This document shows positions 1-64,000 of a stretch of DNA of 64,000 bases, one piece after another. Within the stretch, counting starts at the first letter, position 1, and every line of letters starts with the position of its first letter. Location of the stretch: the NCBI GenBank assembly GCA_016125275.1, contig WGMB01000003.1, forward strand, positions 496,001 through 560,000. The letters are read 5' to 3'. The notes beneath the pieces are model-generated. The model ran no database searches, was not told where the DNA came from, and saw nothing but the letters and a program-made list of their open reading frames with translations. The stretch comes from Acidobacteriota bacterium. Lineage in GTDB: Bacteria; Acidobacteriota; Terriglobia; Bryobacterales; UBA6623. Made by a program: the position numbers and the translations under genes.

Positions 1-1940
1 CCGGCCGCGGCCAGATCCGCCTTGCCGTCGCCGTTAAAGTCGCCCACCTCCACGATGGCAGGGCTCAGCCCGGCGTCCAACGGCGTCGCCGGGCGATAGT
101 TGCCGCTCGGGTTCGCCAGCAGTAGGCTCACTCCGGCCGGCGTGCTGAGGTCCCCGAAGTTGCCCACCACTAGGTCCGGGCGGCCGTCGCCGTTGAAGTC
201 CGCCGCCGCCACCGATCGCGGCGACCGCCCGACGGCATAAGTGGCCCGGGTGAAGGTCCCGCCCGCACCGGACAGCAACACCGCCGCCGTCCCGGCCCCG
301 CCGGAGTCCTCCACCGTCAACAGGTCAGGCCGCCCGTCGCCGTTCATGTCAGCCGCCCGAATCGCCAACGGCGCGGACGGCCCAATGTTGACCGGCGCCC
401 GAAAGGTTCCGTCGCCGTTGCCGGCCAGCAGGGAGAGCCCGTTGCCGGAGATCACCAGGTCGGCCGCGCCGTCGCCTGTGAAGTCGCCCGCCGCCACGTC
501 CGTCGAACGAGTCGTCGCCCCGGCCACGGCGAGGCGCGGCGTCGCCTGGGGCGTCCGCCCGATCCTCGGGTTCAGAATGACCTTCAAGCCGCCGCTCCCG
601 GCCACCGCCAAGTCCGCTTGCTGGTTGCCGTCGAAGTCCGCCGAGGCGACGCCTCCGGGGCCGCCCCCAATGTTGTAGGAAGGCGGCGCGACGAGAGAGC
701 CGTCGCGATTGGCCGCCAGAATCAGGAAGCGGCCGCCGGAGCCGTCCGGGCTCAGGATCGTCGGCCGCTCGTCGTCGGGAGAGCTCGCGATCGCGAAGGA
801 GTGGATGCTGCTGCCTGCGATGTAGCGCCCGCCGGAGACCAAGCCGCCGCTGCCGTTGTTCATCCACATCGAGATCGTCGCGGTCTCCCCGTGGAGCACC
901 GCCACGTCCGCCTTCCCGTCGCCGTTGAAGTCGGCCGAGCCCACGAACTCCGGCCGGCTGCCCACCGCCGTCTGGACGGCCGCCCGGAACGTCCCGTCGC
1001 CGTTGCCGGTCAGGGTCGAGAGGTTGTCGGAGAAGCGATTCGCCACCACCAAGTCGAGCTTGCCGTCGGCGTTGAGATCGGCGGCGACAATCGACTTCGG
1101 GCTTTCGCCGGCTTGCAGCAGCGTGGCCGCGCCGAAGCCGCCTCGGCCGTTGCCCAGCAGGACCGCAACGCGGCCGGCATCGGCGGGAAGGTTCGGAGCC
1201 CCCAGGCTGCCGACGCTCGCCACCGCCGCGTCGAGCTTACCGTCCCCGTTGAAGTCGCCTACCGTGACTGCACTCGGCGCTACGCCGGCGGCAAAGCTCT
1301 GCGCCGGCGAGAAGGTTCCGCCGGCCAATCCCAGCAGGACCGCCAGCTTGCCGTTGTCGCCGGCGAAATCGCCGGAATCGGCCACTAGAATGTCCTGCAA
1401 TCCGTCCCCGTTCAAGTCGGCCAGCAACAGCGTCTCCGGCCCCTTGCCGGTGGGATAGACCACGCCGGCGCGCGGAAAGGTGCCCGCCGGGTTCGCCAGG
1501 CTGACCGTAGCGCCTTGGAAGTAACGGATGCCGACGGCGTCCAGATCGCCGTCCCCATCGAGGTCGGCCGTGTCCAGGTCGCTCGACGACGTAACGACGG
1601 GAACCGCCGTCGTTTGTCGCGGCTGAGCCAGACTTTTGGGCGCCGCGAACCAGTTCGGCCAAGAGCCGAAGAAGCTGCAATTGCGGACGGCGTTGGAGTA
1701 GGACGTGTAGTCGACGACCTTCTTCTTGCCGTCGTAGTTCTCGACGGTAACCGGGGGATTCGCGCCGTCTCCGATCTTGACCTTGATGGTCTTACCGGTA
1801 TCCGAATCCACGAACGATTCGGTGCTGAACAGGCCGCCGAGCTTCTTGAGCTCGCACTTGGCGTGCGCCTGGGGCGCCGCCAACGTCAATGCCATGAGGC
1901 CGAGTCCGAAAACAGCACAGCGGGACGCACGCAGAGCCAT
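1..1940 (-). CDS. Secreted FG-GAP/VCBS repeat protein, C-terminus cut by window edge
   Basis: The start ATG at 1938-1940 has a strong upstream GGAGGAGG ribosome site, and the N-terminus (MALRASRCAVFGLGLMALTL, then APQAHA) is a Sec signal peptide. After about 100 residues the protein becomes a chain of repeats with calcium-binding DxNGDGxxD loops (DLDGDGDLD, DLNGDGLQD, DFNGDGKLD, DLNADGKLD, DFNGDGKAD, DFTGDGAAD, DMNGDGRPD, DFNGDGRPD). At least nine are visible before the frame runs off the left edge, so 646 codons are seen without a stop. FG-GAP/VCBS repeats fold as integrin-like beta-propellers, usually extracellular and adhesive or of unknown role. No enzyme domain is visible in the part present. 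Such proteins are abundant in Acidobacteriota and Planctomycetota. Confidence 0.9.
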   Translation of the reverse strand, partial: MALRASRCAVFGLGLMALTLAAPQAHAKCELKKLGGLFSTESFVDSDTGKTIKVKIGDGANPPVTVENYDGKKKVVDYTSYSNAVRNCSFFGSWPNWFAAPKSLAQPRQTTAVPVVTSSSDLDTADLDGDGDLDAVGIRYFQGATVSLANPAGTFPRAGVVYPTGKGPETLLLADLNGDGLQDILVADSGDFAGDNGKLAVLLGLAGGTFSPAQSFAAGVAPSAVTVGDFNGDGKLDAAVASVGSLGAPNLPADAGRVAVLLGNGRGGFGAATLLQAGESPKSIVAADLNADGKLDLVVANRFSDNLSTLTGNGDGTFRAAVQTAVGSRPEFVGSADFNGDGKADVAVLHGETATISMWMNNGSGGLVSGGRYIAGSSIHSFAIASSPDDERPTILSPDGSGGRFLILAANRDGSLVAPPSYNIGGGPGGVASADFDGNQQADLAVAGSGGLKVILNPRIGRTPQATPRLAVAGATTRSTDVAAGDFTGDGAADLVISGNGLSLLAGNGDGTFRAPVNIGPSAPLAIRAADMNGDGRPDLLTVEDSGGAGTAAVLLSGAGGTFTRATYAVGRSPRSVAAADFNGDGRPDLVVGNFGDLSTPAGVSLLLANPSGNYRPATPLDAGLSPAIVEVGDFNGDGKADLAAA

Positions 1941-2017
1941 CGTTCCTCCTCCCAGCGCTCTTCCGAACACCAGAATACAGCGGCCGGCGAACCCTGCATA
2001 GGGTCCGCCGGCCGAGG

Positions 2018-3610
2018 CTACTCCGCCGCGAAGTCCGCCATCACCTGCGGCGTCGCGGTGTCGAAGCCCACCACGTCCAGCATTCCGGCATCGTTCGGAT
2101 CCGCAATGGTGAACCCGTTCGACACCATCGCCACCACCACCAGCTTCGCCGGGATGCCGGTCTTGTCGCGGTACCGGCGCAGAGCCTCCACCGGATGCAT
2201 CCGCCCGAACCACGTCTCGCTGTCGGTCAACACCACGAAGGCGTCGACCTGCAGCCCCTGCTCAAGAGCCGCCAGCATCGGCAGCGACGCGTCCGTCGCT
2301 CCGAACGGCAACCCGTCGGTCGTCTCGAGCGCCTGCTCCAGGGAATCCGTCGCCCGGATGCTCAACCGCTGCATCTCGTGCGCGAATGCCCCAAAGGTGT
2401 ACTGCGGCTCCGTGCGGGCGATGGTCATCGCCATCGCCGCCGCCGCCACGCGCGGAGTGAGCCCCGGAACCCCGGCGATCTCTCCGTATCCCATCGAGCC
2501 CGACACGTCGAGCGCGAGGTAGAACCGCTTGCCCGTCGCCGGGGCGTTCTCGAACGCCCGGTAGAACGCCCGATCCAACGCGTCGACCACGGTCGGGACC
2601 GGCGCCCATTCGCCGCTTCCGCGCACACCCTTCCCGGCCGCGTAGGTCCGCAGAGCGGCCAGCACGGCAATCGGGTGGACGCGCGCTTTGCGCAACGCCT
2701 CGGCGTCCCCCAGCCGCTCGGCCGCCGCACGGGCGGTCGCGCTCAGCGGCGCCATCAGGCCCACCCTCGTCAGAGTGGCCAGGTTCCGGATCAACGCCGT
2801 CAGCGGCATCCGATCGAACAGCGCCTCCCACACCTCCGGCGACTGCAGAAACTGCGTCGGGATCATCTCCCGCGTCAGCTCATAGTCGCGAATCAGCGTG
2901 GCGGCCTCCCGCGCGGTCGCCGCCGTCCGGGCCTTCTCGTACCCTTCCAGCAGGCGCAGCTCCGGCCAAACCGCCGCATCGAGCCGCCCCTGGGTCGCCC
3001 AGCCGAACAGAGCGTCACGCGCTCCCTCGGCCTTCGGATGCGCCAACCGCAGCAGGTCGCGGTGCGACCACCCTTCCCGCTGGCGGTACTTGGCCATCTG
3101 GTAGGCCCGCTCGCTCACCGAGCGCGACAGGTACCAGTCCGCCACGGCCGACCGCAGGCCCCGGCCCCAGCCGCGCATCGAGTCCACATACTCCGCAAAG
3201 CGGAACAGGTGCGTCCCGGTGCGAGCGACGATCGGCAGCGCCCGGAAGGCCGCCCGCTTCGTGCGGTCATCCCCGGCCGAAGCCGCCAGCGCCAGCGCGA
3301 ACAGCGCCGGATCGTTCTTCGGCGCGCGTCCGCCGTCGCTGACCTTCACGATCAGCCGGATCGCCCGCAGCCCGTCGGCTTCGATGGCGCGCAGCGTCGC
3401 CTCGGCGTTCTCCAGCGCCAGCTTCCGCTCGGAGGCGTAGTACGATCCCCCTTCCGCTCCCAGAATGAGGAACCGCTCCATCCGCTTCCAGTCGTCGACC
3501 GGAAACACGAATCCGCCGGCGGAGTTCAAGACCATCTCCGAACCCCGCCCAAACAACGGTTCGGACTGCGGGGTCGGCCCGGCGATCACTTGCGTCAAAT
3601 AGTTCAACAT
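2018..3610 (-). CDS. rsr: Ro60/Rsr ortholog: TROVE domain plus vWA RNA-binding protein
   Basis: A 530-residue TROVE-domain protein. The N-terminal two thirds is the all-helical HEAT-like TROVE ring; a vWA domain follows with an intact MIDAS (LDVSGSMG near residue 367, FGATDAS, VLTDSETW). The chosen start MLNYLTQVI (3608-3610) has AAGGAGG upstream; an in-frame extension to 3661 would read through the Y RNA 3' side and lacks a ribosome site. Known role of the family: Ro60 binds Y RNA on its outer surface and misfolded or single-stranded RNA ends in its central hole; the Deinococcus ortholog Rsr works with PNPase and RNase II in rRNA maturation and decay. Three candidate Y RNAs lie directly upstream on the same strand, which fits that role. 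No rtcB/rtcA genes, often seen next to rsr, are nearby. Confidence 0.95.
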   Translation of the reverse strand: MLNYLTQVIAGPTPQSEPLFGRGSEMVLNSAGGFVFPVDDWKRMERFLILGAEGGSYYASERKLALENAEATLRAIEADGLRAIRLIVKVSDGGRAPKNDPALFALALAASAGDDRTKRAAFRALPIVARTGTHLFRFAEYVDSMRGWGRGLRSAVADWYLSRSVSERAYQMAKYRQREGWSHRDLLRLAHPKAEGARDALFGWATQGRLDAAVWPELRLLEGYEKARTAATAREAATLIRDYELTREMIPTQFLQSPEVWEALFDRMPLTALIRNLATLTRVGLMAPLSATARAAAERLGDAEALRKARVHPIAVLAALRTYAAGKGVRGSGEWAPVPTVVDALDRAFYRAFENAPATGKRFYLALDVSGSMGYGEIAGVPGLTPRVAAAAMAMTIARTEPQYTFGAFAHEMQRLSIRATDSLEQALETTDGLPFGATDASLPMLAALEQGLQVDAFVVLTDSETWFGRMHPVEALRRYRDKTGIPAKLVVVAMVSNGFTIADPNDAGMLDVVGFDTATPQVMADFAAE

Positions 3611-3663
3611 GAGCTTTGTTCCTCCTTCCCTCTGGGTTGTTCTCTCTTCTTCCACACACACGA

Positions 3664-3740
3664 ACGGGGAACGGATGAGTGGATGGCTGACGGACGGTTT
3701 TGCAGGACGATAACCGTCAACCTTCGACCCGTTCCCCGCT
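3664..3740 (-). ncRNA. Candidate Y RNA A: compact Ro60-binding hairpin without tRNA module
   Basis: Read on the minus strand, an outer 10-bp stem pairs 3729-3738 with 3665-3674 and an inner 9-bp stem pairs 3714-3722 with 3685-3693 (one G-U). They are separated by an internal loop with GUCGAA on the 5' side and AUCCACUCAU on the 3' side. The 5' strand GGGUCGAAGGUUGACGG followed by UUAUC resembles the conserved Ro-binding strand of animal Y RNAs (GGUCCGAAGG...GUUAUC). It lies 54 nt upstream of the rsr start, so it could be a separate RNA or part of the rsr leader. No poly-U terminator follows. Strand is set by the asymmetric loop, which matches Y RNA B. Confidence 0.82.
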
Positions 3741-3759
3741 GTTTCTTCTACCTACGCAT

Positions 3760-3913
3760 CCGGACAGGTAAAGTTGGCGGCCAACGGAAGATGCCCCATG
3801 CGGAGGCGACTTCTTGTTTGTTGTACTGGGCGGCGCCTCGCTAGCGGCGCCGGCGGGCTTGCGACCCGCCTTTGTCAGTTGGCTTGATAACCGTTGTCCA
3901 TCGACCCGTCCTT
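3760..3913 (-). ncRNA. Candidate Y RNA C: Ro60-binding helix with degenerate tRNA-like module
   Basis: On the minus strand the 5' side (3911 down to 3891) reads GGACGG, GUCGAU, GGACAACGG, then UUAUC, the same pattern as hairpin A. The 3' partner CCGUUGGCC (3787-3779) pairs with the inner strand at 8 of 9 positions, followed by CAACUUUACC and CCUGUCC, resembling the CAACUCAUCCGUCC of hairpin B. The apical insert contains a 6-bp stem with a 7-nt loop UCGCAAG (3852-3870), placed like a T arm, then a capped GGCGCC self-complementary stem (3831-3852), placed like an acceptor stem. No D arm is recognisable. This could be a decayed or divergent YrlA-type RNA. An alternative local hairpin at 3773-3785 competes with the 3' pairing. 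Confidence 0.55.
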
Positions 3914-3940
3914 CAACCTCTTGTCAATGCTTGCCATTCG

Positions 3941-4082
3941 AGACCGGACGGATGAGTTGTCGCAGGGATGGTGACGGACGCTCTTGCCGCTGAGCTACGG
4001 CCGCGCCGAGCGCGGCCGGCCGGACTCGAACCGGCGGCCTTCCGTTCCTGAGAACCATCCCTGCTCCGACCCGCCCGGGTCG
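3941..4082 (-). ncRNA. yrlA: Y RNA B (YrlA-type): Ro60-binding helix plus permuted tRNA cloverleaf
   Basis: Minus-strand RNA. Outer stem 4071-4078 with 3944-3951 (8 bp, one G-U), internal loop GUCGGA / GACAACUCAU, then a perfect 11-bp stem 4054-4064 with 3962-3972. Inside is a complete tRNA-like fold in permuted order: anticodon-stem strand ACGGA (4045-4041), 5-nt variable loop AGGCC, T arm GCCGG-UUCGAGU-CCGGC (4035-4019), acceptor 3' strand CGGCCGC capped by a UCG loop to GCGGCCG (4018-3998), U8-A9, D arm GCUC-AGCGGCAA-GAGC (3995-3980), one nucleotide, then UCCGU (3978-3974). Known bacterial YrlA RNAs have exactly this architecture: the acceptor stem is closed by a loop and the anticodon stem joins the Ro-binding module. 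A minus-strand TTGACA (4108-4103) is correctly placed for initiation near 4075, though a good -10 is not obvious. Confidence 0.9.
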
Positions 4083-4089
4083 AAGAATC

Positions 4090-4615
4090 AGTGAGTGCAA
4101 GCTGTCAAAAATCGCTCGGAGATCAGGGGGAGACAATATCCCCCGACGCCCTCGAAATCCTGCGCCATGCAGCGACCAAACCGGTCGCCGCTTGCTCGGT
4201 CAGGCCGTCCGCAGACGGCGCCGCTTGCTGACGCGGTCGAGCCGCGGGTCAGTCAGCGGGAAATGGAAACCCTCGTCAGCGATACACGAATCCTGCGTGA
4301 TCGGTGAGCGGGGGCGGTTGGCTTTCAGGATTGAGGGCTCGGAGGGCCGAGCGTCGAGGCTGAACGCCAACAGCGGACGCGACCGAAGCGCTGATCGTGG
4401 ATGTCGTTCATTGACTTCGTCGTCCTCCGTGGCATTCGTGGGAAGGGCGGTTGCGCGAAACTAACCACCACTCAGCAGAGGGTAACCCGGCCCGCCGGGC
4501 GATTGCAAGGGAAAAATGCAAACTCCCCGGAATTTTCCATCCGTCCGCCGCCACTGGACACTCTTCGCCGGTTATGCCACGCTATGGGCGCATTTCGACG
4601 GAGGTTATGAGACAG
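4090..4615. other. Intergenic region with four clustered hairpins, no convincing gene
   Basis: No plausible protein gene lies between the Y RNA cluster and the lactonase-like gene. The first 170 bp hold a series of short perfect hairpins: 4126-4131 with 4139-4144 (loop GACAATA), 4172-4177 with 4183-4188, 4204-4209 with 4214-4219 (loop CGCA), and 4228-4236 with 4242-4252. They could form part of another structured RNA or simply be a divergent promoter region in GC-rich DNA. No U-run follows any of them. The rest (about 4260-4600) shows nothing I can name apart from the GGAGG ribosome site at 4600-4604 of the next gene. Confidence 0.4.
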
Positions 4616-5659
4616 ATGACGCATGCTCCATCCAAGACGATCCTGGCGATAGCGACGGTTCTGGCGCTGGGTTGCGCCGCGAGCGAGCCGCCGGAAGAGG
4701 CCAACCCCCTCCGGCCGGCGGGCGAAGGACAGGTCTACCGGGCCGATCCCGGCCTGGACGCTCTGGTCCCCGAGAACGCCATGATCGAGAAGGTCGCCGG
4801 CGGCTTCATGTTCATCGAAGGACCGGTGTGGGTCACGCGCGCCTGGGAGGGAACGCCCTTCCTGCTGTTCAGCGACGTGCTCGGCAACGCCATCTACAAG
4901 TGGTCTCCCTCCGGCGGAGCCCCCACGGAGTTCAAGAAGCCCGTCTTCGAAGGCGAGGTGGCCGAAGGGCGGCTGGCCGGCTCCAACGGCATGACGCTCG
5001 ACGCCGACGGCAACCTCTTCGTGGCCGAGCACGGCAACCGGCGCATCTCCAAGGTCACGCCCGACGGCAAGTGGACTTCCTTCGTCGACAAGTACGACGG
5101 CAAGCGCTTCAACAGCCCCAACGACCTCGTCTGGCGCGGCGCGGACTGGCTGTACTTCACCGACCCGCCGTATGGCCTAATCGGCCAGGACGAGAGCGAA
5201 GACAAGGAGCAGGACCAGAACGGCGTCTACCGGGTGAGCAAGGACGGCAAGACCGTCGAACTGCTCGAGCCCCGCATGTCGCGCCCCAACGGCATCGCCT
5301 TCTCGCCGGACGGCGCGACGATGTACGTCGCCAACTCCGACCCGGCGCAGAAGCACTGGCAGGCCTTCTCGATCCACGAGGACGGCACCCTGGGCCTCAG
5401 CCGCACCTTCTACGACGTGACTGACCAGATGGAAGAAGGCTTGCCCGACGGGCTCAAGGTCGACAACCAGGGCAACCTGTTCGCGACCGGCCCGGGCGGC
5501 GTCTGGATCTTCTCGCCCGACGGCAAGCACCTGGGCACGATCAAGCCGACCGAGGTGCCGGCCAACGTGGGCTGGGCCGACGGCGGCTCGACGCTGTACA
5601 TGACGGCCCGGACGGGCCTGTACCGCATCAAGCTCTCCACCGGCGGCAAGATCCCGTAG
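4616..5659 (+). CDS. SMP-30/gluconolactonase-family lipoprotein
   Basis: A 347-residue secreted protein of the SMP-30/gluconolactonase (LRE-like) six-bladed beta-propeller family. The N-terminus MTHAPSKTILAIATVLALGC ends in a lipobox (LALGC), so it is probably a lipid-anchored periplasmic or outer-membrane protein. Family features include FIEGPVW near residue 65, the SPNDLVW motif, YFTDPPYGL, RPNGIAFSPDG and GLPDGLKVD, which supply the divalent-metal ligands (E, N, D) of these lactonases. The start at 4616 is 11 nt after GGAGG; the ATG at 4607 is too close to it. Substrate is unknown; members hydrolyse sugar lactones or related esters. It stands alone on the plus strand. Confidence 0.88.
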   Translation: MTHAPSKTILAIATVLALGCAASEPPEEANPLRPAGEGQVYRADPGLDALVPENAMIEKVAGGFMFIEGPVWVTRAWEGTPFLLFSDVLGNAIYKWSPSGGAPTEFKKPVFEGEVAEGRLAGSNGMTLDADGNLFVAEHGNRRISKVTPDGKWTSFVDKYDGKRFNSPNDLVWRGADWLYFTDPPYGLIGQDESEDKEQDQNGVYRVSKDGKTVELLEPRMSRPNGIAFSPDGATMYVANSDPAQKHWQAFSIHEDGTLGLSRTFYDVTDQMEEGLPDGLKVDNQGNLFATGPGGVWIFSPDGKHLGTIKPTEVPANVGWADGGSTLYMTARTGLYRIKLSTGGKIP

Positions 5660-5683
5660 AGCCCACCGGACGACGGCCGCGCG

Positions 5684-7090
5684 TCAGAAAGCGGCCGTCT
5701 GCTCCGTCTTCGCGCCGGGCTTGACCTCGACCGTAGTCGTCTTCGCGGCCAAGCCCGGCGGGCGCACCGGCTGCACCTTCACGGTGTACTTGCCCACGGG
5801 CAACTCGAACACCTTGGGATTGGACGTAGCCGCCGTGTAGGTACGGCCGCCGGCCACGGCCTGACCCGCTTCGTTCACAACCGAGACGGTCGAATCGATG
5901 AGCGTGGTCCCCTGCACCGAGCCGATCGCCAGGGTCCCCGTCTCGATCGCATATTCCCTCTCGGCGCGCCCCTCGCCCACCACCTCGACGGCCTCGAAAA
6001 CCTGCTTCACGCCCGTCCCGACGCCGAGAACCTCCACGCTCACGTCGTAGCGCCCGGGCGGCACGCGGAACACCCTGGGATTGCTCGACGACGCCGTGTA
6101 CGTGCGGCCTCCCGCCACGGTCCGGCTCTCTCCGGCCGGACGCACGGTGACCGCTGCATCCTGAAGAGAGCCGTTGCGGGTCACCTTCACAGCCAGCTCC
6201 CCCGTCGAGAAGTTGGCGACCTTCTCCACCACCTTACCCGCCTCCAGCGTCACGCCGTCGAACCGCACCGGGCTGGCCCCCTGAATTCCCAACGGTTCCA
6301 CGACCACATCGTAGGTTCCGGCCTGCAAGGCGAACCGGCGCGGATTCGTCTCCGCACCGGCATAGGTCCGACCGCCCACATCCGGCTTGCCCGGCTGCAA
6401 CACTTTCACGAGCGCGTCCTGCAGCTTGCCGTCCATCACGGACTGGACCGACAAGGTCGCATCGCCCACCGGGGCCTCCGCCGTCATCGTCTGCTCCAAG
6501 GCGCCGGCAAGCTGCTCGGCGTTCTCGGCCGGAATGTAGAGCCCGCCGCCGGCCTGCGCGGAGCACTCCAGCGAAGAAACGTTCTCCTTGGCCACATCGA
6601 AGCCCACGATGTGCAACACGAAATCCTGGCCGGCCGCCTTGGCCGCCCGAACGGCCGCGCAAGGGTCGCCGCCGCAGGTCTCCAGCCCGTCAGTCACCAG
6701 CACGATCGTGCCGGGCGCGCCGGCCTGCTTGGCCGTGGCGGCGCCTTGCTCGAAGGCTTTGGTAATCGGCGTCATGCCGAGAGGGTTGAGCTTGTCGACC
6801 CGGTCGGCCACGCCCAGGCCGTCGGCCGAGCCCGCCGGAGCAAGGGTCTCGATGTCGCTGCAATCGCCCTTCCGCCGGTGCCCGTAGGCCACCAGCCCGA
6901 GCTTCGAATCGGCCGGCAGCTTGCCCGCCAAGTCCCGGACCACCCGCCGGGCGGACTCGATCTTCGTCTCCGAACCCAGCCGGCCCCACATCGAGCCTGA
7001 CGCGTCCAAGATCAACACCAGATTCTGCGGGGCGGCGCTGAGTAGGGGAATGGAAAGTCCAGCGAGCAGAAGCAATGCCAGGGATCGCAT
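5684..7090 (-). CDS. Secreted vWA-domain protein with three C-terminal repeats
   Basis: Sec signal peptide (MRSLALLLLAGLSIPLLSAA) is followed by a vWA domain of about 190 residues with an intact MIDAS (LILDASGSMWG, GMTPITKAF, VTDGLETCGGD). The C-terminal half contains three copies of an 80-90 residue module, each with GGRTYxxxxSNPxxFxLPxGxYxVxVxP (for example GGRTYTASSSNPRVFRVPPG), preceded by a beta-rich linker. The repeats look like small beta-sandwich domains. Such vWA proteins are common in Proteobacteria and Acidobacteriota and bind protein partners through a bound Mg2+; the partner is unknown. The ATG at 7088-7090 was preferred because it starts the signal peptide directly; 7105 would add five residues. 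Confidence 0.85.
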   Translation of the reverse strand: MRSLALLLLAGLSIPLLSAAPQNLVLILDASGSMWGRLGSETKIESARRVVRDLAGKLPADSKLGLVAYGHRRKGDCSDIETLAPAGSADGLGVADRVDKLNPLGMTPITKAFEQGAATAKQAGAPGTIVLVTDGLETCGGDPCAAVRAAKAAGQDFVLHIVGFDVAKENVSSLECSAQAGGGLYIPAENAEQLAGALEQTMTAEAPVGDATLSVQSVMDGKLQDALVKVLQPGKPDVGGRTYAGAETNPRRFALQAGTYDVVVEPLGIQGASPVRFDGVTLEAGKVVEKVANFSTGELAVKVTRNGSLQDAAVTVRPAGESRTVAGGRTYTASSSNPRVFRVPPGRYDVSVEVLGVGTGVKQVFEAVEVVGEGRAEREYAIETGTLAIGSVQGTTLIDSTVSVVNEAGQAVAGGRTYTAATSNPKVFELPVGKYTVKVQPVRPPGLAAKTTTVEVKPGAKTEQTAAF

Positions 7091-7235
7091 AACGTGATCA
7101 AGCATACACGAACGATCCCCGGGGAGTTGACAACTAAATCCAAAGCCGATCAACACCTTCCAACTATTTCGCGACTGCATTAGGATAGGTTGCCAACCGG
7201 CGCGGCGCCTTCCACGAAGAAGGGTCGAGACGTCG

Positions 7236-8582
7236 GTGAAATCAGCTATGTCTTCACCGCAACAGGCCCTCCGTAGCGCCGTCCCGACTGTGGCCGCACC
7301 CGCCTCCAGGCAACGCCATTGGGTCGTAGTCTTTGCCGTCTCGCTGGCTGTTCTGGCCTATATTGATCGCGTCTGCATTTCCTATGCGGCGCCGCTCATC
7401 TCCCGGGATCTTGGCTTTGACCGCGAACAGATGGGCGTCGTCTTTTCAGCCTTCGCCCTGGCCTATGCCCTGTTCGAGATCCCCGGCGGCTGGCTGGGAG
7501 ACCGCATGGGCCCCCGGCGCGTCCTGTTGCGCATCACCCTGTGGTGGTCCGCCTTCACCGCGCTCACCGGAGCCACCTGGAACTTCACGTCCATGCTCGC
7601 GGTGCGCTGGCTGTTCGGGGCGGGAGAAGCCGGCTGTTTCCCCAACCTCACCAAGGCCTTCACCACCTGGCTGCCGACCTCCGAGCGCGTACGGGCGCAA
7701 GGCGTAATGTGGATGTTCGCGCGCTGGGGCGGCGCATTCACGCCGCCCCTGGTGCTGCTGGTGCTGCAATTCACCACTTGGCGCTGGGCGTTCGTCCTGT
7801 TCGGCTCGCTGGGACTGGTGTGGGCCGCCGCCTTCGCGGCTTGGTTTCGTGACAATCCCCGCGACAATCCGCGCGTCAACGCCGCTGAGCTGCACCTCCT
7901 CAAAGGTTCCGAGCATCTCGCCGGAGGCCATGGGCAGGTGCCGTGGGCCAAGCTCATGCGTTCGCGCTCGGTCTGGCTGCTCTGGCTGCAGTACTTCCTG
8001 CTCTCCTACCCTTGGTACTTCTACATCACCTGGCTGCCGACCTATCTGCAAAGCCCCACGGGCCGGGGCCTCTCGCCCGAGGCCGCCGCCGGCTACGCCA
8101 TCTTTCCGTTGCTGTTCGGCGGTTTCGGCTCGCTGTTCTGCGGCCTCCTGTCCGCTCATGTGGAGCGCTGGACGGGCAGCGTCACCCTCAGCCGCCGGTT
8201 GCTGGCCTGCATCGGCTTTGCCGGAGCCTCGGCTTTCCTGCTGGCGTCGATCTACATTCGCGACCCCCTGTGGGCGATGCTGGCGATGGGCATGGCCAGC
8301 TTCTCCAACGACCTCGTCATGCCCGGCGCCTGGGGCGCCTGCATGGACGTAGGCGGCAAGTACGCCGGGACCTTGGCGGGCTCGATGAACATGATGGGAA
8401 ATCTGGCCGGCTTCGTGGCTCCTTGGGCTGGCGGCTACATCCTGCAGAACACCGGCGACAACTGGAACATCCTGCTGTACGTGATGGTCGGGGCCTATCT
8501 ACTGGGAGTCGCCTGCTGGCCGTTCATCGACCCCTCCAAGCCCCTGGAGGACGCCGAGCCGGCCCCGGCGCCGGCCGTCTGA
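7236..8582 (+). CDS. MFS transporter, anion:cation symporter (ACS)-like
   Basis: A 448-residue major facilitator with about 12 hydrophobic segments. The loop 2-3 signature GGWLGDRMGPRRVLL is intact, and the first helix reads VFAVSLAVLAYIDRVCISYAAP, which is typical of the ACS family (hexuronate, glucarate, galactonate and other organic acid porters: YxDRxxIsxA). Substrate is therefore probably a sugar acid or similar anion, by family. The GTG start at 7236 follows GAAGGG by about 11 nt; an ATG at 7248 following GGTGA is equally possible and would remove four residues. Monocistronic between divergent and co-directional neighbours. Confidence 0.9.
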   Translation: MKSAMSSPQQALRSAVPTVAAPASRQRHWVVVFAVSLAVLAYIDRVCISYAAPLISRDLGFDREQMGVVFSAFALAYALFEIPGGWLGDRMGPRRVLLRITLWWSAFTALTGATWNFTSMLAVRWLFGAGEAGCFPNLTKAFTTWLPTSERVRAQGVMWMFARWGGAFTPPLVLLVLQFTTWRWAFVLFGSLGLVWAAAFAAWFRDNPRDNPRVNAAELHLLKGSEHLAGGHGQVPWAKLMRSRSVWLLWLQYFLLSYPWYFYITWLPTYLQSPTGRGLSPEAAAGYAIFPLLFGGFGSLFCGLLSAHVERWTGSVTLSRRLLACIGFAGASAFLLASIYIRDPLWAMLAMGMASFSNDLVMPGAWGACMDVGGKYAGTLAGSMNMMGNLAGFVAPWAGGYILQNTGDNWNILLYVMVGAYLLGVACWPFIDPSKPLEDAEPAPAPAV

Positions 8583-8639
8583 GCCCGGCGCGGCCCGAAG
8601 GTACGATTTTTCACGTTCGGTTGGCGACAATGGGGGCCG

Positions 8640-9455
8640 ATGCCCGCGTTCTCTTCCCCTTACGAAGCCGAGCTCGATCCCTTCTTTCAGGCCGCCGGCT
8701 TGGCCTCACGGCCACTGGGCCTGAGAGGGCGGACCTACGAAGGGCGGCTCAACGGGCGGAACGTTCGTCTCGACGCCTCGACGCGCACCGTCAACCGCTA
8801 CGCCGGCGAGGTGCGCTACCGGGAGTACCGAGGCCATCGCTTCGACTTCACCGTCAGCATCGATCCGTCCACGCGCCTGGTCGCGGCTCCTTCCTTGGCG
8901 TCCAACTCCTTCGCGCGCCGCATCAACGCCTGGTACGGCCTGTCCCGGGTCGAAACGCGGGCGCCGGAGCTGGCTCACCTCGAGATCTGGGCGCTGGAGC
9001 CGGACTGGGCGCAACGCTGGTTGGCCGCGCCCGAAACCATCGAGAGCTTGGCGCGCCTGCTGCCGCCCGACCCCGGCGCGCGGCTCCGCGCCATTTCGAT
9101 GCGTCCCGGCGGCGGTCTGGGTTTTGGGTTCAAGTCGCCGATCCGGAGCGTCCAGCGCAACCACTTGGCGCAGTGGATGAACGACCTGTTCGCTCTGGCC
9201 CGGGCGGCGGACGCCGTCCCTCCGCCTCGGCAACGCGCCGAGCCCGGCCGGGCCGAGCAGTTCTTCCAGGAGAAGCCCATGCTTGGCGCTGTGGGCATTC
9301 TCCTCGGCTTGATGGCCGTCTTGGTGCTGCTTACCGGGGTGCTGCTGGTGGGCCTGTTTCTGCTGGTGACAATTTTCCGAACGACCAAAAAAGGAGCGCG
9401 CCAAAACCGCCGAACACCAGCCCCATCAGCAAGGGGACCCAAGAACCCATCGTGA
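8640..9455 (+). CDS. Unknown protein with one C-terminal transmembrane helix
   Basis: A 271-residue protein I do not recognise. Residues 1-200 are soluble and arginine-rich, with strand-like stretches (LTRPLGLRGR-type turns, RVETRAPELAHLEIWALEP). Residues about 215-245 form one strong membrane helix (LGAVGILLGLMAVLVLLTGV and on to LVTIF). A basic tail ends KGARQNRRTPAPSARGPKNPS. The topology suggests a tail-anchored membrane protein with its main domain in the cytoplasm. The last 125 bp overlap the convergent gene on the minus strand, so the basic tail is antisense to that gene's hydrophobic segment. Confidence 0.65.
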   Translation: MPAFSSPYEAELDPFFQAAGLASRPLGLRGRTYEGRLNGRNVRLDASTRTVNRYAGEVRYREYRGHRFDFTVSIDPSTRLVAAPSLASNSFARRINAWYGLSRVETRAPELAHLEIWALEPDWAQRWLAAPETIESLARLLPPDPGARLRAISMRPGGGLGFGFKSPIRSVQRNHLAQWMNDLFALARAADAVPPPRQRAEPGRAEQFFQEKPMLGAVGILLGLMAVLVLLTGVLLVGLFLLVTIFRTTKKGARQNRRTPAPSARGPKNPS

Positions 9456-9888
9456 AGCCCTTCTGGAGCACGGCCGAGCTGGGATCGCTCGGATCGTAGT
9501 AGACGTCGATCGCGTCGCCGGCGCGGTAGGCGGACGCAGCCTTCACCGCGTCGTCTCGCTCCTGATAGTCCTGCGCGTCCTCGCCAAGGGAAAACCGCTT
9601 CGAGGCGTACGGCCGGCCGTCCACCGAGTAGGAGTACTGAACCTCCGGAAAGTAAGTCCTGACGCCTCGGGCCGTGTGCTGGTGGTTGACCGAGACGTAG
9701 GTGCGGACTCCGACCCGCTCCACCTTGCCTTCGGTCTTGGGCCACGAAGAGCTGGCGCCGGCCAGCCGGGCAAAATAGATCCCGAACAAGACGAGCAGCA
9801 GCCCGAACGACGAGAACCCCCAGGCGCACCAGTACAGGACACGGGCGGAGCTCTGGGCGTCGGCGTCTTTCCGCGTGTTGGCGCTCAT
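9331..9888 (-). CDS. DUF3592-type membrane protein
   Basis: A 185-residue protein with an N-terminal transmembrane helix (WCAWGFSSFGLLLVLFGIYF), an extracytoplasmic beta-rich domain and a C-terminal helix (WVPLLMGLVFGGFGALLFW). The middle has the hallmarks of DUF3592: a W-P-x-TEGKV start (SSWPKTEGKVERVGV), then PEVQYSYSVDGRPYAS, and a conserved VYYDPSDPSSAVL near the end. Function of the family is unknown. The ATG at 9886-9888 was chosen because it sits just before a hydrophilic leader and the first helix; longer in-frame starts to 9999 encode an implausible arginine-rich stretch. Its 3' end overlaps the convergent gene by 125 bp. Confidence 0.75.
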   Translation of the reverse strand: MSANTRKDADAQSSARVLYWCAWGFSSFGLLLVLFGIYFARLAGASSSWPKTEGKVERVGVRTYVSVNHQHTARGVRTYFPEVQYSYSVDGRPYASKRFSLGEDAQDYQERDDAVKAASAYRAGDAIDVYYDPSDPSSAVLQKGFTMGSWVPLLMGLVFGGFGALLFWSFGKLSPAETGPPAAPR

Positions 9889-9989
9889 GTACGTTTCCGA
9901 ACCATCGAGGGTATCACGGCCCGCCACGGCGCAGGCCCCGCCTTCGTAAAGGGCTCCTCGCTCCCGGTCGATGAACCGTTTAGCAGGCG

Positions 9990-10214
9990 ATGGTTCCACC
10001 TTCCAGTCACCCGGTGTGGAGGGATCTCATCACCGGAAGAAAGACTCTGCGCTCCGACTCCGTGGCTCTGAACATGCTCTTGTACAACGCGAAGCTCAAG
10101 ATGAGCCGCGGCGCGGAGCCGGAGGAAGAGATCGAGCTGATCCATCGCGCCCACGCGCTGTTCGAGAAGCTCGAGTTCTGCCTGCAGGACGAGCTGGCTC
10201 AATTGCTCCGTTGA
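9990..10214 (+). CDS. Small unknown protein (74 aa), likely coupled to next gene
   Basis: A 74-residue acidic, helical protein (TLRSDSVALNMLLYNAKLKM, then EPEEEIELIHRAHALFEKLE) with no membrane segment or recognised family. Its length, helical character and the TGA at 10212-10214 overlapping or abutting the next reading frame suggest a two-gene unit. The start is uncertain. I cannot assign a function. Confidence 0.5.
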   Translation: MVPPSSHPVWRDLITGRKTLRSDSVALNMLLYNAKLKMSRGAEPEEEIELIHRAHALFEKLEFCLQDELAQLLR

Positions 10215-10219
10215 CTCTC

Positions 10220-11212
10220 ATGCTTTTGCCTATCTCAGAAGTGAACCGTCTGATCCGTCTGGGGCGCCCGTTGCTCTTAGCCGGCAGTGAAGAGGCTCTT
10301 TCTCAGCTCGACCGAGGCGACTGGATCGGGGGCACGATCTCCTACTTCATGACTCCGGACGGCGGCCGGCGATCCGACGCAGAGGTCTACGTCGCCGAAC
10401 TGCCCGCCGACGCCGTCACCTGCGAAGCCCGGCTCTACGAGTGCAGCGACCTGCCTTCGGTCTGCCAGAACACTCCCTACGACGGCTATACGCTGCTGAT
10501 CCTGCCGTTCGGCGGTGAAACCCATCAGCGCTTTGCGTTGGGAGCCCCGGCCTATAAAGACTGCTTCGTCAGCCCCGTCGTCGGCTGGGTGGCGGGCGTG
10601 CCGCTCGAGTCGATCGGGACCCGGCGCGCCAAGGTCTTCTTGGGCCGCGAAGGGCGCTCGTCCGAAGACGCGGCCGTCGCGATGCACGTCGTGCTTCCGC
10701 CGGAAAAGGCTGCGGAGATCGACATTTTCAACATCTTCCGCCCGGGAGACGGCCCGGCGATCCGCTTCCCGGAAACCGGATTCTCGGCGAAAACGGCCTT
10801 CGTGGACGAGGTCGAAACGAGCTTCGCGGAGTATTACAGAGCCCACGGCCGCAGCGGGGCCGCACCGCTGACGGCAGACTACTGCGGCACGATCGTGAAC
10901 GTCTCGATTCAGTGCGTGGACGAGGCTTCGGGCGAGGTCCAGTTCTACGCGCCGGTCTTCGAGAAAGCCGTCTACCGCTTCGCCAAGCCGGTCGCCGACT
11001 ATAGCTCAACCTTCGCCGACGCCCTGCGGGGGGAGCACGCCGATGCCGGCGCCTTCTGCTGCAACTGCATTCTCAACTACCTCTTCGGCAAGCTCGAAGC
11101 CAAGCACACCGGCCAATTGACCGGCCCGATGACCTTCGGCGAGATCGCCCACCAAGTGCTCAACCAGACGCTGGTGCGCCTGCGAATCGTCGACCGGCGG
11201 CAGCCCGGCTAG
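10220..11212 (+). CDS. Conserved-looking unknown protein with FCCNCILNY motif
   Basis: A 330-residue soluble protein beginning MLLPISEVNRLIRLGRPLLLAG. A mixed alpha/beta N-terminal region is followed by a central domain (IDIFNIFRPGDGPAIRFPE, FVDEVETSFAEYY) and a C-terminal FCCNCILNYLFGKLEAKHTG segment leading to GPMTFGEIAHQVLNQTLVRL. The C-C-x-C cluster next to a GEIA motif resembles the end of FIST-type sensory or ligand-binding proteins, but I cannot establish homology by eye. A TTG at 10211 overlapping the previous stop is an alternative start. It forms a pair with the 74-residue gene just upstream. Confidence 0.65.
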   Translation: MLLPISEVNRLIRLGRPLLLAGSEEALSQLDRGDWIGGTISYFMTPDGGRRSDAEVYVAELPADAVTCEARLYECSDLPSVCQNTPYDGYTLLILPFGGETHQRFALGAPAYKDCFVSPVVGWVAGVPLESIGTRRAKVFLGREGRSSEDAAVAMHVVLPPEKAAEIDIFNIFRPGDGPAIRFPETGFSAKTAFVDEVETSFAEYYRAHGRSGAAPLTADYCGTIVNVSIQCVDEASGEVQFYAPVFEKAVYRFAKPVADYSSTFADALRGEHADAGAFCCNCILNYLFGKLEAKHTGQLTGPMTFGEIAHQVLNQTLVRLRIVDRRQPG

Positions 11213-11269
11213 GCCGACAGAGCGACTCCGCACCCATCCGTCCCCTGGGAGCGGCGTGTTCGTGCGCGT

Positions 11270-12514
11270 ATGATGGGAGGCGTGCGGCGCCCGGCGCGGC
11301 GTCCTCCCAACGACGTGAGCCCTTCCTCGACGGCGGAAACGACTCCGGAACACAGCCCTCGCGTGGCGGTCATCGGCGCCGGCGCCTTCGGCGGCTGGAC
11401 GGCCCTGCAACTGCAGCGCATGGGCGCCCACGTCACACTGTTCGACATCTGGGGACCCGGCAATTCCCGATCGAGCTCCGGCGGCGAAACCCGTCTGCTG
11501 CGCGGGCTCTACGGTCCGGACCGGCTCTACGTACAGTGGGTGGCTCGCTCGCTGGACCTTTGGCGCGAGTGCGAGCACTTTTGCGGCTTCCCGCTCTACC
11601 AGCGAACCGGCGTGCTGTGGATGTTCGGCGGCAGCGATGAGTATTGTCGGGAATCGCTGTCGCCGGCCCGGGAGTTGGGCTTTCGGGTGGACGCGCTGGA
11701 GTTCTCGGAAGCCGAACGACAGTTCCCGCAAGTCCGTTTCGAAGGCGTCCGAACCGCCTACTTCGAGCACGAGGCGGGATTCCTGCGGGCGCGGCAGGCC
11801 TGTTACGCGATCTGCGAGGAGTTCCAGCGGGAGGGCGGAACCTACGCGCAAATCAGCGCCTCCCCGGGACCGATCGAATCGCAAGCCATGCGGTGCATCG
11901 AGCTCGCCGACGCCTATCAGCTCGCCGCCGACCAGTACGTCTTCGCCTGCGGCCCCTGGCTGGGACGGCTGTTCCCGGAAGTCCTCGGCGCCGCCATCCG
12001 CCCGACGCGGCAGGAGGTCTACTACTTCGGGGCGCCGTCGGGCGAAGGAGGCTTCGACGCCGATCAGTTTCCGTCGTGGATGGATCTGGGGGATCGCATC
12101 TACTACGGATTCCCCAACGTCGACCGGCGCGGGCTGAAGGTCGCCGACGACACCCGCGGCCCCGAGTTCGACCCCACCGACGGCGATCGCTCACCCTCGC
12201 CGGACGGCGTGGCCCGCGCTCGCGACTACCTGGCCTCGCGCTTCCCGCGCCTGGCCGGCGCGCCCCTGCTGGAGGCGCGGGTCTGCCAGTACGAGAACAG
12301 CCCCGACGGCCACCTGATCGTGGACCGTCACCCCGAGGCCGCGAACGTTTGGCTCGTCGGCGGCGGCTCCGGCCACGGCTTCAAGCTGGGTCCCGCCCTC
12401 GGCGAGCACGTGGCGCGCTGCGTGCTGGGCCGGGCGGAGCCCGAGCCGCTGTTCTCGATCAGCAGGGTCGCGGGCCTCGCTTCGCCTCACACCCAGTTCG
12501 GCCGCCCGGCCTAG
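11270..12514 (+). CDS. FAD-dependent oxidoreductase, sarcosine-oxidase/DAO family
   Basis: A 414-residue D-amino-acid-oxidase superfamily enzyme. The Rossmann FAD motif VAVIGAGAFGGWTALQLQRMG is followed by an acidic residue at the end of strand 2 (LFD), then SSGGETRLLRGLYG, which matches the S-R region of monomeric sarcosine oxidases and N-methyltryptophan oxidases. A conserved C-terminal GGGSGHGFKLGPALGEHVA motif completes the FAD site. Expected reaction: oxidation of a secondary or primary amino acid with release of H2O2. The first 30 residues are arginine- and proline-rich and unlike the family, so the true start may be a GTG near 11315. No obvious operon partner. Confidence 0.85.
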   Translation: MMGGVRRPARRPPNDVSPSSTAETTPEHSPRVAVIGAGAFGGWTALQLQRMGAHVTLFDIWGPGNSRSSSGGETRLLRGLYGPDRLYVQWVARSLDLWRECEHFCGFPLYQRTGVLWMFGGSDEYCRESLSPARELGFRVDALEFSEAERQFPQVRFEGVRTAYFEHEAGFLRARQACYAICEEFQREGGTYAQISASPGPIESQAMRCIELADAYQLAADQYVFACGPWLGRLFPEVLGAAIRPTRQEVYYFGAPSGEGGFDADQFPSWMDLGDRIYYGFPNVDRRGLKVADDTRGPEFDPTDGDRSPSPDGVARARDYLASRFPRLAGAPLLEARVCQYENSPDGHLIVDRHPEAANVWLVGGGSGHGFKLGPALGEHVARCVLGRAEPEPLFSISRVAGLASPHTQFGRPA

Positions 12515-12526
12515 CCGCCGCCGGGC

Positions 12527-13651
12527 TCAGGGCTTGGCCGAAGGCGGATTCTCCGGCCCGGCCACGGGATTCCAACGGCCTTCGCCGCCGCCGGGCAGCT
12601 CCGCCTTGTAGCCGGTCCCAAAAGCCGGGTTCGGCTCCCAGTAGTCGGTGCTCACGTATTGCGCTCCGCTGGCGAAGGCCTTCTCCTGCCGCGCCGTCTC
12701 GCCGCTGCGCGCTTCCCGCGTGTCGGCGTCAGCCCGCGTGCGCACCATATAGCCGGCGCGCACCAGGCTCTGGATCTTGTCGAAATCGTTGACGGGGTTG
12801 TTCACCACCCGGAAGGCTGCCTCCGGGCGGCCCTCCTCGGCGTTGGCGAACATCACCCGTCCGCGCAACGACGGATGGCCCTCGATGTAGGTCTCCATCT
12901 TGTCGCCGTGTTCGTCGAGCACGAACAGAAACCGCCCACGGGCCCAGCCCAACTTCGGCCAATCGTGCGCCAGGACGGCCTCTTCGAGCGTCGCGTGGGA
13001 ACCCCGCACATCGTCCGGCGTGATCAGCTTGTCCGCACCCAGCCCCTTGCGGATCTCGGCGTCCCAGGCGTCGTAGGCCTCCTTGTCGAAAGGCAGCAGC
13101 GGCACGAAGCCCGGCCGCTCGATCGACCGGTCCTTGGCGTTCATCAGGATCGCGATCGGCAGGTGCCGCGGATGGGCGTCCGACCACCGCTTCAGCTCCG
13201 CCAGAGCGGCCTGAAAGGTGTAGACATTGGTGCGGAAGTCGATGTCCGGCACATGGATCACCTTCAGACCGGGCCCGAGCATCAATCCCTCCGGATCGTA
13301 GGCGGGTCCGGCCGGCAGACCCGCGTCAGCCACCATCTTCAGCCCCAAGGGCTTGGCGTACCGGCCGCCTTCCGGGTCGTACACCACGTCGATCTCCAGC
13401 TTGCGCAAGCCGTGGTCGAGCTGTTCGGTCAGCGAGCGGTGGGAATATTCGAGCCCCTTGAAGCGGCCGGGGTTGGCTTGGTCCAGCAACTGCCACAGCG
13501 AGGGATCGATGGCTTGCTTGTAGCTGTTGTGCGTCCCCAGGCACTGGATCTGGTTCATGCGCAGCTCGTCAGCGGGGTCCGCGGCCGGCAGCGCCGCAGC
13601 CAGCACGGCGGCCAGGGCTGTCAGGGAAAGAGGGCGAAGGATGGTTCTCAC
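12527..13651 (-). CDS. Secreted Ca2+-dependent PI-PLC-like phosphodiesterase
   Basis: A 374-residue exported protein (signal MRTILRPLSLTALAAVLAAA, cleavage near LPAA). The mature N-terminus carries the catalytic histidine motif QCLGTHNSYK, then the EYSHRSLTEQLDHGLRKLEIDVVYD strand that supplies calcium and substrate ligands, and further VIHVPDIDF and AILMNAKD segments. This is the bacterial Ca2+-dependent phosphoinositide-specific phospholipase C (PI-PLC-C1-like) fold, a TIM barrel. By analogy it would cleave phospho-diester head groups outside the cytoplasm; the physiological substrate is unknown. A divergent-looking gap of about 30 bp separates it from the cyclase gene upstream, on the same strand. 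Confidence 0.85.
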   Translation of the reverse strand: MRTILRPLSLTALAAVLAAALPAADPADELRMNQIQCLGTHNSYKQAIDPSLWQLLDQANPGRFKGLEYSHRSLTEQLDHGLRKLEIDVVYDPEGGRYAKPLGLKMVADAGLPAGPAYDPEGLMLGPGLKVIHVPDIDFRTNVYTFQAALAELKRWSDAHPRHLPIAILMNAKDRSIERPGFVPLLPFDKEAYDAWDAEIRKGLGADKLITPDDVRGSHATLEEAVLAHDWPKLGWARGRFLFVLDEHGDKMETYIEGHPSLRGRVMFANAEEGRPEAAFRVVNNPVNDFDKIQSLVRAGYMVRTRADADTREARSGETARQEKAFASGAQYVSTDYWEPNPAFGTGYKAELPGGGEGRWNPVAGPENPPSAKP

Positions 13652-13685
13652 AACTCCATCCTGCCTGAGCGCTGCTGCGGTTCTG

Positions 13686-14393
13686 TTACAGGTCTCGCTC
13701 CAGGGCGATCACCCGCGCCGGAGCCCCGTCGGCGTCGGGCAGCCGCAGCGGCAACGCACAGACCTCAGTGCGCTCGGAGCCGATCGAACCCAGATTGCAG
13801 ACATACTCGATCAGCGGGACGCCGCGGCGCAGCAGCACGTCGTGGCTGACGAACTCCTCCATGGGCGCGCGATCCGACCGCAGTAGTCCCCGAATCGGAA
13901 AATCCTGCGGAAAGTCGAAGCCCACCGCCGCCGGCTCCCGTTCGCTGAGCCATTCGCAGGCTCGTCGCGTCAGGAACGGCGCCTCGCTCCAAAACCTCGG
14001 GTCGTGGAGCCGAAAGCGCTCGTCCCAGCCCGTCATCAGCAGGACGATGTCTCCCGGCCGGCAGTGCGCGCAACACGCCGCCAACTCCGGCGCATCGATG
14101 GGACGGCCAGCCTCGACGCCGCGCAGGTCCGCCACCGAGGCCTCCCCCACCAGCGACTCGAGCCGCCACTCCGAGGTCGTCGCACCGCCCGGAACCATGT
14201 GGCGCGGAGCGTCGATATGCGTGAAGCCGTGAACCGTCAGGCCGATGCGGGTGATCTGGAAGTCGTCGCCTCGGTCGAACGCCGCCGCCAAGCTCCGCTC
14301 CACCTTCCACCGGAAATGGTCCTCGATGGGATAACTCAGGTCGATGATCCGGCGCACCGGACCCAGCTTAGGGGCGACCCTGCCTTGACGCAA
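13686..14393 (-). CDS. Cyclase / kynurenine formamidase-like metal hydrolase
   Basis: A protein of up to 235 residues from the cyclase (KynB-like) family. The metal motif HGFTHIDAPRHM corresponds to the HxxTHxDxPxH zinc site, with IDLSYPIEDHF as the N-terminal beta strand and VGFDFPQD and EEFVSHDVLLRRGVPLIEYVCNL near the C-terminus, all typical. Members open amide or lactam bonds such as N-formylkynurenine or take part in polyketide-type ring closure. No tryptophan catabolism genes are adjacent, so the substrate is open. The start could be the GTG at 14357, which would begin two residues before the IDLSYPI strand. Confidence 0.85.
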   Translation of the reverse strand: MRQGRVAPKLGPVRRIIDLSYPIEDHFRWKVERSLAAAFDRGDDFQITRIGLTVHGFTHIDAPRHMVPGGATTSEWRLESLVGEASVADLRGVEAGRPIDAPELAACCAHCRPGDIVLLMTGWDERFRLHDPRFWSEAPFLTRRACEWLSEREPAAVGFDFPQDFPIRGLLRSDRAPMEEFVSHDVLLRRGVPLIEYVCNLGSIGSERTEVCALPLRLPDADGAPARVIALERDL

Positions 14394-14428
14394 CCGCGCC
14401 GAACGTCCGATAACAGGGGACCGCGCCC

Positions 14429-15190
14429 ATGCATCCCAAAGAACGCGTCGCCATCCTCACCGGGGGAGCCGCAGGCATCGGCAAAGCCTGCGCCGTCCGT
14501 TTCGCCCAGGAGGGCTTCCGGCTCGTATTGGGCGACGTCTCCGGACAGGACGGCGAGCAGACCCTCGCGACCCTGCACGAGATCGGCGCAGACGCCGTCT
14601 TCGAGCAAGGGTCGATCGCGGACGAGGCCTTCTGCTCACGGCTCGCCGAGCTGGCCCTGGAGCGCTGGGGACGCATCGATGCGCTGGTTGCCAACGCCGC
14701 CCACCGCGACTTCACGCGGCTGGTCGACGCCGGCTCCGCCGAATGGGACCCCATGCTGGCCGTCAACCTCAAAGGCACGGCCTTCTCCTGCAAAGCCGTC
14801 GTGCCGACCATGGCGCGGCAGGGCTCGGGTTCGATCGTGCTGCTTTCCTCGGTCCACTGGCAGGTGGGCCGCAAGGAGATGCCGATTTACGACGTCACCA
14901 AGGCCGGCATCGTCTCGATGGCGAAGAGCCTGGCCGTGGACCATGCGCCTGACGGCATCCGCGTGAACGCGGTGTGCCCGGGCCTCACCATCACCGACTA
15001 CCACGTACGTAAGGCCATTCGGGAGGGGCGCTCGGTGGAGGAGCTCAAGCGCACCCAGATCGGTCTGCTCGGCCGGCCGGCGGCGCCGGCGGAGATCGCC
15101 GCGGCTGTGTGGTTCCTGGCGAGCGACGAGGCGTCGTTCATCACCGGGCAAGCCTTGATGGTCGATGGCGGCCTCTCCGTCGGCCACTAG
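14429..15190 (+). CDS. Short-chain dehydrogenase/reductase (SDR)
   Basis: A classical SDR of 253 residues. The cofactor motif TGGAAGIGKA at residues 11-20, acidic D at the end of strand 2 (LGDVSG, suggesting NAD(H) preference), NAAH in place of NNAG, catalytic serine in LLSSVHW, and the YDVTKAG (Y-x-x-x-K) motif are all present. The end SFITGQALMVDGGLSVGH is the usual C-terminus. Expected to oxidise or reduce a hydroxyl/carbonyl group in the cytoplasm; substrate unknown. Divergent from the cyclase gene (36 bp gap), so they may share a promoter region. Its stop lies 10 bp from the convergent receptor gene. Confidence 0.93.
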   Translation: MHPKERVAILTGGAAGIGKACAVRFAQEGFRLVLGDVSGQDGEQTLATLHEIGADAVFEQGSIADEAFCSRLAELALERWGRIDALVANAAHRDFTRLVDAGSAEWDPMLAVNLKGTAFSCKAVVPTMARQGSGSIVLLSSVHWQVGRKEMPIYDVTKAGIVSMAKSLAVDHAPDGIRVNAVCPGLTITDYHVRKAIREGRSVEELKRTQIGLLGRPAAPAEIAAAVWFLASDEASFITGQALMVDGGLSVGH

Positions 15191-15200
15191 CCAGGCCGGC

Positions 15201-18200
15201 TCAGAACAACAACCGCAAGGAGATCTGCACCGAGCGGGGCCCGCCGACCGCTTGGATCGGGTTCTGGCCTCCACCCAGACCGCCGCGACCGAGCCCGGAC
15301 GAATACGGCTGGGTCGAGACGCCGAACGGAGCCTTCAACAGGTCGCCGTTGGGAGGGGCGAAGTTGGCGGTGTTGAGCAGGTTGAACATCTCGCCCCGCA
15401 GTTGCAGCGTGAACCGCTCGGAGACCTGGAACTGCCGACGCACGGCCAGATCGACTTGCCGCAACGGAAAGCCCCGGAAGGCGTTGCGCGGAAGGTTGCC
15501 GTTGGTCCCCGCGGGCGCCGCCTCGAAGGCCGCCCGGTTGAGAGCCCGCCCCCCCGGATACTGATCTCCCGTCAGCCAGAACGGCTGGCCGGGGACCACA
15601 TTGGCGCGAGCCACCACGGCTTCTGGAGACACGCCGGCGGAGAAGACGTTGACGACCGGTGCGGTCTGCAGTCGCCACACGCCGTCGACGCCCCAGTTCC
15701 GCGTCAGTGCCGGCAGGAAGCCCTTGGGGGACGGCAGGGCATACGAAAACCCTCCGGAGGCGACGTGGCGGACGTCGAAGTCCGAAGAAGCTCGATTGAC
15801 GCCGGGACCGTCCGACCGCCAGGGATAGGCCGTGGCGGCCTCAGAAGCGTCGTCGATGGAGTGCGAGTAGGTATAGGAGCCCAGCGCCTGCAGCCCTCCG
15901 CGGAGGTGCTGCTCGAACAGCGTCTGCAGCCCGTGGTAGCTCGAACGGGCGTCAGAGCGAACCAGTTCGTAGCTATTGACCCGACCGTTGGACAGGTTGC
16001 CGCCGAGCCTGCGCCAAAGCCGACTCCCCTTGTTCCCCACGTAGGAAACCTGTAAACTGCGCGAGCGCCCCAGCCCTTGGCTCAAGCCCACGCTCCATGA
16101 CGTTGTGCGCGGCGCGTCGATGCCGGGCTCGAACCCGCGAATCTGGCCGTAAGGCGCTTCCAGATTCAGCGGCACCTCCGAGAACTGGGAGCCCAGAACC
16201 GGGAACGGCTGTCCGAACGCGGAGAGCTGACGGCCATGCGGAGCCGCGCTGACGACGGACGTGGCCGTGCCGACCGGAATGTCGTAGTAGACTCCCGTCC
16301 CCCCGCGCAGGACCGTTCCCCAGTTGTTCGCCGTCGAAAGCCGATAGGCCACGCCGAGCCGGGGCCCGAACGAGTCCTTGGGAGCGTGGAACAAAGGAGC
16401 GTTGGCCGGGCCGACGCTGAGCCGGGTCGGATCGTCGGCGTTCAAGATCGGGTAGACGTCAAAGCCGTTGCGTCCGGTCGGTGCGGGATTGTAGTCCCAG
16501 CGCAAGCCGTAGGTCAGAGTCAGTCGGGAGTTGGCCCGCCACACGTCTTGCGCATAGAGAGACACGTTCTGGAAGCGCAGTTGCGCCTTGTCCTCCTGTT
16601 GGATCACGGTGACGATCGGAGATCCGCCGACCAGCCCCACCGGACCAAGGACGCCCCCAAAAATTCCGATCTGGCGGTAGGCTGCCGAAGCCAACTCCGG
16701 CGTCAGCGTCCGGTAGTCGGCGCCGAACTTGAGCTCATGGGAGCCGCGTAGCCAGTTCAATGCCTCCACAATGCTCCATTGCCCTTGGTGGCTGTCGGTG
16801 AACCGGCCGAGGTCGATCGACGGTAGCGAGTCGGTCGCGATGATGAAGCGAGAGTCGTCGAGCGTGCGGCCTGCCGGCAGAAGGGAGGCGACATCCGGCG
16901 CGGAGGATCCAAAGGAGTCGTCGAAGTACGTCTCGTCGAAGATGGTGGCCCGCGAGTAGTTCAATCGAAGGTCGTTCGTCAGCGACTCGCTCAGCATCCC
17001 CAGCACGCCGATGGTCGCGGACATCGTGTCCACGTCGAGAAAGTTCGCCAGGCTGATCGGCCCCGGAACGGGAACGTCGTTTCCGCGAACCTCCGCCGCC
17101 GAGTTGCTGAAGCTATAGCGCCCGAACAACATCGTGGACCCGCTGAGCGCGTGATCGACGCGGCCGCTGTAGGCCTCGAGCTCCGAGGGGTTGGAGTAGG
17201 ACGCGGCGTAGCGGCCGAGACCGCCGCCGACGTCCTCCCGATTCGGGACCGGGTAGATGTCGATGATGGGCCGGATCGAAGGGACGGCCGCGGCCCTGGC
17301 GGCCGCCGTCGGGTAGAACTGCGACAACGACTTGGGCTCCCGCAGGCGAAAGCCTTCGAAGGCTCCGAAGTAGAACGTACGGTCCTTGATGATCGGGCCG
17401 CCCACCGTGCCGCCGAAGTCATTCTGGCGCGTCGCCGGCTTGCCCAGCGCGTCGCGGTTGACGAACCAACTGGCGGCGTCGAGCTTGTCGTTGCGAAAGT
17501 AGTGAGACAGCGACCCATGCAGTTCGTTCGAGCCGCCCTGGGTGGCGATGGCGATCTGGCCTCCCGACAGCCGGCCGAACTCCGGCGCGTACGATCCGGT
17601 CAGGACCTTGAACTCGCGCATCGAATCCACTGGGACCAGGCCGGCCGTGGAGCCGGACGCGGTCAGCGCCGGCGCGTTGCCGTCGTTGCCCTTGAGCGCC
17701 GCCGAGACGAACGCCGGCAGCCCGAACGATGCGCTCACGCCGTCCACCATGAAGTAGGTCGAGGAGGCGCGATGACCCGAGACGGCGAAGCTGCCTCGCG
17801 ATTGATCCCGCTCCGCCGTCTGCACTACGCCCGGCGGAATCGCGATCAGGCTCTGGAAGCTGCGTCCGTTCAGCGGCAACTCGGCCACGAAGCCGTGATC
17901 GACGACGGCGCCGAGCTCCGGGCTGGCGTCCAGCGCTTCGCCGGTGAGCACGACCTGCCGAGTGGCGTCAGAGTCCACCGAGTCCAGCGCCAGGGCGATC
18001 TCGGAGCGGTCGCCCACTGTCAACATCACGGTCCTCGCCGCGCCGTCCTGGAAGCCGCCCGCCTTGGCTGACACCAAGTAGGACCCGGGAGGCAATCCGG
18101 ACACGGCGAATCGCCCTCGGTCGCTGGAAGTCGCCGTCCGGCTCGTGCCGGTCGCCTGCCGGAGGACGCTGACCGTGGCCCCTGAGATCGGATCGCCCGA

Positions 18201-18302
18201 CGAGGACTTTACCGTCCCGACGAGCGTGGCCGTGATCGACTGGGCCTGCATCGAGGCGCACAAGATCAGGGCGGACGTGAGACAAAGACAAGACCGGCGC
18301 AT
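15201..18302 (-). CDS. Oar-like TonB-dependent outer-membrane receptor
   Basis: A 1033-residue outer-membrane protein. The signal peptide MRRSCLCLTSALILCASMQA is followed by a carboxypeptidase-regulatory-like Ig domain (ATLVGTVKSSSGDPISGATV, residues about 25-105), a plug domain (ELPLNGRSFQSLIAIPPGVV, GGQIAIATQGGSNELHGSL) and a long beta-barrel ending in a terminal aromatic (SLRLLF). This is the TonB-dependent Oar class that is greatly expanded in Acidobacteriota and is thought to import large or polymeric substrates. Translation starts at 18302, where the signal peptide begins. The GGGAGG ribosome site lies 16 nt away and a perfect hairpin fills the gap (reported separately). Substrate unknown. 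Confidence 0.93.
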   Translation of the reverse strand: MRRSCLCLTSALILCASMQAQSITATLVGTVKSSSGDPISGATVSVLRQATGTSRTATSSDRGRFAVSGLPPGSYLVSAKAGGFQDGAARTVMLTVGDRSEIALALDSVDSDATRQVVLTGEALDASPELGAVVDHGFVAELPLNGRSFQSLIAIPPGVVQTAERDQSRGSFAVSGHRASSTYFMVDGVSASFGLPAFVSAALKGNDGNAPALTASGSTAGLVPVDSMREFKVLTGSYAPEFGRLSGGQIAIATQGGSNELHGSLSHYFRNDKLDAASWFVNRDALGKPATRQNDFGGTVGGPIIKDRTFYFGAFEGFRLREPKSLSQFYPTAAARAAAVPSIRPIIDIYPVPNREDVGGGLGRYAASYSNPSELEAYSGRVDHALSGSTMLFGRYSFSNSAAEVRGNDVPVPGPISLANFLDVDTMSATIGVLGMLSESLTNDLRLNYSRATIFDETYFDDSFGSSAPDVASLLPAGRTLDDSRFIIATDSLPSIDLGRFTDSHQGQWSIVEALNWLRGSHELKFGADYRTLTPELASAAYRQIGIFGGVLGPVGLVGGSPIVTVIQQEDKAQLRFQNVSLYAQDVWRANSRLTLTYGLRWDYNPAPTGRNGFDVYPILNADDPTRLSVGPANAPLFHAPKDSFGPRLGVAYRLSTANNWGTVLRGGTGVYYDIPVGTATSVVSAAPHGRQLSAFGQPFPVLGSQFSEVPLNLEAPYGQIRGFEPGIDAPRTTSWSVGLSQGLGRSRSLQVSYVGNKGSRLWRRLGGNLSNGRVNSYELVRSDARSSYHGLQTLFEQHLRGGLQALGSYTYSHSIDDASEAATAYPWRSDGPGVNRASSDFDVRHVASGGFSYALPSPKGFLPALTRNWGVDGVWRLQTAPVVNVFSAGVSPEAVVARANVVPGQPFWLTGDQYPGGRALNRAAFEAAPAGTNGNLPRNAFRGFPLRQVDLAVRRQFQVSERFTLQLRGEMFNLLNTANFAPPNGDLLKAPFGVSTQPYSSGLGRGGLGGGQNPIQAVGGPRSVQISLRLLF

Positions 18303-18324
18303 GTTCCGATGCTCGGAACCTCCC
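18303..18324 (-). promoter_or_regulatory. Hairpin between ribosome site and start codon of the Oar receptor
   Basis: In the minus-strand mRNA the GGGAGG ribosome site (18324-18319) is followed by GUUCCGA-GCA-UCGGAAC (18319-18303), a perfect 7-bp stem with a 3-nt loop, and then directly by the AUG at 18302. When folded, the stem brings the ribosome site next to the AUG; unfolded, the spacing is too long. Either arrangement could limit translation. The position is seen directly; the regulatory role is inference. Confidence 0.5.
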
Positions 18325-18466
18325 ACTCATCTCTTCGTCTGAACGACGCGGAAGCTTTCGGGTGTTTTAGGGAACAGGAGGCGCCGACCCGCCCCGGACC
18401 GCTCACCTTGCGCTTGGCGGCGATTCCGTAACCCGTCGGCAGGCGTCCGCGAAGCTACATGACAGA

Positions 18467-18946
18467 ATGAAAGCTCTGACCCGTAGACGCTTCACCCTCT
18501 CCGCCGCCGGCCTGCTCTTGGCCCGCGGCGCCTTCGCCGAAGCTCCCAGGAGATTTCCCTTGACCCTGACTGATAAGGAATGGCGCGAAAAGCTGTCCCC
18601 GGCGCAGTTTCGCGTGCTGCGCGAGCACGGCACCGAACGCGCCGGGACCAGCCCGCTCAACGCCGAGAAGCGCCGGGGCGTGTTCCACTGCGCCGGCTGC
18701 GACCAGGCGCTGTTCGACTCGAAGACGAAGTTCGACAGCGGCACCGGCTGGCCCAGCTTCTACGCGCCGATCGAGGGCGCCGTCGGCACGACCACCGACC
18801 GCTCGTTCTTCATGACCCGCACCGAGGTGCACTGCTCCCGCTGCGGCGGACACCTCGGCCACGTCTTCGACGACGGCCCGCCGCCGACCGGCAAGCGCTA
18901 CTGCATGAACGGCGTGGCGATGACCTTCGAGCCGGCCGAGACGTAG
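18467..18946 (+). CDS. msrB: Tat-exported peptide-methionine (R)-S-oxide reductase
   Basis: A 159-residue MsrB. The N-terminus MKALTRRRFTLSAAGLLLAR carries a twin-arginine signal (TRRRFT followed by a hydrophobic stretch), so the enzyme is probably folded in the cytoplasm and exported to the periplasm. All MsrB landmarks are present: the zinc cysteine pairs CAGC and CSRC, GTGWPSFY, HCSRCGGHLGHVFDDG, and the catalytic cysteine in RYCMNG near the C-terminus. It reduces methionine-R-sulfoxide in oxidised proteins using thioredoxin-like electron donors. The next gene is a periplasmic dihaem cytochrome on the same strand 30 bp downstream, consistent with a periplasmic setting. No MsrA is seen here. 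Confidence 0.95.
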   Translation: MKALTRRRFTLSAAGLLLARGAFAEAPRRFPLTLTDKEWREKLSPAQFRVLREHGTERAGTSPLNAEKRRGVFHCAGCDQALFDSKTKFDSGTGWPSFYAPIEGAVGTTTDRSFFMTRTEVHCSRCGGHLGHVFDDGPPPTGKRYCMNGVAMTFEPAET

Positions 18947-18976
18947 CGCGCGGCTTGGGCTAAGATAGCCATCGCC

Positions 18977-19741
18977 GTGCTTCGCTGGATTCTCTTCCTC
19001 GCTCTGGCCCCGGCGGCTCTCGCCCAACACGGAACGGCCGGGCTGGGCAATCCTTACGCCACGCCCGAGGACGTCGCCGAGGGAGCGCTGCTGTTTCGCT
19101 CGAGGTGCGCCGTCTGCCACGGCCCGCTCGGCTCGGGCGGCAAGGGCTCGGACTTGACGACCGGCGTATTCCGGCGCGGCTCCTCCGATGACGCGGTCTT
19201 CAAGACGATCGCCGAAGGCGTCGCGGGCACGGAGATGCCGGGCCTCGATCTCGACGGCCGCAGGGTCTGGCAACTCGTCGGCTACGTCCGCAGCCTCAGC
19301 GCCGGACGCGCCGCCGAGCAGGCGCACGGCGACGCTGACGCCGGTCAGGCCATCTTCTTCGGCCGCGGCGGCTGTACGAATTGCCACCGCGTCGGCTCCC
19401 AGGGCGGCGTAACGGGCCCGGATTTGAGCGCGATCGGGCTGCGCAGCTCGGCCGCCTTCCTCGAAGCCGCGCTGCTGCGTCCGTCCGAGGATGTGCGGCC
19501 CGAGGACTGGTTCGTCGAAGCTCGCCTGCCCGGCGGCGAAACCGTGCTGGGCCGCCGCCTCAACGAAGACAGTTTCTCGCTGCAACTGCTCACCGCCGAG
19601 ACCGGCCTGCGGTCGCTGTCCAAACAGGATGTCGCCGAATATCGCGTCATCAAAACTTCCACGATGCCGTCCTATTCCGAACGATTGACGGACCAGGAAG
19701 TCCGGGATTTGGTGGCTTACCTCGCCAAGCTCGGCCGCTGA
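18977..19741 (+). CDS. Periplasmic dihaem c-type cytochrome
   Basis: A 254-residue exported protein beginning with a GTG-initiated signal peptide (MLRWILFLALAPAALAQ). Two class I cytochrome c domains follow, with haem motifs CAVCH (near residue 39) and CTNCH (near residue 135) and likely axial methionines in TEMPG and TSTMPSY. The second half, with GPDLSAIG, EDVRPEDWFVEARLPGGETV and a C-terminal LTDQEVRDLVAYLAKLGR, resembles the haem-binding domain common in Planctomycetota and Acidobacteriota. Expected role: electron transfer in the periplasm, possibly to an oxidoreductase that is not in the window. It follows msrB on the same strand and may share its transcript. Confidence 0.9.
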   Translation: MLRWILFLALAPAALAQHGTAGLGNPYATPEDVAEGALLFRSRCAVCHGPLGSGGKGSDLTTGVFRRGSSDDAVFKTIAEGVAGTEMPGLDLDGRRVWQLVGYVRSLSAGRAAEQAHGDADAGQAIFFGRGGCTNCHRVGSQGGVTGPDLSAIGLRSSAAFLEAALLRPSEDVRPEDWFVEARLPGGETVLGRRLNEDSFSLQLLTAETGLRSLSKQDVAEYRVIKTSTMPSYSERLTDQEVRDLVAYLAKLGR

Positions 19742-19790
19742 GGCGCGCCTCGCAACACGATCGCAAAACCCTGCGCGCTATCATGACCGC

Positions 19791-20093
19791 ATGCCGAGCC
19801 GGTCGAAACTCACCGCCGAGCAGATCCAGGACGCGCTGGCCGGGCTGCCCGGCTGGACGCTGGCCGACGGCAAGCTCCACCGCGAATACGCGTTCCCGGA
19901 TTTCACCCATGCGTTCGGATTCATGGCCGCGGCCGCCACGCGGATCGAAGCCATGAACCATCACCCGGAGTGGTTCAACGTCTACTCCAAGGTCATCGTC
20001 GACCTGCACACCCACGACGTCGACGGCATCACTGCTTTTGACGTGGACTTGGCCGATAGATTGGAAGGGATCGCCGCCAAGTTGCTGGCATAG
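19791..20093 (+). CDS. phhB: 4a-hydroxytetrahydrobiopterin dehydratase
   Basis: A 100-residue pterin-4a-carbinolamine dehydratase. The active-site block MNHHPEWFNVYSKVIVDLHTH (written here in parts: MNHHPEW, NVYSKV, LHTHDVDG) contains the conserved histidines, and the fold begins with LTAEQIQDALAGLPGWTL, a typical family start. Length is normal for the family. It dehydrates 4a-hydroxy-tetrahydropterin made by aromatic amino acid hydroxylases, recycling the cofactor. No phenylalanine hydroxylase is in the window; many bacteria carry this gene without one, where it may serve molybdopterin metabolism. Confidence 0.95.
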   Translation: MPSRSKLTAEQIQDALAGLPGWTLADGKLHREYAFPDFTHAFGFMAAAATRIEAMNHHPEWFNVYSKVIVDLHTHDVDGITAFDVDLADRLEGIAAKLLA

Positions 20094-20165
20094 CCGTCCG
20101 CCGGTTCGGCGACGGCGGTAGAAGCCCCGTCGCTCGGCTCAGGCCGGACCGGGGCGAGGTCGACG

Positions 20166-21590
20166 ATGAGAAAAACCAAGATTCTCTGCACTCTCGGGCC
20201 CGCCTCGAGCACCCAGGACCAGATCGGCGAGCTCCTCGACGCGGGCATGAACGCCGTCCGCGTGAACTTCTCGCACGGCGATCACGCCACTCACGCCGAG
20301 AACATCAAGAGGGTGCGCGCCGCGGCCCTGCAGCGCCACCGCATGGTGCCGATCGTCGCGGACCTGCAAGGGCCCAAGGTCCGCACCGGCAAGCTCGAGG
20401 GCGGCGTCCCCGTCGACCTGCGGGCCGGCGAATCTCTCCGGCTCACGCCGCAAGAGCTGCTCGGCAACCGAGAACGCGTCTCGATCGACTACGGCTCTCT
20501 GTCCGCCGACGTCAAGCCGGGGGATTCGGTGCTGCTGGCCGACGGCTCGATCCAGCTCAACGTGGTGCGCGTCCAGGGGCTCGACGTCGTCACCGAGGTC
20601 CTCAACGACGGCCAGTTGGGCGAGCGCAAGGGCGTGAACGTGCCCGGCGCGGACATGCGGCTGCCCTCCATCACGGACAAGGACAAGGAAGACCTCAAGT
20701 TCGCCCTGTCCCAAAACGTCGAGTACATCGCGCAGTCCTTCGTGCGCCGCGCCAAGGACGTTCAACTGGCCAAGAACTTCATCGAATGGTGCGGCGCCCA
20801 GGCGCACCTGATCGCCAAGCTCGAGAAGCCGCAGGCGCTCGAAGATTTGGAGAAGATCCTCGAAGTCACCGACGCCGTCATGGTCGCCCGCGGCGACCTG
20901 GGCGTCGAGCTCAATGCCTGGCAGGTCCCGGTGGCCCAGAAACGGATCATCGAAGCCGCCAGTCACTGGCGCAAACCCGTCATCACGGCCACCCAGATGC
21001 TCGAGAGCATGATCCACGCGCCGTTGCCGACGCGCGCCGAGGCCTCCGACGTCGCCAACGCGGTCTTTGACGGCTCCGACTGCCTGATGCTGTCGGGCGA
21101 AACCGCCGTCGGCAAGTACCCGGCCGAAGCCGTCTCGATGATGAGCAAGATCATCGAAGCCGCCGAGGGCTACCGAGGCGCCGCGCGCCTCCAGCTCGGA
21201 CCGCCCCCGCGCGCCGAGGACGCCTTTTCGGCAGAGATAGCCCACAGCGCGGCCCGCCTGGCCGAGAAGCTCGACGCCCGCTACATCGCCGTCTATTCCG
21301 AGACCGGCTACTCGGCCACGCTGATCTCCAAGCACCACCCCACCTGCCCCATCGCCGCCTTTTCCAGGCACTCCGACGTATGCCATCGCATGAAGCTGCT
21401 GTGGGGAGTCCGCTCCAAGCCGGTCGGCGAGGTCCAGGACTTCGACGCTTTGGTCGTGGTGGTCGACACCATGCTGCAAGAGCTGCGCTGGGCGGACCCC
21501 GGCGACCTCGTGGTGATCGTCGCGGGCACTCCGCTGACCACCGGCGGCCGGACCGACGTCATCAAGTTGCACCGAATCGGCCAGGGCTGA
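20166..21590 (+). CDS. pyk: Pyruvate kinase
   Basis: A 474-residue pyruvate kinase. It starts with the classic KTKILCTLGPASST strand, then VRVNFSHGDHATH, the B domain, MVARGDLGVEL (Mg2+ and substrate site), the TATQMLESM signature, and a C-terminal regulatory-type domain ending in VIVAGTPLTTGGRTDVIKLH. It converts phosphoenolpyruvate and ADP to pyruvate and ATP in glycolysis. GAGG upstream of the ATG at 20166 serves as ribosome site. It stands alone on the plus strand with a convergent membrane protein gene only 8 bp beyond its stop. Confidence 0.97.
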   Translation: MRKTKILCTLGPASSTQDQIGELLDAGMNAVRVNFSHGDHATHAENIKRVRAAALQRHRMVPIVADLQGPKVRTGKLEGGVPVDLRAGESLRLTPQELLGNRERVSIDYGSLSADVKPGDSVLLADGSIQLNVVRVQGLDVVTEVLNDGQLGERKGVNVPGADMRLPSITDKDKEDLKFALSQNVEYIAQSFVRRAKDVQLAKNFIEWCGAQAHLIAKLEKPQALEDLEKILEVTDAVMVARGDLGVELNAWQVPVAQKRIIEAASHWRKPVITATQMLESMIHAPLPTRAEASDVANAVFDGSDCLMLSGETAVGKYPAEAVSMMSKIIEAAEGYRGAARLQLGPPPRAEDAFSAEIAHSAARLAEKLDARYIAVYSETGYSATLISKHHPTCPIAAFSRHSDVCHRMKLLWGVRSKPVGEVQDFDALVVVVDTMLQELRWADPGDLVVIVAGTPLTTGGRTDVIKLHRIGQG

Positions 21591-21597
21591 GCGGGCT

Positions 21598-22953
21598 CTA
21601 GCGAACCAGCTCGAAGCGGCTGATCGACAAGCTGGCGCTGCGCTCCTCCCGCGAATCGTCGAGCAGAAACCGCACCCGGATCTGGTCGAACTGCTGAATC
21701 GACGCTCCGGCGGGCACGGGGAAGCGAAGCCTCACCGGCGGCCGAAAAGGGTCCGTCAAGGCCTGCGCGCCCAAGCTCACCGCCCGGTTCCGGGTGTGCG
21801 TGGAATCGATGAGCACGAGCTCGAGACCGATCGTCGACGGCTCGGTCTCCCACCCCAGCAGCACCAGGTCGATCGCTCCGCAGCAGGAGAGGGCGAGGGG
21901 GGCGTCCAGCGGTTGGTTCGCCTCCATCACCAAGCCGCTTTGATCCACGGACCGGTAGCGCAGCGTGAGGGGGCTCCCGGGCTTGCGGAGAGCGTCCGGA
22001 TCGGGTCGCCGCATCGGCCGGAAGAAGAACCAGTATTCGCCCGTGAATGGAATGCTGGCCACCGAGTCCGCCGGAGCCACGCGAAACGAATCCGGACGGG
22101 GCCGTGGCGGAGACGGCAGCGACGGCTCCGCCTGCGGTTCCGCGGTCAGGATCACCGACGAATACTCCGCGCGCAGGTTCGCCAAGGCCGCTCGCGTCCG
22201 CGGATCGGCGTCGTCCGGGCCCGCGCCGCCCAGCAAGCCGCCCGCTTGCGGCAGCAGCGCCAAAATCGTCACCAACAGTCCCAGGGCGATCCTCTTGGCG
22301 AGTCTGTGCGAGGAGCGCTCGCCGGACGCCGTTCGACTGGGCGAGCCGAGCCCATACCAGGCGACCAGCGCGCAGGTCCCTCCGAACAGCGTTCCCGCCC
22401 AGGCCATCCGCCCGTCGCAGGCGAACAGGACGCTCAGGTAGATCCCCACCGCCGCGACGCGAGCCGCGCGGGCCCTGTCGATCGTGTTCTGCGACGCCTC
22501 CAGCGGCAGCAGCAAGCCCTTCGGAGGCTCGTCCTCCTCGTCAGGCCCCTCGAACTGTTCCTGCATCGCGCGGAACGCCTCCGCCCCGGCGACTCCCCCT
22601 GCGGCCGCCGCAACGAGGGCCGCCCAAGACCCTTGCACGCAGAGAAGCACGAACGGCGGAGCCCAAACGGCGACCGCCAGCAGCCGGTAGAGCAGGGTTC
22701 TGGACGCGCCGGGATCGATGCGGCCGAGATCCCGAAGCGCCCACCAGCCGCCCACGCCGGCGACCGCCAAGACCATCGCAAGGTAGATCGAACCCGCCAG
22801 GACCGCCGCGGCCGGACCGTCGGCTTGCCGCTGAAAGGCCGCGTGCGCGACCACGGCAAACGCCCCCGCCGCCGCCAGAGCGGCCAAAGCAGTCCGCTGC
22901 GGCTGCGGCGGAGCGCTGAGCTGCTCGTCGACGGCTCCCTGGAAAAGGGTCAC
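21598..22953 (-). CDS. Unknown integral membrane protein with soluble C-terminal domain
   Basis: A protein of up to 451 residues starting at a GTG. The first 250 residues contain about seven hydrophobic helices (for example ALAALAAAGAFAVVAHAA, VLAGSIYLAMVLAVAGVGGWW, VAAVGIYLSVLFACDG, IALGLLVTILALLPQAGGLL). An acidic/proline linker follows, then a C-terminal beta-rich domain with EYWFFFRPMRRPDPDAL and LVMEANQPLDAPLALSCC, ending in SLSISRFELVR. That domain looks like a carbohydrate-binding or jelly-roll module on the outer face, but no family is recognised. Start and exact membrane topology are uncertain. Confidence 0.7.
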   Translation of the reverse strand: MTLFQGAVDEQLSAPPQPQRTALAALAAAGAFAVVAHAAFQRQADGPAAAVLAGSIYLAMVLAVAGVGGWWALRDLGRIDPGASRTLLYRLLAVAVWAPPFVLLCVQGSWAALVAAAAGGVAGAEAFRAMQEQFEGPDEEDEPPKGLLLPLEASQNTIDRARAARVAAVGIYLSVLFACDGRMAWAGTLFGGTCALVAWYGLGSPSRTASGERSSHRLAKRIALGLLVTILALLPQAGGLLGGAGPDDADPRTRAALANLRAEYSSVILTAEPQAEPSLPSPPRPRPDSFRVAPADSVASIPFTGEYWFFFRPMRRPDPDALRKPGSPLTLRYRSVDQSGLVMEANQPLDAPLALSCCGAIDLVLLGWETEPSTIGLELVLIDSTHTRNRAVSLGAQALTDPFRPPVRLRFPVPAGASIQQFDQIRVRFLLDDSREERSASLSISRFELVR

Positions 22954-23025
22954 GCTGGCGGCGTAGACACCGGCGAGCCGGGAAAGGTTCCCGGCAATTC
23001 GAAACTCTCGGAGGCGGTCAGCAGC

Positions 23026-24363
23026 CTACCACTGCAACATGTTGGGATTGATGTTCACGCCCTTCAAGTTGCCCAGCAGCCCCAGCGAAAGGTAGTGCGG
23101 GGCGATCCAGTTGGCCGCCAGCGCCCGCAATTGCGTCGCCTTCACCGCTTCCATGGCGGCGATCTCGTCTTCCAGCGACAGCAGCTTGCCGAAGTAGCGC
23201 TCGGTGCGGGCCAGATCTTCCACGCGCGTTCGCAGCGAATCCACCACGCCCATCATCGACGCCTTCCGGGTCGCCTTGGCGCGCTCGAGCTCTTCGTCCG
23301 GCACCAGGGTCGTCACCAGCCGCCGCAGCTCCTGCACCACCTTCTCGACGGCGGCCTGCACGGACTTGCGCGACGCCCGCGCATGCACGGACAGGCAGCC
23401 GGCGTCGGCGAACATCGCCAGCTCGGCGCCGGCTTCGGTCACCGGCAGCTCCTCCTCGCGCACCAGGTTCGCCAACCGCGAGCCGGCTTCGGCCCCGAGG
23501 ATGGCGTTGAGCAGGCCGGCGGCGTGCCGATCCGGATCCGAAGCGGAGCAGGCCGGCACGCCGATGCGAAAGCGGATCTGCGTGAACTGCGGCCGGTTGC
23601 GCAGCGCCATGAACTTGAAGTTCGCCGGCGTGGTCGTGGAGACCCGCTTCTTGGGCTCCTCGAGCGCGCCGAAGCGCTCCTCGGCGAGCTTCAGAAATTC
23701 CTCGTGCTCGAGGTCGCCCGCCGCCACGATCGAGATCGCCTTGGGGTGATGGCTGCGCTGGTGAAAGCGCTGAATCGACTTCGGCTTGAAATTCTCGAGC
23801 TTGGTCTGCCCCTTGGAGGTCAGCAGTCGGCCCTTGGGCGGCCGGCACAGGCCGTGCCCTTTCCAGAAGCTGCGGTAGAACATCCGGTCGAGCACGAAGT
23901 CGGCTTCCTTCTCCGCCGCCCGCAGCTCCTCCAGGACGATCTTCGACTCGGCCGACAAAGCCGTGCTGGTCAGCTTCGGCTTCAGCGTCAACTCGGCCAG
24001 CAGATCGAAGGCCGCCGATAGCTTGTCCGCTTCCACCTGCGCAAAATAGGCCGCGTAGTCCCGGCCGGTCTCGGTCTCGACCTTGCCCCCGACGGCGTCG
24101 ATGGCCTTGGCAATCTCGGCGGCCGAGTGTTTCTCGGTGCCATGAAAGGCCATCTGCTGGATGAGGTAGGTCATCCCGCTTTCGGTGAGCTCCTCATAGC
24201 GCGAGCCGGCATTGACCCAAACCGAGAGCGAGACGCCCGCAGCGCCTTCCACGCGTTCGGTGATCACGCGGATGCCGTTGTCCAGTACGTTTTTCTCCAC
24301 GTCCCGGCGCAGCGGATTCACGGCCTTCGATTTCGCTTTGGTTTTTGCTTTCTTTGCTGCCAT
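23026..24363 (-). CDS. M16-family protein lacking the zinc-protease motif
   Basis: A 445-residue M16 (insulinase/processing-peptidase-like) protein with a lysine-rich start (MAAKKAKTKAKSKA). The two homologous M16 halves are present: NGIRVITERVEGAAGVSLSVWVNAGSRYE and later FRIGVPACSASDPDRHAAGL with the typical AGSRLANLVREEE. The inverted zinc motif HxxEH, expected in GMxHFLEHMxFxGT, is here GMTYLIQQMAFHGT (residues 63-76): both histidines and the glutamate are replaced (Y66, Q69, Q70). It should therefore be catalytically dead, like the alpha subunits of mitochondrial processing peptidase or partner subunits of bacterial M16B dimers. It follows the fucosidase by 15 bp, on the same strand. No active M16 gene is in the window. 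Confidence 0.85.
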   Translation of the reverse strand: MAAKKAKTKAKSKAVNPLRRDVEKNVLDNGIRVITERVEGAAGVSLSVWVNAGSRYEELTESGMTYLIQQMAFHGTEKHSAAEIAKAIDAVGGKVETETGRDYAAYFAQVEADKLSAAFDLLAELTLKPKLTSTALSAESKIVLEELRAAEKEADFVLDRMFYRSFWKGHGLCRPPKGRLLTSKGQTKLENFKPKSIQRFHQRSHHPKAISIVAAGDLEHEEFLKLAEERFGALEEPKKRVSTTTPANFKFMALRNRPQFTQIRFRIGVPACSASDPDRHAAGLLNAILGAEAGSRLANLVREEELPVTEAGAELAMFADAGCLSVHARASRKSVQAAVEKVVQELRRLVTTLVPDEELERAKATRKASMMGVVDSLRTRVEDLARTERYFGKLLSLEDEIAAMEAVKATQLRALAANWIAPHYLSLGLLGNLKGVNINPNMLQW

Positions 24364-24378
24364 GGTTTGGATAACTGT

Positions 24379-25878
24379 CTACTCGCCGGCGGGATCGATG
24401 GAAGTCAGCTTGAACGCAAAAGCGTGCTGACTTGGAGCTTGACCCGGTCCCAGCGCGGGAACCTCGATCAGAAGGTCATCGCCCTTCTGGGCCCAGGCAA
24501 GGGGCTGGTCGTAACCCAGAAGCCGGACTTCCGTGGATTTCTTCGACCCTCTCACGCCGCGGAGACGCAAGCTCTCGCCGGGCCAACCGGCCGCAATAGC
24601 ATATAGGGTACCGTTTTTTGTGGTGAAAAAGACTTCCTTGCGCGCTCGGCCATCCACAGGCCCTTGTCCGGCCATTTCCAGAATGTCGTATTTCACCTTG
24701 TAGGTTCCGTACCCCTGGTCCGGTCTCTTCCCTTCCGACCACTGCGCCGGCCGCACCCAGGGTCGCGTGCCGTAGATGGCTTCGCCGTTTACGTCGAGCC
24801 ATGCGCCCAGCTCCAGCAGGCGCTGCTGCATGATCTCGGGAATCTTGCCGTCGGCCCGCGGCCCCACGTTCAGCAGCAGGTTGCCGCCCCGCGCCACCAA
24901 GTCGGCGAACATCCAGATCAGCTCCTTGCCGGTGCGGTAGTTCTCCAGGGGTTCGTTGCGGTTGTAACCATAGGAAAAGCCCATGCCGCGGTTCTCTTCC
25001 CAGGGGTGCGACGCGTCGGGCATCCCTGCGCCGTACTCGGTGGTGAAGTAACCGCCATGATGATGCCGGGTTTCCTCGCCCCAGCGGTCATTCACAATCA
25101 CGTCGTCTTTCACCGGAGATTCGTTGTAGAGCCACGCCAACAATTCCTCGGATTTCCACTCCGAGGAGGGCATGTCCCATTCGCCGTCCGAAAAGATGAT
25201 GGAGGGTTTGTATCGGGTGACGACGTCCTTGAACTGCGGAATCATATGCCGCTCGACGTACAGCCGCCGATCCGTCAGCCAAAGGGGATTGAACCATTCG
25301 TACAGCGAATAGTAGAAACCCATCTTGAGCCCGGCGTTACGGACGGCGTCGCCCAAATCGCCCAGCAGGTCCCGCTCCGGGCCGGCGTCCACGGCGTTCC
25401 ACGGCCGTCCCCAGTGCTCGTTGGCCTCCTTGGACTCGAACATGCAGAACCCGTCGTGATGTTTGGAGGTGAGGGCGACGTACTTGGCGCCGGAGCGGCG
25501 GAACAGGTCGGCCCACTCGGCGGGATCGAACAGCTCGGCCTTGAACATCGGCGCGAACTGGGCATAGGCGAAGTCCTTGCCGTAGACCCGGTTGTGAAAC
25601 TCCAGCGTCTCGCGGTGACGCCGAACGGCCCCTTCGCTCGCGTTCGGTCCCAGCTCGGCCCGCAGTGAGTTCCAATACCATTCGGCGTACTGGTCGGGCG
25701 CCGAGTAGGCCGGCACGGAGTACACGCCCCAGTGGATGAAGATGCCGAGCTTGGCGTCCAGATACCATTCGGGGGCCGGCCGGGAGTCCAGCGACTCCCA
25801 GTTGGGCTCGTAGCGCTGCTGCGCCGCGGCGCTCCCCACCAGCAACAAGGCGAGGGCGAGGCCGCACGTCGGTTTCAT
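24379..25878 (-). CDS. Secreted alpha-L-fucosidase, GH29
   Basis: A 499-residue glycoside hydrolase with signal peptide (MKPTCGLALALLLVGSAAA). The TIM-barrel start PEWYLDAKLGIFIHWGVYSVPA is the GH29 signature; the likely nucleophile is the aspartate in SIIFSDGEWDMP, preceded by KYVALTSKHHDGFCMF and GPERDLLGDLGDAV (normally LVGDLAEAVR), with NLLLNVGPRADGKIPE near the end of the catalytic domain. A C-terminal beta domain follows. It releases alpha-linked L-fucose from glycans outside the cytoplasm or in the periplasm. The sulfatase and TonB receptors elsewhere in the window fit use of fucosylated or sulfated polysaccharides, though they are not in one cluster. Confidence 0.93.
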   Translation of the reverse strand: MKPTCGLALALLLVGSAAAQQRYEPNWESLDSRPAPEWYLDAKLGIFIHWGVYSVPAYSAPDQYAEWYWNSLRAELGPNASEGAVRRHRETLEFHNRVYGKDFAYAQFAPMFKAELFDPAEWADLFRRSGAKYVALTSKHHDGFCMFESKEANEHWGRPWNAVDAGPERDLLGDLGDAVRNAGLKMGFYYSLYEWFNPLWLTDRRLYVERHMIPQFKDVVTRYKPSIIFSDGEWDMPSSEWKSEELLAWLYNESPVKDDVIVNDRWGEETRHHHGGYFTTEYGAGMPDASHPWEENRGMGFSYGYNRNEPLENYRTGKELIWMFADLVARGGNLLLNVGPRADGKIPEIMQQRLLELGAWLDVNGEAIYGTRPWVRPAQWSEGKRPDQGYGTYKVKYDILEMAGQGPVDGRARKEVFFTTKNGTLYAIAAGWPGESLRLRGVRGSKKSTEVRLLGYDQPLAWAQKGDDLLIEVPALGPGQAPSQHAFAFKLTSIDPAGE

Positions 25879-25964
25879 AGCGTTAACAGCTTAGCGCGCC
25901 GGAGGCGCGTTCGCCCCGGCGTATGGCGATCGACGTGCCTCCTTGTCGCCCAGGAGGTGCAACG

Positions 25965-26390
25965 ATGAGCAAAACGACGTTGACCTTCGCGCTGCTGGCG
26001 GTGCTGACGGCCTGTGGCGGACGCCACTCCCCGGCCGGTTTCCGGCTGCCGGAGACGGGCGATATCGCCCGCGGAGAGCGCGCTTTCGAGCACTTGCGGT
26101 GCTGGGAGTGTCACACCGTCGACGGCGTAGCCCTCCCCGCTCCCACGGCCCAGCATCCGGTTCCCTTAGGAGGCGCCGTCACCGAGCTGCGGACTGACGG
26201 CTATCTGGTCTCGTCGATCATCCACCCCTCGCACCGTCTGGCGCACAGACCGGTGGAACAGATCGCCGTCGAGGGGGAATCCCGCATGCCTGACTTCGCC
26301 CAGACCATGACCGTTCGCGAGCTGATCGACCTGACGGCCTTCCTGCAGTCGCGCTACCGACCCAAACCGACGCCGGAGATGTATCCGTAG
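25965..26390 (+). CDS. Cytochrome c lipoprotein
   Basis: A 141-residue lipoprotein (MSKTTLTFALLAVLTAC; lipobox LTAC). AGGAGG lies 7 nt before the ATG, which settles the start. One haem motif CWECH (about residue 46 of the precursor) and a distal methionine in SRMPDF indicate a monohaem class I cytochrome c. The C-terminal MTVRELIDLTAFLQSRY helix is typical. Expected to shuttle electrons at the periplasmic face of the inner membrane or inner leaflet of the outer membrane. Divergent from the fucosidase gene, and convergent with the winged-helix gene (5 bp between stops). Confidence 0.9.
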   Translation: MSKTTLTFALLAVLTACGGRHSPAGFRLPETGDIARGERAFEHLRCWECHTVDGVALPAPTAQHPVPLGGAVTELRTDGYLVSSIIHPSHRLAHRPVEQIAVEGESRMPDFAQTMTVRELIDLTAFLQSRYRPKPTPEMYP

Positions 26391-26394
26391 CGCC

Positions 26395-26703
26395 TCAGTA
26401 CCCGCCCGCGTAACCCAGGTGCGCCTCTTGGGCCGGCTGGCCGGGCTCCCGCCGCTCGAGCACGTAACCGCGCCGAACGACCGTATGAATAGCCAGGTCG
26501 TCCCGCGCTTCGAGCTTCTTGCGCAAACGGCTCACGTGGACGTCGACCGTACGGGTCCGGGCGTCGTCGCTGTACCCCCAGATGCGGCGCAACAGGTAGC
26601 CGCGGGAAAAGCATCGACCTGGATTCTGCTCGAGCAACTCGAAGAGCTCCAGCTCCTTGCGCGTCAACTGCAGTTCGTCTTGGACGGATGATAGGGCGGA
26701 CAT
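26395..26703 (-). CDS. Stand-alone OmpR/PhoB-type winged-helix DNA-binding protein
   Basis: A 102-residue protein that consists almost only of the OmpR/PhoB effector domain: LTRKELELFELLEQNPGRCF, SRGYLLRRIWGY, TRTVDVHVSRLRKKLE (recognition helix) and HTVVRRGYVLE (wing). No receiver domain precedes it, and there is no room for one: the next gene's 3' end lies about 110 bp upstream. GGAG lies 6 nt before the ATG at 26703, so this looks like an intended start and not a broken response regulator, though loss of an N-terminal half cannot be excluded. It ends AGGY after a short tail. Likely a transcription factor without phospho-control. Confidence 0.85.
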   Translation of the reverse strand: MSALSSVQDELQLTRKELELFELLEQNPGRCFSRGYLLRRIWGYSDDARTRTVDVHVSRLRKKLEARDDLAIHTVVRRGYVLERREPGQPAQEAHLGYAGGY

Positions 26704-26809
26704 AGGCGGCTCCAATGCCAAACGGCGATCCGGCGAGCCGAACGGCCGACTCGGGACCTCTACGTCTGTCTTTTCCCTGACGCGCCAAAGAAAGTTACGG
26801 TAGGAAAAT

Positions 26810-28270
26810 TCAGCGAACTATTTTCGGGGGGTCGCCTTCGAGCCGCAGCGGCCGGTCCTGATCCGCGCAGGCCGGCGCCCGGCCCAGGCTGTAGAGCTCC
26901 GCCCCGTAGGCCACGTGCCGGCGTACGTCGCCCACGCAGATCCGGTCGCCCTCGGCGGCCAGCTCACGCTGCAGCTCACGGGGAATCCCCGCGGCGGCGT
27001 CGAGTTGGGGATAGACGGAGAGCTTGAGCTGCGTCAGACCCGCGGCGGCGGCCGCCGCCAGCGCCCATACCGCCAGCTCCCGCCGGCCGGTCCAGGCCGC
27101 CCAGCTCACCAGCGCCACGGCCGCCGCGAACGGTCCGGCCAGTCCCCACGACAGTCCTTTGGGCGGCCAAGCGCTCGGCAACCCGGAGGCCAGCGCTTCC
27201 GGCAGCACCGCAGCCGCCAGCGGAAGTAGGCCCAGCAACAAGGCCGCCGCCGTCAGCTCACGGCGCGGCAAGGGCTCCACCCGCAACCGCAACCCCATCA
27301 GCGCGGCGAAGGCCGGCAGCGCCGGCAGGATGTAGCCGGGCAGCTTGTTGGTCGATAGCGAAAAGAACAGTAGCGTCCCCAGCGCCCAAGCCAGCAGCAG
27401 CCGGGTGCGCGGGTCCTCCCACAGCCGCCGCCAGGGCAGGCCGAGCGCCAGCGGAGCCCAAGGCAGCAGAGCGCCCGCCAGCACCGGCAGGTAGAACCAA
27501 GCCGGCTGTACGTGCTGCAGCTCCGGGCTGATCAGCCGCAGCACGTGATGGCGCCACAGGAACTCTTCCACGAAGGCGTCGCCGTTGCGCGCGTAGCAGA
27601 TCGCGTACCAGGGACCGCAAACCGCCAGAAACGGCAGCAGGGTGCGGGCGGCGAACAGATCGCGCGCCACCGGCCTCACGCCTCGCAGCGTGCAGACGCC
27701 CAGCGCGGCCATCGTCGCCACCGCCGGACCCGCCAAGCCCTTGGCCAACACGCTGACGCCCAGCAGCGCCCCGAACCACGGCAGCCGCCGCTTGTCCGCC
27801 GGATCATCGGCCCACTCCAGCAGCAGCAGCAGGGCCGCGCCCACCGCCGCCGTCAGCGGCAGGTCGAACACCCCCGCCTGGCCGAAGGCCGCCCAGCCGG
27901 CCGTCGTCAGCAGAATGGCCGTCGAGACGTCCGCCGTCGTCTCGTCGAAGACCCTCCGCAGCCGCCAATGGTAGAAGACGAGGAACAGCACGCTCAGCGC
28001 CGCCGTAGCCAGCCGCGTCGCCTGATCGGCCGGAGCCCCCAAGGCCATCCCCGCCGCCCCGAGCCAGTACAGCAGAGCGGGCTTCTCGAACCACGGCTCG
28101 CCGCCCAGCCGCGGCGTCACCCAGTCGCCCGAGAGCCACATTTCGCGCGCAATCGAGGCGTAACGCGGCTCGTCCGGGCCTACCACGCCGCGCAGACCGA
28201 CCCCGGAAAAAAGCAGGAACCACGCCGCGATTGCGAACACAGCCCAGCGCAGCATTTCACGACGCGACAT
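26810..28270 (-). CDS. Integral membrane glycosyltransferase, GT39/ArnT-like
   Basis: A 486-residue polytopic protein (about 11 hydrophobic segments). The N-terminal extracytoplasmic loop reads VVGPDEPRYASIAREMWLSG followed by WVTPRLGGEPWFEKPAL, the hallmark of ArnT/PMT_2 transferases whose first aspartate/glutamate pair is catalytic. A later FSLSTNKLPGYILPALPA segment is also characteristic. These enzymes move a sugar (mannose or aminoarabinose) from an undecaprenyl-phosphate carrier to lipid A, protein or other acceptor in the periplasm. Acceptor here unknown. The ATG at 28268-28270 was preferred over an upstream TTG. Confidence 0.85.
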   Translation of the reverse strand: MSRREMLRWAVFAIAAWFLLFSGVGLRGVVGPDEPRYASIAREMWLSGDWVTPRLGGEPWFEKPALLYWLGAAGMALGAPADQATRLATAALSVLFLVFYHWRLRRVFDETTADVSTAILLTTAGWAAFGQAGVFDLPLTAAVGAALLLLLEWADDPADKRRLPWFGALLGVSVLAKGLAGPAVATMAALGVCTLRGVRPVARDLFAARTLLPFLAVCGPWYAICYARNGDAFVEEFLWRHHVLRLISPELQHVQPAWFYLPVLAGALLPWAPLALGLPWRRLWEDPRTRLLLAWALGTLLFFSLSTNKLPGYILPALPAFAALMGLRLRVEPLPRRELTAAALLLGLLPLAAAVLPEALASGLPSAWPPKGLSWGLAGPFAAAVALVSWAAWTGRRELAVWALAAAAAAGLTQLKLSVYPQLDAAAGIPRELQRELAAEGDRICVGDVRRHVAYGAELYSLGRAPACADQDRPLRLEGDPPKIVR

Positions 28271-28355
28271 CACGAACAGCCCGTTCAAATCGGGCGGAGA
28301 TCCAACCGATTCAGCGTATACTCAAACAAAACGCGCGCGCCATGTCCCCTTCGCC

Positions 28356-29999
28356 ATGAGACTCGGAATCGACTTCGGAACTACTCGCATCGTGCTCGCT
28401 GCGGCCGACCGGGGCAACTACCCGATCGTGCAGTTCGAGAGCCCGGACGGGGATGTTCGCGATTGGTTTCCGCCGCTGGTCGCCGCCCGCGGAAACGAGC
28501 GCCGCTACGGCTGGCAAGCCTGGGACCTGCAGGCCGATCCCGAGTGGACGATCGTTCGCTCGGTCAAACGAATCCTGTCCCACGCCGGGCCGCAAACCGA
28601 GCTTGAGCTCGGCGATACGGTCACGCCGCTGCAGACGGTTCTGCAGGAGCTCACCACCGAGCTCCGCGTGCAGATCCAAGAGCGTTCCAACGCCCCCGGC
28701 GACCTCTCCAAGCTCGAAGTCCACCTGGGCGTGCCGGCCAACGCCAACACGAACCAGCGCTTTCTGACCGCCGAGGCCTTCCGCTGGGGAGGCTTCGACG
28801 TCCTCGGCCTGCTCAACGAGCCTTCGGCCGCCGCCATCGAGTACGCCCACCTGAACCCTGTGTCGGACCCGACCCAGGAGCGCTACGTGCTGGTCTATGA
28901 CCTCGGCGGCGGGACCTTCGACGTGTCGCTCGTCCGGCTCCTCGGCTCCGAACAGACCGTGCTGAGCTCCGAGGGCATCTCCACCCTCGGCGGCGACGAC
29001 TTCGACGACTTGCTGGCCGAATCCTCCCTGGAGGCCGCCGGCGTCCCGGAGGAAGAGCGCGAGGAGATGTCGCAGACCGAGTGGTTCCGTCTGCGCGAGG
29101 AGTGCCGGCAGAAGAAGGAAGGCGTCAAGCCCAACTCCCGGCGGATCATCATCGACCTGGCGCAGGTTCGCGAAGGCTGGGACGCCGTCTCGGTGCCCGT
29201 GGACGACTTCTACGAGCGCAGCCGCCCGGCGGTGGACGAGACGCTGCACGCCGTGGAGGACCTGCTCAACCGCAACGGCTTTCAGCTCGACGGCTCCGGC
29301 ACCGAAGACCGCCGCATCGAGACCGTCTACGTCGCCGGCGGAGGCAGCGAGCTGCCCCTGGTGCCGCGCGGTCTGCGCGAGAGCTTCGGCCGGCGGGTGC
29401 GTCGCTCCGCTCACGGCCGTTCCTCCACGGCCATCGGTTTGGCCGTGCAAGCCGACGCCGCCAAGGGCTACGTGCTGCGCGACCGCTTTACGCGCTACTT
29501 CGGCGTCTACCGCGAGGGCGACTCCGGCCGCGAGATCACCTTCGACCCGCTGTTCTGGAAGGAAGCCGCCCTGCCTGCGTCCGGCGAGGAGCCGCTGCGC
29601 ATCCAGCGCAGCTACCAGCCGGTGCACAACGTCGGCAAGTTCCGCTACCTGGAGTGCAGCCACCTGACGCCGGAAGGCCAGCCGGCCGGCGACATCACGC
29701 TGTGGGACGAGATCGTCTTTCCCTTCGATCCCGGGCTGCGCGGCCAGAACCTCGGCGGCGCCCACATTGAATGGTGCGACGCCGCCCGCGGACAGACGAT
29801 CGAAGAGACCTACACCTGTGATTCCAGCGGCAAGTTGGCGGTACGGATCGGCAATTTGACGGCGCAATACGCTGACGATTTCCGCATCGGCCGCTGGGCC
29901 AGCTCGGACAACCGGCTCAAGCCCGGCCGCCGCGGAGCCGCACGCAAGGGCCGCTCCGGCCGCGCCTCCAAATCGGCGCGGTCTGCAGGCAAGCCCTGA
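28356..29999 (+). CDS. Non-canonical Hsp70-family protein with basic tail
   Basis: A 547-residue Hsp70-type ATPase. The actin-like nucleotide-binding domain is clear: LGIDFGTTRIVLAAAD, LGVPANANTNQRFLTAEAFRWGG, LNEPSAAAIEYAHL, YDLGGGTFDVSL and YVAGGGSELPLV. After about residue 370 the sequence no longer resembles the DnaK peptide-binding domain; a short beta-rich part (FGVYREGDSGREITFDPLFW, RSYQPVHNVG) is followed by a basic tail (KPGRRGAARKGRSGRASKSA). No dnaJ or grpE is near, so it is probably a specialised chaperone-like protein, not DnaK. It is followed by a terminator and ppa. Confidence 0.88.
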   Translation: MRLGIDFGTTRIVLAAADRGNYPIVQFESPDGDVRDWFPPLVAARGNERRYGWQAWDLQADPEWTIVRSVKRILSHAGPQTELELGDTVTPLQTVLQELTTELRVQIQERSNAPGDLSKLEVHLGVPANANTNQRFLTAEAFRWGGFDVLGLLNEPSAAAIEYAHLNPVSDPTQERYVLVYDLGGGTFDVSLVRLLGSEQTVLSSEGISTLGGDDFDDLLAESSLEAAGVPEEEREEMSQTEWFRLREECRQKKEGVKPNSRRIIIDLAQVREGWDAVSVPVDDFYERSRPAVDETLHAVEDLLNRNGFQLDGSGTEDRRIETVYVAGGGSELPLVPRGLRESFGRRVRRSAHGRSSTAIGLAVQADAAKGYVLRDRFTRYFGVYREGDSGREITFDPLFWKEAALPASGEEPLRIQRSYQPVHNVGKFRYLECSHLTPEGQPAGDITLWDEIVFPFDPGLRGQNLGGAHIEWCDAARGQTIEETYTCDSSGKLAVRIGNLTAQYADDFRIGRWASSDNRLKPGRRGAARKGRSGRASKSARSAGKP

Positions 30000-30023
30000 T
30001 TTATCGATAATGGTTTCTGGAGC

Positions 30024-30049
30024 GCGGCTCGACAGCGGGCCGCTTTTTT
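30024..30049 (+). terminator. Rho-independent terminator after the Hsp70-like gene
   Basis: A 5-bp GC stem (GCGGC 30024-30028 with GCCGC 30039-30043) around a 10-nt loop is followed directly by TTTTTT (30044-30049). It lies 25 bp after the stop and ends 8 bp before the ppa start, so ppa may need read-through or its own promoter upstream. The stem is short, and termination may be partial. Confidence 0.6.
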
Positions 30050-30056
30050 CTTCGTT

Positions 30057-30596
30057 ATGTACCGAGATCTTACCGCCCTTCCCCCCGGACCCGACGCGCC
30101 GCGTGTGATCCACGCCATCGTCGAGATCCAACAGGACGGCTCGAACAAATACGAGTACGACGCCGAGCTCGGCCTGTTCAAACTCGATCGAGTCCTCTAT
30201 TCGGCCGTGCACTACCCCATGGCCTACGGCTTCATTCCCGGCACCCTGGCCGACGACGGAGACCCCATCGACGTGATGGTGATGACCCGCTCGCCCACCT
30301 TCACCGGCTGCCTCATCCTGGCCAAGCCCATCGGATTGTTCCGTATGCACGACGAAAAAGGAGAGGACGAAAAGATCCTCGCCGTGCCGACGGCCGATCC
30401 CCGCTTCAATGAGGTGGAGTCGCTGGAAGACATGCGTCCGCACCGCCTGCGCGAAGTCGAGCACTTCTTCTCGATCTACAAGGATCTGGAAGACAAGAAG
30501 GTCGACATCCGCGGTTGGGAAAGCCGCGAGTCGGCCTACAAGGCCATCGAGCAGTCGATCGAACGCCGCGCGGCCAAGTTCGGCCCCAACGGCTGA
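30057..30596 (+). CDS. ppa: Inorganic pyrophosphatase, family I
   Basis: A 179-residue soluble pyrophosphatase. NKYEYDAELGLFKLDRVL, HYPMAYGFIPGTLADDGDPIDVMV (containing the DGDPID metal-binding signature), LAVPTADPRF and HFFSIYKDLEDKKV are all family I landmarks. Length is normal. It hydrolyses pyrophosphate to two phosphates in the cytoplasm and drives biosynthetic reactions. The start ATG is 8 bp beyond the T-run of the upstream terminator. Confidence 0.97.
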   Translation: MYRDLTALPPGPDAPRVIHAIVEIQQDGSNKYEYDAELGLFKLDRVLYSAVHYPMAYGFIPGTLADDGDPIDVMVMTRSPTFTGCLILAKPIGLFRMHDEKGEDEKILAVPTADPRFNEVESLEDMRPHRLREVEHFFSIYKDLEDKKVDIRGWESRESAYKAIEQSIERRAAKFGPNG

Positions 30597-30605
30597 GCCC
30601 GGCGG

Positions 30606-31598
30606 CTACAGCCTCCGCCCGAGAAACGCCGTCAGGGCTTCGAAAGCCTCGGGCGTAAAGGAATGCTCACCGGCCGGCTGGCGGACCTCGAAGGCGTCCG
30701 CCGCCCCGGCTCGCTCATAGGCGGGGCGCACCTGCTGCACGAAGCGGTCCACGCCCTCGCGCGGCATGCCGATGTCCTCGGTCGGCGCCCACAACATCAA
30801 CGGACGAGGAGCCAGGGCGGCCGCGAAGTCGCCCTGGTCGCCTTTGAGCAGCATGTCCGGCACCCACCAGTAGGTTCCGTGGTAACTGTGCCGCTGAGCC
30901 TTTTCGAGAAAGACCGCCAGCGATCCCACGCCGCCGCAGATCGGCGCCGCCAGCCGGATGCGATCGTCCAACAGCCAGGAGTAGAACGACGTGATGCCGC
31001 CGAACGACATGCCGGTCGTCGCGATCCGCTGGGCGTCCACCTCCGGCCGCCGCCCCAAATACGTCACGCCCTGGCGAATCTCATACAGCACCGCGCCCAT
31101 CGCCGTCCGTCCTTGAATCAGCAGCAGATTGGCCTGCGTGTTGATCGCCGGCCCGCGCCGGTCCAGCCCTCTCTGCGTGATCGCCAGCGCCACATAGCCT
31201 CGGCGCGCCAATTCGCGGGCCCAGCCGAGCATCCGCTGGTGGGGAGCCGCGGCGCCCGGCGTCGTCCATTCACCCGGCCCGAACGTCGCCGTCGCCATCG
31301 ATTCGCGGCTGCCGCTCGAGCCGTGCAGGCAGATCACCGCCGGCAGAGGCCCCCGCGCTTGCGCCGGCCGAATCAGATAGGCCGGCACGATCTCGCCGTC
31401 GAGCGACTCCCAGGAGAGATCCTCGATCACCAAACCGTCCTCGGTCTTGGTCGAGGCGACCTTCACGTCCACCTCCGGCGGCGCAAGCGGAACCTTCAAC
31501 AAATCCGCGAAAGTCTGCCGCACGACCGCAGCGAAAGGCGTGGGTTGCGCCGTCGCGGAGACGGCCAGGACCAGGGCGAACAGCGTAACGCGGAGCAT
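30606..31598 (-). CDS. Secreted alpha/beta-hydrolase, dienelactone/acetyl-esterase-like
   Basis: A 330-residue exported hydrolase (signal MLRVTLFALVLAVSATA). ICLHGSSGSRESMA gives the oxyanion-hole region, RIATTGMSFGGITSFYSW contains the nucleophile elbow GMSFGG, and the catalytic histidine is probably in GEHSFTPEAF near the C-terminus, with the acid in WAPTEDIGMP. The lid region LGWARELARRGYVALAITQRG fits the acetylxylan-esterase/dienelactone hydrolase branch. Substrate unknown; export suggests polysaccharide ester or xenobiotic ester hydrolysis. Followed on the same strand, 50 bp upstream, by another exported hydrolase of the SGNH type. Confidence 0.85.
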   Translation of the reverse strand: MLRVTLFALVLAVSATAQPTPFAAVVRQTFADLLKVPLAPPEVDVKVASTKTEDGLVIEDLSWESLDGEIVPAYLIRPAQARGPLPAVICLHGSSGSRESMATATFGPGEWTTPGAAAPHQRMLGWARELARRGYVALAITQRGLDRRGPAINTQANLLLIQGRTAMGAVLYEIRQGVTYLGRRPEVDAQRIATTGMSFGGITSFYSWLLDDRIRLAAPICGGVGSLAVFLEKAQRHSYHGTYWWVPDMLLKGDQGDFAAALAPRPLMLWAPTEDIGMPREGVDRFVQQVRPAYERAGAADAFEVRQPAGEHSFTPEAFEALTAFLGRRL

Positions 31599-31651
31599 GG
31601 CGATAGGATGCCACGAAGACGGCCTCGGCGGGCGGCGCCGACCCGCTGGAG

Positions 31652-32644
31652 TCAGCGCCCGACGGTGGCAGGGTAGCGCTCAGCGATCCACGGCTCGATC
31701 TGGTCGGCCACGTAGCGGTGCCCGGCCGCGTTGAAGTGCCAGTCGTCCGCCCGGTACAGCGCCCCACGGTTGGGCGGATCGCCGTCCCGCAGGCTGATGT
31801 AGTCGGCGCCGGTCTCGGCCATGTAGCGACGCATCGTGGGAAAGGGGCGCCAGGCGGCCGTCGGGACGTAGACGAACAGGACGGGGATCTCCCTTTCGCG
31901 GCCCAACTCCTGGATCGCGTCGAGGATCGCTCGGTTGAGGGTCCACCACTCGCCAACCGGCAGATTGTATCCCGCTACGCGCACGGCGTAGCGCAACCCC
32001 ATCCACACTCTCGACTCGTACTCCAGCCAATGCATCAGAGGGCCCGGCCGGTCCGCCGCGGTCTTCGGCTCCAAGCGCCCGTTCTCCACTTTGAAGACGG
32101 GTTTCTCCCGCTCCTCGGGCACCGCTCGGAAGGCCGTCTGCGACCGGCTCAAGTCCGCATCGCAGATCGCCACGATCAGCAACTGCGGTCGCAGCGGGAG
32201 CGCCTGCTCGCGAAAGCTCAGGTACATCTGGTCCACGCCGAAGCCGGGCATCGCCAGGTTGAACACGGCTGCGCCGGGCAGCCTTTGCTGGAGCAGCGCC
32301 GGGTAGCTCTCTTCGAGCGGAGAGCCATACGCCCAGGTGAACGAATCGCCCACCAGCGCAATGCGGAATCGCGGGTCGTTCGGATCGAAGTCCTCCTCGG
32401 CGCGAAATCCTTGGCCGTTCGCCTGGTAGAGGACGCCGTCGATGTCGAACCGCACATGCGGACGCATCCGCCAGCCCGTGGCCGGGTCCACGTCGAACGT
32501 GCGGCTCTCGCGGGTCTGCCGGTCGCCGACCGAGTAGCGAGGGTTGGGAGGCAACAGCCCGAACGTCCACAGCAATCCCTCGAGCAGCGCGATCGCGACG
32601 ACCACGGAGACCAACGGAACCAGCAGGAGGAACAGACGGCGCAA
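31652..32644 (-). CDS. Membrane-anchored SGNH/GDSL hydrolase
   Basis: A 330-residue protein with an N-terminal membrane anchor or uncleaved signal (MRRLFLLLVPLVSVVVAIAL). The SGNH catalytic blocks are visible: FRIALVGDSFTWAYG (nucleophile serine in GDSF), then NLAMPGFGVDQMY, and the C-terminal DDWHFNAAGHRYVADQI with the D-x-x-H pair. This subgroup resembles AlgX/WssF-like acetyltransferase or esterase domains. The ESYPALLQQRLPG segment after the nucleophile is typical. Likely acts on acylated sugars or lipids at the outer face of the inner membrane. Ends close to the upstream gdhA gene on the same strand. Confidence 0.85.
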   Translation of the reverse strand: MRRLFLLLVPLVSVVVAIALLEGLLWTFGLLPPNPRYSVGDRQTRESRTFDVDPATGWRMRPHVRFDIDGVLYQANGQGFRAEEDFDPNDPRFRIALVGDSFTWAYGSPLEESYPALLQQRLPGAAVFNLAMPGFGVDQMYLSFREQALPLRPQLLIVAICDADLSRSQTAFRAVPEEREKPVFKVENGRLEPKTAADRPGPLMHWLEYESRVWMGLRYAVRVAGYNLPVGEWWTLNRAILDAIQELGREREIPVLFVYVPTAAWRPFPTMRRYMAETGADYISLRDGDPPNRGALYRADDWHFNAAGHRYVADQIEPWIAERYPATVGR

Positions 32645-32678
32645 GACTATCAGAGAACTACCACAGCAAGAGAATGGC

Positions 32679-34043
<1,365 letters not shown>

Positions 34044-34139
34044 GGCTGTATTGTAGAGAGGTTGCGGACGCTGGAGCGTTCCCCCCGGGGATCTATCGAC
34101 CCAAGCGTTCGCCGACTGCATGGGCCGACGCCGGCAAGG

Positions 34140-34697
34140 TCACGCGGAGGCGCTGCCGACCCGGGCCGGGCCCCAATCCCGCAGCAGCGCCGAGCCGTTC
34201 AGAGACTCCCTCAGTTTTCCCCGCGCTCGGCTCAGCCGTGACATCACCGTCCCGATCCGGATCTGCAACAACGACGCGATCTCCTTGTAGGCAAAGCCCT
34301 CCACATCGGCCAGCAGTAGGATCTCCCGCGACTGTTCAGGCAGACGATCGAGCGCCTGCAACAGCTCTTCATCGGTGACGGCCGCCGGAACGGGTTCCGG
34401 GGCGGTCTGCCGGCCGAGAATCTCGTCGCTGTCATCCGCCGGCGGCCGGCTCAGCCAGCGCCGCCGGTGGTCGTGGATGCAGTGCAACAGGATCTTGAAC
34501 AGCCAAGCCCGGCAGTTGGTGCCGGGCTCGAAGGTGTCGAACGACCGCCAAGCCCGCAGATACAGGTCCTGCACCACATCGTCGGCTCGGCTGGGATCGC
34601 CCAGCGCCCGCCGCGCCGTGCGGTAAAGAGAGTCCAAGTGCGGCACGGCTTGCGCCTCGAACTCTTCGCGTTTCCGATTCCTCCGCAGCAGTCCCAC
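34140..34697 (-). CDS. ECF-type RNA polymerase sigma factor
   Basis: A 185-residue sigma-70 family ECF factor. Region 2 reads LYRTARRALGDPSRADDVVQDLYLRAWRSF with the TNCRAWLFKILLHCIHDHRR region 2.4-type helix; region 4 reads ALDRLPEQSREILLLADVEG and FAYKEIASLLQIRIGTVMSRLSRAR. Domain spacing is normal. It should redirect RNA polymerase to a specific set of promoters. No anti-sigma factor is adjacent: downstream is gdhA and upstream is a long intergenic region, so control must lie elsewhere. The start is a GTG. Confidence 0.93.
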   Translation of the reverse strand: MGLLRRNRKREEFEAQAVPHLDSLYRTARRALGDPSRADDVVQDLYLRAWRSFDTFEPGTNCRAWLFKILLHCIHDHRRRWLSRPPADDSDEILGRQTAPEPVPAAVTDEELLQALDRLPEQSREILLLADVEGFAYKEIASLLQIRIGTVMSRLSRARGKLRESLNGSALLRDWGPARVGSASA

Positions 34698-35138
34698 GTC
34701 CGCCTACGCAAGGACGTTCGCGGGCCAAGCGGGATGAGTTACGGAGCCTGCGGAAGAAATAGAGAGGGAACGTACGCAGCGAACCCGCAACATGGAACGG
34801 CGGGGAAATATCGGCCGCCGCGCCGGTCCCGGCCGCCGTCAGGGCTTGACACCCCGCGTTACCCTAGGACCAGCAAGGTCGCCGAAAAGACGCCCTTTCC
34901 TTTCTCAGGGCAGCCAGGGCAGCCGGCCGCCTGAGATCGCCACAACGTAGCATTCGCCGGCAAATGGCGGCTCAACGCCTCCGTCGAGCCTGCCAAGCTG
35001 CGCCGGAAATGGCTCACTCTGGCTCAGATTGGCTCACTCTGGCTCACTTTTCGAAGAAAAAAAGCGTTGGCGCGCCCCTCGAATCCGCCAAATGTGGGGC
35101 GAGGGCCGCGCGCGCCCCCGCCGGGCGTCCTGTCCGCG
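34698..35138. other. Long intergenic region with 10-bp tandem repeat
   Basis: About 440 bp between the ECF sigma factor and sodC. It contains no convincing reading frame. The clearest structure is a 4x10-bp tandem repeat at 35010-35049 listed separately, followed by an A-rich run (35055-35063) that is unusual in this GC-rich DNA. A shorter direct repeat GGGCAGCCAGGGCAGCC occurs around 34910. Both flanking genes read on the minus strand, so the promoter of the sigma factor gene should lie at the left end of this region. Confidence 0.5.
35010..35049. repeat. Tandem repeat of TGGCTCACTC-type 10-mers
   Basis: Four consecutive 10-bp units: TGGCTCACTC, TGGCTCAGAT, TGGCTCACTC and TGGCTCACTT. They share TGGCTCA and vary only in the last three bases. 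One helical turn per unit would place the repeated element on the same DNA face, as in multi-site protein binding. Role unknown. Confidence 0.85.
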
Positions 35139-35684
35139 TTAATCCTTCTCGATCACGCCGCAGGCGATCCGCGAACCGGCGTCGCCGGAAGGCTGGGACT
35201 TGTAGTCGTCCTGGCCGTCATGCACGACGATGGCCGATCCGTCCGAATCCATCAGATTGCCCGAGCCCTTTCCGAATGTCACATCCGGGTTGGCAACCTC
35301 GAGCATGATCTTGCCGCTGCTGGGAACCTCGAAGTTCGGCATGTCGCCGGAGTGGTGGTGTTTGCCCGCGAAGTAGCCGTGCTCGGCCTTGGTCGGATTG
35401 AAGTGACCGCCGGCCGACTTGAAGTCCGGCGCCTCGCAGGAGCCCTTTTCGTGAATGTGGAACGCGTGCCGGCCGGGCGGCAGCCCGTCGAAGCGCACCT
35501 GAATCAAAACCACGTCCACGCCCTGCCGAAGCTCCGCCTCGCCCACGCTCTTGCCTTGGGCGTTCTTTAGTACCGCATGCGCCGTGGCTCCCTCGCCCAT
35601 CGAACCATGCCCCGCGGCGCCGAATGCCGCCACCGAGCTCATCGCCGCCAGGGCTGAAGCCGCTAGTGTTGTTCGCAACTGCAT
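35139..35684 (-). CDS. sodC: Copper/zinc superoxide dismutase, exported
   Basis: A 181-residue SodC. The start at 35684 has GAGGAGG 5 nt upstream and begins a signal peptide (MQLRTTLAASALAAMSSVAA). Metal ligands are present in HAFHIHEKGSCEAP, AGGHFNP, HHHSGDMPNF and VVHDGQDDYKSQPSGDAGSRIACG, including the disulfide cysteines (GSC and IAC) and the active-site arginine. It converts superoxide to peroxide and oxygen in the periplasm. It lies downstream of the efflux operon on the same strand but is separated by a strong hairpin. Confidence 0.97.
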   Translation of the reverse strand: MQLRTTLAASALAAMSSVAAFGAAGHGSMGEGATAHAVLKNAQGKSVGEAELRQGVDVVLIQVRFDGLPPGRHAFHIHEKGSCEAPDFKSAGGHFNPTKAEHGYFAGKHHHSGDMPNFEVPSSGKIMLEVANPDVTFGKGSGNLMDSDGSAIVVHDGQDDYKSQPSGDAGSRIACGVIEKD

Positions 35685-35741
35685 GTGAACCTCCTCGCCC
35701 GCCCGATTCAAAAACCCGACGAGTCAAGTGGAGGACACCGC

Positions 35742-35767
35742 GCGGCGCGGAACCGTTTCCGCGCCGC
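35742..35767 (-). terminator. Strong hairpin between DUF2892 gene and sodC
   Basis: A perfect 11-bp stem (35742-35752 with 35757-35767) with a 4-nt loop lies about 24 nt after the stop of the DUF2892 gene in the direction of transcription. No U-run follows at once, so it is terminator-like but not classical; it may end or attenuate the efflux operon or protect its 3' end. A short U-rich stretch follows about 30 nt later. Confidence 0.45.
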
Positions 35768-35790
35768 TGTGCGGAAAGCCGCATCCGCGC

Positions 35791-35990
35791 CTACGAGCGC
35801 ACCACCGAATCGGGCACGCCGACCTTGCGCAGAATCGACATCATCGGGCACCAATTGGTGAACGCCGACTGGAACAGGTTCAGCCCCACGAAGCCCGTGA
35901 AGAGGTACCAGTAGGGGTTCACCCAGTAGCCCAGCGCCAGGCTGAGCATCACGACAAAGCCTGCAATCAGGCGCAACCAGCGATCGACAG

Positions 35991-35994
<4 letters not shown>
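35791..35994 (-). CDS. DUF2892 (YgaP-like) small membrane protein
   Basis: A 67-residue protein of the DUF2892 family: [59 protein letters not shown]. It has two transmembrane helices and the conserved NWCPM cysteine. Related domains are fused to rhodanese in YgaP and often occur in sulfur- or metal-stress operons. Its ATG overlaps the TGA of the upstream RND gene (ATGA), so it is the last translated gene of that operon. Confidence 0.92.
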
Positions 35995-39175
<3,181 letters not shown>

Positions 39176-39179
<4 letters not shown>

Positions 39180-40345
39180 TGAGCCGCCTCCTGGGCCGTG
39201 GCCCGCGCGCCGTCGACCGCCTGGGCAGGGTCGAGCACGACGCGGTCGCCGGCCTCGAGACCGGAGAGAACCTCATAGCGGCCGTCGGCGAGCTCGCCCA
39301 GCGTCACCAGCCGCCGCACCAGCCGATCCTGCTCCACCACGAACACCGAGCGAAGTTGCCCGCGGGTGACTACCGCCGAGGCCGGCGCCGTCAGTCCGGC
39401 CTGCTCCGCGCCCGGCAGAAAGGCTCGCCCGTAGAGCCCGGAGCGCAGCGCCGCGTTCGCCGGCAGGGCCAGCTTCGCCACGAAGCTGCGCGAGCCCCTG
39501 TCCACCGTCGGCACGATCTCCACGACCCGCGCGCTCGACGGCCCCTCGGCGCCGAGGGCCTCGATCTCCACCCGCAACTCTTGGCCGACGCGCAGATTGG
39601 GCAGCCGCGACTCCGGCACGGCGACCTCCAGACGGTAGCCGCCGGACTGCTCGATCTCGAGCAGAGGCGTCCCGGGAGCGGCCAACGCGCCGGGGTCGAC
39701 CATCCGCTGGGTCACGTAGCCGCTCACCGGCGCCGGAATCTGGGCGTAGGTTAGCCGGGTTTCCGCTTGTGCGATGGCGGCTTCAGCCTGCGCCCGCTTG
39801 GCCTCGGCTTGCGCCTTCTGGGAACGAGCCAGCTCCACGGCCGCCTCCGCCCCGCGCAGCCGCGCGGCGGCCTCGTCGTACTCCTGTTGCGAAACGCTCT
39901 TCTTGCCCAGCAGCTCCTCGAAGCGGCTGTGCGTCACCGCAGCCAGGTCGAGCTGCGACTGCGCGGCGGCGATCGCCTGGCCGCCGGCCACGATGGCGCT
40001 GGCGGCTTCGGCGCGGGCCGCCTGGGCGGCGCTCAGGCCGGCCCGCAGCTCGCGGTCTTCCAGCACGATCAGCGGCTGGCCGGCGCGCACCGCTTGGCCC
40101 TCGGCCGCCTTCACTTCCTGCACGTAGCTGAGGATGCGAGCGGAAACGGTCACGCGTTTCTGGGCGGCCACGCTGCCGATCAGGGGAACCTCTTCACTGC
40201 GCGAGGAAGGCGCCAGCGTCTCCACGCGGACGGCGATCGGCGCCATCTCGGCCGCCGGAGCGGCGTCGCCGTGGCCCTCCTCCGGAGCGCCTCCGCAGGC
40301 GAAGCCGCCGAGCAGGATCACAACGGGAATCAGTCTTTTCATCAC
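39176..40345 (-). CDS. RND periplasmic adaptor (membrane fusion) lipoprotein
   Basis: A 389-residue HlyD/AcrA-type adaptor. The N-terminus [19 protein letters not shown] carries a lipobox (GGFAC). [26 protein letters not shown] is the first lipoyl half; a long alanine-rich coiled-coil hairpin follows ([16 protein letters not shown]..., residues about 105-205), then the second lipoyl half ([17 protein letters not shown]) and beta-barrel. It links the RND pump to the outer-membrane channel. It starts at GTG 40345 (or ATG 40342), overlapping the TGA of the TolC-like gene. Confidence 0.95.
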
Positions 40346-41688
40346 AGCAAGGCCTCCGAAGAGAGAGTCAGCACGCCGGCGGCGTGGTCCAGCTTGGCGC
40401 GGGCGACGCGTTGGTCGTAGAGCGCCGCCAGTCGTTGAAAGCGTGCGCCGGTCAGGGCGTTCTCGCTGCGCAGCAACGACGTCACGTCCTCCAGCCCGGC
40501 TTGGTAGCGATTGCGCACGATGCGCAGGGATTCCTCGGCTTGCTCGATCGCCGCCCCGGCCACTCTCAGCCGCTCCGTCGCGGTCGAGAAAGCCGTCCAG
40601 GCTTGGCGCACCTCGAGCTCCGCGGCTGACGCGGCCCTCCGCCGCGCCGCCTCGGCCTGCGCTTGTCCGGCGGCGGCCTGATCGATGCGGGCCTGCGTCT
40701 CACCGCCCTTCCACAGGTCCCAGCGCATGCCCACGCCGGCCAGCCAGTTGCCGCCGCCCTGGTTCACGAACCGCGCGCGGTCGGCCTCCAAGGCGCCTTG
40801 CGCGAACACCTGCGGCAGTCGAGCGGCCCCTGCCTGGCGGGCGTTCTCGGCCGCCATGTCCACGCCAAGCTGGGCCTGCCGCAGATCCGGCCGCTCGCCT
40901 CGAGCCAGCGCGATGCGGCCGGCCAAATCATCGGCCGGCGCGGACGCCTCGGCCAACGGCGTCGACAGCGTGCGTGGCGTCTCCAGCGGCAGGCCCAGCG
41001 CATCATTGAGTGCGGCGATGGCGACTTCCGCATCGCCCGCAGCTTGGATGCGCTGCTGCTCGATCGCCGCCCGATGCGCCTGCACGGCCAGTACGTCGGC
41101 CTGCGTCGCCATGCCCGCGTCGAACATCGCCTGGGCGCGCTCGAGGTCCGCGTCCACCGAACGCAGAGCGTCCTGGGTAGTGGCGAGGCCGGCCGCGGCC
41201 AGGTCTGCGCCGAAGTAGGTCTGCACCACGCCCAGCAGCACGTCCTCTTGCCGCCGCTCGGTCTCGGCCTCGGACATCTGCTTCTGCAGCCGCGCCGCCG
41301 CGATGGCGCTCTTGGTGCGATGCGCGTCGAACAGCGTCTGCTCCACCCGCACCAGCGACTGGAAGTTCTGCACCGAGGCCGGGTTGTTCAGCGTGTTGAT
41401 GGCGAAGTTGGCTTCGGTAAAGCGCCGCTGGTTCAGCAACGTTCCGAAGGCGAACACCGGGTTGTTGCTGCGGGTGTAGGACTCCTGCCAGCTCAGCCGC
41501 GGCAGCCGACCCGCCGCGGCCACGCGCACGCCGGCGTCGGCCGCTTGTTCGCCGGCCGCGGCGCCCTCTAGCGCGGGGTTGGATTCGAGCGCCAGACGCG
41601 CGGCTTCGATCAGCGTCAGCGGCTCCTGGCTGTAACCCGGTAGGGCCGCCAGGAGCAGGATTGTCGCCTGGAACACAGATCTCGTCAT
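40342..41688 (-). CDS. TolC-family outer-membrane efflux channel
   Basis: A 448-residue outer-membrane factor. A signal peptide (MTRSVFQATILLLAALPGYS) precedes EPLTLIEAARLALESNPAL, the typical first helix of TolC proteins; the two repeated OEP halves (LPRLSWQESYTRSNNP, then the second at LDLWKGG with QAEAARRRAASAAELE) are recognisable. It would form the trimeric exit duct of the tripartite pump encoded in the same operon. GGAGAG lies 7 nt upstream of the ATG. It begins 34 nt after the ArsR-type regulator gene. Confidence 0.93.
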   Translation of the reverse strand: MTRSVFQATILLLAALPGYSQEPLTLIEAARLALESNPALEGAAAGEQAADAGVRVAAAGRLPRLSWQESYTRSNNPVFAFGTLLNQRRFTEANFAINTLNNPASVQNFQSLVRVEQTLFDAHRTKSAIAAARLQKQMSEAETERRQEDVLLGVVQTYFGADLAAAGLATTQDALRSVDADLERAQAMFDAGMATQADVLAVQAHRAAIEQQRIQAAGDAEVAIAALNDALGLPLETPRTLSTPLAEASAPADDLAGRIALARGERPDLRQAQLGVDMAAENARQAGAARLPQVFAQGALEADRARFVNQGGGNWLAGVGMRWDLWKGGETQARIDQAAAGQAQAEAARRRAASAAELEVRQAWTAFSTATERLRVAGAAIEQAEESLRIVRNRYQAGLEDVTSLLRSENALTGARFQRLAALYDQRVARAKLDHAAGVLTLSSEALL

Positions 41689-41706
41689 ATCTAGACTCTC
41701 CGATAT
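41687..41706 (-). promoter_or_regulatory. Possible second operator at the tolC-like start
   Basis: An inverted repeat ATATC (41687-41691) / GATAT (41702-41706) with a 10-bp spacer overlaps the ribosome site and start codon of the TolC-like gene. Its half sites resemble the AT-rich arms at the arsR promoter. It could be a weak second regulator site, or chance in a locally AT-rich spot. Confidence 0.25.
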
Positions 41707-41722
41707 TTAGCCGCAAAAAAAG

Positions 41723-42040
41723 TCATTGCTTTCCGGCCCCGAACCGCTTCTGCACGCATTGCATGACGCTTTCCAATTGCGGTTCGGCGACGCGGTAGAA
41801 GGCCTTGCGCCCTTCCCGCTGGCTCTCCAGCAGGCCGCAACGCTGCATCAGGCGGAGATGCTCGGACGCCATGTGGCTGGGGATCTCGCACGCCTGCGCC
41901 AACTCACCCACCGTGTAGCGCCCGCCGAGCATCATCTCGATCATCCGCAAGCGGTGAGGATGAGCGATTGTGCGCAGGCATTCGGCGGCTACGTTGAGGT
42001 CGTCGAGCGAAGTCAACTCGGTGTCGCTTCGAGGTTCCAT
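41723..42040 (-). CDS. ArsR-family transcriptional regulator of the efflux operon
   Basis: A 105-residue winged-helix repressor. The HTH reads HPHRLRMIEMMLGGRYTVGELAQACEIPSHMASEHLRLM, followed by the wing GLLESQREGRKAFYRV. It contains four cysteines (C21, C51, C68, C95). C51 lies in the ELxxxC recognition region where metal-sensing ArsR proteins bind As/Sb; C21 and C95 lie in the flanking helices, a placement reminiscent of the thiol pair of sulfide/persulfide sensors of the BigR type. It is first in the operon arsR-tolC-MFP-RND-DUF2892 and probably represses it, with its own promoter covered by a matching palindrome. Confidence 0.9.
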   Translation of the reverse strand: MEPRSDTELTSLDDLNVAAECLRTIAHPHRLRMIEMMLGGRYTVGELAQACEIPSHMASEHLRLMQRCGLLESQREGRKAFYRVAEPQLESVMQCVQKRFGAGKQ

Positions 42041-42046
42041 AACTCA

Positions 42047-42074
42047 ATCGTATCGAAACCTTACGATATGTCAA
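42047..42074 (-). promoter_or_regulatory. arsR operon promoter with overlapping palindromic operator
   Basis: On the minus strand TTGACA (42074-42069) is followed after 16 bp by TACGAT (42052-42047), a fair -35/-10 pair. The inverted repeat ATCGTA (42067-42062 as read on this strand) / TACGAT (42052-42047) with a 9-bp spacer covers the spacer and -10 element, as expected for ArsR repressors. Only 6 nt separate the -10 from the ATG at 42040, so the transcript would be leaderless or nearly so. Confidence 0.65.
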
Positions 42075-42112
42075 TACAAAATCGACTCCGGCCCCGATAG
42101 CATGGCCAACAC

Positions 42113-42394
42113 ATGCCCGCAGACCGCCTGCACGCCGAAGCCTGGATCGGCGACGCCGTCCTCAGCCTTTACGTCCGCCGCCGCATTCTCGAGCGCGACG
42201 GCCGCGTCGACGGCGAAAAGTCCACCCGAATGACCTCCAACCGGTTCCTCGCCGCGTGGGGAGACCCTACGGCCGTCGAAGCCCGCATCGGGCGCATCTA
42301 CGAAGCTGACGGGCTCGAGGCAGCCTTCGCCTGGATCGAAGCCGAGCTGGCGCCCCGCTTCGACCGCGAGGAGCGCAACCGCCATCGGCGCTAG
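42113..42394 (+). CDS. Ribonuclease III domain protein, Mini-III-like
   Basis: A 93-residue protein starting MPADRLHAEAWIGDAVLSLY. The EAWIGDAVLSLYVRRRIL stretch matches the RNase III signature as in Mini-RNase III (AYIGDAVYxLYVR), including the catalytic-type aspartate, and a second helix TRMTSNRFLAAWGD follows. It lacks a double-stranded RNA-binding domain and is short even for Mini-III, so it may be a minimal or accessory RNase III fold. Catalytic competence is uncertain. It lies 27 bp upstream of the sulfatase gene. Confidence 0.65.
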   Translation: MPADRLHAEAWIGDAVLSLYVRRRILERDGRVDGEKSTRMTSNRFLAAWGDPTAVEARIGRIYEADGLEAAFAWIEAELAPRFDREERNRHRR

Positions 42395-42420
42395 GGCCCG
42401 ATGCGGTATCCTCTTCGCTG

Positions 42421-44187
42421 ATGAAACGCCTGTTTTTGTTTGTATTCTTGCTGTTCCTGCTCGCAGGCTGTTCTCCTGTTCCCCCTCCGAGCAACGCCGC
42501 CCGGCCCAACATCGTCATCGTCCTGGCTGACGATCAGGGCTGGGGCGACCTGAGTATTCACGGCAACACCAACCTGTCCACGCCCCAGATCGACTCGATC
42601 GGCGAGGACGGGGCGTTATTTGACCGCTTCTACGTCAGCCCGGTGTGCTCGCCCACCCGGGCCGAGCTGCTCACGGGCCGCTACCACGCGCACGGAGGCG
42701 TCGGCGGCGTGAGCCGCGGCGAAGAGCGCCTCGATCTCGATGAGCGCACCATCGCCGAGGCCTTCCAGGCGGCGGGATACCACACCGCCGCATTCGGCAA
42801 GTGGCACAACGGCACCCAGTCGCCCTACCGGCCCAACGACCGCGGGTTCGACGAATATTACGGCTTCACCTCCGGGCACTGGGGCGAGTACTTCTCCCCG
42901 CTGCTGGAGCACAACGCCACGCTCACCAAGGGCGAGGGCTTCATCATCGACGACCTCACCAACCATGCTCTGTCCTTCATGGAGGAGCACAAGAGCGAAC
43001 CCTTCTTCGTCTACCTGCCCTACAACACGCCGCACTCGCCCATGGACGTCCCCGACGAGTATTGGGATCGCTTCAAGGACAAGGAGCTGGCGATGCGCAA
43101 CCGCGACCCCGAGCGCGAATCCATCCCCGTAACCCGCGCCGCCCTGGCCATGGTGGAGAACATCGACTGGAACGTCGGTCGCGTGCTCGCCAAGCTCGAC
43201 GATCTCCAACTAGCCGAAAACACGATCGTGCTGTACTTCTCCGACAACGGCCCCAACAGCTACCGCTGGAACGACGATATGAAGGGCCGCAAAGGCTCTG
43301 TCGACGAAGGCGGCGTCCGCTCGCCGCTGCTGGTGCGCTGGCCCGGCCACATCGCCCCCGGCACGAAGATCGACCGCATCGCCGCCGCCATCGACCTGCT
43401 GCCGACCCTGACCGACCTGGCCGGCATTGAGCGGGTCGGCGACAAGCCCCTCGACGGCCGCAGCCTTCGCCCGCTGCTGCTGGGCGAGGACGCCGCCTGG
43501 CCTGATCGCACTCTGTTTACCGAGTGGGGCCGCCGCGTCAGCCTGCGCACGCAGCAGTTCCGCCTGGACAACGACGGCGCCCTGTTCGACATGACCGCCG
43601 ACCCGGGGCAGCGCCTGGATGTCTCCAGCCAACATCCCGACGTGGCCGAGAAGCTTCGCGGCGAGCTCGAGACCTGGCGGCAGATGTGCCTGCGCGAGAT
43701 CGGCGAGTCCTCCGAGCGCCCTTTCACCGTCGGTTACGCCGACCTCACGATGCTGCCCGCGCGCGACGGCGAGCCGCACGACGGCGTGGAGCGTAGCGCC
43801 AAGGCTCCCAATTGCTCGTTCTTCACCAATTGGACCTCCACCAAGGGCTCGATGACCTGGAATGTGGAGGTCGGCTCGGCGGGCCGTTACCAGGCCGTGG
43901 TGCACTACACCTGCGCGGAGGGTGACGTGGGCTCCACCATCGAGCTTTCGCTCGGCGACGCCAAGGTCTCCGCCCAGATCACAGAGGCCTTCGACCCGCC
44001 CCTGCGTGGCGCCGAGCACGACCGCACGCCCCGCGGCAGCGAGTCGTACGTCAAGGACTTCAAGCCGCTCGAACTGGGCGAGCTGGACCTGCCGGCGGGC
44101 CGCGGTACGCTGACCCTCAAGGCGCTCGACGTAGCCGGCAAGCAGGTGGCCGACGTACGCTTCGTGATGCTGAAGAAGGTGAAGTAG
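42421..44187 (+). CDS. Sulfatase lipoprotein (type I, formylglycine)
   Basis: A 588-residue exported sulfatase. The N-terminus MKRLFLFVFLLFLLAGC has a lipobox (LAGC). Metal site NIVIVLADDQGWGD, then the active-site signature CSPTRAELLTGRY, in which the cysteine is converted to formylglycine, then GKWHNG and a FSDNGPNSY metal ligand block. After about residue 455 a separate beta-sandwich domain follows (SMTWNVEVGSAGRYQAVVHY, ELDLPAGRGTLTLKALDVAG), likely carbohydrate binding. It removes sulfate esters from glycans. The maturase (FGE or anSME) is not in the window. Confidence 0.93.
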   Translation: MKRLFLFVFLLFLLAGCSPVPPPSNAARPNIVIVLADDQGWGDLSIHGNTNLSTPQIDSIGEDGALFDRFYVSPVCSPTRAELLTGRYHAHGGVGGVSRGEERLDLDERTIAEAFQAAGYHTAAFGKWHNGTQSPYRPNDRGFDEYYGFTSGHWGEYFSPLLEHNATLTKGEGFIIDDLTNHALSFMEEHKSEPFFVYLPYNTPHSPMDVPDEYWDRFKDKELAMRNRDPERESIPVTRAALAMVENIDWNVGRVLAKLDDLQLAENTIVLYFSDNGPNSYRWNDDMKGRKGSVDEGGVRSPLLVRWPGHIAPGTKIDRIAAAIDLLPTLTDLAGIERVGDKPLDGRSLRPLLLGEDAAWPDRTLFTEWGRRVSLRTQQFRLDNDGALFDMTADPGQRLDVSSQHPDVAEKLRGELETWRQMCLREIGESSERPFTVGYADLTMLPARDGEPHDGVERSAKAPNCSFFTNWTSTKGSMTWNVEVGSAGRYQAVVHYTCAEGDVGSTIELSLGDAKVSAQITEAFDPPLRGAEHDRTPRGSESYVKDFKPLELGELDLPAGRGTLTLKALDVAGKQVADVRFVMLKKVK

Positions 44188-44196
44188 AGGGCCGCC

Positions 44197-45000
44197 TCAC
44201 TCCCGAACCGGCGGGCGAAAGCCCAACTGCATCGAGGTGCGCAGAGCCGCCTCGCAGACGATCGCGGCGCACTCGGCAATGCGTTGGTCGGTCAGCAGTG
44301 ATGTCGGCGCGCTCACGCTCACCGCGGCCACCGCCAGCCCGTCGCGCTGAAAGATGGGCGCGGCCACGCAGCGGACGCCCTGCACCATCTCCTCGTCGTC
44401 CACCGCGTAGCCCCTGGCGCGAATCCGCGCGACCTCGCGCTTCATGGCGTCTCCCGTGGTGATGGTGTTGGCGGTAAACCGCGTTCGTTCCACGGCGAAC
44501 AGCAGGTCGATCTCGCGCGGCTCGCGGTACGCCAGCATGGCCTTCCCGAGCCCCGTGCAGTGCAGCGGCCAGCGTTCGCCGATCTCGGCGAACAGGTGCG
44601 ATTCCCCGGGCTGGCTGATCGTATGCAGATACATGAGCGCCCGCTCGTGCCAGGCCGCCAGATGGGCCATGCCGCCGGCCCGCTCCATCATCGAGTGCAT
44701 CAGCGGCAGCGCCGCCTGATAGACCGCCGAGTGGCGCAAGAACGCCGTCCCCACCCAGAACGATTTGGGGCTCAGCCGGTAGAGGCGGCTGCGGACGTCC
44801 TGTTCCACCAGTCCCGCCTCGCACAGCGTGCGCACCATGCGATGCGCCGAGCCCTTCACCATCTTCAAGCGCGCCACGATCTCCGTCAGAGACAGCTCGT
44901 AGGGCGGTTCGGCCAGGATGTCGAGCACCCGCAAGCAGCGCAGGGTCGAGCTCATCGCGTTGGAAGAGAGCTTGGAACGGGACGCTGCCGAAGAAGCCAT
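44197..45000 (-). CDS. IclR-family transcriptional regulator
   Basis: A 267-residue IclR protein. N-terminal winged helix: SSTLRCLRVLDILAEPPYEL, SLTEIVARLKMVKGSAHRMV, RTLCEAGLVEQD. The effector domain has HSMMERAGGMAHLAAWHE, the LHCTGLGKAMLAY signature, and GYAVDDEEMVQGVRCVAAPI. IclR factors sense small organic acids or sugars. It is divergent from the second Oar-like receptor, with a palindrome and a strong promoter between them, so it probably controls that receptor and perhaps the sulfatase convergent with it. Confidence 0.95.
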   Translation of the reverse strand: MASSAASRSKLSSNAMSSTLRCLRVLDILAEPPYELSLTEIVARLKMVKGSAHRMVRTLCEAGLVEQDVRSRLYRLSPKSFWVGTAFLRHSAVYQAALPLMHSMMERAGGMAHLAAWHERALMYLHTISQPGESHLFAEIGERWPLHCTGLGKAMLAYREPREIDLLFAVERTRFTANTITTGDAMKREVARIRARGYAVDDEEMVQGVRCVAAPIFQRDGLAVAAVSVSAPTSLLTDQRIAECAAIVCEAALRTSMQLGFRPPVRE

Positions 45001-45024
45001 GGGAAAACCCTTGCACCAGATTAT

Positions 45025-45080
45025 CGATAGGAATTTATCGGTCCACTAGTCTTGACAGTCCGGCGGGCCTTTCTTATCCT
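45025..45080 (+). promoter_or_regulatory. Promoter of the Oar receptor and IclR-type palindrome
   Basis: TTGACA (45052-45057), 17 bp, TATCCT (45075-45080): a consensus -35 with perfect spacing and an acceptable -10, pointing toward the receptor gene start at 45144. Twelve bp upstream of the -35 lies the palindrome CGATA-GGAATT-TATCG (45025-45040), in the AT-rich gap after the iclR start (45000). It is the obvious candidate site for the IclR-family protein encoded next door. Confidence 0.7.
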
Positions 45081-45143
45081 GCACCCAACTTACAAAGCGA
45101 GTGTAGGTTTCGCAATGTGGAACAGGGAAAAGGAGGTCTATCC

Positions 45144-48100
45144 ATGTACTGCCGCATCCGCAGCCTGACCTTGGCAGCCTGCGCAATCCTGAGCGTCAGC
45201 GCTCTCCAGGCCCAGATCGACACGGGCGTGCTCAGTGGCACGGTTTCCGACAACACCGAAGCCGTGGTCCCCGGCGCAGAGGTCGTCGTCCTCAACCTCG
45301 GCACCAACTATCGCCTCGAGCTCTCCACCAACGCCAACGGCCTCTACGTCTCCCCTCCCCTACCGGCCGGCCGCTACCAGATCTCGGTCGCGCTCGAAGG
45401 CTTCCAACCGGCGGCCAAGCAGGTGGAGCTCAACCTGGCCGACCGCTTGGCGGTGGACTTCACCCTGGAGCTCGGCAACGTCACCGAGCAAGTGACGGTG
45501 CAGGCGCAGGGCGTGTCCCTGCAAACCGAACGCGCCACCCTGAGCACCTTTCGCAGTGAACGAGAGGTGCGCGAGCTGCCGGTGAACGACCGCAACTTCG
45601 CCGAGCTGATGCGCTACACGCCGGGCGCGGCTCCCGGCCAAGCCCAAAAGTCCAACTTGGCCCTGTCGCAGCAGCGCGGCAACACCTCGAGCTCCGTCAA
45701 CGGCTCCTCCTTCGCCGACAACAACTTCGTGGTCGACGGCGTCCAGAACAACAGCACCCACCAGGGCTGGGGCCTGATGCTGTTTCCGGAAGTCGAGGCG
45801 CTCGACCAATACCGCGTCGAAACCTCCACCCCCGACGCCCGCTACGGCCGCTCCGGCGCCACCGTCAACGTCGGATACAAGTCCGGAACCAACCAGTTCC
45901 ACGGCACACTGTTCCACTTCTTCCGCAACAGCTCCCTCGACGCCCGTAACTACTTCGCCACCGGCGAAAAGCCGGCGCTGCGCCGCAACTTCTTCGGGGG
46001 CGTGTTCAGCGGCCCGTTGGGGGGCAAGGACGCCAAGACCTTCTTCCTGGTCTCCTACGAGGGCCGCCGCACGCGGCAGGCCAAGACGTTTCTCAGCGAC
46101 GTGCCCACCCCGGGCATGAAGAACGGCGACTTCACCGAGCTGCTCGGCCTGTCGAAGGCCATCACGATCTACGACCCGCTGACCACGGTGACCGACGCCT
46201 CCGGCAAGCTCAGCCGCACGCCGTTCCCCAACAACATGATTCCCGTGGGCCGCTTCAACACCGCCGGCAAGAACGTCATCGACCACTACCCTGACCCCAA
46301 CCGGCCCGGGCTGGCGGCGAACTTCCTGGTCAACCCGTCCGACGTCCGCGACGGCGACCAGTACACCGTCAAGGTGGACCGGGCCTTCAGCGGCGGTTCC
46401 CGCGGATTCCTGCGCTTCACACAGGGCGACTTCGACAACATCGAGACCCGCGAGCTCGGCCCCAGCGCGACGCCCTCTCTGTTGGTCGCTCAGCCGGTCT
46501 ATCAGGCCGTGCCCAGCTACACCCACGTGTTCTCGCCCACCACCATCAACCAGACGCGCCTGGGCGTCTCCTATCAACCCCTCGACAACGTGGAGATGAC
46601 AGGAAACGTCCCGCTCGCCGAGCAGTACGGCATCCCCGGCGTGAACTTCGACGACTTCACCTCCGGGCTGCCGGCCATCTCCGTCTCGGGCTTGGAAACC
46701 ATCGGCGCCAAGGGCTGCACGCCCGCGGTGCTCCACTTCACCAACTATGAAGTCAGCAACAACACTGACCTTACCCGCGGCAACCACAGCATCAGCGTCG
46801 GCTTCGGCGTCGTGCGGCGGCAGAGCAACGTGCGGCAGTCGTGCAACTCCCGCGGGTCCTTCCCCTTCAGCACGATCTTTACGAACAACCCCATCAGCCC
46901 GGGCGGCACGGGCTTCGGCGCGGCGGAGTTGCTGCTCGGCCGTCCGCAACGCATGACCATCGACGGCACCACCGGCACGCTGGGCCTGCGCCGCAGCGAC
47001 TGGGGCTTCTACATCCAGGACGACTGGAAGATCAAGCCCAAGCTGACCCTCAACCTCGGCCTGCGCTATGAGCTGCCGCAGGACTACCCGCAGTCGGAGG
47101 TCGCCGACCGGCTGGTGCAGTTCGACGTCGACACCGGTCTGCCCGTCCCGGTCCGCAACGGCCGGTTCCCCGAGGCCAGCGGCGTCCCCCTGGACCGCAA
47201 CAACTTGGCCCCGCGCTTTGGCTTGGCCTACCGCTTGACCGAGAAGACCGTGTTCCGCGCCGGCTACGGCCTCTACTACTCCATGGTTCCGGTGCCCGTC
47301 GTCAGCGGCCTGGCTTCCCAGCCGCCGGTCTTCTCCAGCACAACCGTGCAAGCCAACCAGGCCGACTTCCTCGGCGCCCGGGCGCTGACCGACGGTCCCC
47401 TGCGGGTCAACGACCCCAGCCTCCCGGGACAGAACCGCGTGGCCTTCGCCGAAGACTTCCAGATCCCCACCATCCAACAGTGGAACGCCGCCATCCAGCA
47501 TGAGGTCCCCGGCGGCCAGACCCTCACCGTGGCCTACGTGGGGTCCAAGGGGACCCACCTGCTCCAGACCCTGAACCTGAACCAAGCCGTACCCGGCGAC
47601 GGGGCCGTCGACGCCCGCCGCCGCTGGCCGCAGCATGCCACGGTCACCCTGTTCCAGTCCGCCGGCAGCTCCAGCTACCACTCCCTGCAGACCACTCTGA
47701 ACAAGCGCTTCGCCAGCGGCCTGAACTACAACCTGGCCTATACCTACTCCCACTTCATCGACATGGGCAGCCAGGGCGGCAACGGCGCCGCCGGCATCGC
47801 CCAGATCCCCATCACCAACCAGGCTCTCTACAAGGGCAACGCTGACCAGGATCTGCGCCATCAGTTCCGCGGAACCTTCCAGTACGACCTGCCCTTCGGT
47901 CACGGCCGGCCGATGCTCGGCAGCGCCACCGGTCCGGTCGACGCCATTTTGGGCGGCTGGACGCTCAACGGCGCCATCTCCATCTACACCGGCTTCCCCT
48001 ACACCGTCTCCGCCAACAGCAACACCCTCAACATCGGCGAAGGCAGTTGGGCCGACCGCATCGGCAACGGGACGCTGCCCGCCGATCAGCGCACGCTGCA

Positions 48101-48410
48101 GCACTGGTTCGACGACAGCGCCTTCCAGAACCCCGGCTTCCGCGTGTGGGGCAACGGCGGACGCAACACGCTCTTCGGGCCCGGCACCAACCAGTGGGAC
48201 TTCTCCGTGTTCAAGAACTTTCAGGTCCGCGAGAGCGTGCGCCTGCAGTTCCGCTCGGAGTTCTTCAACTTCTTCAATACGCCGCAGTTCAACAACCCGA
48301 ACTCGACGATCGGCACGGCCAACACCGGCCGCATCACCTCCGCCGGCAGCGAGACCACGCTGCAGCGTGCGCAACGGCAGATCCAATTCGCTCTGAAGCT
48401 GATGTTCTGA
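45144..48410 (+). CDS. Oar-like TonB-dependent outer-membrane receptor
   Basis: A 1088-residue receptor of the same class as the one ending at 15201. AGGAGGT lies 6 nt before the ATG. Signal peptide MYCRIRSLTLAACAILSVSA, carboxypeptidase-regulatory-like domain (VLSGTVSDNTEAVVPGAEVV through LNLADRLAVDFTL), plug region (REVRELPVNDRNFAELMRYT, YGRSGATVNVGYKSGTNQFH) and a long beta-barrel ending QIQFALKLMF. Likely imports a large or oligomeric nutrient with energy from TonB. It is transcribed from the promoter at 45052-45080 beside the IclR gene and ends at a strong terminator. Confidence 0.95.
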   Translation: MYCRIRSLTLAACAILSVSALQAQIDTGVLSGTVSDNTEAVVPGAEVVVLNLGTNYRLELSTNANGLYVSPPLPAGRYQISVALEGFQPAAKQVELNLADRLAVDFTLELGNVTEQVTVQAQGVSLQTERATLSTFRSEREVRELPVNDRNFAELMRYTPGAAPGQAQKSNLALSQQRGNTSSSVNGSSFADNNFVVDGVQNNSTHQGWGLMLFPEVEALDQYRVETSTPDARYGRSGATVNVGYKSGTNQFHGTLFHFFRNSSLDARNYFATGEKPALRRNFFGGVFSGPLGGKDAKTFFLVSYEGRRTRQAKTFLSDVPTPGMKNGDFTELLGLSKAITIYDPLTTVTDASGKLSRTPFPNNMIPVGRFNTAGKNVIDHYPDPNRPGLAANFLVNPSDVRDGDQYTVKVDRAFSGGSRGFLRFTQGDFDNIETRELGPSATPSLLVAQPVYQAVPSYTHVFSPTTINQTRLGVSYQPLDNVEMTGNVPLAEQYGIPGVNFDDFTSGLPAISVSGLETIGAKGCTPAVLHFTNYEVSNNTDLTRGNHSISVGFGVVRRQSNVRQSCNSRGSFPFSTIFTNNPISPGGTGFGAAELLLGRPQRMTIDGTTGTLGLRRSDWGFYIQDDWKIKPKLTLNLGLRYELPQDYPQSEVADRLVQFDVDTGLPVPVRNGRFPEASGVPLDRNNLAPRFGLAYRLTEKTVFRAGYGLYYSMVPVPVVSGLASQPPVFSSTTVQANQADFLGARALTDGPLRVNDPSLPGQNRVAFAEDFQIPTIQQWNAAIQHEVPGGQTLTVAYVGSKGTHLLQTLNLNQAVPGDGAVDARRRWPQHATVTLFQSAGSSSYHSLQTTLNKRFASGLNYNLAYTYSHFIDMGSQGGNGAAGIAQIPITNQALYKGNADQDLRHQFRGTFQYDLPFGHGRPMLGSATGPVDAILGGWTLNGAISIYTGFPYTVSANSNTLNIGEGSWADRIGNGTLPADQRTLQHWFDDSAFQNPGFRVWGNGGRNTLFGPGTNQWDFSVFKNFQVRESVRLQFRSEFFNFFNTPQFNNPNSTIGTANTGRITSAGSETTLQRAQRQIQFALKLMF

Positions 48411-48430
48411 GCGCCTGCCGGCCAAACGAA

Positions 48431-48463
48431 AGGGCCGCCGGAATCACTCCGGCGGCCCTTCTT
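48431..48463. terminator. Bidirectional hairpin terminator
   Basis: A perfect 12-bp stem (48431-48442 with 48448-48459) around the loop ATCAC lies between the convergent receptor gene (ends 48410) and trpG (ends 48493). TTCTT follows on the plus side. The mirror side is purine-poor but lacks a clean T-run, so termination is expected mainly for the receptor transcript. Confidence 0.8.
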
Positions 48464-48492
48464 CGTTCACCCTCGAAAACAGCGCCCGGCCC

Positions 48493-49071
48493 TTAGCGGA
48501 CGGCGCTGTCCTGGTTCAGAAAGTTCTGCAGCAGTTGCTTGCCCACGTTCGTCAGGATCGACTCGGGGTGGAACTGCACGCCCTCAATGGCGTACTTGCG
48601 GTGGCGCAGGCCCATGATGAGGCCGTCGGCGGTCTCGGCGGAGATCTCCAGCTCCTCCGGCAGCCCTTCGCGCTCCACGATCAGCGAGTGGTAGCGCGTG
48701 GCGGTAAAGTCCTGCGGCAGGCCGGCGAAGACTTCGCGGTTGTCGTGATGGATCGAGCTGGTCTTGCCGTGCATCAGGTACGGCGCGCGGATGACGTTGC
48801 CGCCAAAGGCCTCGCCGATCGACTGGTGTCCCAGACACACGCCCAGAATCGGCTTCTTGCCGGCGAAGCGCTTCAACAGCGGCACCGACACCCCGGCTTC
48901 CTTCGGCGTACACGGCCCCGGCGAGATCACGATCTTCTCCGGGTCCAGCGCCTCGATCTCGTCGAGGGTCACCTGGTCGTTGCGGCGGACGTCGAGCTCC
49001 GCGCCGAGCTCGCCCAAGTGCTGCACGAGGTTGAAGGTGAACGAATCGTAGTTGTCTATGACGAGGATCAT
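48493..49071 (-). CDS. trpG: Anthranilate synthase component II (glutamine amidotransferase)
   Basis: A 192-residue class I amidotransferase. [19 protein letters not shown] is the standard start; [30 protein letters not shown] (nucleophile cysteine in GVCLGHQ) and the C-terminal [11 protein letters not shown] (His-Glu of the triad) are intact. It supplies ammonia from glutamine to TrpE; in many bacteria the same protein also serves p-aminobenzoate synthase. It begins 5 nt after the trpE stop. The GTG/ATG further upstream gives no homology. Confidence 0.96.
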
Positions 49072-49076
49072 CGCCG

Positions 49077-50546
49077 CTACAGCTCCCGCGCCAACTCGAC
49101 GGCCTTCAGCAGCGCGCCGGCCTTGTTCATCGTCTCTTCCCACTCCTTCTCAGGCTGAGAATCGGCCACGATGCCGGCGCCGACTTGCAAGTAGGCCTTA
49201 TCCCCTTGGACGAACATCGTGCGGATGGCGATGCAGGAATTCAGGTTCCCCGAAAAATCCAGGTACAGCACGCTGCCGGAGTAGATGCCGCGCTTGGTCG
49301 GCTCCAGTTCCGCGATGATCTCCATCGCGCGCACCTTCGGCGCGCCGGAGACCGTGCCGGCCGGGAAGCAGGCGGCCAAGGTGTCAAAGGCGTCCTTGTC
49401 CTTGCGCAGCTTGCCCCGCACGCCGGAGACGATGTGCATGACGTGCGAGTACATCTCCACGATCTCGAACTCGGGGACCGTCACCGAGCCGTACTCCGAC
49501 ACCCTGCCCACATCGTTGCGCCCCAGGTCGACCAGCATTACGTGCTCGGCCAGCTCCTTCTCGTCCGCCAGCAGATCGGCGGCCAGAGCGGCGTCCTCGG
49601 CGTCGTCGGCGCCGCGTTTGCGTGTGCCGGCGATGGGCCTATACTCGATGTCCCGGCCCTCGACCTTCACCAGTATCTCCGGCGAGCTGCCGATCACCAC
49701 GTTGTCGTCGAGCTTCAAGTAGTAGAGGTACGGCGAGGGATTGACGGCCCGCAGCGCGCGGTAGATCTGGAATGGCGGCGCAGGCAGATCCATCTCCAGA
49801 CGCTGCGACAGCACCACCTGAAAGATGTCGCCGGCCAGAATGTACTCTTTGGCCCTCTCCACGGCCTTGCAGTAGGCCTCGCGCCCGATGTTGGAGCGCA
49901 CCTCGATGTCGCCGGTGGAGGCCGAGTGCGGCGGAATGGGCGTCGGTTGCGCCAGCGCCTGCTCGATCTCGGCGATCTTCTCGCCGGCCTCGTGATAGGC
50001 CGCTTCCAAGTCCTGATGCTCGTCCACCCGCACGTTGGCGATCAGGTAGATCCGGCGCTTGAGGTGGTCGAAGACAACGACCGTGGTGAAGAACAGGAAC
50101 ACCGCGTCGGGCGCGTCCACGTCCTGCACGCGCGCGGGCGGCACTCTCGGCTCGATCAGCCGCACCAGGTCGAAGCCCGCGTAGCCCACCGCACCGGCGG
50201 TGAACGGCGGCAAGCCCTCCACGTGCGCCGGCTTGAAGCTCTGCGTCAGCTCCCGCAGCACGTCGATCACGTTGCCCTGGCGGCGCTCGATCCGCTCTCC
50301 CCGGGCGATCTCGATCTGGTCGCCGCGCGCGGTCACCCGCAGGAACGGGTCGACGCCCAGGTAGGTGTACCGGCCCAGCCTCTCGCCGCCCTCCACGCTC
50401 TCGAGCAGGAAAGAGTACTTGTGGCCGTCAGCCAGCTTCAGATAGGCGGAAACAGGGGTCTCCAGATCCGCCACATAGGCCTTCCAGACCGGCGCGATGT
50501 TTCCTTGCTGCGCCAGGGTCTGAAAGGTAGCGAAATCCGGATTCAA
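49077..50546 (-). CDS. trpE: Anthranilate synthase component I
   Basis: A 489-residue chorismate-binding enzyme. The N-terminal [32 protein letters not shown] block (seen in parts) is the tryptophan-feedback region including the LLES element; the C-terminal domain has [51 protein letters not shown] and [16 protein letters not shown]. It converts chorismate and ammonia to anthranilate. Its ATG overlaps the TGA of the upstream aroDE gene by 4 bp, and trpG follows closely, so shikimate and tryptophan synthesis are coupled here. Confidence 0.97.
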
Positions 50547-52057
50547 ACAGTTGGCCCCCCTTGTAATACCTCTAGCACAGCATTCCGCATCGTCGTGCGG
50601 GGAGCCCTGGCGCCGGTCCAGAGCTCGAACTGCGCCGCCGCCTGCTCCAGAAACATCTCCAAACCTTCGATGGTCTGTTTCCCCTGGCCGGCGGCCCGGC
50701 GCAGCAACGCCGTTTCGAGCGGGTTATAGACCATATCAAAAACCAGGTCCGCGGGGATGCGATTCGGAAACAGGCTCTGCTGAATATTGGGGCTCATGCC
50801 GACCGGCGTTGTGTGCACCAACGCGTCGAATGACGCCGTGGCCACCTGCTCCAGCGTCGCAGCGCCCACCCCGGCCTCGTCGGCCAGGGCCTTTGTCTTC
50901 ACGGGATTCCGCCCGGCCAGCACCACTGTCGCGCCGCGGTCCGCCAGTGCGAACACGGCCGCGCGCGCCGCGCCGCCCGTGCCCGCTACCAGAACGCGAG
51001 CGCCGGCCAGCTTCAGGCGCTTCTCCAGCGGCACGACCACGCCCACCACGTCCGTATTGGCGCCCCACAGCTTGCCGTCCTTGCGGTACACGGTGTTCAC
51101 CGCGCCGATCCGCTGCGCCAGCGGGTCCACGCCCGCCAGCCGCGACAACACCGCCTCCTTGTGCGGGATGGTGACGCTGAAACCCTCGATCGGCAGCCCT
51201 TCCGCCAACTCGAAGAAGTCGTCGAGCTGGTCGGCGCTCACCCGGAACGGGAAGTAGCAGGCGTCCATGCGCTTGCGGCGTAGCGCCCGGTTGTGGAGCT
51301 GCGGCGAGAGCGAGTGCGCCACAGGGTCCGCGATCACGCCGTAGACCTTCGAGCGGCGAGTCCGTCGCGCCAACTGGTAGAGATCCCGCACCGTCGTCGC
51401 GGTCAACTGCCCCGGCGCCGTGCCGGCCGCTCCGTCCGGCGCCGCGAAGGAGAACTTGCCGCCCCAGGCGGCCGTCAGCACCCGGCTCGGCGCGCCGATC
51501 TCGCCCATGGCCATCAGGGCCAGAGGCGTATCGGGATGACGGTCCAGCAGTTCCAGCAGGCGCAGAATATCGGTTGGCCGGCGCGCCGTCACGGCCAGCT
51601 TATAGATGTCCGCCGGGGCCTTGCGCAGCCTCTCGAGCGCCGCCTCCAGGTCCGGACAGCCGTCGAAGTCGTGGAACGACAGCACCACGCGGGCGTCCTG
51701 CCGCAGCCGCTCGACCACCTCCGGAGCGGGCTCGGCCGTCTCGATCTCCACGTCCACCAACTGCGCGCCGGCCGCGGCGGCGGCCAGCAGCAGTACGTTC
51801 TGCTCTTCGATCGTGCCGTCGTATTCGCCGCGCGCCTCGCGCCGCCGGCAGGTGGCCAGCAGCGTCGGCCGCGGCCGGATCTGCGACAACCGCCGCAACA
51901 GGTCGATGCCGACGGCGGGCTCTTGGAGCATGTCCAGGCGCAGCTCGAAGAAGCGCTGCCCTTGCTCCAGCCCCTTCAGCGCCAACCGCTCCATCACTTC
52001 CGCCGAGGGGTCGCCCAACGCCACGCAGACACGGGGCAGCGAACGCAGCGAGATCAT
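50543..52057 (-). CDS. aroDE: Bifunctional 3-dehydroquinate dehydratase (type I) / shikimate dehydrogenase
   Basis: A 504-residue fusion. The first 230 residues are a type I dehydroquinase: RPTLLATCRRREARGEYDG, the VVLSFHDFDG histidine and the DIYKLAVTARR Schiff-base lysine. From about residue 240 a full shikimate dehydrogenase follows: KVYGVIADPVAHSLSPQLHNRAL, GFSVTIPHKEAV (catalytic lysine), the NADP Rossmann ARVLVAGTGGAARAAVFALAD and PVGMSP. It catalyses steps 3 and 4 of the shikimate pathway. GGAG lies 7 nt before the ATG at 52057, whose first bases overlap the TGA of the upstream gene. Such fusions are known in plants, chlamydiae and some other bacteria. Confidence 0.95.
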   Translation of the reverse strand: MISLRSLPRVCVALGDPSAEVMERLALKGLEQGQRFFELRLDMLQEPAVGIDLLRRLSQIRPRPTLLATCRRREARGEYDGTIEEQNVLLLAAAAAGAQLVDVEIETAEPAPEVVERLRQDARVVLSFHDFDGCPDLEAALERLRKAPADIYKLAVTARRPTDILRLLELLDRHPDTPLALMAMGEIGAPSRVLTAAWGGKFSFAAPDGAAGTAPGQLTATTVRDLYQLARRTRRSKVYGVIADPVAHSLSPQLHNRALRRKRMDACYFPFRVSADQLDDFFELAEGLPIEGFSVTIPHKEAVLSRLAGVDPLAQRIGAVNTVYRKDGKLWGANTDVVGVVVPLEKRLKLAGARVLVAGTGGAARAAVFALADRGATVVLAGRNPVKTKALADEAGVGAATLEQVATASFDALVHTTPVGMSPNIQQSLFPNRIPADLVFDMVYNPLETALLRRAAGQGKQTIEGLEMFLEQAAAQFELWTGARAPRTTMRNAVLEVLQGGPTV

Positions 52058-53307
52058 GTCGTCTCCGGAGCTCTCAGCATCTCCGCCCCCACGAACGTCA
52101 CTACCGATTTGGGATCTATATTCCACTGTTCATAATTAAGCATACGACCAGTAAATGTCGAAGCGCACTGCAGAAATGTGTACATCGGCCCATAGCCGCA
52201 CCAGCGCAAGTCGTCCGATTTCGGCCGCATCAATTCAAAGAATCCTTCGCTGTCTCCGGCGCAGAGCCTCTCCAGCCGCTCTTCGTCACGCCGGCGCACG
52301 TCGGCCATCACGCCTTTTTCGGTGATCGCATCAAAATTGTCTCCGTATCGCCGACCGATATGCGCCATGTCGACTCCCAATACCCAGATCACGTCGTCAC
52401 GCTGAGACGCCGTTTCCGCCAGCGCCTCGAAGAAACGCCGCGCTTTGTCGTTGGTCTCCGGCGGCTTCCCCGTCCACAGGCTCTCCGCCAAGGCGCCGCA
52501 CAGAATCGGCACGGCGCGCAGCCGCTCGCCCTCGGGCAGGTGGGGCCCCAGGCGGCCTTGCAGAAAGACGGACTGGAACTCGATGGAGTGCTCGCTGGAA
52601 TGGCAGAAGTCTTCCATGGCGACCGACGCGCCGGCCCGCTGCGCCAGCTCGTCTACGAACGCGACGTCGGTCTCCACCGGGCCCAGCGGCGTCAGGTAGG
52701 CCTTGCGCGTCAACCCAAAGGTCTCCGGCTCGCCGTAGTGCGAGGTGCCCAGGATCACGAAGGTCTTGTCGGCGTGCTCGGCCCGCAGTCGGCGGTAGGC
52801 CGCGGCGTAGCTCTGGTAGCCGCCCTCGGGGCTGACGTGCGGGGCCGCGATGCCCAGCAAGCGCGCCTCGGCGGGATCGCCCGCCTCGGCCGCCGGAGCG
52901 CCGTAGCCTGCCAGCGTAGCGCGCAGGGCCTCGGCCTCGTCCGGGTAGGCCGAGCCGGCGTGCGCCGGCATCCGCTCGGTGGCCTCGGCAAACTCCTTGT
53001 GGCGCTTCTCCCGCATCGCCTCGAACGTCGGCGACTGCAGAAAGCCGTTGTCGTCGAGGGTGTCAACCAGATGTTTCGCCAGCTCGCCCGTCTGCAGATC
53101 GCCGGTCATCTGCGTCAGCGCCGCCCGCAGGTCCAGCTCGCTGTGCTGGCCGTCGAACAGCGCCAGCAGCCTGGCCAGCAGCGGAGGAATGATCAGCGTG
53201 GCGTCGGTGTAGCGGAACGGGTCGCGAATCAACAGGCCCGGCCGGTCCGCGACCGGCGAGGGCATCACATCCAGCTCGATTCGTAGAGCCGACAGCGTTC
53301 GCGCCAC
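52054..53307 (-). CDS. MEMO1-like (AmmeMemoRadiSam protein B) with N-terminal extension
   Basis: A protein of up to 417 residues. From about residue 145 it is a MEMO family protein: GIAAPHVSPEGGYQSYAAAY, VILGTSHYGEPETFGLTRKAY, DFCHSSEHSIEFQSVFLQ and VLGVDMAHIGRRYGD, including the histidines of the MEMO metal pocket. The first 130 residues are a separate helical domain (LIIPPLLARLLALFDGQHSE, LVDTLDDNGFLQSPTFEAMR) that looks like a PqqD-like or winged-helix recognition module. In other bacteria MEMO is found with AMMECR1 and a radical SAM enzyme in a system of unknown biochemistry. Here it leads the aroDE-trpEG operon by an ATGA overlap. The start is uncertain (GTG 53307 or ATG 53265). Confidence 0.85.
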   Translation of the reverse strand: MARTLSALRIELDVMPSPVADRPGLLIRDPFRYTDATLIIPPLLARLLALFDGQHSELDLRAALTQMTGDLQTGELAKHLVDTLDDNGFLQSPTFEAMREKRHKEFAEATERMPAHAGSAYPDEAEALRATLAGYGAPAAEAGDPAEARLLGIAAPHVSPEGGYQSYAAAYRRLRAEHADKTFVILGTSHYGEPETFGLTRKAYLTPLGPVETDVAFVDELAQRAGASVAMEDFCHSSEHSIEFQSVFLQGRLGPHLPEGERLRAVPILCGALAESLWTGKPPETNDKARRFFEALAETASQRDDVIWVLGVDMAHIGRRYGDNFDAITEKGVMADVRRRDEERLERLCAGDSEGFFELMRPKSDDLRWCGYGPMYTFLQCASTFTGRMLNYEQWNIDPKSVVTFVGAEMLRAPETT

Positions 53308-53384
53308 CCCTCCAGGTTAGCGCGGCGGGGAGGCCGGAGCCGTCGTAGGCTCCGGTCGCGGGCTACAATCGGAACTACCGGCCC

Positions 53385-54206
53385 ATGCGGCGCGTCCTCT
53401 CCACCCGACTGTTCTCCTCCGAACGCTTGACCACCGCCACCCTGGGGCGGATCGAGCGCGCCGGATTCCACTCCGTGATGCTCTACGGCGAGCGCTGGAG
53501 CCTCGACTACCGCCAGCGCGGCCGCATCGACGAGCTCCGGAGCTGGTTTCGCGACAGCCCGCTCGACGCTCGGGGCCTCATCGCTCCCACCACCAGCGAC
53601 GAGTCCGGCGGCGGCGCCCCGGAAGACCTGCTGCGCATCACCGAGCTGGACCGGCCGCGCCGCATCAAGATCACCGACGAGCTCAAGCGCGTGCTCGAAG
53701 TCGCCGACGCCATCCCCTACGGCTCGCTGATCCTTACTTTGGGGTCGCCGGAGGAGCTCTACAGCGACGCCGCCTTCGACGCCGCCTTCAACGCCCTCGA
53801 CGAGTTGCAGGTGATGGCCCGGCACCTCGACGTGGAGCTGGTGCTGTCGAATTCGGCCAACGACCTCGCCAACGCCGACCGCCTCCGGCAGTTGCTGCGC
53901 TTCACCCACCTGCCGTTGGGCTACGCCTTCGACTTCCCCGCCGCGCAGGCCGCCGGCGATCTGACCCGCGAGTTCGAGACGATGGCGGAGAACATCCGCG
54001 TCGCTCTGGCCGCCGACGGCGACAACCAGCGCCGCCCGCGCCGCATGCCCACCGCCGAAGAGCCCGTCGTCGACTGGAAGCGCGGCCGCGACCTGCTGCG
54101 GCAGCTCAACGCCGACAAGACCCTGCTGGCGCTGGACGTCGACCCGGACCCCGAGACCGAGCCGCTCGACGCCGCCCTACGCGCCTTTGACTTTTTGGAG
54201 GGCTAG
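53385..54206 (+). CDS. TIM-barrel-like protein, xylose-isomerase-like superfamily
   Basis: A 273-residue soluble protein, [41 protein letters not shown]. Strand-helix pattern and phrases such as [38 protein letters not shown] and [14 protein letters not shown] suggest a sugar phosphate isomerase/epimerase-like TIM barrel, but the usual metal ligands are not clear and the family is a guess. It is 4 bp upstream of asnS and probably co-transcribed. Confidence 0.6.
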
Positions 54207-54210
54207 AATT

Positions 54211-55551
54211 TTGAGCCACCCCGCCACCACTCCCCCCGCCCCGACGCCCCCGGTCATCACGATCCAGCAGGCCTCGCGCTACGACGGCCGCACCGTCGTC
54301 ATCCAGGGCTGGCTGCACAACCTGCGCCGCTCCGGCAAGATCGCCTTCCCGATCGTTCGCGACGGCACCGGCTTCCTGCAGTGCGTGGCCGTGAAGGCGC
54401 AGGTCGGCGAGGAGACGTTTGAGCGCATCAAGCATCTGACGCACGAGACCTCCCTGCGCCTCACCGGCAAGCTGCGCGCCGACGAGCGCGCCCCCGGGGG
54501 CTTCGAGATGGACGTCGAGGACGTGCAGGTCATCCAGGCGGTCTCGCCCGACGACCCGTTCCCCATCACGCCCAAGGAGCACGGGGTCGACTTCCTGCTC
54601 GACCATCGCCACCTCTGGCTGCGCAGCCGCTTGCAGCACGCCGTCCTGCGCGTGCGCCATTCGGTGATCCGCGCGGTTCGGGATTTCTTTGACAACGACG
54701 GCTTCACGCTGGTCGACACCCCCATCCTCACCCCGGCCGCCTGCGAAGGCACGACCACTCTGTTCGAGGTGCCCTACTTCGACGAGGGCTCCGCCTACCT
54801 GGCCCAGTCCGGCCAGCTCTACAACGAAGCCACCGCCATGGCGATGGGCAAGGTCTACTGCTTCGGTCCCACCTTCCGGGCCGAGAAGTCCAAGACGCGC
54901 CGCCACTTGACCGAGTTTTGGATGGTCGAGCCGGAAATGCCCTTCGTCGACCTGAACGACATCATGGACCTGGCCGAGCGGTTCGTGGAGTCCGTCGTCG
55001 CCCGCGTCCTCGACGAGCGCAAGGAAGAGCTGAAGACCCTGGAGCGCGACGTCTCCAAGCTCGAATCCGTGCGCCGGCCCTTTCCGCGCATCTCTTACGA
55101 CGACGCCGTCAAGACGCTGCAGCGGAAGGGCAGCGAGATCCAGTGGGGCGGCGACTTCGGCAACGCCGACGAGACCCTGCTCGGCGAAGACTACGACCGC
55201 CCCATCCTGGTGCATCGCTTCCCCACCGAGATCAAGGCCTTCTACATGCAGCCGGACCCGACCCGGCCGGAAGTCGCCCTGGGCGTGGACATGATCGCGC
55301 CCGAAGGCTACGGCGAGCTGATCGGCGGCGGCCAGCGCATCCACGACTACGACTTGCTGGTGGAGCGGCTCAACGAGCACAAGCTGCCCCGCGAAGCCTT
55401 TGAATGGTTCCTCGACCTGCGCAAGTACGGCTCGGTCCCCCACGGCGGCTTCGGCATGGGCGTCGAGCGCTGCGTGGCCTGGATCTGCGGCATCGAGCAT
55501 GTCCGCGAGACCATCGCCTTCCCGCGCATGATCTACCGCATGAAGCCCTGA
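54211..55551 (+). CDS. asnS: Asparaginyl-tRNA synthetase
   Basis: A 446-residue class IIb synthetase. N-terminal OB-fold ([38 protein letters not shown]), then [22 protein letters not shown], motif 2 [20 protein letters not shown], and motif 3 [15 protein letters not shown]. The missing bacterial AspRS insertion domain and the sequence of the OB fold favour AsnRS. The TTG at 54211 is chosen because GGAGGG lies 8 nt before it (54197-54202); an upstream TTG at 54187 would overlap that site. It charges tRNA-Asn with asparagine. Confidence 0.93.
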
Positions 55552-55558
55552 GAGCTCG

Positions 55559-56608
55559 ATGAACAAACTCCGCATTGCCGTCCTGTTCGGCGGACGTTCC
55601 GGCGAACACGAAGTCTCCATCCGCTCGGCCGCCTCGGTCGTGGGCGCCCTCGACCGTTCCAAGTACGAAGTCATCCCGTTGGCGATCGCCCAGGACGGTC
55701 GTTGGCTGCCGCCGGCCGAATCCCAGCGTCTACTGCCGGCCGAAGCGCAGGCCGACCTGACGACCGAAACCGCCGTCACCGTCTCCCGCGAGCCTGAGCG
55801 CACCGCCGGCGCCGATGTGGTCTTCCCCGTGCTGCACGGCACTTTTGGCGAAGACGGCACGCTGCAAGGCCTGCTCGAGCTGGCTGACGTGGCCTACGTC
55901 GGCGCCGGGGTGCTCGGCTCGGCCTGCGGCATGGACAAGGACGTGATGAAGCGCCTGTTCCGCGAGGCCGGGCTGCCCACCGTCGAGCACATTTGCTTGC
56001 GCCGGAGCGAGATCGATAAGCGCTGGCGCGAAGGAGCCGAGCGCTTCGGCTACCCTGTCTTCGTCAAGCCGGCCAACTTGGGCTCGAGCGTCGGCGTGGC
56101 CAAGGCGCGCACCGACGACGAGCTGCGGGCCGCCTTGGAGGACGCCGCCCGCTACGACCGCAAGCTGGTGGTCGAGCGCGGCGTGGAAGGCCGCGAGATC
56201 GAAGTCTCCGTCCTCGGCAACGACGCGCCGGAGGCCTCTCCGCCCGGCGAGATCGTTCCCACAGAAGGCTTCTACGACTACGACGCGAAGTACGTCAACG
56301 ACTCGGCCAAGCTGGAGATCCCGGCCAAGCTGAGCGAAGCCCAGACGGCCGAGGTTCGCCGGTTGGCCGTGGCCGCCTTTCAGGCCGTTGAAGGCCGCGG
56401 GCTGGCGCGCGTCGACTTCTTTCTGGAGCGGACCACCAACCGCTTCCTGCTCAACGAGGTCAACACCATGCCGGGCTTCACCTCCATCAGCATGTACCCC
56501 AAGCTGTGGGAAGCCGGCGGATTGCCCTACCCCGCCCTACTGGACCGTCTGATCGAATTGGCCCTCGACGCGCACCGCGACAAGCAGGCGACGCGCTTCG
56601 AGCGCTGA
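55559..56608 (+). CDS. ddl: D-alanine--D-alanine ligase
   Basis: A 349-residue ATP-grasp ligase. [78 protein letters not shown] and [11 protein letters not shown] are the family signatures; the tyrosine in the YDYDAKY loop is the residue found in D-Ala-D-Ala (not D-Ala-D-Lac) enzymes. It builds the dipeptide for peptidoglycan precursors. It starts 7 nt after asnS, in the same transcription unit. Confidence 0.96.
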
Positions 56609-56624
56609 GCCGGCGCGCCCCGCC

Positions 56625-57599
56625 TCAGTCGCTCGCGCCGGCCTGTAACGCCGTCACGACCGCCGTGTAGTAGATGCTCTCCACCGACGCGCCGCGTGAG
56701 AGATCGTTGCCCGGCTTCTCCAGCCCTTGCAGGAACGGGCCCATGGACTGCGCCCCGCCCATCCGCTCTGCCAGCTTGTAGCCGATGTTGGCGGCGTTGA
56801 GGTCCGGAAACACCATCACGTTGGCCCGGCCGGCCACCGGCGAGCCCGGCGACTTCGAAGCGCCCACCGACGGGATCAGCGCCGCGTCGGCCTGCAACTC
56901 GCCGTCCACGGCCAGCTCCGGCGCCCGCGCCTTGATGATGCGCACCGCTTCGAGCACCTGCTCCACCAGCGGATGCTTGGCGCTGCCCTTGGTCGAAAAC
57001 GAGAGCATCGCCACGCGCGGCTCCGTGTCCAGGAATTTCCGGGCGTTGCGACCGGCGGAAATCGCGATCTCCGCCAGTTGGCTCGGCGTCGGCTGCGGCA
57101 CCACGGCCGGGTCGGCGAAGATCAGCACGCCGTTGTGCCCAAACGCCTTGTTGGGCTGCTCTTGAATCATGAAGCTCGACACCAGCCGGGCGCCGCGCGC
57201 CACGCCCACACAGTGGATCAGCGCACGCACCGTCTCGGCCGTCGTGTTGGCGGCGCCGCCCACCAGCCCGTCCGCATCGCCCGCCGCCAGCCCCAACGAC
57301 GCGAAGTAGATCGGCTGGAGGGCAATCCGCCGAGCTTCCTGCTCGGTCACTCCGCGGGACCGCCGGCGCTCGTGATAGATCCGGGCGTAGCGTTCGATGT
57401 TCGACGACTGGCTCGGATCGATGCACGACACGCCGGGATCGCACTGCGTGTTGGTGCTCACCACGATCGGCCGCGCCACCTTCTCGGCCGCCAAACGGGC
57501 CGCCGCCGCGCGCACCCTGGGGTCGTCGCCTTCCGGAAAAACAATCCGCTTCTGCAGCGCCCGCGCGCGCTCCACCAACGAGCTCAAGAACTCCGACAT
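56625..57599 (-). CDS. pta: Phosphate acetyltransferase
   Basis: A 324-residue phosphotransacetylase (short, single-domain form). KRIVFPEGDDPRVRAAAARLAAEK at the start, YFASLGLAAGDADGLVGGAANTT, LLSFSTKGSAKHPLVEQV and PVAGRANVMVFPDLNAANIGYKL (in parts) are typical. It interconverts acetyl-CoA and acetyl-phosphate. The ATG at 57599 gives the usual family start; 17 further in-frame residues to 57650 have no family match. Convergent with ddl, divergent from the aminotransferase gene (49 bp), no ackA in the window. Confidence 0.95.
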   Translation of the reverse strand: MSEFLSSLVERARALQKRIVFPEGDDPRVRAAAARLAAEKVARPIVVSTNTQCDPGVSCIDPSQSSNIERYARIYHERRRSRGVTEQEARRIALQPIYFASLGLAAGDADGLVGGAANTTAETVRALIHCVGVARGARLVSSFMIQEQPNKAFGHNGVLIFADPAVVPQPTPSQLAEIAISAGRNARKFLDTEPRVAMLSFSTKGSAKHPLVEQVLEAVRIIKARAPELAVDGELQADAALIPSVGASKSPGSPVAGRANVMVFPDLNAANIGYKLAERMGGAQSMGPFLQGLEKPGNDLSRGASVESIYYTAVVTALQAGASD

Positions 57600-57648
57600 C
57601 GCTCTCGCCAGCTTACTACGCCCGGGCGAGTGATAATGAGAAGCGGCC

Positions 57649-58521
57649 ATGCACCCCCATCTGCTCTACAACGACGACATCCTGCCGACCACCCAGGCGA
57701 TCCTGCGCCCCGGACAGCTCGGGCTGCTGGCCGGCTGGGGCGTCTTCACCACGTTGCGGATCTACGAAGGCGTGCCCTTCGAGTTCGAGAAGCACTGGGC
57801 GCGCATCCAGCGCGACGCGGCCAAAATCAACGTTCCGCTCGACCGCTTCGAGCGCGACGCCGTCCGCGAACGGCTCATCGCCCTGGTCGAGCGCGACAAC
57901 GCCTTCGAGGCCTCGTTGCGCCTCTGCATCGTGCGCAGCCAGGGCGGCCTGTGGGAGGGCCCCGGCTCCGGCAACGCCGCTGACCTGGTGGCCTTCGCCA
58001 TCCCCGTCAAGGGCTTCAAGGAGCGCGTGGCGCTGAGCGTGACCGAACAAGGCCGCCACGCCGCTTCGCCCTTCGCCGGAACCAAGACGCTGTCGTGGTC
58101 GCACAACCTGACGATGGCCGAGAACGCCGCCCGCGCCGGCTTCGACGAGACGATCCTGCTCAACGAGCGGGGCGAGGTGGCCGAGTGCACCTCGGCCAAC
58201 ATCTTCGCGGTCCTGGACGGCCAAGCCTACACGCCGCCGCTGAGCTCCGGCCCGCTGCCCGGCGTGACCCGCGAGGTGATGCTCAACGAGCTCTCGACCA
58301 ACGGCAGCGCCCTGATCGAGCGCGTCCTGACGATGGACGACCTCTACCGCGCCGAAGAGGTCTTCATCACATCGTCGACCCGCGAGCTGATCCCTGTGGA
58401 GCGCATCGGCGACCGCAAGCTCACCGCCGAATCCTGGCCGGTCATGACGAAGATCCTCGCCGCCCTGCGCGTCTACATCCGCAGCTACGTCGAAGCCCGC
58501 CGCCGCGTCACAGCCGGTTAG
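57649..58521 (+). CDS. Class IV aminotransferase (PabC/IlvE-like)
   Basis: A 290-residue fold-type IV PLP enzyme. GQLGLLAGWGVFTTLRIYEG and PFEFEKHWARIQRDAAKIN start the N-domain; the PLP lysine is in AGTKTLSWSHNL, followed by ENAARAGFDETILLNERGEV and AECTSANIFAVLDGQ; the C-terminal part has PLPGVTREVMLNEL and AEEVFITSSTRELIPV. The family contains branched-chain and D-amino acid aminotransferases and aminodeoxychorismate lyase; the pocket residues cannot be read reliably to choose. It is divergent from pta. If PabC, it could use TrpG-linked p-aminobenzoate synthesis. Confidence 0.88.
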   Translation: MHPHLLYNDDILPTTQAILRPGQLGLLAGWGVFTTLRIYEGVPFEFEKHWARIQRDAAKINVPLDRFERDAVRERLIALVERDNAFEASLRLCIVRSQGGLWEGPGSGNAADLVAFAIPVKGFKERVALSVTEQGRHAASPFAGTKTLSWSHNLTMAENAARAGFDETILLNERGEVAECTSANIFAVLDGQAYTPPLSSGPLPGVTREVMLNELSTNGSALIERVLTMDDLYRAEEVFITSSTRELIPVERIGDRKLTAESWPVMTKILAALRVYIRSYVEARRRVTAG

Positions 58522-58548
58522 ACCCTCCGAGTGAGCTAAGATCGCGGC

Positions 58549-60447
58549 TTGCGGCGCGACGTCCTCCTGTTGATCCTGTTGGTGCTGGCGATCCGACTGC
58601 CTTTTGTCGGACAGCCCGTCCAGGGGGACGACGCCTACTATCTGCTGATCGCGGAAAACGCCCGCGTCGATCCGGCGCACGCCATGCAGTTCGGCTTCCG
58701 GCTGCAGGGCGAGACCGTGTGGGCCGCCGGACACACCCGCCCGCCGGGCGACGGCTACGTTCTGGCCGCCTTGCTGACGCTGTTGGGCGGGGTGCGCGAG
58801 GTCCCGCTGCACCTTTTCTACACGGGCTTTTCGCTGCTCGCCGTGCTGGCGATGTACTGGCTGGCACGGCGCTTCACCGGGCGAGCCTTCGAGGCGGCGT
58901 TGATCTTCGCGGCTACTCCCGCGCTGGTGGTCAACGGCGGCAAGCTCGAGTCCGACGTCCCCATGCTGGCTTTCTGGACGCTCGGCGCGGCCTGTTTCGT
59001 GCATCGCCGCTACCTGCCCGCCGGCGCGTCGTTGGCGGCGGCGGCGACCTTCGGCTACCAACTCGTCTTCTGCCTGCCCGTGCTGGCCCTATGGGCTTGG
59101 CGGGAGGACCGGCGCTCGCCCGCGGCGTGGGCCGCCCTGACGACCGGGCCGGCTCTGCTCGCCTCTTGGCAACTGTTCGAGCGTCTGAGCGCAGGCGCCG
59201 CGCCGGCGGAAGCGCTCGCCGGGTACGCGAGCAGCTACGGGCTTCTCGCCCTGGAGCGCAAGTGGCGCAACCTGCTGGCGCTGGAAGCCCACCTGGGCTG
59301 GATGGCTTCGCCGCTGCTGCTGGCGGCATGGCTCCGCGACCGGCGCTGGGCGCTGGCGGCCGGAGCGGCTTTGGCCGGGGCTCAGGCCTTGACGCTGGAG
59401 GGCTACTCCGCCGTCGAGCTCGCCTTCTTCGTGGCTTCGGCAGGCTTGGGGCTGGCGCTGCTGTTGGCGTGCGTCGCCGAGGCCCGGCGATCCTGGCCGG
59501 CGGCCTGGGTGGCCGTGTTCTTCGCGGCGGCCATCCTGCTGTTCTATGCGGGCTCGGCCCGCTATCTCCTGCCCTTGGCGCCGGCCGTGGCGCTGCTGCT
59601 CACCGGCGCCGTCTCCTCGCGCGCACTCTGGTTCGGCGCCATGGCGGTGCAACTCGCCCTCGGACTGGCGTTGGCGGAGTCCGAGCGGCGCTATGACGAA
59701 GGCTACCGGCTCTTCGCGGAGCGTCTGGAGCCTCTGGTCGGCTCCGCGCGCCTGTGGTCCAACGCCGAATGGGGGCTGCGCTACTACCTCGGTCGACTGG
59801 GGGGCGAGCCGCTGCTGCGCGATCAGTCCGTCCCGGCGGGAGCGATCGTGGCGGAGAGCGACCTGGCCGGCCACATCAACTACGGCGTCGAGGGCTCCCG
59901 GCAAGAGCTGCTTCGCCTCGAAGCGGGCCCCGGGCCCATTCCGCTGCGCACCATCGGCCGCGGCTCTCACGCCGGCTACTCCTCCAGCGACTTCGGCGTG
60001 CTGCCCTTCGGCCTCGGAGGCGGCCCGATCGACACCGTCACGGCCTGGCTCATCGGCCGGCCCGACCCCACCGTCTCGTACCTACGGCTGGGAGACCCCG
60101 CGACCGACGCCCACCTGCTGGCCGGCTTTTTCCCTTCCGACGGGGCCGACTGGCGGTGGATGGGCCCGCGCGGCTCCGCCGTCTTGCTGGTCCCGGACGG
60201 CGCTACCCGCTTCGAGCTCGACCTCCACATTCCCGACCAAGCCCCCGCGCGGCACGTGGAAGTGGAGATCGACGGCCGCATCGTCGCGTCAGTCGACTAC
60301 GACGGCACGGGCGGACGGCTGCTCGAAGCGCCGGTCGAGCTGCCCCCGGGCCCCGTCCGGATCGTCATCCGGGCAAGCCCGTCGTATTCCCCTCCCGGCG
60401 ACGGGCGTGAGCTCGCGATCGTGGTCAACGGCTTCGGCTTCCGCTAA
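58549..60447 (+). CDS. Polytopic GT39-like glycosyltransferase with C-terminal domain
   Basis: A 632-residue protein, TTG start, with about 10 hydrophobic segments. The first extracytoplasmic loop GDDAYYLLIAENARVDPAHA contains the DD pair typical of GT-C transferases (PMT/ArnT-like), and HTRPPGDGYVLAALLTLLGG follows as in that family. After about residue 390 a soluble C-terminal part of about 230 residues (RLWSNAEWGLRYYLGRLGGE, FSLE-type strands, ELDLHIPDQAPARHVEVEID) probably lies outside the membrane. It should move a lipid-linked sugar to an unknown acceptor. It has no close neighbour of related function in the window except the GT39 protein at 26.8 kb. Confidence 0.75.
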   Translation: MRRDVLLLILLVLAIRLPFVGQPVQGDDAYYLLIAENARVDPAHAMQFGFRLQGETVWAAGHTRPPGDGYVLAALLTLLGGVREVPLHLFYTGFSLLAVLAMYWLARRFTGRAFEAALIFAATPALVVNGGKLESDVPMLAFWTLGAACFVHRRYLPAGASLAAAATFGYQLVFCLPVLALWAWREDRRSPAAWAALTTGPALLASWQLFERLSAGAAPAEALAGYASSYGLLALERKWRNLLALEAHLGWMASPLLLAAWLRDRRWALAAGAALAGAQALTLEGYSAVELAFFVASAGLGLALLLACVAEARRSWPAAWVAVFFAAAILLFYAGSARYLLPLAPAVALLLTGAVSSRALWFGAMAVQLALGLALAESERRYDEGYRLFAERLEPLVGSARLWSNAEWGLRYYLGRLGGEPLLRDQSVPAGAIVAESDLAGHINYGVEGSRQELLRLEAGPGPIPLRTIGRGSHAGYSSSDFGVLPFGLGGGPIDTVTAWLIGRPDPTVSYLRLGDPATDAHLLAGFFPSDGADWRWMGPRGSAVLLVPDGATRFELDLHIPDQAPARHVEVEIDGRIVASVDYDGTGGRLLEAPVELPPGPVRIVIRASPSYSPPGDGRELAIVVNGFGFR

Positions 60448-60455
60448 GCTGGCCC

Positions 60456-61403
60456 CTACCGTCGGGGCTCGAGGAGGCCGCGCAGGGCGCGCAGCGGGCC
60501 GGTCAGGACTCGGCCCAGGCGAAAGCTCAGCGAGCTCTCCACGGCCAGCCTGGCGGCGTCGAAGTCACTCTGCATGCGCTTCTCGCGATCGTAGAGAAAT
60601 TCGATCTGGGCGTCGCGCCGCGCCAGCAGCGCTTGGACCTCGGCCAGGTCGTCCGCCGTCAGCGTATGCCCCGGAGTCAGCCGTTCCGGCAACCCTCGCT
60701 GGCGATAGACCGTGGAATGGCTGGGAGCCGTCTCTTCTCGCGGACGCTCGTGAGTGTAGAAGTACACGGCCAATGACCGCCGCGAGACGCCCGCCGGCGC
60801 CCGTACGGCGCGAAAGCCGTGCCAAGAGCCTTCGGTGGTCTCGAACAGGACCGCTCGATTGGCTCGCGGGAGCACGCGGGCGACCCGGTCGCGCTCCGGG
60901 ACGCGCGGGTCGGAATGCAGCTCGAGCACCCCGCCCCAGCTCTCCTCCCACTCACGGTTCAAGAACACGATCAGGTTGAGCCGCCGATGCCAGCCGCGCG
61001 TCGGGTGGAAGTTGAAGTCGATGTGCGGGTCCAGGTCCTGCCCGCTGAGATTTTCGTGCGTGCCGCCGCCCACGTAGTCCGGGTCGTAGAGCAGGTCCGG
61101 AATGCCCGTCGCGGCCGAGAGCAGCCCCAGCAACTCGCTCGACCGCATCAGCGCGTCGATCTCGGCGTAGGCCGGCGAGATGGCCGCCACGTCGGTGCGG
61201 TGCGACTTGCCGCCAGCCGCGCCCATCTCGTTGCGGCTGCTGCCCTGTTCGAAGGCCGGAAAGTCCGCGATCAGACGCTCCAGCAGAGCCGGCTCGAAGA
61301 ACTGTTCGAAGGTGAGGTGCCGAAAAGGAACGGCCTCCTCGAACAGGACCCGCAGGGCGGCGGGCGATTCGAGGAGGCCGTCTGCTAAACGCTTTGGATC
61401 CAA
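60456..61403 (-). CDS. 2-oxoglutarate/Fe(II)-dependent oxygenase
   Basis: A protein of about 315 residues with a double-stranded beta-helix oxygenase core: DPHIDFNFHPTRGWHRRLNLIVFLN contains the HxD iron ligands, WEESWGGVLELHSD follows, and GSWHGFRAVRAPAGVSRRSLAVYFYTHE gives the distal histidine and the 2-oxoglutarate arginine. This is the prolyl-4-hydroxylase-like group. A C-terminal helical region (DDLAEVQALLARRDAQIEFL) follows. The true start is a TTG at 61403 or later, because the earlier in-frame part overlaps the upstream radical SAM gene and is arginine-rich noise. It starts 1 bp after that gene's stop, so the two are translationally coupled. Confidence 0.8.
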   Translation of the reverse strand: MDPKRLADGLLESPAALRVLFEEAVPFRHLTFEQFFEPALLERLIADFPAFEQGSSRNEMGAAGGKSHRTDVAAISPAYAEIDALMRSSELLGLLSAATGIPDLLYDPDYVGGGTHENLSGQDLDPHIDFNFHPTRGWHRRLNLIVFLNREWEESWGGVLELHSDPRVPERDRVARVLPRANRAVLFETTEGSWHGFRAVRAPAGVSRRSLAVYFYTHERPREETAPSHSTVYRQRGLPERLTPGHTLTADDLAEVQALLARRDAQIEFLYDREKRMQSDFDAARLAVESSLSFRLGRVLTGPLRALRGLLEPRR

Positions 61404-61404
61404 G

Positions 61405-63234
61405 CTAGTCGCCGGCCACGGCCTCTTCGACCTTTTCCGTCGCCTTCGTGGAGCAGCCGTTGGACTGACCGTTGGAGCCGTAGCTCGACAGGATCTTGAA
61501 CGGATTGTCCGCACCCGTCCGGTCGGCGTCGGCGTCGCGCGAGGTGCCGTAGACATTGAAGGGCTGGAAGTCGTTGACCTGGCGCAGCTCCTCCAGGGTC
61601 TGCTTGCGGTGCTTGGGGATTAGCCGCGGCTGCTGCACCGGCTGCGTCGGCTCCTTGTCCCAGTTCAGGTACAGGTGCTGCGAGAGCTTCTCTTCGGAGA
61701 CGCCGGCGAAGCGCATGGCCGGCCACTTGAAGACCGTGCCGTGCACATGCTTGCCGCGCAGGTAGTAGAACAGCTTCGTACCGATCTTGAAGTAGGCCCG
61801 CGAGCGGTCGCGCATCTCGCCGAAGTCGCGGCTCTGCTTCCAGGCCGTCATCATGAACTCCCACTGCAACTGCGTGAGCTCCTTCGACTTGAGCGCCTTG
61901 CCGTCCTGCATGCGGGTGTCTTCGAGCGGCGTGAAGATCGACGGCACGTAGAGCACCTTGTTGTTCTTCAGGCGGTGCAGCAGGTCCAGCGTCTGCTTGA
62001 GATCCTCTTCGGTCTCGTTGGGCAGGCCGATGATGAAGGTGTAGACGGGGAACCAATTGTTCTCGTTGAGAATGTTGGTGCCCTCGACCACGATCTCCTG
62101 CCAGTCGCGGATGTCGAACGGCAACGACTTGCCCGACATCGTCAACGCGCCCAGCCGCGGCGAGCCGGTCTCGATGCCGATCAGCGGCGCCAGGAACTTC
62201 TTGTCCTTGTGGCTCGAATTGCGGTTGCGCAGCGCGGACTTGTCCAGCAGGATTCCCGACATCTCCTTGATCAGATGCGGGTTCACCACCGCCGGAGCGA
62301 TCGTGGCGTGCGACAGCGGCAAGTACTCGACGCCCGGCTCGCGAGCGATCGACTCATAGAAATTGACGATGGCGTGCGGGTTGGGGACGTAGAACGGAGC
62401 CGCCGCACCGTAGATGAAGACATCCTCGGAGACCGGGAAGATGATCTTGCCGCCGTTGCGCGTGTTGGCGCGAACGCCCTCGAGAACCTCTTCCGGCGGC
62501 ACCGAGATGCGCGTCTCGAGCGTCGGCGAGCAGAAGGCGCACTGGCGTCCGCAGCCGCGCGTCATCTCCACCACGCCGTAGGTCGAGCGCCGGTGCGGCG
62601 TCACGAGCTGATCGGGCGAGGGTTCGGGCGCCTCGATGGACTTGGGCAGCTCCTCGCCGGCTTCCGCCTTCTGGAACAGCTCCAGCGTCACGCTCTCAGC
62701 GCGGCCGATGATCACGCAGTCAACGCCCAGCCGGTCTTGGTTGCCGGTCTTGACGATCTGCCAGGAGCCCGCTCCGCCGACGATGACCTTCGGCCGGTGC
62801 CGCCGAATCGCCGGGTGGAAGTAGATGCGCTCGCTCTCGGCCGAATTGACCGGCCGCGCTGTCGAGCCGAAGATGTTCGAGTAGACGCCGGTCGAGAACG
62901 CCGTCCCGATCGGGTTGTGGGCGCCCACGCCCACGGCGACGGTCTTGGGCCCGACGAACTTGTCCAGATCGTCGGGGTAGCAGACCGCCACGTTGTCCGC
63001 GCCGTACTCGCGGATCAGGATCTCTTCGGTCACGCGCACGCCGTAGGGCATCACCTTGGCTGTGCCGTCGGGATACCACTCCTTGGCGAGGTTGTTCTTG
63101 TACATGAAGCGCGGCACGAAGCGGGCCGGCGCGGAAGCATAAATCATCTGCTTCCATGGGCTGAAGGCCTGCTCGGTCGACTCCGTGTCGGGGGCGGTAA
63201 GAACGAACTTGACTCCTTGAGGATCGTAGGCCAT
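61405..63234 (-). CDS. B12-binding-type radical SAM protein
   Basis: A 609-residue radical SAM enzyme. Residues 1-200 form a cobalamin-binding-like Rossmann domain (KFVLTAPDTESTEQAFSPWK, VAVCYPDDLDKFVGPKTVAV, PKVIVGGAGSWQIV); the radical SAM domain begins with MTRGCGRQCAFCSP (CX3CX2C, about residue 230) and continues with IGIETGSPRLGALTMSGKSL, FPVYTFIIGLPNETEEDLKQ and PSIFTPLEDTRM. A low-complexity hydrophilic tail rich in D, N, S ends the protein. GGAG lies 6 nt before the ATG at 63234. Substrate unknown; the paired oxygenase gene downstream suggests a two-enzyme modification. Confidence 0.85.
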   Translation of the reverse strand: MAYDPQGVKFVLTAPDTESTEQAFSPWKQMIYASAPARFVPRFMYKNNLAKEWYPDGTAKVMPYGVRVTEEILIREYGADNVAVCYPDDLDKFVGPKTVAVGVGAHNPIGTAFSTGVYSNIFGSTARPVNSAESERIYFHPAIRRHRPKVIVGGAGSWQIVKTGNQDRLGVDCVIIGRAESVTLELFQKAEAGEELPKSIEAPEPSPDQLVTPHRRSTYGVVEMTRGCGRQCAFCSPTLETRISVPPEEVLEGVRANTRNGGKIIFPVSEDVFIYGAAAPFYVPNPHAIVNFYESIAREPGVEYLPLSHATIAPAVVNPHLIKEMSGILLDKSALRNRNSSHKDKKFLAPLIGIETGSPRLGALTMSGKSLPFDIRDWQEIVVEGTNILNENNWFPVYTFIIGLPNETEEDLKQTLDLLHRLKNNKVLYVPSIFTPLEDTRMQDGKALKSKELTQLQWEFMMTAWKQSRDFGEMRDRSRAYFKIGTKLFYYLRGKHVHGTVFKWPAMRFAGVSEEKLSQHLYLNWDKEPTQPVQQPRLIPKHRKQTLEELRQVNDFQPFNVYGTSRDADADRTGADNPFKILSSYGSNGQSNGCSTKATEKVEEAVAGD

Positions 63235-63473
63235 TGCGCACTCCAAGCGGTCCCTGATTGTACAACGGCAAGGTCCGGCTTCTCAGCCCGATGCCGCGAA
63301 CTGCAAATGCGGTCAGCGGACGGCGAAATCGCCCGTCGGATGGCGACGGCGTCGCTCGCCGTCACTGCGGGAAGCCGCACGCAGGCCTGTGGCGGAAGCA
63401 TGGTTTTTCAAACTTTGTTTGCACACTATTCGTCATGTCGTGCATCTGAAGGGGAACAGGAGCAAAGATTCCC

Positions 63474-64000
63474 ATGAACGACGCACTCTTCCAGCCCCTT
63501 CGCATCGGCCCCTACGACCTGCCGCATCGCGTTTTGATGGCCCCGCTGACCCGTTCCCGAGCGCAGCAGCCCGGCGACGCCCCGTGGGATCTGAATGTGG
63601 AGTACTATCGGCAGCGTTCCTCGGCCTCGCTGATCCTGACCGAGGCCACCCAGGTCAGCCCGCGAGGCAAGGGCTACGCCAACACGCCCGGCATCTATTC
63701 GGACGAGCAGGTGGCGGGCTGGAAGCGCGTTACGGAAGTGGTCCACGCCAACGGCGGCCGCATCTTCGCGCAGCTCTGGCACGTGGGCCGCATCTCCCAT
63801 CCGGCGTTGCAGCCCGACGGCGAGCTGCCGGTCGCGCCGTCGTCGATCCGTCCCAACGGCCAGACTTACATCGAGATCGGCAAGGGCCGCGTGGACATCC
63901 CCACGCCGCGCGCTCTGGCGGCCGACGAGCTGCCCGGCATCGTGGAGGACTACCGCCGGGCGGCCCGCAACGCTCTGCGCGCAGGCTTCGACGGCGTTCA
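63474..64000 (+). CDS. Alkene reductase, Old Yellow Enzyme family, C-terminus cut by window edge
   Basis: The first 175 residues of an NADH:flavin oxidoreductase (OYE/NemA-like). MNDALFQPLRIGPYDLPHRV, MAPLTRSRAQQPGDAPWDLN, YYRQRSSASLILTEATQVSP (FMN/substrate T), RGKGYANTPGIYSDEQVAGW and FAQLWHVGRISHPALQPDG (the HVGR histidine pair region) are typical of N-ethylmaleimide and nitro-ester reductases. These reduce activated C=C bonds or electrophiles with NAD(P)H. AGGAG lies about 11 nt before the ATG. The right edge cuts the gene before the second half of the barrel. Confidence 0.95.
   Translation, partial: MNDALFQPLRIGPYDLPHRVLMAPLTRSRAQQPGDAPWDLNVEYYRQRSSASLILTEATQVSPRGKGYANTPGIYSDEQVAGWKRVTEVVHANGGRIFAQLWHVGRISHPALQPDGELPVAPSSIRPNGQTYIEIGKGRVDIPTPRALAADELPGIVEDYRRAARNALRAGFDGV

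What the first reader, a model, noticed from the sequence alone, without database searches (positions are those of the whole stretch)
2018..4082. Ro60 gene preceded by three tandem candidate Y RNAs
Seen: on the strand of the TROVE protein gene, three hairpins follow one another over 420 bp, each with an outer stem ending CGG, a 6-nt 5' loop GUCGRN, an inner stem of 9-11 bp, and a 10-nt 3' loop. Known: bacterial rsr genes usually sit by one or two Y RNAs that dock on Ro60. Inference: this is a Ro60 ribonucleoprotein locus with an expanded set of Y RNAs that differ in their apical modules (full tRNA mimic, degenerate mimic, none), so Ro60 may be linked to different partners or substrates. Three in one locus, each with a different apical type, is something I do not recall being described.
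Basis: partly seen in the sequence, partly recalled or inferred. Interest (0 to 1): 0.9.

Follow-up and report, generated by a model that had tools for sequence, protein, structure and literature searches.

The report
Three tandem Y RNAs beside Ro60
A bacterial gene for the RNA-quality-control protein Ro60 is preceded by three small "Y RNA" genes with different tops; such arrays prove to be common in phages and bacteria, but these Y RNAs carry a sequence mark known from human Y RNAs, and many related Ro60 genes, phage ones above all, have a copy of the Ro60 docking site right at their own translation start, which suggests that Ro60 controls its own production.

Summary
The gene at 3610-2018 (-) is a genuine Ro60 (TROVE plus Ro60 vWA domains), in the Deinococcus Rsr/vertebrate Ro60 clade. 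Covariance models built only from phage and plasmid relatives find hp1 (E 5e-12) and hp3 (E 6e-12); in the 7.55-Mb genome the short model matches hp3 only. hp2 has weaker support (E 3e-4 within 551 nt), and its apex is two GC-rich hairpins, one GNRA-capped, not a recognisable tRNA remnant. Relatives with two to eight tandem Y RNAs mixing tRNA-mimic and mimic-less tops are common, so "three different types" is not exceptional; YrlA/YrlB in Salmonella is a published two-type case. Two things look new. (1) These Y RNAs, missed by Rfam, carry UUAYC at the exit of the inner stem (23 of 28 found by structure alone), with the same spacing as human Y1/Y4. (2) Ro60 leaders often carry a Ro60-site mimic at the Shine-Dalgarno, usually as a circular permutation (17 of 42 leaders, 0.4 expected, about 2% of control leaders; the only paired copy in each of eight phage-type genomes), which suggests translational autoregulation. 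In the window the mimic-less hp3 occupies the leader. Expression and Ro60 binding are untested.

The parts
2018..3610 (-). Ro60/Rsr protein gene, 530 aa, ATG at 3610, Shine-Dalgarno GGGAAGGAGG at 3630-3621
   Evidence: Pfam TROVE 161 bits and vWA_Ro60 211 bits; D. radiodurans Rsr 2nvo 445 bits, Xenopus Ro60 1yvp 426 bits; only Ro60 in the genome
3663..3740 (-). hp3: short Y RNA without tRNA mimic; its 3' end is 52 nt before the ATG, i.e. in the probable Ro60 mRNA leader
   Evidence: R1 model 54.5 bits, E 6e-12; only hit in the 7.55-Mb genome, E 7e-10; position
3709..3713 (-). UUAUC motif of hp3 at the exit of the inner stem
   Evidence: sequence; same place in relatives
3762..3911 (-). hp2: Y-RNA-like element with the same Ro60-site strand and UUAUC, apex of two GC-rich hairpins
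   Evidence: descriptor; R2 18.5 bits, E 3e-4 in 551 nt with filters off; weaker than the other two
3886..3890 (-). UUAUC motif of hp2
   Evidence: sequence
3852..3870 (-). first apical hairpin of hp2 (GGCGGG-U-C-GCAA-G-CCCGCC), GNRA-type cap
   Evidence: sequence and fold
3832..3851 (-). second apical hairpin of hp2
   Evidence: sequence and fold
3943..4079 (-). hp1: Y RNA with a full, circularly permuted tRNA mimic
   Evidence: R2 model 64.7 bits, E 5e-12; Rfam YrlA 32 bits, E 9e-5
4019..4035 (-). T-arm of the mimic (GCCGG-UUCGAGU-CCGGC)
3998..4018 (-). acceptor-like hairpin of the mimic
3980..3995 (-). D-arm of the mimic (GCUC-AGCGGCAA-GAGC)
4050..4054 (-). UUCUC, the hp1 counterpart of UUAUC

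Best explanation
A Ro60 ribonucleoprotein locus that makes one Ro60 ring protein and a small set of Y RNAs. Every Y RNA has the same Ro60 dock: an outer helix ending GGGU paired with AUCC, then CGRN, then about one helical turn of inner stem. They differ only above it. hp1 carries a permuted tRNA mimic, as in YrlA, and by analogy presents Ro60 to PNPase or tRNA-handling enzymes. hp3 (mimic-less) and probably hp2 dock without that arm, and so could gate the Ro60 ring or hold it in another state. The conserved UUAUC sits 13-14 nt from the dock, one helical turn away, where it could contact Ro60 or a shared partner. Shown: homology, structure with covariation, position, apical types. Inferred: expression, Ro60 binding, division of labour.
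For: Ro60 identity. Independent covariance models recover hp1 and hp3. 14 of 17 pairs of the short class have compensatory changes. Structure-only scan upstream of Ro60: 28 elements at score 40 or more, none in shuffles. Synteny with arrays in relatives. tRNA mimic aligned to YrlA. RYPER and tRNA-mimic literature (PMC4726728; PMC8394870).
Against: No expression or binding data. hp2 fits neither model at default filters. No promoter or terminator consensus was found between the elements, so separate transcripts are not shown. The Rfam gathering cut-off is not met by any of the three.
Confidence: 0.88

Rival explanations
1. hp3 is not, or not only, a free Y RNA. It is a Ro60-binding element in the Ro60 mRNA leader through which Ro60 represses or tunes its own translation, while the other Y RNAs compete for the protein.
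For: Ro60 leaders carry a Ro60-site mimic at the Shine-Dalgarno: 17 of 42 have the permuted form, 0.4 expected in shuffles, 5 of 267 control ORF leaders and 2.0% of random 60-mers; 9 of 29 Ro60 clusters at 70% identity. In eight of nine phage-type genomes searched the only well-paired copy lies in the Ro60 leader. In L074 and L158 the outer 3' strand of the last short Y RNA contains the Shine-Dalgarno. Same-order genomes G197, G199, G200, G127 and G231 have only a minimal leader hairpin and no detectable Y RNA elsewhere.
Against: In the window hp3 lies 52 nt before the ATG and does not cover the Shine-Dalgarno. The descriptor was framed after looking at part of the leaders. Phage-related loci are not independent. 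A normal Y hairpin in a 150-nt leader may just be the end of an array, and control leaders show that form in 18 of 225. No leader site was found in the RtcB-type Ro60 loci.
Confidence: 0.45
2. The array arose by duplication and the apical differences are neutral decay with no division of labour.
For: Apical regions vary widely in length and form within and between loci; hp2 is degenerate.
Against: The same types, full mimic and short mimic-less, recur across phages, plasmids and several bacterial groups with the Ro60 site and UUAUC kept; short tops cluster at about 11-25 nt and mimics at about 75-95 nt.
Confidence: 0.2
3. The hairpins are tRNA-gene debris, terminators or repeats unrelated to Ro60.
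For: hp1 contains T- and D-arm sequence; some relatives lie in tRNA clusters.
Against: ARAGORN finds no tRNA in the window; the arms are permuted and embedded in a covarying Ro60-site helix; no terminator was found; the models find these elements next to Ro60 and nowhere else in the genome at significant E.
Confidence: 0.02

Closest known systems
YrlA (Rfam RF02553) and YrlB (RF02565), Salmonella-type Y RNAs of rsr-rtcBA operons
   Same: Next to a Ro60 gene; Ro60-binding lower stem; permuted tRNA-like module in one RNA and none in the other; tandem
   Different: Ro60-site motif GAAUGC/UUGUC instead of GGGUCGA/AUCC; no UUAUC; downstream of a divergent Ro60 (about 28% identical) with RtcB; hp1 scores 32 bits against a cut-off of 69, hp2 and hp3 give no match
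Y RNAs of actinophages, plasmids and bacteria with Rsr-type Ro60 (L070-L082, L203-L210 here; Chen et al. 2014 report Y RNAs near Ro60 in >250 bacterial and phage species, from memory)
   Same: Same Ro60-site helix, CGRN, inner stem, UUAYC, same two main apical types, upstream of Ro60
   Different: Window hp2 has an apex not seen elsewhere; no permuted site at the window Shine-Dalgarno
Vertebrate Y1/Y4 RNAs and nematode sbRNAs
   Same: CGAA/CGAU after the lower stem, 9-nt inner-stem strand, then UUAUC at the 5' end of the loop; 15-16 of 22 positions identical without gaps (hp2 with hY4, hp3 with hY1 or hY4)
   Different: No tRNA mimic in the animal RNAs, different 3' loop, a bulged C described in animals (PMC4726728); the same review calls bacterial Y RNAs not homologous to vertebrate ones
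Deinococcus radiodurans Rsr-Y RNA-PNPase (RYPER)
   Same: Closest solved Ro60 relative (2nvo); Y RNA as tether and gate
   Different: Its Y RNA could not be compared here; PNPase tethering not tested for the window

Membership tests
Ro60/Rsr protein | TROVE domain and Ro60 vWA domain over the curated cut-offs | tested here: met
   161 and 211 bits
Ro60/Rsr protein | Full-length alignment to solved Ro60 rings | tested here: met
   residues 13-528 on 2nvo, 24-528 on 1yvp
Bacterial Y RNA (functional class) | Encoded beside Ro60 | tested here: met
   none elsewhere at significant E
Bacterial Y RNA (functional class) | Lower stem with conserved Ro60 site, supported by covariation | tested here: met
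   hp2 only weakly
Bacterial Y RNA (functional class) | At least one RNA of the locus with a tRNA-like domain | tested here: met
   hp1
Bacterial Y RNA (functional class) | Expressed and bound by Ro60 | not testable with these tools
   needs RNA-seq, northern and binding assays
Rfam YrlA RF02553 | Score over the gathering cut-off of 69 bits | tested here: not met
   hp1 32 bits; hp2 and hp3 no match
Rfam Y_RNA (animal) | Match to the Rfam model | tested here: not met
   no match, even at E up to 10
Animal Y RNA/sbRNA module | UUAUC at the 5' end of the loop domain, in register with the Ro60 site | tested here: met
   animal motif from PMC4726728 and PMC4450293, Y1/Y4 sequences from PMC3928194 and PMC4230795

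The most novel reading that the evidence does not exclude
Ro60 of the Rsr/animal clade controls its own synthesis by binding a Y-RNA-like site in its mRNA leader: a circularly permuted Ro60 site fused to the Shine-Dalgarno in many phages, and a short mimic-less Y hairpin such as hp3 in bacteria. The bacterial Y RNAs of this clade share a UUAUC module, in register, with animal Y RNAs, which implies common descent or a common partner.
Probability: 0.45. Interest if true: 0.85.

Novelty: new variant of a known kind. Interest (0 to 1): 0.62.

Why it matters
Ro60-Y RNA particles are lupus autoantigens with a long-debated function. A UUAUC motif kept in register between bacterial, phage and human Y RNAs makes the contested homology testable and points to one conserved contact. 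A Ro60 site at the Ro60 ribosome-binding site would, as far as I could find, be the first feedback loop proposed for this protein, easy to test with a reporter. Arrays of Y RNAs with different tops give a natural experiment on what each module does. Rfam covers none of them, so they are absent from most annotations or, in phages, partly labelled as tRNAs.

Tried and rejected
tRNA gene: none by ARAGORN. Terminators or promoters between the elements: none. Rfam at the gathering score: no hit in the window, and only true or mimic tRNA hits in relatives. Viral contigs by protein search: none found. Pattern scan of viral contigs: most of the 80 loci held have no Ro60 and are chance matches; 13 have Ro60, 11 of them with anchors upstream of it. 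'hp2 as a decayed tRNA mimic' rejected on its GNRA-type cap. Leader sites in RtcB-type Ro60 loci looked for and not found. The normal-orientation hairpin in 150-nt leaders is not as clearly above control leaders (11 of 42 against 18 of 225), so weight rests on the permuted form. The two key bacterial Y RNA papers (Chen 2014; Sim and Wolin 2018) were not available as full text: the first is not held, and neither came up in the full-text searches, so prior mention of arrays or of UUAUC cannot be ruled out.

Full report
What is there. On the minus strand, a 530-residue Ro60 gene (3610-2018) with TROVE and Ro60-vWA domains is the only Ro60 in a 7.55-Mb genome. It is about as close to Deinococcus Rsr (445 bits) as to vertebrate Ro60 (426 bits). 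Upstream lie three hairpins: hp1 4078-3944, hp2 3911-3762 and hp3 3740-3663.

Are they more than chance? Rfam at its own cut-offs finds nothing; with loose limits hp1 matches YrlA at 32 bits, E 9e-5 in the 1.1 kb searched. I collected Ro60 loci from phages, plasmids and viral contigs, aligned 17 short and 16 tRNA-mimic Y RNAs without any window sequence, and built two covariance models. The short model finds hp3 with 54.5 bits, E 6e-12 in the window and 7e-10 as the only hit in the genome. The mimic model finds hp1 with 64.7 bits, E 5e-12, 6e-10 in the genome. hp2 appears only with filters off, 18.5 bits, E 3e-4 in 551 nt; its 5' strand is a perfect family match, its 3' half and apex are not.

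Structure. In the short class 14 of 17 consensus pairs show compensatory change. hp1's apex is a permuted tRNA mimic (T-arm, acceptor-like hairpin, D-arm), as in YrlA. hp3 has a 20-nt loop. hp2 has two GC-rich hairpins, the first capped by C-GCAA-G, which is not a T-loop.

Is the array unusual? No. In the same order, Ro60 genes of another type (about 28% identical) have up to six tandem YrlA/YrlB-type RNAs downstream, mixing full mimic, T-arm-only and mimic-less tops. In the window's own Ro60 clade, Nonomuraea has four or five, viral contig L158 six, Mycobacterium prophage L082 five and Rhodococcus phage Trina eight. L034 (G159, same order) has four, with none / full / other / none, inside a tRNA array. 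The Salmonella operon rsr-yrlBA-rtcBA is a published example with one tRNA-like RNA (PMC7790460).

UUAUC. A scan that used only the Ro60-site helix and an inner stem found 28 Y RNAs at a score that shuffled sequence never reached; 23 carry UUAYC at the exit of the inner stem (some loci are related). The distance from CG to UUAYC is 13 nt in 26 of 43 and 14 in 12 (this set was anchored on the motif, so only the spacing is informative). UUAUC is known at the 5' end of the loop of nematode sbRNAs and vertebrate Y RNAs (PMC4450293; PMC4726728). Human Y1 and Y4 (sequences in PMC3928194 and PMC4230795) align to hp3 and hp2 without gaps: the same 4-nt CGAA/CGAU, the same 9-nt strand, then UUAUC, 15-16 of 22 identities (binomial P about 2e-5 to 9e-5, not corrected for the choice of pairs). 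The review states that bacterial and vertebrate Y RNAs are not homologous; this is evidence the other way, though convergence on one protein is possible.

Leader sites. Listing Ro60 leaders showed a hairpin whose 5' strand follows (A/T)T and whose 3' strand runs into CGRA and the Shine-Dalgarno, e.g. AAT|GCCC...GGGC|CGAAAGGA. That is the Ro60 dock with its closed and open ends exchanged. Formalised, it occurs in 17 of 42 Ro60 leaders against a mean of 0.4 in 200 shuffles, maximum 2, 5 of 267 other ORF leaders and 2.0% of random 60-mers. It spans 5 clusters at 60%, 9 of 29 at 70% and 11 of 32 at 80% Ro60 identity. Of eight loci fetched after the idea was formed, four have it and others have a short Y RNA in the leader, but they are relatives of earlier ones. 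In eight of nine phage-type records searched whole, the single well-paired copy is the one in the Ro60 leader. Elsewhere a short normal Y hairpin lies in the leader; in L074, L158 and L204 its outer stem includes the Shine-Dalgarno. In the window hp3 is that element, 52 nt before the ATG, not over the Shine-Dalgarno. The held papers gave no mention of Ro60 autoregulation.

How it most likely works. Shown: conserved Ro60 dock, apical modules, position. Inferred: Ro60 binds all three; hp1 bridges to PNPase or tRNA enzymes as described for YrlA/RYPER; mimic-less RNAs gate the ring; free Ro60 binds its own leader and lowers translation until Y RNAs have taken it up. The last step is well supported as a sequence pattern in phages and is only suggested for the window.

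Limits.

Noticed in passing
L206 (Rhodococcus phage Trina) 478-1908: Eight tandem Y RNAs by model upstream of Ro60; an annotated pseudo-tRNA (1637-1845) overlaps two of them.
   Followed up: partly
L203 4466-4598, L204 1658-1793, L210 1132-1270, L082 1254-1389: Annotated phage tRNAs (Gln, Asn, Ser, Thr) overlap Y RNA tRNA mimics found by the model and are probably mislabelled.
   Followed up: partly
L041-L061, downstream of RtcB-type Ro60: A recurrent Y RNA type with a T-arm but no D-arm lies beside full-mimic and mimic-less types (for example L042 7732-7838, L048 7726-7822, L052 5367-5478).
   Followed up: partly
G200, G127, G197, G199, G231 (L035-L038, L040): Ro60 with only a minimal Ro60-site hairpin in the leader and no Y RNA model hit elsewhere in the genome; in several a small Cys-containing protein is encoded just upstream.
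   Followed up: partly
L070 and L100, last 60 nt before Ro60: The 3' strand of the last Y RNA (CAUAUCCGC / CACAUCCGCC) could pair either with its own 5' strand or with GCGGGUCGAA at the Shine-Dalgarno, a possible switch.
   Followed up: no
L068, L069 (Rhizobium and Bosea plasmids): Y RNAs with GAGCUCC or GAGCCCC-type 5' strands and UUAUC or UUCUC; their Ro60 site seems to differ from the GGGUCGA type.
   Followed up: no
L073: Mycobacterium phage Sparky carries tRNA genes, then two Y RNAs, then a small ORF, then Ro60, so the leader is separated from the Y RNAs.
   Followed up: no

What the first reader, a model, noticed from the sequence alone, without database searches (positions are those of the whole stretch)
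3665..4078. Same two-sided internal loop repeated in three hairpins with different stems
The inner stems are unrelated in sequence (GGUUGACGG, GCAGGGAUGGU, GGACAACGG, each with its own complement), while the loop strands are conserved: 5' GUCGAA, GUCGGA, GUCGAU; 3' ending CACUCAU, AACUCAU, AACUUUA, each followed by CC(U)GU. Stem variation with constant loops is natural covariation within a single locus and points to one protein reading the loop. Two of them also share UUAUC right after the inner stem.
Basis: seen in the sequence. Interest (0 to 1): 0.7.

Follow-up and report, generated by a model that had tools for sequence, protein, structure and literature searches.

The report
Three tandem Y RNAs beside Ro60
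The three hairpins are bacterial Y RNAs, small RNAs thought to dock on the neighbouring Ro60 protein: they share one docking base and carry different heads, and the docking base bears the same UUA(U/C)C signature that animal Y RNAs carry.

Summary
On the minus strand, 53 nt upstream of a Ro60 gene (TROVE plus vWA_Ro60), lie three tandem Y RNAs at 3664-3739, 3759-3914 and 3942-4080. They share one two-stem base: lower stem ending GGGU, bulged C in CGAA/CGAU/CGGA, a 9-10 bp inner stem, then UUAUC (UUCUC in one). Their heads differ: a plain loop, a diverged domain, and a permuted tRNA mimic. Covariance models built only from phage and other bacterial Y RNAs pick exactly these three as top hits in the 7.55 Mb genome (81, 40.5 and 30 bits). 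Rfam YrlA finds only the tRNA-mimic copy, below its cut-off. This is a new member of a known kind. More interesting: the Y RNAs partnering this animal-like Ro60 clade in bacteria and phages have UUA(U/C)C where animal Y RNAs have it, while YrlA-type Y RNAs beside more distant Ro60s do not. Binding and expression are inferred, not measured.

The parts
2018..3610 (-). Ro60 (Rsr) gene, 530 aa, TROVE + Ro60 vWA domain; ATG at 3610
   Evidence: Pfam PF05731 9.5e-47 and PF25045 1.1e-62; phmmer to D. radiodurans Rsr 2nvo 3.7e-132, Xenopus Ro 1yvp 1.8e-126, human RO60 9nen 1.8e-124
3621..3626 (-). probable ribosome binding site (AGGAGG) of Ro60
   Evidence: read from sequence
3664..3739 (-). Y RNA copy A: plain hairpin. 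Lower stem 3727-3739/3664-3676, bulged-C loop CGAA 3723-3726, inner stem 3714-3722/3685-3693, UUAUC 3709-3713, 3' loop AUCCACUC 3677-3684
   Evidence: R1 46.1 bits, only hit in the genome; R2 40.5 bits; fold z -6.3
3759..3914 (-). Y RNA copy B: same base (CGAU 3900-3903, inner stem 3891-3899/3779-3787, UUAUC 3886-3890), diverged tRNA-mimic-like head without the T-loop and D-loop consensus
   Evidence: R2 30 bits, E 0.0024 in genome, E 2e-5 in window; fold
3942..4080 (-). Y RNA copy C: same base (CGGA 4065-4068, inner stem 4055-4064/3962-3971, UUCUC 4050-4054, 3' loop 3954-3961) with permuted tRNA-mimic head
   Evidence: R2 81 bits E 3.3e-16; Rfam YrlA RF02553 32 bits E 7.5e-5, below gathering 69
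4019..4035 (-). T-arm of the tRNA mimic (GCCGGUUCGAGUCCGGC)
   Evidence: sequence; R2 alignment
3999..4017 (-). closed acceptor-like hairpin of the tRNA mimic (GGCCGCGC UCG GCGCGGCC)
   Evidence: sequence; R2 alignment
3980..3998 (-). D-arm of the tRNA mimic (GUAGCUCAGCGGCAAGAGC)
   Evidence: sequence; R2 alignment

Best explanation
Three tandem Y RNA genes lie immediately upstream of, and on the same strand as, a bacterial Ro60 (rsr) gene. Each transcript closes on itself through a lower stem, a bulged-C internal loop and an inner stem that together form the Ro60 docking base (inferred: Ro60 binds this base on the outside of its HEAT ring through the conserved Lys/Arg/His patch). Stems are free to change in sequence as long as they pair; the loop and the UUAUC step are not, because Ro60, or a partner in the same particle, reads them (inferred). 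What varies is the head: copy A is a plain loop that would merely gate Ro60; copy C carries a permuted tRNA mimic, which in known YrlA RNAs is the effector side that engages PNPase and tRNA-modifying enzymes; copy B carries a diverged version. One Ro60 can therefore be loaded with different heads and used as a gated or tethered RNA-quality-control particle. Shown here: genes, structure, conservation, covariation in relatives, linkage to Ro60. Inferred from other organisms: expression, binding, gating, PNPase tethering.
For: Adjacent gene is Ro60 by two Pfam domains and by solved relatives; residues at Xenopus Ro K170, R174 and H187 are K, R and H here (my count on the alignment; H187 as the Y RNA contact: PMC4030889). 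Model R1 (44 Y RNA cores from phages, plasmids and other bacteria, none from the window) hits copy A at 46.1 bits, the only hit in the genome. Model R2 (17 full-length tRNA-mimic Y RNAs) has the three hairpins as its three best genome hits; the next ones (C11) are tandem tRNA genes. Helices not used to pick the sequences covary: acceptor 7 of 7 pairs with changes on both sides, T-arm 3 of 5, D-arm 2 of 4. Structure-only scan with no sequence constraint: 8 of 12 two-stem hairpins in Ro60 regions exit into UUAYC, against 0 of 8 in 44 kb of control. Class-wide, R1 hits only genomes carrying this Ro60 clade. In G245 the Y RNAs lie downstream of Ro60 and in phage Forza on both sides, which fits trans-acting RNAs rather than a leader switch. 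PNPase is encoded (962.8 bits).
Against: No transcript, binding or modification data. No promoter or terminator consensus was found in the region. Two of the closest Ro60 relatives (Hydrogenophilaceae MAG L032 and G222) show no Y RNA of this core type, in the genome or near Ro60. Copy B is the weakest hit (30 bits) and its free fold does not clearly prefer the Y RNA form. Cores for R1 were chosen partly by pairing and by UU(A/C)(U/C)(C/U), so the covariation and the UUAYC frequency in A2 are partly circular.
Confidence: 0.9

Rival explanations
1. The hairpins are cis-acting leader elements of the Ro60 mRNA (attenuator or autoregulatory binding sites), not separate RNAs.
For: Copy A ends 53 nt upstream of the Ro60 ATG on the same strand, so it could be in the 5' UTR; Ro60 binding to its own leader would be a natural feedback.
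Against: Same RNAs lie downstream of Ro60 in G245 and on both sides in phage Forza; two copies carry elaborate heads, one a tRNA mimic whose T-arm, acceptor and D-arm covary in relatives; no terminator-like site.
Confidence: 0.06
2. The common loop is a generic structural repeat (tandem tRNA remnants, terminator-like or REP-like hairpins) without link to Ro60.
For: The tRNA-mimic model picks up tandem tRNA genes as weak look-alikes (C11), and copy C contains tRNA arms.
Against: The three hairpins are the top three in the genome; R1 gives one hit in the genome and hits three genomes among 399, all at Ro60; T-arm precedes D-arm with a closed acceptor between, which is no tRNA order within one gene.
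Confidence: 0.02
3. They are Y RNAs, but the constant loop and UUAUC are read by a partner other than Ro60 (for example a nuclease or a modification enzyme), Ro60 needing only the lower stem and bulged C. (A variant of the best explanation; its confidence overlaps with it.)
For: In nematode sbRNAs the UUA(U/C)C motif is needed for a DNA replication assay (PMC4450293), and the bulged C of the lower stem is named as the main Ro60 site (PMC4030889).
Against: The UUAYC core was seen with the animal-like Ro60 clade, while bacteria with more distant Ro60s have YrlA-type bases with other sequences at that place; this points to Ro60 itself but does not prove it.
Confidence: 0.3

Closest known systems
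YrlA RNA (Rfam RF02553; Salmonella and others)
   Same: Permuted tRNA mimic: T-arm, closed acceptor, D-arm on a Ro60-binding stem, next to rsr; copy C matches at 32 bits
   Different: Base sequence differs (CGRA/UUAYC here, CGAAUGC/CUACAU in YrlA); score well below the gathering cut-off of 69; copies A and B do not match
YrlB RNA (Rfam RF02565)
   Same: A short Y RNA-like partner of YrlA (78-position model); copy A is alike in plan (YrlB's plan from memory)
   Different: No match of any window copy to RF02565
Deinococcus radiodurans Y RNA / RYPER particle
   Same: Closest solved Ro60 relative is D. radiodurans Rsr (3.7e-132); Y RNA tethers Rsr to PNPase there (PMC7790460, PMC4726728)
   Different: D. 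radiodurans Y RNA sequence could not be compared here; tethering not tested here
Metazoan Y RNAs and nematode sbRNAs
   Same: [quoted passage not shown] PMC4030889)
   Different: No fixed UG-CA core in the upper stem, no poly(U) tail; the Rfam Y RNA model does not hit; tRNA-mimic heads have no metazoan counterpart known to me
Actinobacteriophage Y RNAs beside Ro-like genes
   Same: Same base and same mixture of plain and tRNA-mimic heads, 1-6 copies beside Ro-like genes
   Different: Carried by phages; Y RNAs in mycobacteriophages were already reported (Chen 2014 as cited in PMC12282133)

Membership tests
Y RNA (Ro60-associated small RNA, general) | encoded next to a Ro60 orthologue | tested here: met
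   Ro60 with TROVE and vWA_Ro60 domains starts 53 nt downstream of copy A
Y RNA (Ro60-associated small RNA, general) | 5' and 3' ends pair into a long imperfect stem, with the head in between | tested here: met
Y RNA (Ro60-associated small RNA, general) | bulged C in the lower stem as Ro60 site | tested here: met
   C of CG(A/G)N stands between GGGU and a G that can pair with the opposite pyrimidine in all three copies; 42 of 44 relatives have that G-Y pair. Sequence-level only; the bulge itself is a prediction
Y RNA (Ro60-associated small RNA, general) | physical binding to Ro60 | not testable with these tools
   needs pull-down or gel shift
YrlA (RF02553) | score at or above the family cut-off of 69 bits | tested here: not met
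   copy C 32 bits, copies A and B no match
YrlA (RF02553) | tRNA mimic in the order T-arm, closed acceptor, D-arm | tested here: met
   copy C only; R2 alignment; covariation in relatives
YrlB (RF02565) | match to the family model | tested here: not met
   no hit of the window
[quoted passage not shown]
   UUAUC in copies A and B; UUCUC in copy C; UUAYC in 38 of 44 relatives, though cores were picked with a looser form of it; independent structure-only scan 8 of 12 against 0 of 8
Metazoan Y RNA / sbRNA | conserved UG-CA core of the upper stem | tested here: not met
   inner stems vary freely
RYPER (Ro60, Y RNA and PNPase) | PNPase encoded in the genome | tested here: met
   962.8 bits to TIGR03591; found in nearly all bacteria, so weak support
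RYPER (Ro60, Y RNA and PNPase) | PNPase tethered by the Y RNA head | not testable with these tools
   needs co-purification

The most novel reading that the evidence does not exclude
The Ro60 docking base with bulged C, GC-clamped inner stem and UUA(U/C)C is an ancient unit that travels with the animal-like Ro60 clade through bacteria, plasmids, phages and animals. If so, the animal UUAUC motif, so far tied to DNA replication initiation, is older than eukaryotes and belongs first to the Ro60 particle, with heads (plain, tRNA mimic, others) swapped on top.
Probability: 0.4. Interest if true: 0.68.

Novelty: new member of a known kind. Interest (0 to 1): 0.5.

Why it matters
It adds three Y RNAs with three different heads in one bacterium, outside the reach of the Rfam models at their cut-offs, and gives two working covariance models that find this type. 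It also makes a concrete question testable: is UUAUC, conserved in animal Y RNAs and required for sbRNA activity in a replication assay, really a Ro60-particle signal already present in bacteria? The same motif beside bacterial and phage Ro60 genes offers simple systems to test that.

Tried and rejected
Rfam at gathering thresholds: nothing in the window, and in 12 Ro60 loci only tRNA. Rfam with an E-value limit on copy A alone and on a phage pair: only chance-level families, no Y RNA family; metazoan kinship could therefore be argued only from motif and plan, not from a model hit. Close Ro60 relatives in genome contigs: only one locus, without a Y RNA of this type. R1 could not find copies B and C because the long heads exceed its reach; R2 was built for that. 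Leader-switch and generic-repeat readings were considered and rejected (see rivals). Whole-genome download was not available. Key papers (Chen 2014, Sim and Wolin 2018, Wang 2018, Chen 2013, Sim 2020) are not held, so whether UUAYC in bacterial Y RNAs has been described there is not settled.

Full report
WHAT IS THERE. The finding lies on the minus strand between a Ro60 gene (2018-3610, minus) and a divergently oriented SMP-30/gluconolactonase-like gene (plus, ORF 4451-5659; Pfam SGL). Ro60 carries TROVE (9.5e-47) and the Ro60 vWA domain (1.1e-62). Its closest solved relatives are D. radiodurans Rsr (3.7e-132), Xenopus Ro (1.8e-126) and human RO60 (1.8e-124). Positions corresponding to Xenopus K170, R174 and H187 are K, R and H in KYRQREGWSHRDLLRLAH (my count on the alignment). 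H187 is described as essential for contact with Y RNA (PMC4030889); the roles of K170 and R174 are from memory.

Reading the minus strand, three hairpins follow one another with gaps of a few tens of bases: 4080-3942 (copy C), 3914-3759 (copy B), 3739-3664 (copy A). The Ro60 start codon at 3610 follows 53 bases after copy A, with AGGAGG at 3626-3621.

CHECK OF THE OBSERVATION. GU of GUCGAA pairs with AU of the 3' strand, so the lower stem ends GGGU/AUCC (GGGU/ACCU in copy B). The remaining loop is CGAA (A), CGAU (B) and CGGA (C) on the 5' side, and AUCCACUC, GCCAACUUU and GACAACUC on the 3' side. The first loop base, C, is followed by a G that can pair with the pyrimidine next to the lower stem, which leaves a bulged C. 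After the inner stem come UUAUC (A, B) or UUCUC (C). Copy A folds at -38.4 kcal/mol, z -6.3 against shuffles; copy C z -3.05; copy B as folded there z -1.58.

WHAT IT IS. Copy C matches Rfam YrlA (32 bits, E 7.5e-5, below the cut-off 69). Its head is GCCGGUUCGAGUCCGGC (T-arm), GGCCGCGC-UCG-GCGCGGCC (closed acceptor) and GUAGCUCAGCGGCAAGAGC (D-arm): a tRNA mimic permuted so that T precedes D, as in YrlA (model alignment; the mimicry is described in PMC8394870). Copy B has a stem-loop at the place of the T-arm and one at the place of the acceptor, but the T-loop reads UCGCAAG and the D-arm consensus is lost. Copy A has a plain loop. So one base carries three different heads.

RELATIVES. tblastn with the window Ro60 finds 347 phage records, mostly Mycobacterium and Streptomyces phages, and 60 plasmid records. 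Around about 20 such loci the same two-stem base recurs in 1-6 copies, mixing plain and tRNA-mimic heads: Cashline, BearBQ, Sparky, FuzzBuster, LinStu, prophiGD43A-5, Forza, Trina, Spelly, Karp, Coruscant, Zooman, SM23, Nonomuraea, and two genomes of the window's class, G252 and G245. In G245 they lie downstream of Ro60; in Forza on both sides.

INDEPENDENT TESTS. R1 was built from 44 non-window cores with the head cut out. R2 was built from 17 full-length non-window tRNA-mimic Y RNAs. R1 finds copy A at 46.1 bits and nothing else in the 7.55 Mb genome. R2 lists copies C (81 bits, 3.3e-16), A (40.5, 5.4e-6) and B (30, 0.0024) as its three best in the whole genome. The next hit (26.7 bits) lies in a run of tandem tRNA genes. 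Over 399 genomes of the class R1 hits three, G000, G252 and G245, each at its Ro60; G252 and G245 were in the training set. Among 41 close genomes it hits only the window's own.

COVARIATION. In the cores 93.4% of cells pair, with 15 of 16 pairs changed on both sides. That is partly circular, because the cores were chosen for pairing. In the full-length set the T-arm, acceptor and D-arm were not used in choosing: acceptor 7 of 7 pairs, T-arm 3 of 5 and D-arm 2 of 4 show changes on both sides, and 95-100% of cells pair.

THE UUAYC STEP. I chose cores with UU(A/C)(U/C)(C/U) after the stem, so its frequency in A2 (UUAUC 23, UUACC 15, others 6) is biased. A scan on structure alone, with no sequence rule, found 12 two-stem hairpins in 9 kb of Ro60 regions; 8 exit into UUAYC, while 0 of 8 do so in 44 kb of control stretches. 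Nematode sbRNAs and vertebrate Y RNAs have 'typically UUA(U/C)C' at the same place, needed for sbRNA activity in a replication assay (PMC4450293), and a 9-bp upper stem with GC clamps. Bacteria of the same phylum whose Ro60 branches far off in the tree carry YrlA-type RNAs with GACGAAUGC..CUACAU instead, and class relatives with divergent TROVE proteins carry a third base, GCCGGUGG..UACUUC..UUCCCCGGC. R1 does not hit those loci. So the base appears to follow the Ro60 clade. Whether this has been published for bacteria I could not check: the main papers are not held.

HOW IT LIKELY WORKS. Shown: three Y RNA genes with a common base and different heads, beside Ro60, in a genome that encodes PNPase. 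Inferred from D. radiodurans and Salmonella (PMC7790460, PMC4726728, PMC8394870): Ro60 binds the base, the RNA lies on the ring's outer surface and gates access, and the head recruits a partner such as PNPase. Three heads would give three kinds of Ro60 particle.

LIMITS. No expression, binding or modification data. Copy B is the weakest. Two near relatives of this Ro60 (L032, G222) have no Y RNA that R1 or R2 detects, so the pairing of RNA and protein is not universal or the RNA has diverged. The genome's other sampled family members lack TROVE altogether, which suggests gain by transfer or repeated loss. The tree groups the window Ro60 with L032, G222, G245 and G252 (98/98), not inside a phage group; animal and Deinococcus Ro60 were not in that tree, so 'animal-like' rests on the sequence scores.

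Noticed in passing
L006, L009, L011, L015, L022, L023, L028-L031 (class relatives with divergent TROVE): A third Y RNA type next to these genes: base GCCGGUGG(C/U)G(U/A)AG..AC(G/A)G(U/A)UACUUC..GUUCCCCGGC with a permuted tRNA mimic; the loci of this kind that hit Rfam YrlA score 35-53 bits, below the cut-off.
   Followed up: partly
L040 (G252) and L041 (G245): Ro60 and its Y RNAs sit inside or beside large tRNA gene clusters (31 and 10 tRNA genes by ARAGORN in 10 kb), like those in tRNA-rich actinophages.
   Followed up: no
L092 2200-2998; L101 1389-2959; L097 2420-2932 and 4545-5960: Phages prophiGD43A-5, Trina and Forza carry about five or six Y RNA-like hairpins each, plain and tRNA-mimic, unannotated or annotated in the records only as tRNAs.
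   Followed up: partly
L096 2403-2974 (Picosynechococcus plasmid): Two stretches called tRNA by Rfam upstream of Ro60 look like permuted or nested tRNA mimics following GGUUAUC/GAUUAUC.
   Followed up: no
L093, L094 (Rhizobium and Bosea plasmids): Alphaproteobacterial Ro60 loci have a variant base with GAGC(U)C/CCCC in place of GGGUCGAA.
   Followed up: no
G000 and its family: TROVE is present in the window's genome and in none of 13 other genomes of its family in the sample.
   Followed up: partly
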